NCBI GenBank assembly: GCA_018667995.1
Contig: JABIQT010000101.1
Coordinates: 1 to 8,264 of the forward strand
Origin: Candidatus Latescibacterota bacterium
Lineage (GTDB): Bacteria > JAAXHH01 > JABIQT01
Length of the DNA stretch: 8,264 bases
Direction: 5' to 3'
The notes beneath the pieces were generated by a model. It did no database searches. It was not told the origin of the DNA and was given only the letters and a program-made list of their open reading frames with translations. Shown here piece by piece: positions 1 through 8,264 of the stretch (positions are counted from its first letter, which is position 1; each line of letters opens with the position of its first letter). The translations under genes and the position numbers were made by a program.

Positions 1-92
1 ACACCCAGCGTTACGCCCGTCAGCGTCAGGAGCGTGCGACCGGGTTGATGCAACAGATGTCGGAGAGAGATCCAGCGGAAGATTATGCTCAT
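1..92 (-). CDS. FtsX/MacB-type ABC transporter permease, N-terminal fragment
   Basis: This is the start of a gene that runs off the left edge; only the first 30 codons are visible, beginning MSIIFRWISLRHLLHQPGRT and then LLTLTGVTLGV. A short basic cytoplasmic stretch followed by the first hydrophobic helix, with a pattern like 'R.L...L...GRTLLT..GV.LGV', is typical of permeases of the MacB/LolC/FtsX family. Its ATG overlaps the stop codon of the ABC ATPase gene (ATGA, 4 nt), so the two are almost certainly translationally coupled and form one transporter or lipoprotein-release/mechanotransmission complex in the inner membrane. The call rests on this short N-terminus plus the ATPase next door. 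The substrate cannot be told. The periplasmic domain and remaining helices lie outside the window. Confidence 0.8.
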   Translation of the reverse strand, partial: MSIIFRWISLRHLLHQPGRTLLTLTGVTLG

Positions 93-835
93 ACGGAGTT
101 TGTGAGATCACTTACTACGGTTCCATCCAGCAGTTCGACCTGACGCGAAGCATAGGCTGCCGCCTCGACGCTATGGGTAACAAGGACCACGGTAGTGTGG
201 TGACTTTGCCCCAGCTCCTGCAGTAGACCAATAACCTGTTCTGCCGTTCGAGAATCCAGGTTTCCAGTCGGCTCGTCCGCGAGAACGAGCGTGGGTTGAT
301 GGATCAATGCCCGAGCCAGTCCGGTTCGTTGCATTTCGCCACCTGAGAGCATATGAGGTTTTGCGTCCTGACGGTGGGCCATATCGACCTCTGCAAGCAA
401 GCGATCCGCTCGTGACAACGCTTCGTCTTCGGGATCTCCCGCAAGCAGGGCCGGCAGTGCCACGTTCTCGCGTACAGACAATGTGGACAGCAGGTTGAAG
501 AACTGATAGACCATTCCAATGCGTTCACGACGCTGTTCTGTCAGAGCATCGTCAGACATTTGACTGAGTTCTACATCACCAATCCATACTTGGCCAGAAG
601 TAGGGGTGTCTATGCCCGCCATGATGTTCAGAAGTGTACTCTTGCCCGAGCCACTTCTACCGACAATGGCTACAAACTCACCCGTCGGAATCTCGAGCGT
701 CAGTCCATCCAGTGCTCGTAGTACCTGGTTTCCACTGGGATATTCCTTAGAGACATCAATCAGCCGAACGGCCGATTGGACGGTTGCATTTCCACGCCCA
801 TTAACAGGATCGAAATCACAGTTCATATTGCTCAT
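89..835 (-). CDS. ABC transporter ATP-binding protein, LolD/MacB/FtsE-type
   Basis: A 248-residue ATPase subunit with all nucleotide-binding motifs in order: Walker A GRSGSGKST (residues 59-67), Q-loop Gln111 in VYQFFNLL, signature LSGGEMQR (163-170), Walker B LVLADEP (183-189), D-loop NLDS (192-195) and switch His211 in VTHS. The pattern 'YQFFNLL.TLS..ENV.LP' and 'ADEPTGNLDS' is characteristic of the LolD/MacB/FtsE branch, which pairs with FtsX-like permeases for lipoprotein release, peptide or macrolide export, or envelope signalling. It hydrolyses ATP on the cytoplasmic side of the membrane. The stop codon overlaps the ATG of the permease downstream. About 25 residues precede the ABC fold; no strong ribosome-binding site is seen before the ATG at 835, and the ATG three codons further in is an alternative. 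The exact substrate is unknown. Confidence 0.95.
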   Translation of the reverse strand: MSNMNCDFDPVNGRGNATVQSAVRLIDVSKEYPSGNQVLRALDGLTLEIPTGEFVAIVGRSGSGKSTLLNIMAGIDTPTSGQVWIGDVELSQMSDDALTEQRRERIGMVYQFFNLLSTLSVRENVALPALLAGDPEDEALSRADRLLAEVDMAHRQDAKPHMLSGGEMQRTGLARALIHQPTLVLADEPTGNLDSRTAEQVIGLLQELGQSHHTTVVLVTHSVEAAAYASRQVELLDGTVVSDLTNSV

Positions 836-869
836 TTGTTGCGGCTATTTCAGATGGGGTCGATTTTCG

Positions 870-897
870 TGGACACTCCGTGGTTGCAGTCTATTAT
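870..897 (+). promoter_or_regulatory. Candidate sigma-70 promoter for the Gfo/Idh/MocA gene
   Basis: TGGACA (870-875) is separated by 16 nt from TATTAT (892-897), each 5/6 to consensus, in the only AT-rich part of the divergent intergenic region. Initiation near 904 would give a leader of about 60 nt before the ATG at 967. The TATTATT core is shared with the opposing candidate promoter. Confidence 0.5.
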
Positions 898-922
898 TAC
901 ATTATCTAACTCCCTCAGACAA
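893..922 (-). promoter_or_regulatory. Candidate promoter for the ABC transporter operon
   Basis: Reading the minus strand, TTGTCT (922-917) is followed after 18 nt by AATAAT (898-893), which is 4/6 and 5/6 to the sigma-70 consensus. Initiation would fall near 886 and give a leader of about 50 nt before the ATPase ATG. Pattern match only; it overlaps the opposing candidate promoter at its -10 element. Confidence 0.35.
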
Positions 923-955
923 GGCCTTTCAACGTATTGACCATAGGTCAGACGC

Positions 956-961
956 AAGGAG
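956..961 (+). promoter_or_regulatory. Ribosome-binding site that fixes the dehydrogenase start
   Basis: AAGGAG ends 5 nt before the ATG at 967. This favours 967 as the start over the in-frame TTG at 937, which lies 30 nt upstream, has no Shine-Dalgarno sequence and adds ten residues before the Rossmann fold. Confidence 0.8.
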
Positions 962-966
962 CGCGT

Positions 967-2124
967 ATGCCAACGTACCGCGTAGCTATTCTCGGCTGTC
1001 GGGCACGAGGAACAGCAGCAGCACGAGCCTATCACGCCCATCCCAAGTGTGAGGTAGTCGGCTTGTGTGATCTGGTACCAGATCTCCTGAATGCATTGGG
1101 AGATGAACTGGGCGTGACGGCCAGATATGATGACCTGGACAGCATGATGTTGGAGCAAAATCCGGATATTGTGGCTATTCCAACCGGCACCGAATTTCAT
1201 TACGATTTGAGTATGCGAATTCTCGAGTATGGAGTACACATAGATGTGGAAAAACCCATGTGTGCGACCTTGGAGCAGGCCGACGAGGTGCTGCGGTTGT
1301 CACAACAGAAGGGAGTCCGCATCGCCGTACATCACCAGGGCCGTACAGGAGCCGCTATGAATGCAGTGGCAGCAGCGGTACAGTCCGGAAAGATAGGGGA
1401 TATCCGTCATATGAACGCGAGCGGAAAGGGATACTACGGCGGCTACGGGCTTATGAACATTGGCACACATGCGGTCAATGCCATGTTGCGTATCACAGGG
1501 CCATGTCGTAGTGTGACATCGCTCGCCCTAACAGATGGTCGCACCGTGACTCCCGACGACGTCATTCCTTCTGCAGGTGGAATGGGGACCGTTCTGGGAG
1601 AACGAATTACCGCCACCCTGGCTTTCGATTCGGGAGTAACAGCTACACTTCTCCAGCAGCGATTTCCTGTAGTTGACGCCACGGCCTATGGCTTCGAAGT
1701 GTGTGGCACGGAGGGGCGTCTCATATGGAAGACTTCGGGGGCGTGGTGGCTACGAACGCCTCATTTCCTGCCCGACGGTAAGAACGACCAGTGGGAGCCG
1801 CTTCCGATTACGCAACCAGTAGGCTATGACGCTGATAGCGGTGTAAGCCCTGAGGAGTATAATTACGTGGAAGAGTATGTTAACGCGCTCGATGCGGGCC
1901 GAGAGCACGAATGCAGCGGCGTGCAAGGACTGCATGTGATGGAGATTCTGATGGCGGTACTTGAGTCGTCGGCCCACGGCGTTCGAATCGACCTACCCCA
2001 GAAGATCAGGACGCATCCCCTGGAACAGTGGCGCAAAGAAAGTGGGTTGGGAAGTCCCCGTGAGATGCCTCGTGAATACAGATCCTGGTTGGCAGCGGAG
2101 GACGCGAGGCTAGGGAGGTCTTGA
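967..2124 (+). CDS. Gfo/Idh/MocA family NAD(P)-dependent oxidoreductase
   Basis: A 385-residue cytoplasmic dehydrogenase. The N-terminal Rossmann fold starts MPTYRVAILGCRARG with a glycine-rich loop GCRARG (10-15) and an acidic residue, Asp35, at the end of the second strand (VGLCDL). The family hallmark EKP is present at 95-97 (DVEKPMCATLEQAD), followed by the C-terminal alpha/beta sheet domain that holds the sugar. The catalytic-region motif reads LMNIGTHAVN (162-171, His168), where many relatives have Asp instead of Asn164. Members oxidise or reduce hydroxyl groups of sugars, inositols and related polyols; the substrate cannot be assigned from sequence. The length is normal. The gene stands alone behind its own promoter and is convergent with the membrane-protein gene, 15 nt away. 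I see no terminator between the two. The assignment to the family is secure, the substrate is not. Confidence 0.93.
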   Translation: MPTYRVAILGCRARGTAAARAYHAHPKCEVVGLCDLVPDLLNALGDELGVTARYDDLDSMMLEQNPDIVAIPTGTEFHYDLSMRILEYGVHIDVEKPMCATLEQADEVLRLSQQKGVRIAVHHQGRTGAAMNAVAAAVQSGKIGDIRHMNASGKGYYGGYGLMNIGTHAVNAMLRITGPCRSVTSLALTDGRTVTPDDVIPSAGGMGTVLGERITATLAFDSGVTATLLQQRFPVVDATAYGFEVCGTEGRLIWKTSGAWWLRTPHFLPDGKNDQWEPLPITQPVGYDADSGVSPEEYNYVEEYVNALDAGREHECSGVQGLHVMEILMAVLESSAHGVRIDLPQKIRTHPLEQWRKESGLGSPREMPREYRSWLAAEDARLGRS

Positions 2125-2159
2125 TGGAATGTCGCTATCTCAGGGTCGCAAAGGCATGA
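2114..2159 (+). other. Orphan ribosome-binding site and start codon with an 11-codon ORF
   Basis: GGAGG (2114-2118) lies 5 nt before an ATG at 2124 whose A is the last base of the dehydrogenase TGA stop (TGATG). This is the layout of a translationally coupled next gene, but the reading frame closes after 11 codons (MECRYLRVAKA, stop at 2157-2159) and runs into the 3' end of the opposite-strand membrane-protein gene. It may be a remnant of a lost operon partner or chance. I cannot tell which. Confidence 0.3.
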
Positions 2160-2544
2160 GCGGAGCTCGTTCTCCTCGCATATATCGCCAGACGTCTGAT
2201 GCGTCGATTACAAGCGAGAGGCTGTTCACCGCTATGACCCCGATCAGCCAACTGTTAAAGATACCCGTACCTGATTGTGCGATTATCCTCAGAAACAACC
2301 ACGGAACCAGAACTATCCAAAATACATGTCCAGCGCCCAGTAGGCGGACATACCCTTTCTTCCGATGAATGAGTGTCATAATCACAAAGCCGGTGAAGAG
2401 ACTGACCAATGTTGCCTGGCCCTCTATGGAGCGAATGTAGGCCAGAGGCAAGATCATATTGACGAGAATCAGTATGCCCAGCCACAGTTTCCATGGCCAG
2501 GATATCCGCATCATATCTATGAGTAAGCTTATCATCGCACGCAT
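2140..2544 (-). CDS. Four-helix integral membrane protein of unknown function
   Basis: A 134-residue protein with about four predicted transmembrane segments: roughly residues 18-38, 43-60, 68-87 and 97-114. Both ends are basic, consistent with a cytoplasmic N- and C-terminus. Features that look conserved rather than random are GHVFWIVLVPWLFLRI (72-87) and the end NSLSLVIDASDVWRYMRGER (107-126). I recall similar small proteins with an 'N.ISLV.D..DV.RY.RG.R' ending in other bacteria but cannot name the family. A weak Shine-Dalgarno GGAA (2556-2553) sits 8 nt before the ATG at 2544. The gene follows the calcium/sodium antiporter on the same strand after an 87-nt gap, so co-transcription is plausible. 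Function unknown; hydrophobic composition and strand context argue that it is real. Confidence 0.75.
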   Translation of the reverse strand: MRAMISLLIDMMRISWPWKLWLGILILVNMILPLAYIRSIEGQATLVSLFTGFVIMTLIHRKKGYVRLLGAGHVFWIVLVPWLFLRIIAQSGTGIFNSWLIGVIAVNSLSLVIDASDVWRYMRGERAPLMPLRP

Positions 2545-2631
2545 ACTTTTATTTCCGGGGAATGAGCATAGCTCGGCCTATCAGGATCTGTCAGCATAAC
2601 CGCCGCAGCCGGTATTAAGTTCCGACTGTGC

Positions 2632-3732
2632 CTACTGTTCTCTGGAGTCGTCCCAGTGACCTTTTCTCCAGCGCCAGATAACTATGAAAAACGAGATGAC
2701 TGAAATAGGTATGACGAAGACGAGCATAACCGCACTGAAGAGCGGCAGGTTGTCGTGGTTCTGAGAATCCATCACCAGGTAGGTCAGGTAAAATGCGAAG
2801 TAGGCCAGAAACAGAATACCTTCATTTCTGCTTATGGTGGAGCCGCTGACGAATATCGGCAGGCAGGCAATTGCCACAGCTATCATAATCGGGATGTCAA
2901 AATTCAATGCTGCCATTGGAATCGGTAAGCCCCCGGGGGCGACCAGGCTGACTGAACCGAGGACAAGCAATACGTTGAAGATGTTACTACCCACGATATT
3001 GCCGACCACTATGTCACGTTCGCCGCGAAGCGTGGCAATCACCGAGGTCGCGATCTCTGGAAGTGAAGTGCCGATTGCCACGACGGTTAACCCGATCGTG
3101 AGCTCACTGACGCCGATTGATCTTGCCATAGATACAGCGCTCTCCACCAACCAGTCAGCTCCCAATACGAGCATGAAGAGGCCTGTTAATATGAGCAACA
3201 CATTGCGAATCCACGTGGCCCGGACAGGCATCGATGCGCTGACGTATTCCACCTCGAAATCCTGATCGACATCGTTTCTATCTGTACGACTCTCGTAGAT
3301 TGAGTAAGTCACGTAGGCGATGATGCCGAGGACGAAGAACAATCCTTCCACAGGGCTCAGTACACCATCATACCCGCATACCAGAACCATCACCGAGACA
3401 CCGATCATGATCGGTACGTCCAGGCGTATCAACTTTCTGGCTATGACCAAGGGGGCAATAGTGGCTGACATTCCCAATACGAGAAGCACGTTGATGATGT
3501 TACTTCCTACTGCATTTCCCACGGTGACTCCGGCCTGGCCTGACAGCCCCGCTTTGAGACCTACTGCGACTTCGGGTGCACTCGTGCCGAATGCCACCAC
3601 TGTCAAGCCTACTACCAGGGGTGATATTCCCAATAGTGTGGCGATATTGGAGGACCCTCGCACGAAAATCTCAGCGCCGATAGCGAGGAGGATGAGACCC
3701 GATATAAAAAGCAATAGTTCTGACCATTCCAT
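2632..3732 (-). CDS. Calcium/sodium antiporter, CaCA family (YrbG-like)
   Basis: A 366-residue inner-membrane exchanger of the Ca2+/cation antiporter superfamily. It has the two inverted alpha-repeats that form the ion pathway: GTSAPE (49-54) with GNAVGSNIINV (72-82), and GTSLPE (221-226) with GNIVGSNIFNV (244-254). The two Glu and two Asn residues are the expected Na+/Ca2+ ligands. A hydrophilic acidic loop at about 147-168 separates the two halves. I chose the ATG at 3732 because family members start just before the first helix (here MEWSELLLFISGLILL); an in-frame TTG at 3768 would add 12 non-family residues, and neither has a strong ribosome-binding site. It is longer than E. coli YrbG (about 325 residues) because of an added C-terminal hydrophobic segment (about 329-355) ending in a basic-acidic tail. 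Which cation it moves in vivo is not shown. Confidence 0.93.
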   Translation of the reverse strand: MEWSELLLFISGLILLAIGAEIFVRGSSNIATLLGISPLVVGLTVVAFGTSAPEVAVGLKAGLSGQAGVTVGNAVGSNIINVLLVLGMSATIAPLVIARKLIRLDVPIMIGVSVMVLVCGYDGVLSPVEGLFFVLGIIAYVTYSIYESRTDRNDVDQDFEVEYVSASMPVRATWIRNVLLILTGLFMLVLGADWLVESAVSMARSIGVSELTIGLTVVAIGTSLPEIATSVIATLRGERDIVVGNIVGSNIFNVLLVLGSVSLVAPGGLPIPMAALNFDIPIMIAVAIACLPIFVSGSTISRNEGILFLAYFAFYLTYLVMDSQNHDNLPLFSAVMLVFVIPISVISFFIVIWRWRKGHWDDSREQ

Positions 3733-3762
3733 GACGTAGAAACTGGAGTGGTAGGCCCCGAG

Positions 3763-3816
3763 TGTCAATGTTAATTGTCATTGACAACGGACCGTTCGAA
3801 AATAGATTTGATGTCA
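3763..3816. promoter_or_regulatory. Cluster of TGTCA half-sites, candidate operator
   Basis: In the divergent region between the antiporter and the small-protein gene, TGTCAATG (3763-3770) and CATTGACA (3779-3786) form a perfect 8-bp inverted repeat with an 8-nt spacer. TTGTCA-T-TGACAA (3775-3787) is a second, tight palindrome inside it, and another TGTCA lies at 3812-3816. The right arm is also the -35 box of the plus-strand promoter, so a bound repressor would block it. The regulator is unknown and is not encoded nearby. Confidence 0.4.
3781..3808 (+). promoter_or_regulatory. Sigma-70-like promoter of the small-protein gene
   Basis: A perfect TTGACA (3781-3786) is followed after 16 nt by TAGATT (3803-3808, 4/6). 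Initiation near 3815 would leave a leader of about 40 nt before the ATG at 3858. This also argues against the upstream in-frame starts at 3762 (GTG) and 3769 (ATG), which would lie upstream of the transcript. Confidence 0.55.
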
Positions 3817-3857
3817 CCATATCTTCGTCCCAATACGCCTCAATAACAGGTAAGAAC

Positions 3858-4208
3858 ATGGATATCTATCATATCTGGTGCAATCTCAAATCTGGCGTCT
3901 CCGACTTGGAATTTGTGGAGCATCTCAGAGAATATTGCGACCGACTTAAGCAGTCAAAGAGACTATGCAATTTTCGGATTACTCGCTGTAAGCTCGGATT
4001 TAGGCCTGAACAATTAAGAGAGTTTCATATCATGTTGGAATTTAATGATTTAACTCAGTTGCAGGAGGCGTTTGATGAAGTGGCCAGCCGCACCGATCCC
4101 ATGGAATCGTTACATCACGCCGTTAACGGGAAAGTCGACGACGTATTCTTCGCGCTTTACCGGGATTTTCCGGATGGAGTTCGTGAGGTCGGCCAGGAAA
4201 GGTTTTGA
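3858..4208 (+). CDS. Small conserved protein of unknown function, DUF6614-like
   Basis: A 116-residue soluble protein beginning MDIYHIWCNLKSGVSD and ending ALYRDFPDGVREVGQERF. From memory this matches a family of about 115 residues with the same conserved start (MDIYHIWC.LK.GV), middle (TR.KLGF...L.EFH.M.E..DL.QL) and end (F.LYRDFPD.VR..GEERF), which I believe is catalogued as DUF6614; the name should be verified. The alternation of short strands and helices suggests a ferredoxin-like alpha/beta fold of the dimeric-barrel kind. There is no signal peptide or membrane segment. The start at 3858 is chosen because the family begins there and AGG lies 7 nt upstream, although the frame stays open to 3762. 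It is the first gene of the plus-strand block that leads to the PLP enzyme and the kinase fusion, 111 nt before the former. Function not known. Confidence 0.8.
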   Translation: MDIYHIWCNLKSGVSDLEFVEHLREYCDRLKQSKRLCNFRITRCKLGFRPEQLREFHIMLEFNDLTQLQEAFDEVASRTDPMESLHHAVNGKVDDVFFALYRDFPDGVREVGQERF

Positions 4209-4247
4209 CCCTCTGGAGAAAGAGAGGGTATTCTGCACTCCTTTTTT
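4208..4247 (+). terminator. Stem-loop with a distant T-run, possible weak terminator
   Basis: ACCCTCT (4208-4214) pairs perfectly with AGAGGGT (4223-4229) around an 8-nt loop, directly after the small-protein stop codon. The T-run (4242-4247) begins only 12 nt after the stem, so it does not look like an efficient intrinsic terminator. It could be an attenuator or RNA-stability element between this gene and the PLP-enzyme gene. Confidence 0.35.
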
Positions 4248-4275
4248 GAATAGGTACGTCATTGCCGCACATCGG

Positions 4276-4281
4276 TATAGT
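4276..4281 (+). promoter_or_regulatory. Possible -10 element before the PLP-enzyme gene
   Basis: TATAGT is 5/6 to the -10 consensus and lies about 39 nt before the ATG at 4320. No good -35 box is found 16-18 nt upstream, so a separate promoter for the last two genes is only a possibility. Confidence 0.25.
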
Positions 4282-4319
4282 GATGGTGGCAGAACACGCG
4301 TGTAATCGAGGAAAGTAAA

Positions 4320-5558
4320 ATGAAGGATACAGGGCTGATCTGTACGGTCTGTGGTGCCGAATATCCGATGGGGCCCATGTTTCATGGCTGTCCGTCGTGC
4401 CAGGAAACCGGGACCGTTGGAGCTCTCACGGTGACCTATGACTATGATGCCATAAGGCGAGGATTTGACTTGGAGACTTGGTCGCCAAACTGGCACTCCA
4501 TCTGGAGATTCCGAGATCTCTTACCGGTTCAGGATTCCGCGTGCCAGATAACGTTGGGAGAGAGCGACACCGGGTTAATTCGGCCGCGACGCCTCCAGGA
4601 GACCACGGGACTCTCCCACCTATACATCAAGAATGAGACGACAAACCCTACGTGGGCTTTCAAGGATCGATTCCATGCTGTGTCCATATCGATGGCAAAG
4701 GAGCTCGGGTATACTCGCGTGACGGCGAGCACAACCGGAAATCACGGCGCATCGGCTGCAGCCTATTCTGCGGCAGCCGGGATGGATTCTTGCGTTATAC
4801 TCTGTCACCCTGAGTCGTCTGAGCTTCAGCGAAATATGATCCGTCTCTATGGGGGCCATGCCTATGTTTTGAATGACAGGTTTCAGTATCTGGACCGTCT
4901 CATCACTGAATATGGATTCTATCCTTCTACAACGATGGAGCCAATGCCTATGGGGACGCCGTTTGGTATCGAGGGCTATAAGACGATCGCATTCGAGATC
5001 TACCTCCAGCTCGCACGCAATCTGCCGGATCACATGTTCTGTCCAATTGCCGCGGGTGACTCCCTGTACGGACCATGGAAAGGATTCGGTGAATTAAAGA
5101 AACTGGGACTTACTGATACGCTGCCCGTGATGCACGGTGTACAGCCAGCGGGATGCAACCCTTATGTTCGATCATTTCAAGAGAACAGTCCGGTCGTAAT
5201 GGTGCATCCAGATCCTCAATCTATCGCCTTATCGATAAGGGACGACGTTGGCGGTAGACCGGCTCTACAGGCCATGTACGATTCGGAAGGCGATGCTACA
5301 GATGTTACGGATGATGAGATTGTCGAGGCTGTTAAACTCCTGGCGCACAGTGGCATACTCGTAGAGCCTTCGTCTGCTGCTTCGGTTGCAGGCGCCATAA
5401 AGGCCGCTGCGGAGGGGCGTATCAAATCAGACGAGACGGTCGTCTGTCTTGTTACTGGTTCCGGTGCCAAGTGGCCGGAAGTCATGGCGGATTTGGTCGA
5501 TGAACCCGCCTCGATCGAACCTTCGTGGGAGACCATCAGGACTGAGGTCGGCCTGTGA
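4320..5558 (+). CDS. Threonine-synthase-like PLP-dependent enzyme
   Basis: A 412-residue fold-type II PLP enzyme. The N-terminus has a zinc-ribbon pattern, C8-x2-C11 and C24-x2-C27, as in the archaeal-type threonine synthase branch. The Schiff-base lysine is K115 in NPTWAFKDR (109-117); typical threonine synthases read NPTGSFKDR. The phosphate-binding loop is STTGNHGAS (137-145). Family glycine motifs continue as AAGDSLYGPWKGFGEL (244-259), VEPSSAAS (348-355) and LVTGSGAKWPE (377-387), where threonine synthases usually have a GNGG-type loop and TGHGLKDP. The overall family is clear, but these substitutions around the cofactor suggest a different substrate from O-phosphohomoserine. GAGG (4308-4311) lies 8 nt before the ATG. 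Its TGA overlaps by 4 nt the GTG start of the kinase-PdxA2 fusion, implying tight co-expression and a shared pathway. It should not be annotated simply as thrC; a lyase, racemase or dehydratase acting on a hydroxylated four-carbon amino acid is equally possible. Confidence 0.85.
   Translation: MKDTGLICTVCGAEYPMGPMFHGCPSCQETGTVGALTVTYDYDAIRRGFDLETWSPNWHSIWRFRDLLPVQDSACQITLGESDTGLIRPRRLQETTGLSHLYIKNETTNPTWAFKDRFHAVSISMAKELGYTRVTASTTGNHGASAAAYSAAAGMDSCVILCHPESSELQRNMIRLYGGHAYVLNDRFQYLDRLITEYGFYPSTTMEPMPMGTPFGIEGYKTIAFEIYLQLARNLPDHMFCPIAAGDSLYGPWKGFGELKKLGLTDTLPVMHGVQPAGCNPYVRSFQENSPVVMVHPDPQSIALSIRDDVGGRPALQAMYDSEGDATDVTDDEIVEAVKLLAHSGILVEPSSAASVAGAIKAAAEGRIKSDETVVCLVTGSGAKWPEVMADLVDEPASIEPSWETIRTEVGL
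5544..5548 (+). promoter_or_regulatory. Ribosome-binding site for the fusion gene's GTG start
   Basis: GAGGT lies 6 nt before GTG at 5555, inside the last codons of the PLP-enzyme gene. It supports the GTG start that gives the family N-terminus (SYVILADDFSGAHDAG) and the 4-nt GTGA overlap. Confidence 0.75.
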
Positions 5559-7894
5559 GTTACGTGATACTCGCCGATGACTTCAGTGGCGCCCATGATG
5601 CCGGCGCTGCATTCATTGCGCGCGGATTCCGAACCAGTGTCATTACTGATCCACGCCGACTCGAAAATGCGACGGCCGAGGTTATTATTCTCGATACCAA
5701 TAGCCGAGACTGCTCTCCGAGTGTTGCCCGGAAACGCCTGATCGCAGCTTGCCGAGCCATCAAGGCGAGCGGACATTTGCTGATATTCAAGAAGATCGAT
5801 TCAACACTTCGGGGGCATGTGGGGATAGAGATCGAGGTGGTGTGCGATGAACTCGAATACGGACTCACCGTGTTCTCACCTGCTTTTCCGGAGGCGGGCC
5901 GCGTAACGATCGGAGGATATCAGCTTGTGGCAGGAGTCCCAGTGGACCGCACGGTGACAGCAGTCGATCCCGGCAGTCCAGTTGGCACCGCAAGTATCTG
6001 CGACTTGCTTGCGGGCCAGACATCACTGAGGATAGAATCTGTGGCCCTGAATACGGTGACCAAGGGACCGGCCGCCTTGACTGCGCAGCTGACCGAGATC
6101 GTTCATGCCTCGTCCGCTATCACAGTTGTGGACGCAGCCTCGTCAGATGACCTCGCGCATATCCTGACCGCGACAAAAGAGGTAGAGATTGAGACTTTGC
6201 TATGTGGGGCCGCTGGTCTTGCCCGTAGCGTTGCAGATGACCTATCGGCACGAGACGAACGCCGTATCGATCGAAAAATAGGACTGCCAGTTACCCAAGC
6301 TCCCATTCTGGTAATAGCAGGAAGCCTCAATCCGGTCACAAGGGCCCAGATCCAGATACTGGAGAAGACGCGGGATACCACCGTCATCAACGTGAATCCG
6401 GCGTCATTGCTCTCGGAGGCGTCGGCGACGGAGAATGATCGGGCGTTTGCCGAGGCGATGACTGCACTTTCATCAGGTCACGACACCGTCATTACGTTTT
6501 CCGTCACACCACCGCCTCAACCCGAGTCGGATGGCGCTGCGGACAGTAATTCTGTTGAAAATATCGTCGTTGAGCTGGCAACTTGCCTGGGCATTCTGAC
6601 TGAGCAGATATTGGGAGCAGCTACAATCGGTGGTCTGGTTCTGACCGGTGGCGAAACGGCAGGGCAGGCCATTCGGCATCTGGGTGCCTATGGCACAGAA
6701 TTGGTCGAGCGCATCATGGACGGTGTGGCTGGCAGCCTACTAGTTGGAGGGCGCTACGAGAATCTGCCTGTCATCATCAAACCCGGTGGTTTCGGAGAAT
6801 CCCATGCGCTCGAGCAATGTGTTCGACGGCTCCGTCCTCTGCGGTTGCCCACATCGCCATCATCCGATCGTCCGATCCTTGGAATCACAATTGGTGATCC
6901 AAACGGTGTCGGTCCGGAGGTAATAGCGAAAGCTCTGTCTTCTCCGAGAATCTATGAGATTTGTCGTCCTTTGGTGATTGGTCATTCGCGGGTCATTGAA
7001 GGAGCCCTTCACTTCGGCCCTGTCCCCTTGAAGGCTATAAGAGTGGAACATGCTGAACAGGCAATGTTCGAGTACGGCACAATCGATGTGCTCAATGTAG
7101 TTGAAATGGATCCGAGTGAACTACGAATCGGAGAAGTACAAGAGATAGCCGGTCGGTTGGCAGTCACCGCAGTCGTGGAGGCGACCAAACTGGCAATGGA
7201 TGGCAAGATCCAGGCGGTCGTGACAGCACCTTTGAACAAGGAAGCTATGAATCTGGCTGGTTTCCATTATGCAGGGCACACCGAGTTACTTGCAGAATTG
7301 ACAGGAACGGACGATTATCGGTTAACCCTCGCCTTCGATGGCAAACTGGTTTCCCATGTAACGACGCATGTCTCACTTCGGCAGGCCATAGAACGTCTTT
7401 CCGAGGGAGGCATAATCGCTACGATTGAGATAGTTGGAAATGCTCTGAAACGCATGGGTATCCCGGCTCCGGACATTGCGGTGGCGGGGTTAAACCCCCA
7501 CGCAGGTGAGGGTGGTATGTTCGGAGACGAGGAGATTAACATTATCTCCCCAGCCCTTGATAAAGCTCGTTCTCAGGGATGGAATATCACTGGACCACTT
7601 CCACCAGATACCGTATTTCTCCGGGCAATGCGAGGCGAATTCGATGGTATCGTCGGCATGTATCACGATCAGGGGCATATTCCTGTCAAGGCAATAGCGT
7701 TCGATCGATCCGTCAATGTGTCCTTGGGGCTACCGATCATAAGGACCTCGGTCGATCACGGTACAGCATTTGACATAGCAGGTAGGGGTATCGCCAACGA
7801 GGAGAATCTTGAAGCGGCTATAGATATGGCGGTTCGCCTTGTCGGGGACGGTTGGTCTGTCACCCATAAAGAAAGCGCGCCGTCTGCGGGGTGA
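5555..7894 (+). CDS. Fusion: DUF1537 four-carbon acid-sugar kinase and PdxA2-type dehydrogenase
   Basis: A 779-residue two-domain cytoplasmic enzyme. Residues 1 to about 426 are a DUF1537 (OtnK/DtnK/DenK) kinase: ADDFSGAHDAG (7-17), KKIDSTLRG (79-87), FSPAFPEAGR (107-116), AGSLNPVTRAQ (255-265), nucleotide-binding TGGETA (364-369) and KPGGFG (409-414). A short Pro/Ser linker (about 427-438) leads to a complete PdxA domain (439-770): ITIGDPNGVGPE (444-455), TAPLNKEA (557-564), GHTELL (574-579), metal ligands His605 (HVSLRQ), His649 (NPHAGEGG) and His704 (YHDQGHIPVK), and TSVDHGTAFDIAG (731-743). TAPLNKEA and YHDQGHIP fit PdxA2, not the vitamin B6 enzyme. Known family chemistry: ATP-dependent C4 phosphorylation of a four-carbon acid, then NAD-dependent oxidation at C3 and decarboxylation; D-threonate gives DHAP. 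Both halves look catalytically intact. The exact substrate is unproven. The last codons form part of the convergent terminator. Confidence 0.93.
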   Translation: MSYVILADDFSGAHDAGAAFIARGFRTSVITDPRRLENATAEVIILDTNSRDCSPSVARKRLIAACRAIKASGHLLIFKKIDSTLRGHVGIEIEVVCDELEYGLTVFSPAFPEAGRVTIGGYQLVAGVPVDRTVTAVDPGSPVGTASICDLLAGQTSLRIESVALNTVTKGPAALTAQLTEIVHASSAITVVDAASSDDLAHILTATKEVEIETLLCGAAGLARSVADDLSARDERRIDRKIGLPVTQAPILVIAGSLNPVTRAQIQILEKTRDTTVINVNPASLLSEASATENDRAFAEAMTALSSGHDTVITFSVTPPPQPESDGAADSNSVENIVVELATCLGILTEQILGAATIGGLVLTGGETAGQAIRHLGAYGTELVERIMDGVAGSLLVGGRYENLPVIIKPGGFGESHALEQCVRRLRPLRLPTSPSSDRPILGITIGDPNGVGPEVIAKALSSPRIYEICRPLVIGHSRVIEGALHFGPVPLKAIRVEHAEQAMFEYGTIDVLNVVEMDPSELRIGEVQEIAGRLAVTAVVEATKLAMDGKIQAVVTAPLNKEAMNLAGFHYAGHTELLAELTGTDDYRLTLAFDGKLVSHVTTHVSLRQAIERLSEGGIIATIEIVGNALKRMGIPAPDIAVAGLNPHAGEGGMFGDEEINIISPALDKARSQGWNITGPLPPDTVFLRAMRGEFDGIVGMYHDQGHIPVKAIAFDRSVNVSLGLPIIRTSVDHGTAFDIAGRGIANEENLEAAIDMAVRLVGDGWSVTHKESAPSAG

Positions 7895-7903
7895 CGGCGC
7901 GCT
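7865..7903 (-). terminator. Intrinsic terminator of the HU-small basic protein operon
   Basis: A perfect 11-bp stem, AGCGCGCCGTC (7874-7884) with GACGGCGCGCT (7893-7903), closes an 8-nt loop. On the minus strand it is followed at once by TTTCTTTAT, a usable U-tract, and it starts 5 nt after the small-protein stop codon. On the plus strand the following sequence (CTCTACTCT) is a poor U-tract, so stopping there would be weaker. The left arm and loop are inside the coding end of the fusion gene, whose TGA is at 7892-7894. Confidence 0.85.
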
Positions 7904-7908
7904 CTACT

Positions 7909-8004
7909 CTAACGGGCTTTCTTCTTGTGACGATCGGCCCTTAATCGCTTCTTGCGTTTGTGCGTAGCAATCTTTGTCCGTTTTCTTTTTTTTCCACTTG
8001 GCAT
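7909..8004 (-). CDS. 31-residue highly basic protein, possible ribosomal small protein
   Basis: An ORF of 31 codons beginning MPSGKKRKRTK and ending RHKKKAR; about 18 residues are Lys, Arg or His and only one is acidic. AAAGGAG (8021-8015) precedes the ATG by 10 nt, and the terminator follows directly after the TAG. I remember nearly identical short proteins (MPSGKKRKR.K.ATHKRKKR..) in Bacteroidota and related phyla, usually unannotated. The composition and size fit a ribosome-bound extension peptide such as Thx, the AURKAIP1/COX24-domain proteins, or bL38 described from a Flavobacterium ribosome; I cannot say which, if any. It lies 42 nt behind the HU-like gene in what looks like one short operon. 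Confidence 0.8.
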   Translation of the reverse strand: MPSGKKRKRTKIATHKRKKRLRADRHKKKAR

Positions 8005-8046
8005 TTGGTCTCGTCTCCTTTCCTTACTTTCAATTCAAATCATAAA

Positions 8047-8264
8047 TCATACATTATTGTTAGGATCTGTGCCTTCCTGGACGCGTTCCTTGAGATGATC
8101 GGAGGGCTTGAATACAGGTACCGATCGTGGCGGAATACGGATTTCCTGACCCGTTTTGGGATTGCGGGCGACGCGTGCTTTCCTGTTTTCAACTTTGAAT
8201 ATGCCGAAGCCCCGCATTTCTATCTTCTCACCGCGCCCCATGGCTGCCGAGATCGATTCCAATA
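8047..8264 (-). CDS. HU/IHF-family DNA-binding protein, C-terminal part
   Basis: The gene enters from the right edge; 71 complete codons are visible and the N-terminal helices are missing. The visible part reads LESISAAMGRGEKIEMRGFG, then the DNA-gripping beta arm RKARVARNPKTGQEIRIP and the end VPVFKPSDHLKERV, all hallmarks of the HU/IHF fold; the RNP tip with Pro for intercalation is present. Such proteins dimerise, bend DNA and organise the nucleoid. A short polar tail (QEGTDPNNNV) extends past the usual C-terminus. The first visible leucine codon is TTG and should not be taken as the start, since the fold requires about 25 more residues upstream. Whether it is HU or a specific IHF subunit cannot be decided from this fragment. 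Confidence 0.93.
   Translation of the reverse strand, partial: LESISAAMGRGEKIEMRGFGIFKVENRKARVARNPKTGQEIRIPPRSVPVFKPSDHLKERVQEGTDPNNNV

Follow-up and report, generated by a model that had tools for sequence, protein, structure and literature searches.

In a 2016 study in ACS Chem Biol, Thiaville et al. reportedly found a strong association of a subset of the DUF1537 family with PdxA2, both through physical clustering of the genes and through their fusion; they are said to have judged vitamin B6 synthesis to be a side activity and not the main role. Zhang et al. are likewise said to have described, in PNAS in 2016, the D-threonate kinase DtnK together with PdxA2. Members of DUF1537 phosphorylate 4-hydroxy-L-threonine (4HT) to the 4-phosphate, although the role of the family lies rather in acid-sugar catabolism (PMC7954711), and according to a 2023 survey the PdxA reaction is also carried out by PdxA2, which may take over where PdxA is missing (PMC9997740). 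Table 4 of a 2016 paper (PMC4921024) includes DUF1537 among the domains whose fusion to a B-vitamin (PLP) gene led to functional discovery, and cites Thiaville et al. 2016 for that discovery. The type of fusion that we describe here is already known; the part worth testing is its role, throughout a bacterial order, as the sole PdxA.

The window, i.e. the whole stretch of DNA that was analysed (8,264 nucleotides), is one entire contig from the draft genome of a Candidatus Latescibacterota bacterium (6.06 Mb, 1165 contigs, 85% complete). It contains a single open frame running from a GTG start to its stop codon with no internal stop, in which the two Pfam kinase domains, SBD_N (189.5 bits, cut-off 25) and NBD_C (92 bits, cut-off 28.3), are found on the same chain as PdxA (PF04166, 349 bits, cut-off 27). 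The PdxA domain also scores above the cut-off of the PdxA family model TIGR00557 (352 bits against 290). In alignments, the kinase motifs ADD, KKIDS, TGGETA and KPG form invariant columns among the relatives from the order, and the three histidines of the PdxA domain line up with those of the TTH, NPH and YHD motifs of E. coli PdxA. The first-pass annotation, which had recognised a kinase and a PdxA dehydrogenase in one polypeptide from these DUF1537 hallmarks and metal-binding histidines, is upheld in all these respects, and the frame reads without a stop through the linker of about 12 residues that it had placed between them.

Features of the window, with positions counted from its first nucleotide
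Feature	Position	Strand	Evidence
PLP-dependent enzyme, threonine-synthase family	4320..5558	+	Profile match; next to the fusion in all 16 genomes
Fused DUF1537 (four-carbon acid kinase)-PdxA protein, 779 aa	5555..7894	+	Frame, Pfam, orthologues across the order
Kinase domains SBD_N (residues 4-225) and NBD_C (252-419)	5564..6811	+	Pfam, alignment columns
Linker, residues about 427-438, RLPTSPSSDRP region	6833..6868	+	Alignment
PdxA domain, residues 468-759	6956..7831	+	Pfam, motif alignment
PdxA-domain metal ligands H605, H649, H704	codons 7367, 7499, 7664	+	Alignment
Convergent IHF/HU-like DNA-binding protein, runs off the contig end	8047..8262	-	By eye from translation

We compared the locus across 16 genomes of the order, including the window's own, several of which are drafts. 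Each has exactly one PF04166 match, always at the fusion locus, and exactly one NBD_C domain, adjoining PdxA. Kinase and PdxA share a single frame in 12 of the 16 and occupy two frames in four species of one genus (G004, G006, G008 and G009). In all four the kinase ends at a stop codon that is followed by an ATG just 5' of the PdxA domain, the split being caused by an in-frame stop in G004 and G009 and by a change of frame in G006 and G008; where the junction was read, a purine-rich stretch lies 5' of this ATG. Phylogenetic trees placed the kinase and PdxA domains of the order each in one monophyletic clade, with the split versions nested among fused relatives (G006 through its kinase only), which suggests fission of an ancestral fusion as the simpler reading. 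Conservation within the order is highest in the PdxA domain (76% mean pairwise identity), the two kinase domains diverge faster (58% and 50%), and the linker, at about 24%, is the least conserved and varies in both length and sequence. An AlphaFold model of the fusion (pLDDT 73, pTM 0.59) came from a shallow alignment and was poor in the second half of PdxA, and the geometry of its domains is not readable.

The split relatives bear on the purpose that had been proposed for the fusion, namely direct passage of the 4-phosphate to the dehydrogenase. With the protein divided in four species of one genus and the linker so weakly conserved, the covalent link between kinase and PdxA is dispensable, at least in those species, and channelling is not supported. 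Nor does the companion proposal stand that fusion avoids the release of a beta-keto acid phosphate: it is the PdxA domain that produces this compound, at a stage after the fused step, and a kinase fusion cannot prevent the release of a product of the last domain. What could possibly pass between the domains is the 4-phosphate, which is not known to be unstable.

As for the DXP-dependent pathway of vitamin B6 synthesis, PdxJ was found in all 16 genomes of the order, each time together with one PdxA-family enzyme. Three aligned copies of the main PdxJ paralogue (window's genome, G002 and G013) keep the equivalents of H45, E72 and H193, which we take to be the catalytic residues (E. coli numbering). 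Most genomes also carry a second, divergent PdxJ paralogue (e.g. L052:9244-10002 in G002 and L050:4223-4978 in G000:C1139). The two copies aligned do not have residues matching these three and are located next to a SecD-like protein, identified by eye, and a polysaccharide deacetylase that is itself divergent; the paralogue looks catalytically dead, with a conserved place. ThrB is present in 16/16 genomes and PdxH in 13/16, none having been found in the window's own incomplete genome. The order's only PdxS match (1/16; G001:C37:1202-1819) lies in a genome that also has PdxJ and the fusion, and may reflect a second pathway or contamination. Canonical PdxB, with its DUF3410 domain, was found in 0/16 genomes, which is weak evidence because most PLP-making Gracilicutes also do without PdxB (PMC9997740).

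Given that PdxJ depends on what PdxA produces and that these genomes have no PdxA other than the fused domain, the fusion is most economically read as the PdxA step of B6 synthesis, and we consider it likely that the fused domain carries out this step. The kinase domain would phosphorylate a four-carbon hydroxy acid at C4, the likeliest being 4HT, which would yield 4-phosphohydroxy-L-threonine; the PdxA domain would oxidise the latter with NAD to a beta-keto acid, whose decarboxylation would give 3-amino-1-hydroxyacetone phosphate, the substrate of PdxJ. The fusion would thereby keep the enzymes of two successive steps in constant proportion, and acid-sugar turnover may be its second role. The scheme taken whole, from a kinase-made 4-phosphate to PdxJ, seems to us evenly poised between right and wrong. 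With the kinase permanently joined to the sole PdxA in genomes that have PdxJ, 4HT is its favoured substrate, and we would put the predicted supply of PdxA's substrate from 4HT at slightly under an even chance. Against the scheme, the PdxA domain is nearer to PdxA2 (314 bits) than to E. coli PdxA (180 bits) and the kinase is nearest to D-threonate kinase. Moreover, ThrB, ubiquitous in the order, is able in B. subtilis to use 4HT as a substrate for phosphorylation (PMC7954711), G001 has PdxS, and several of the genomes are drafts.

The neighbouring genes offer further clues. In every genome of the order the gene directly upstream of the fusion encodes a PLP-dependent enzyme of the threonine-synthase family, and in the window its stop codon overlaps the GTG start of the fusion by four bases (GTGA, 5555-5558), so that co-translation of the two genes is probable. 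In the window's genome it is the third paralogue of its family, two better thrC matches being found elsewhere; in all copies compared, it has a glycine where the better matches have an arginine before EG(Q/K)KT, which presumably binds phosphate, and this R to G change and a Y before KT are conserved changes of the substrate loop. Taken together, the better matches elsewhere and the lost arginine make it doubtful that this is an ordinary threonine synthase, and it probably is not one. 4-Phosphohydroxythreonine resembles O-phosphohomoserine but carries an additional hydroxyl group, and a putative link of the upstream enzyme to 4HT is therefore chemically reasonable. That the 4HT route is the order's main natural way to B6, with the fused kinase and PdxA feeding PdxJ and the adjoining enzyme helping to make or handle 4HT, is a tentative extension that we regard as rather unlikely.

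Neither a DeoR-type regulator nor a sugar-acid permease was found beside the gene pair in the order, unlike at loci with separate genes, which counts in favour of the B6 reading, as does the high conservation of the PdxA domain. Downstream in the window the pair is bounded by the IHF/HU-like reading frame. In most relatives a lone oligopeptide-type solute-binding protein (SBP_bac_5; L035:2843-4561 and equivalents) directly follows the fusion; it is absent from the window. Upstream of the pair the window encodes a DUF6614 protein (3762-4208); in the remaining genomes none of its relatives was found close to the fusion.

Two functional alternatives deserve consideration. In the first, which we hold to be unlikely, PdxA would serve B6 synthesis from the ordinary pool of 4-phosphohydroxythreonine, made by PdxB/PdxR-type and SerC-type enzymes, and the kinase would supply the same PdxA site with a flux of its own, for acid sugars or detoxification. 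Such a division of labour would suit the faster divergence of the kinase domains, the existence of split versions and the known activity of PdxA2 on the PdxA substrate (PMC9997740); it is harder to square with the lack of canonical PdxB, although non-orthologous replacements are common, and with a single, universal gene pair that has no sugar-acid genes adjoining.

The second alternative is catabolic, and we think it quite improbable: the kinase would phosphorylate D-threonate (or D-erythronate or L-threonate) at C4 and a PdxA2 domain would oxidise the product, with decarboxylation to dihydroxyacetone phosphate. This is the reading of the first-pass annotation, whose domain names were right. 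The nearest solved PdxA relatives are PdxA2, D-threonate 4-phosphate dehydrogenases. The best kinase model is also a D-threonate kinase (NCBIfam NF047819), and Klebsiella and others have D-threonate-type loci made up of separate, adjoining kinase and PdxA2 genes. The fusion, however, stays below the cut-offs of both D-threonate models (273.7 bits against 450 for NF047819; 335 against 583 for PRK03371, D-threonate 4-phosphate dehydrogenase PdxA2), so that sequence does not settle the kinase substrate. A purely catabolic enzyme would moreover leave the PdxJ of all 16 genomes without any PdxA, and the locus, present once in every genome of the order and with no acid-sugar transporter or DeoR-type regulator, does not resemble an optional catabolic one. 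The pathway is doubtful, since the sole PdxA and PdxJ in every genome, with PdxS in one, point to B6.

Finally, it is extremely improbable that the fusion is a sequencing or annotation artefact or a decaying gene, since, fragmented as the assembly is, most of the order has the same fusion, with invariant catalytic motifs and both domains monophyletic, and the recurrence of one domain order in these orthologues rules out chance, a local sequencing error or a frameshift as its source. Our preferred reading is B6 synthesis, perhaps alongside acid-sugar catabolism, D-threonate breakdown being possible. An order with PdxJ, without canonical PdxB, nearly without PdxS and with the fusion as its sole PdxA is a concrete, testable candidate, and the domains are suited to expression and testing in standard E. 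coli pdx mutants.

How rare such fusions are had been left open by the first-pass annotation. They are frequent in the order and of a kind reported in 2016; beyond it, a search of 384 genomes (368 of them from outside the order; 267 of the 384 with a match) returned mostly stand-alone PdxA or adjoining separate genes among the matches listed, with one certain fusion among those listed from the 368 outside genomes (G124, L067:6868-9321, 818 aa). In the tree, the PdxA of the latter groups with a Burkholderia PdxA, apart from the clade of the order, and this fusion thus looks independent. Two other candidates, G061 and G333, are actually two adjacent ORFs each, and the long frames of G141 and G304 contain a PdxA match without a kinase. 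In the plasmid records that we inspected, kinase and PdxA genes adjoin as separately annotated genes.

Compared with named systems, the protein is closest in make-up to the DUF1537-PdxA2 fusions and clusters, which have the same two domains, with some kinases converting 4HT to 4-phosphohydroxythreonine and PdxA2 performing the PdxA reaction; what differs here is that the fusion is the sole PdxA in the PdxJ-bearing genomes of a whole order. DtnK and PdxA2 belong to the same enzyme families and likely work in the same way, with phosphorylation at C4 followed by oxidation and decarboxylation, but they are encoded by separate genes, with a regulator or permease at the loci inspected, whereas here they are fused, single copy and adjoining a threonine-synthase-like gene. 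E. coli PdxA (b0052), which has no kinase, has the metal-binding histidines and the GHTE and IRTSVDHGTA motifs in common with the PdxA domain of the fusion, and differs in reading YHDQGLP where the fusion, as in PdxA2, has YHDQGHIP. The Arabidopsis protein LTD (PMC12540250) is likewise multi-domain, with domains homologous to all bacterial enzymes of L-threonate breakdown, but its dehydrogenase domains are named LtnD, and the name PdxA is absent from that paper.
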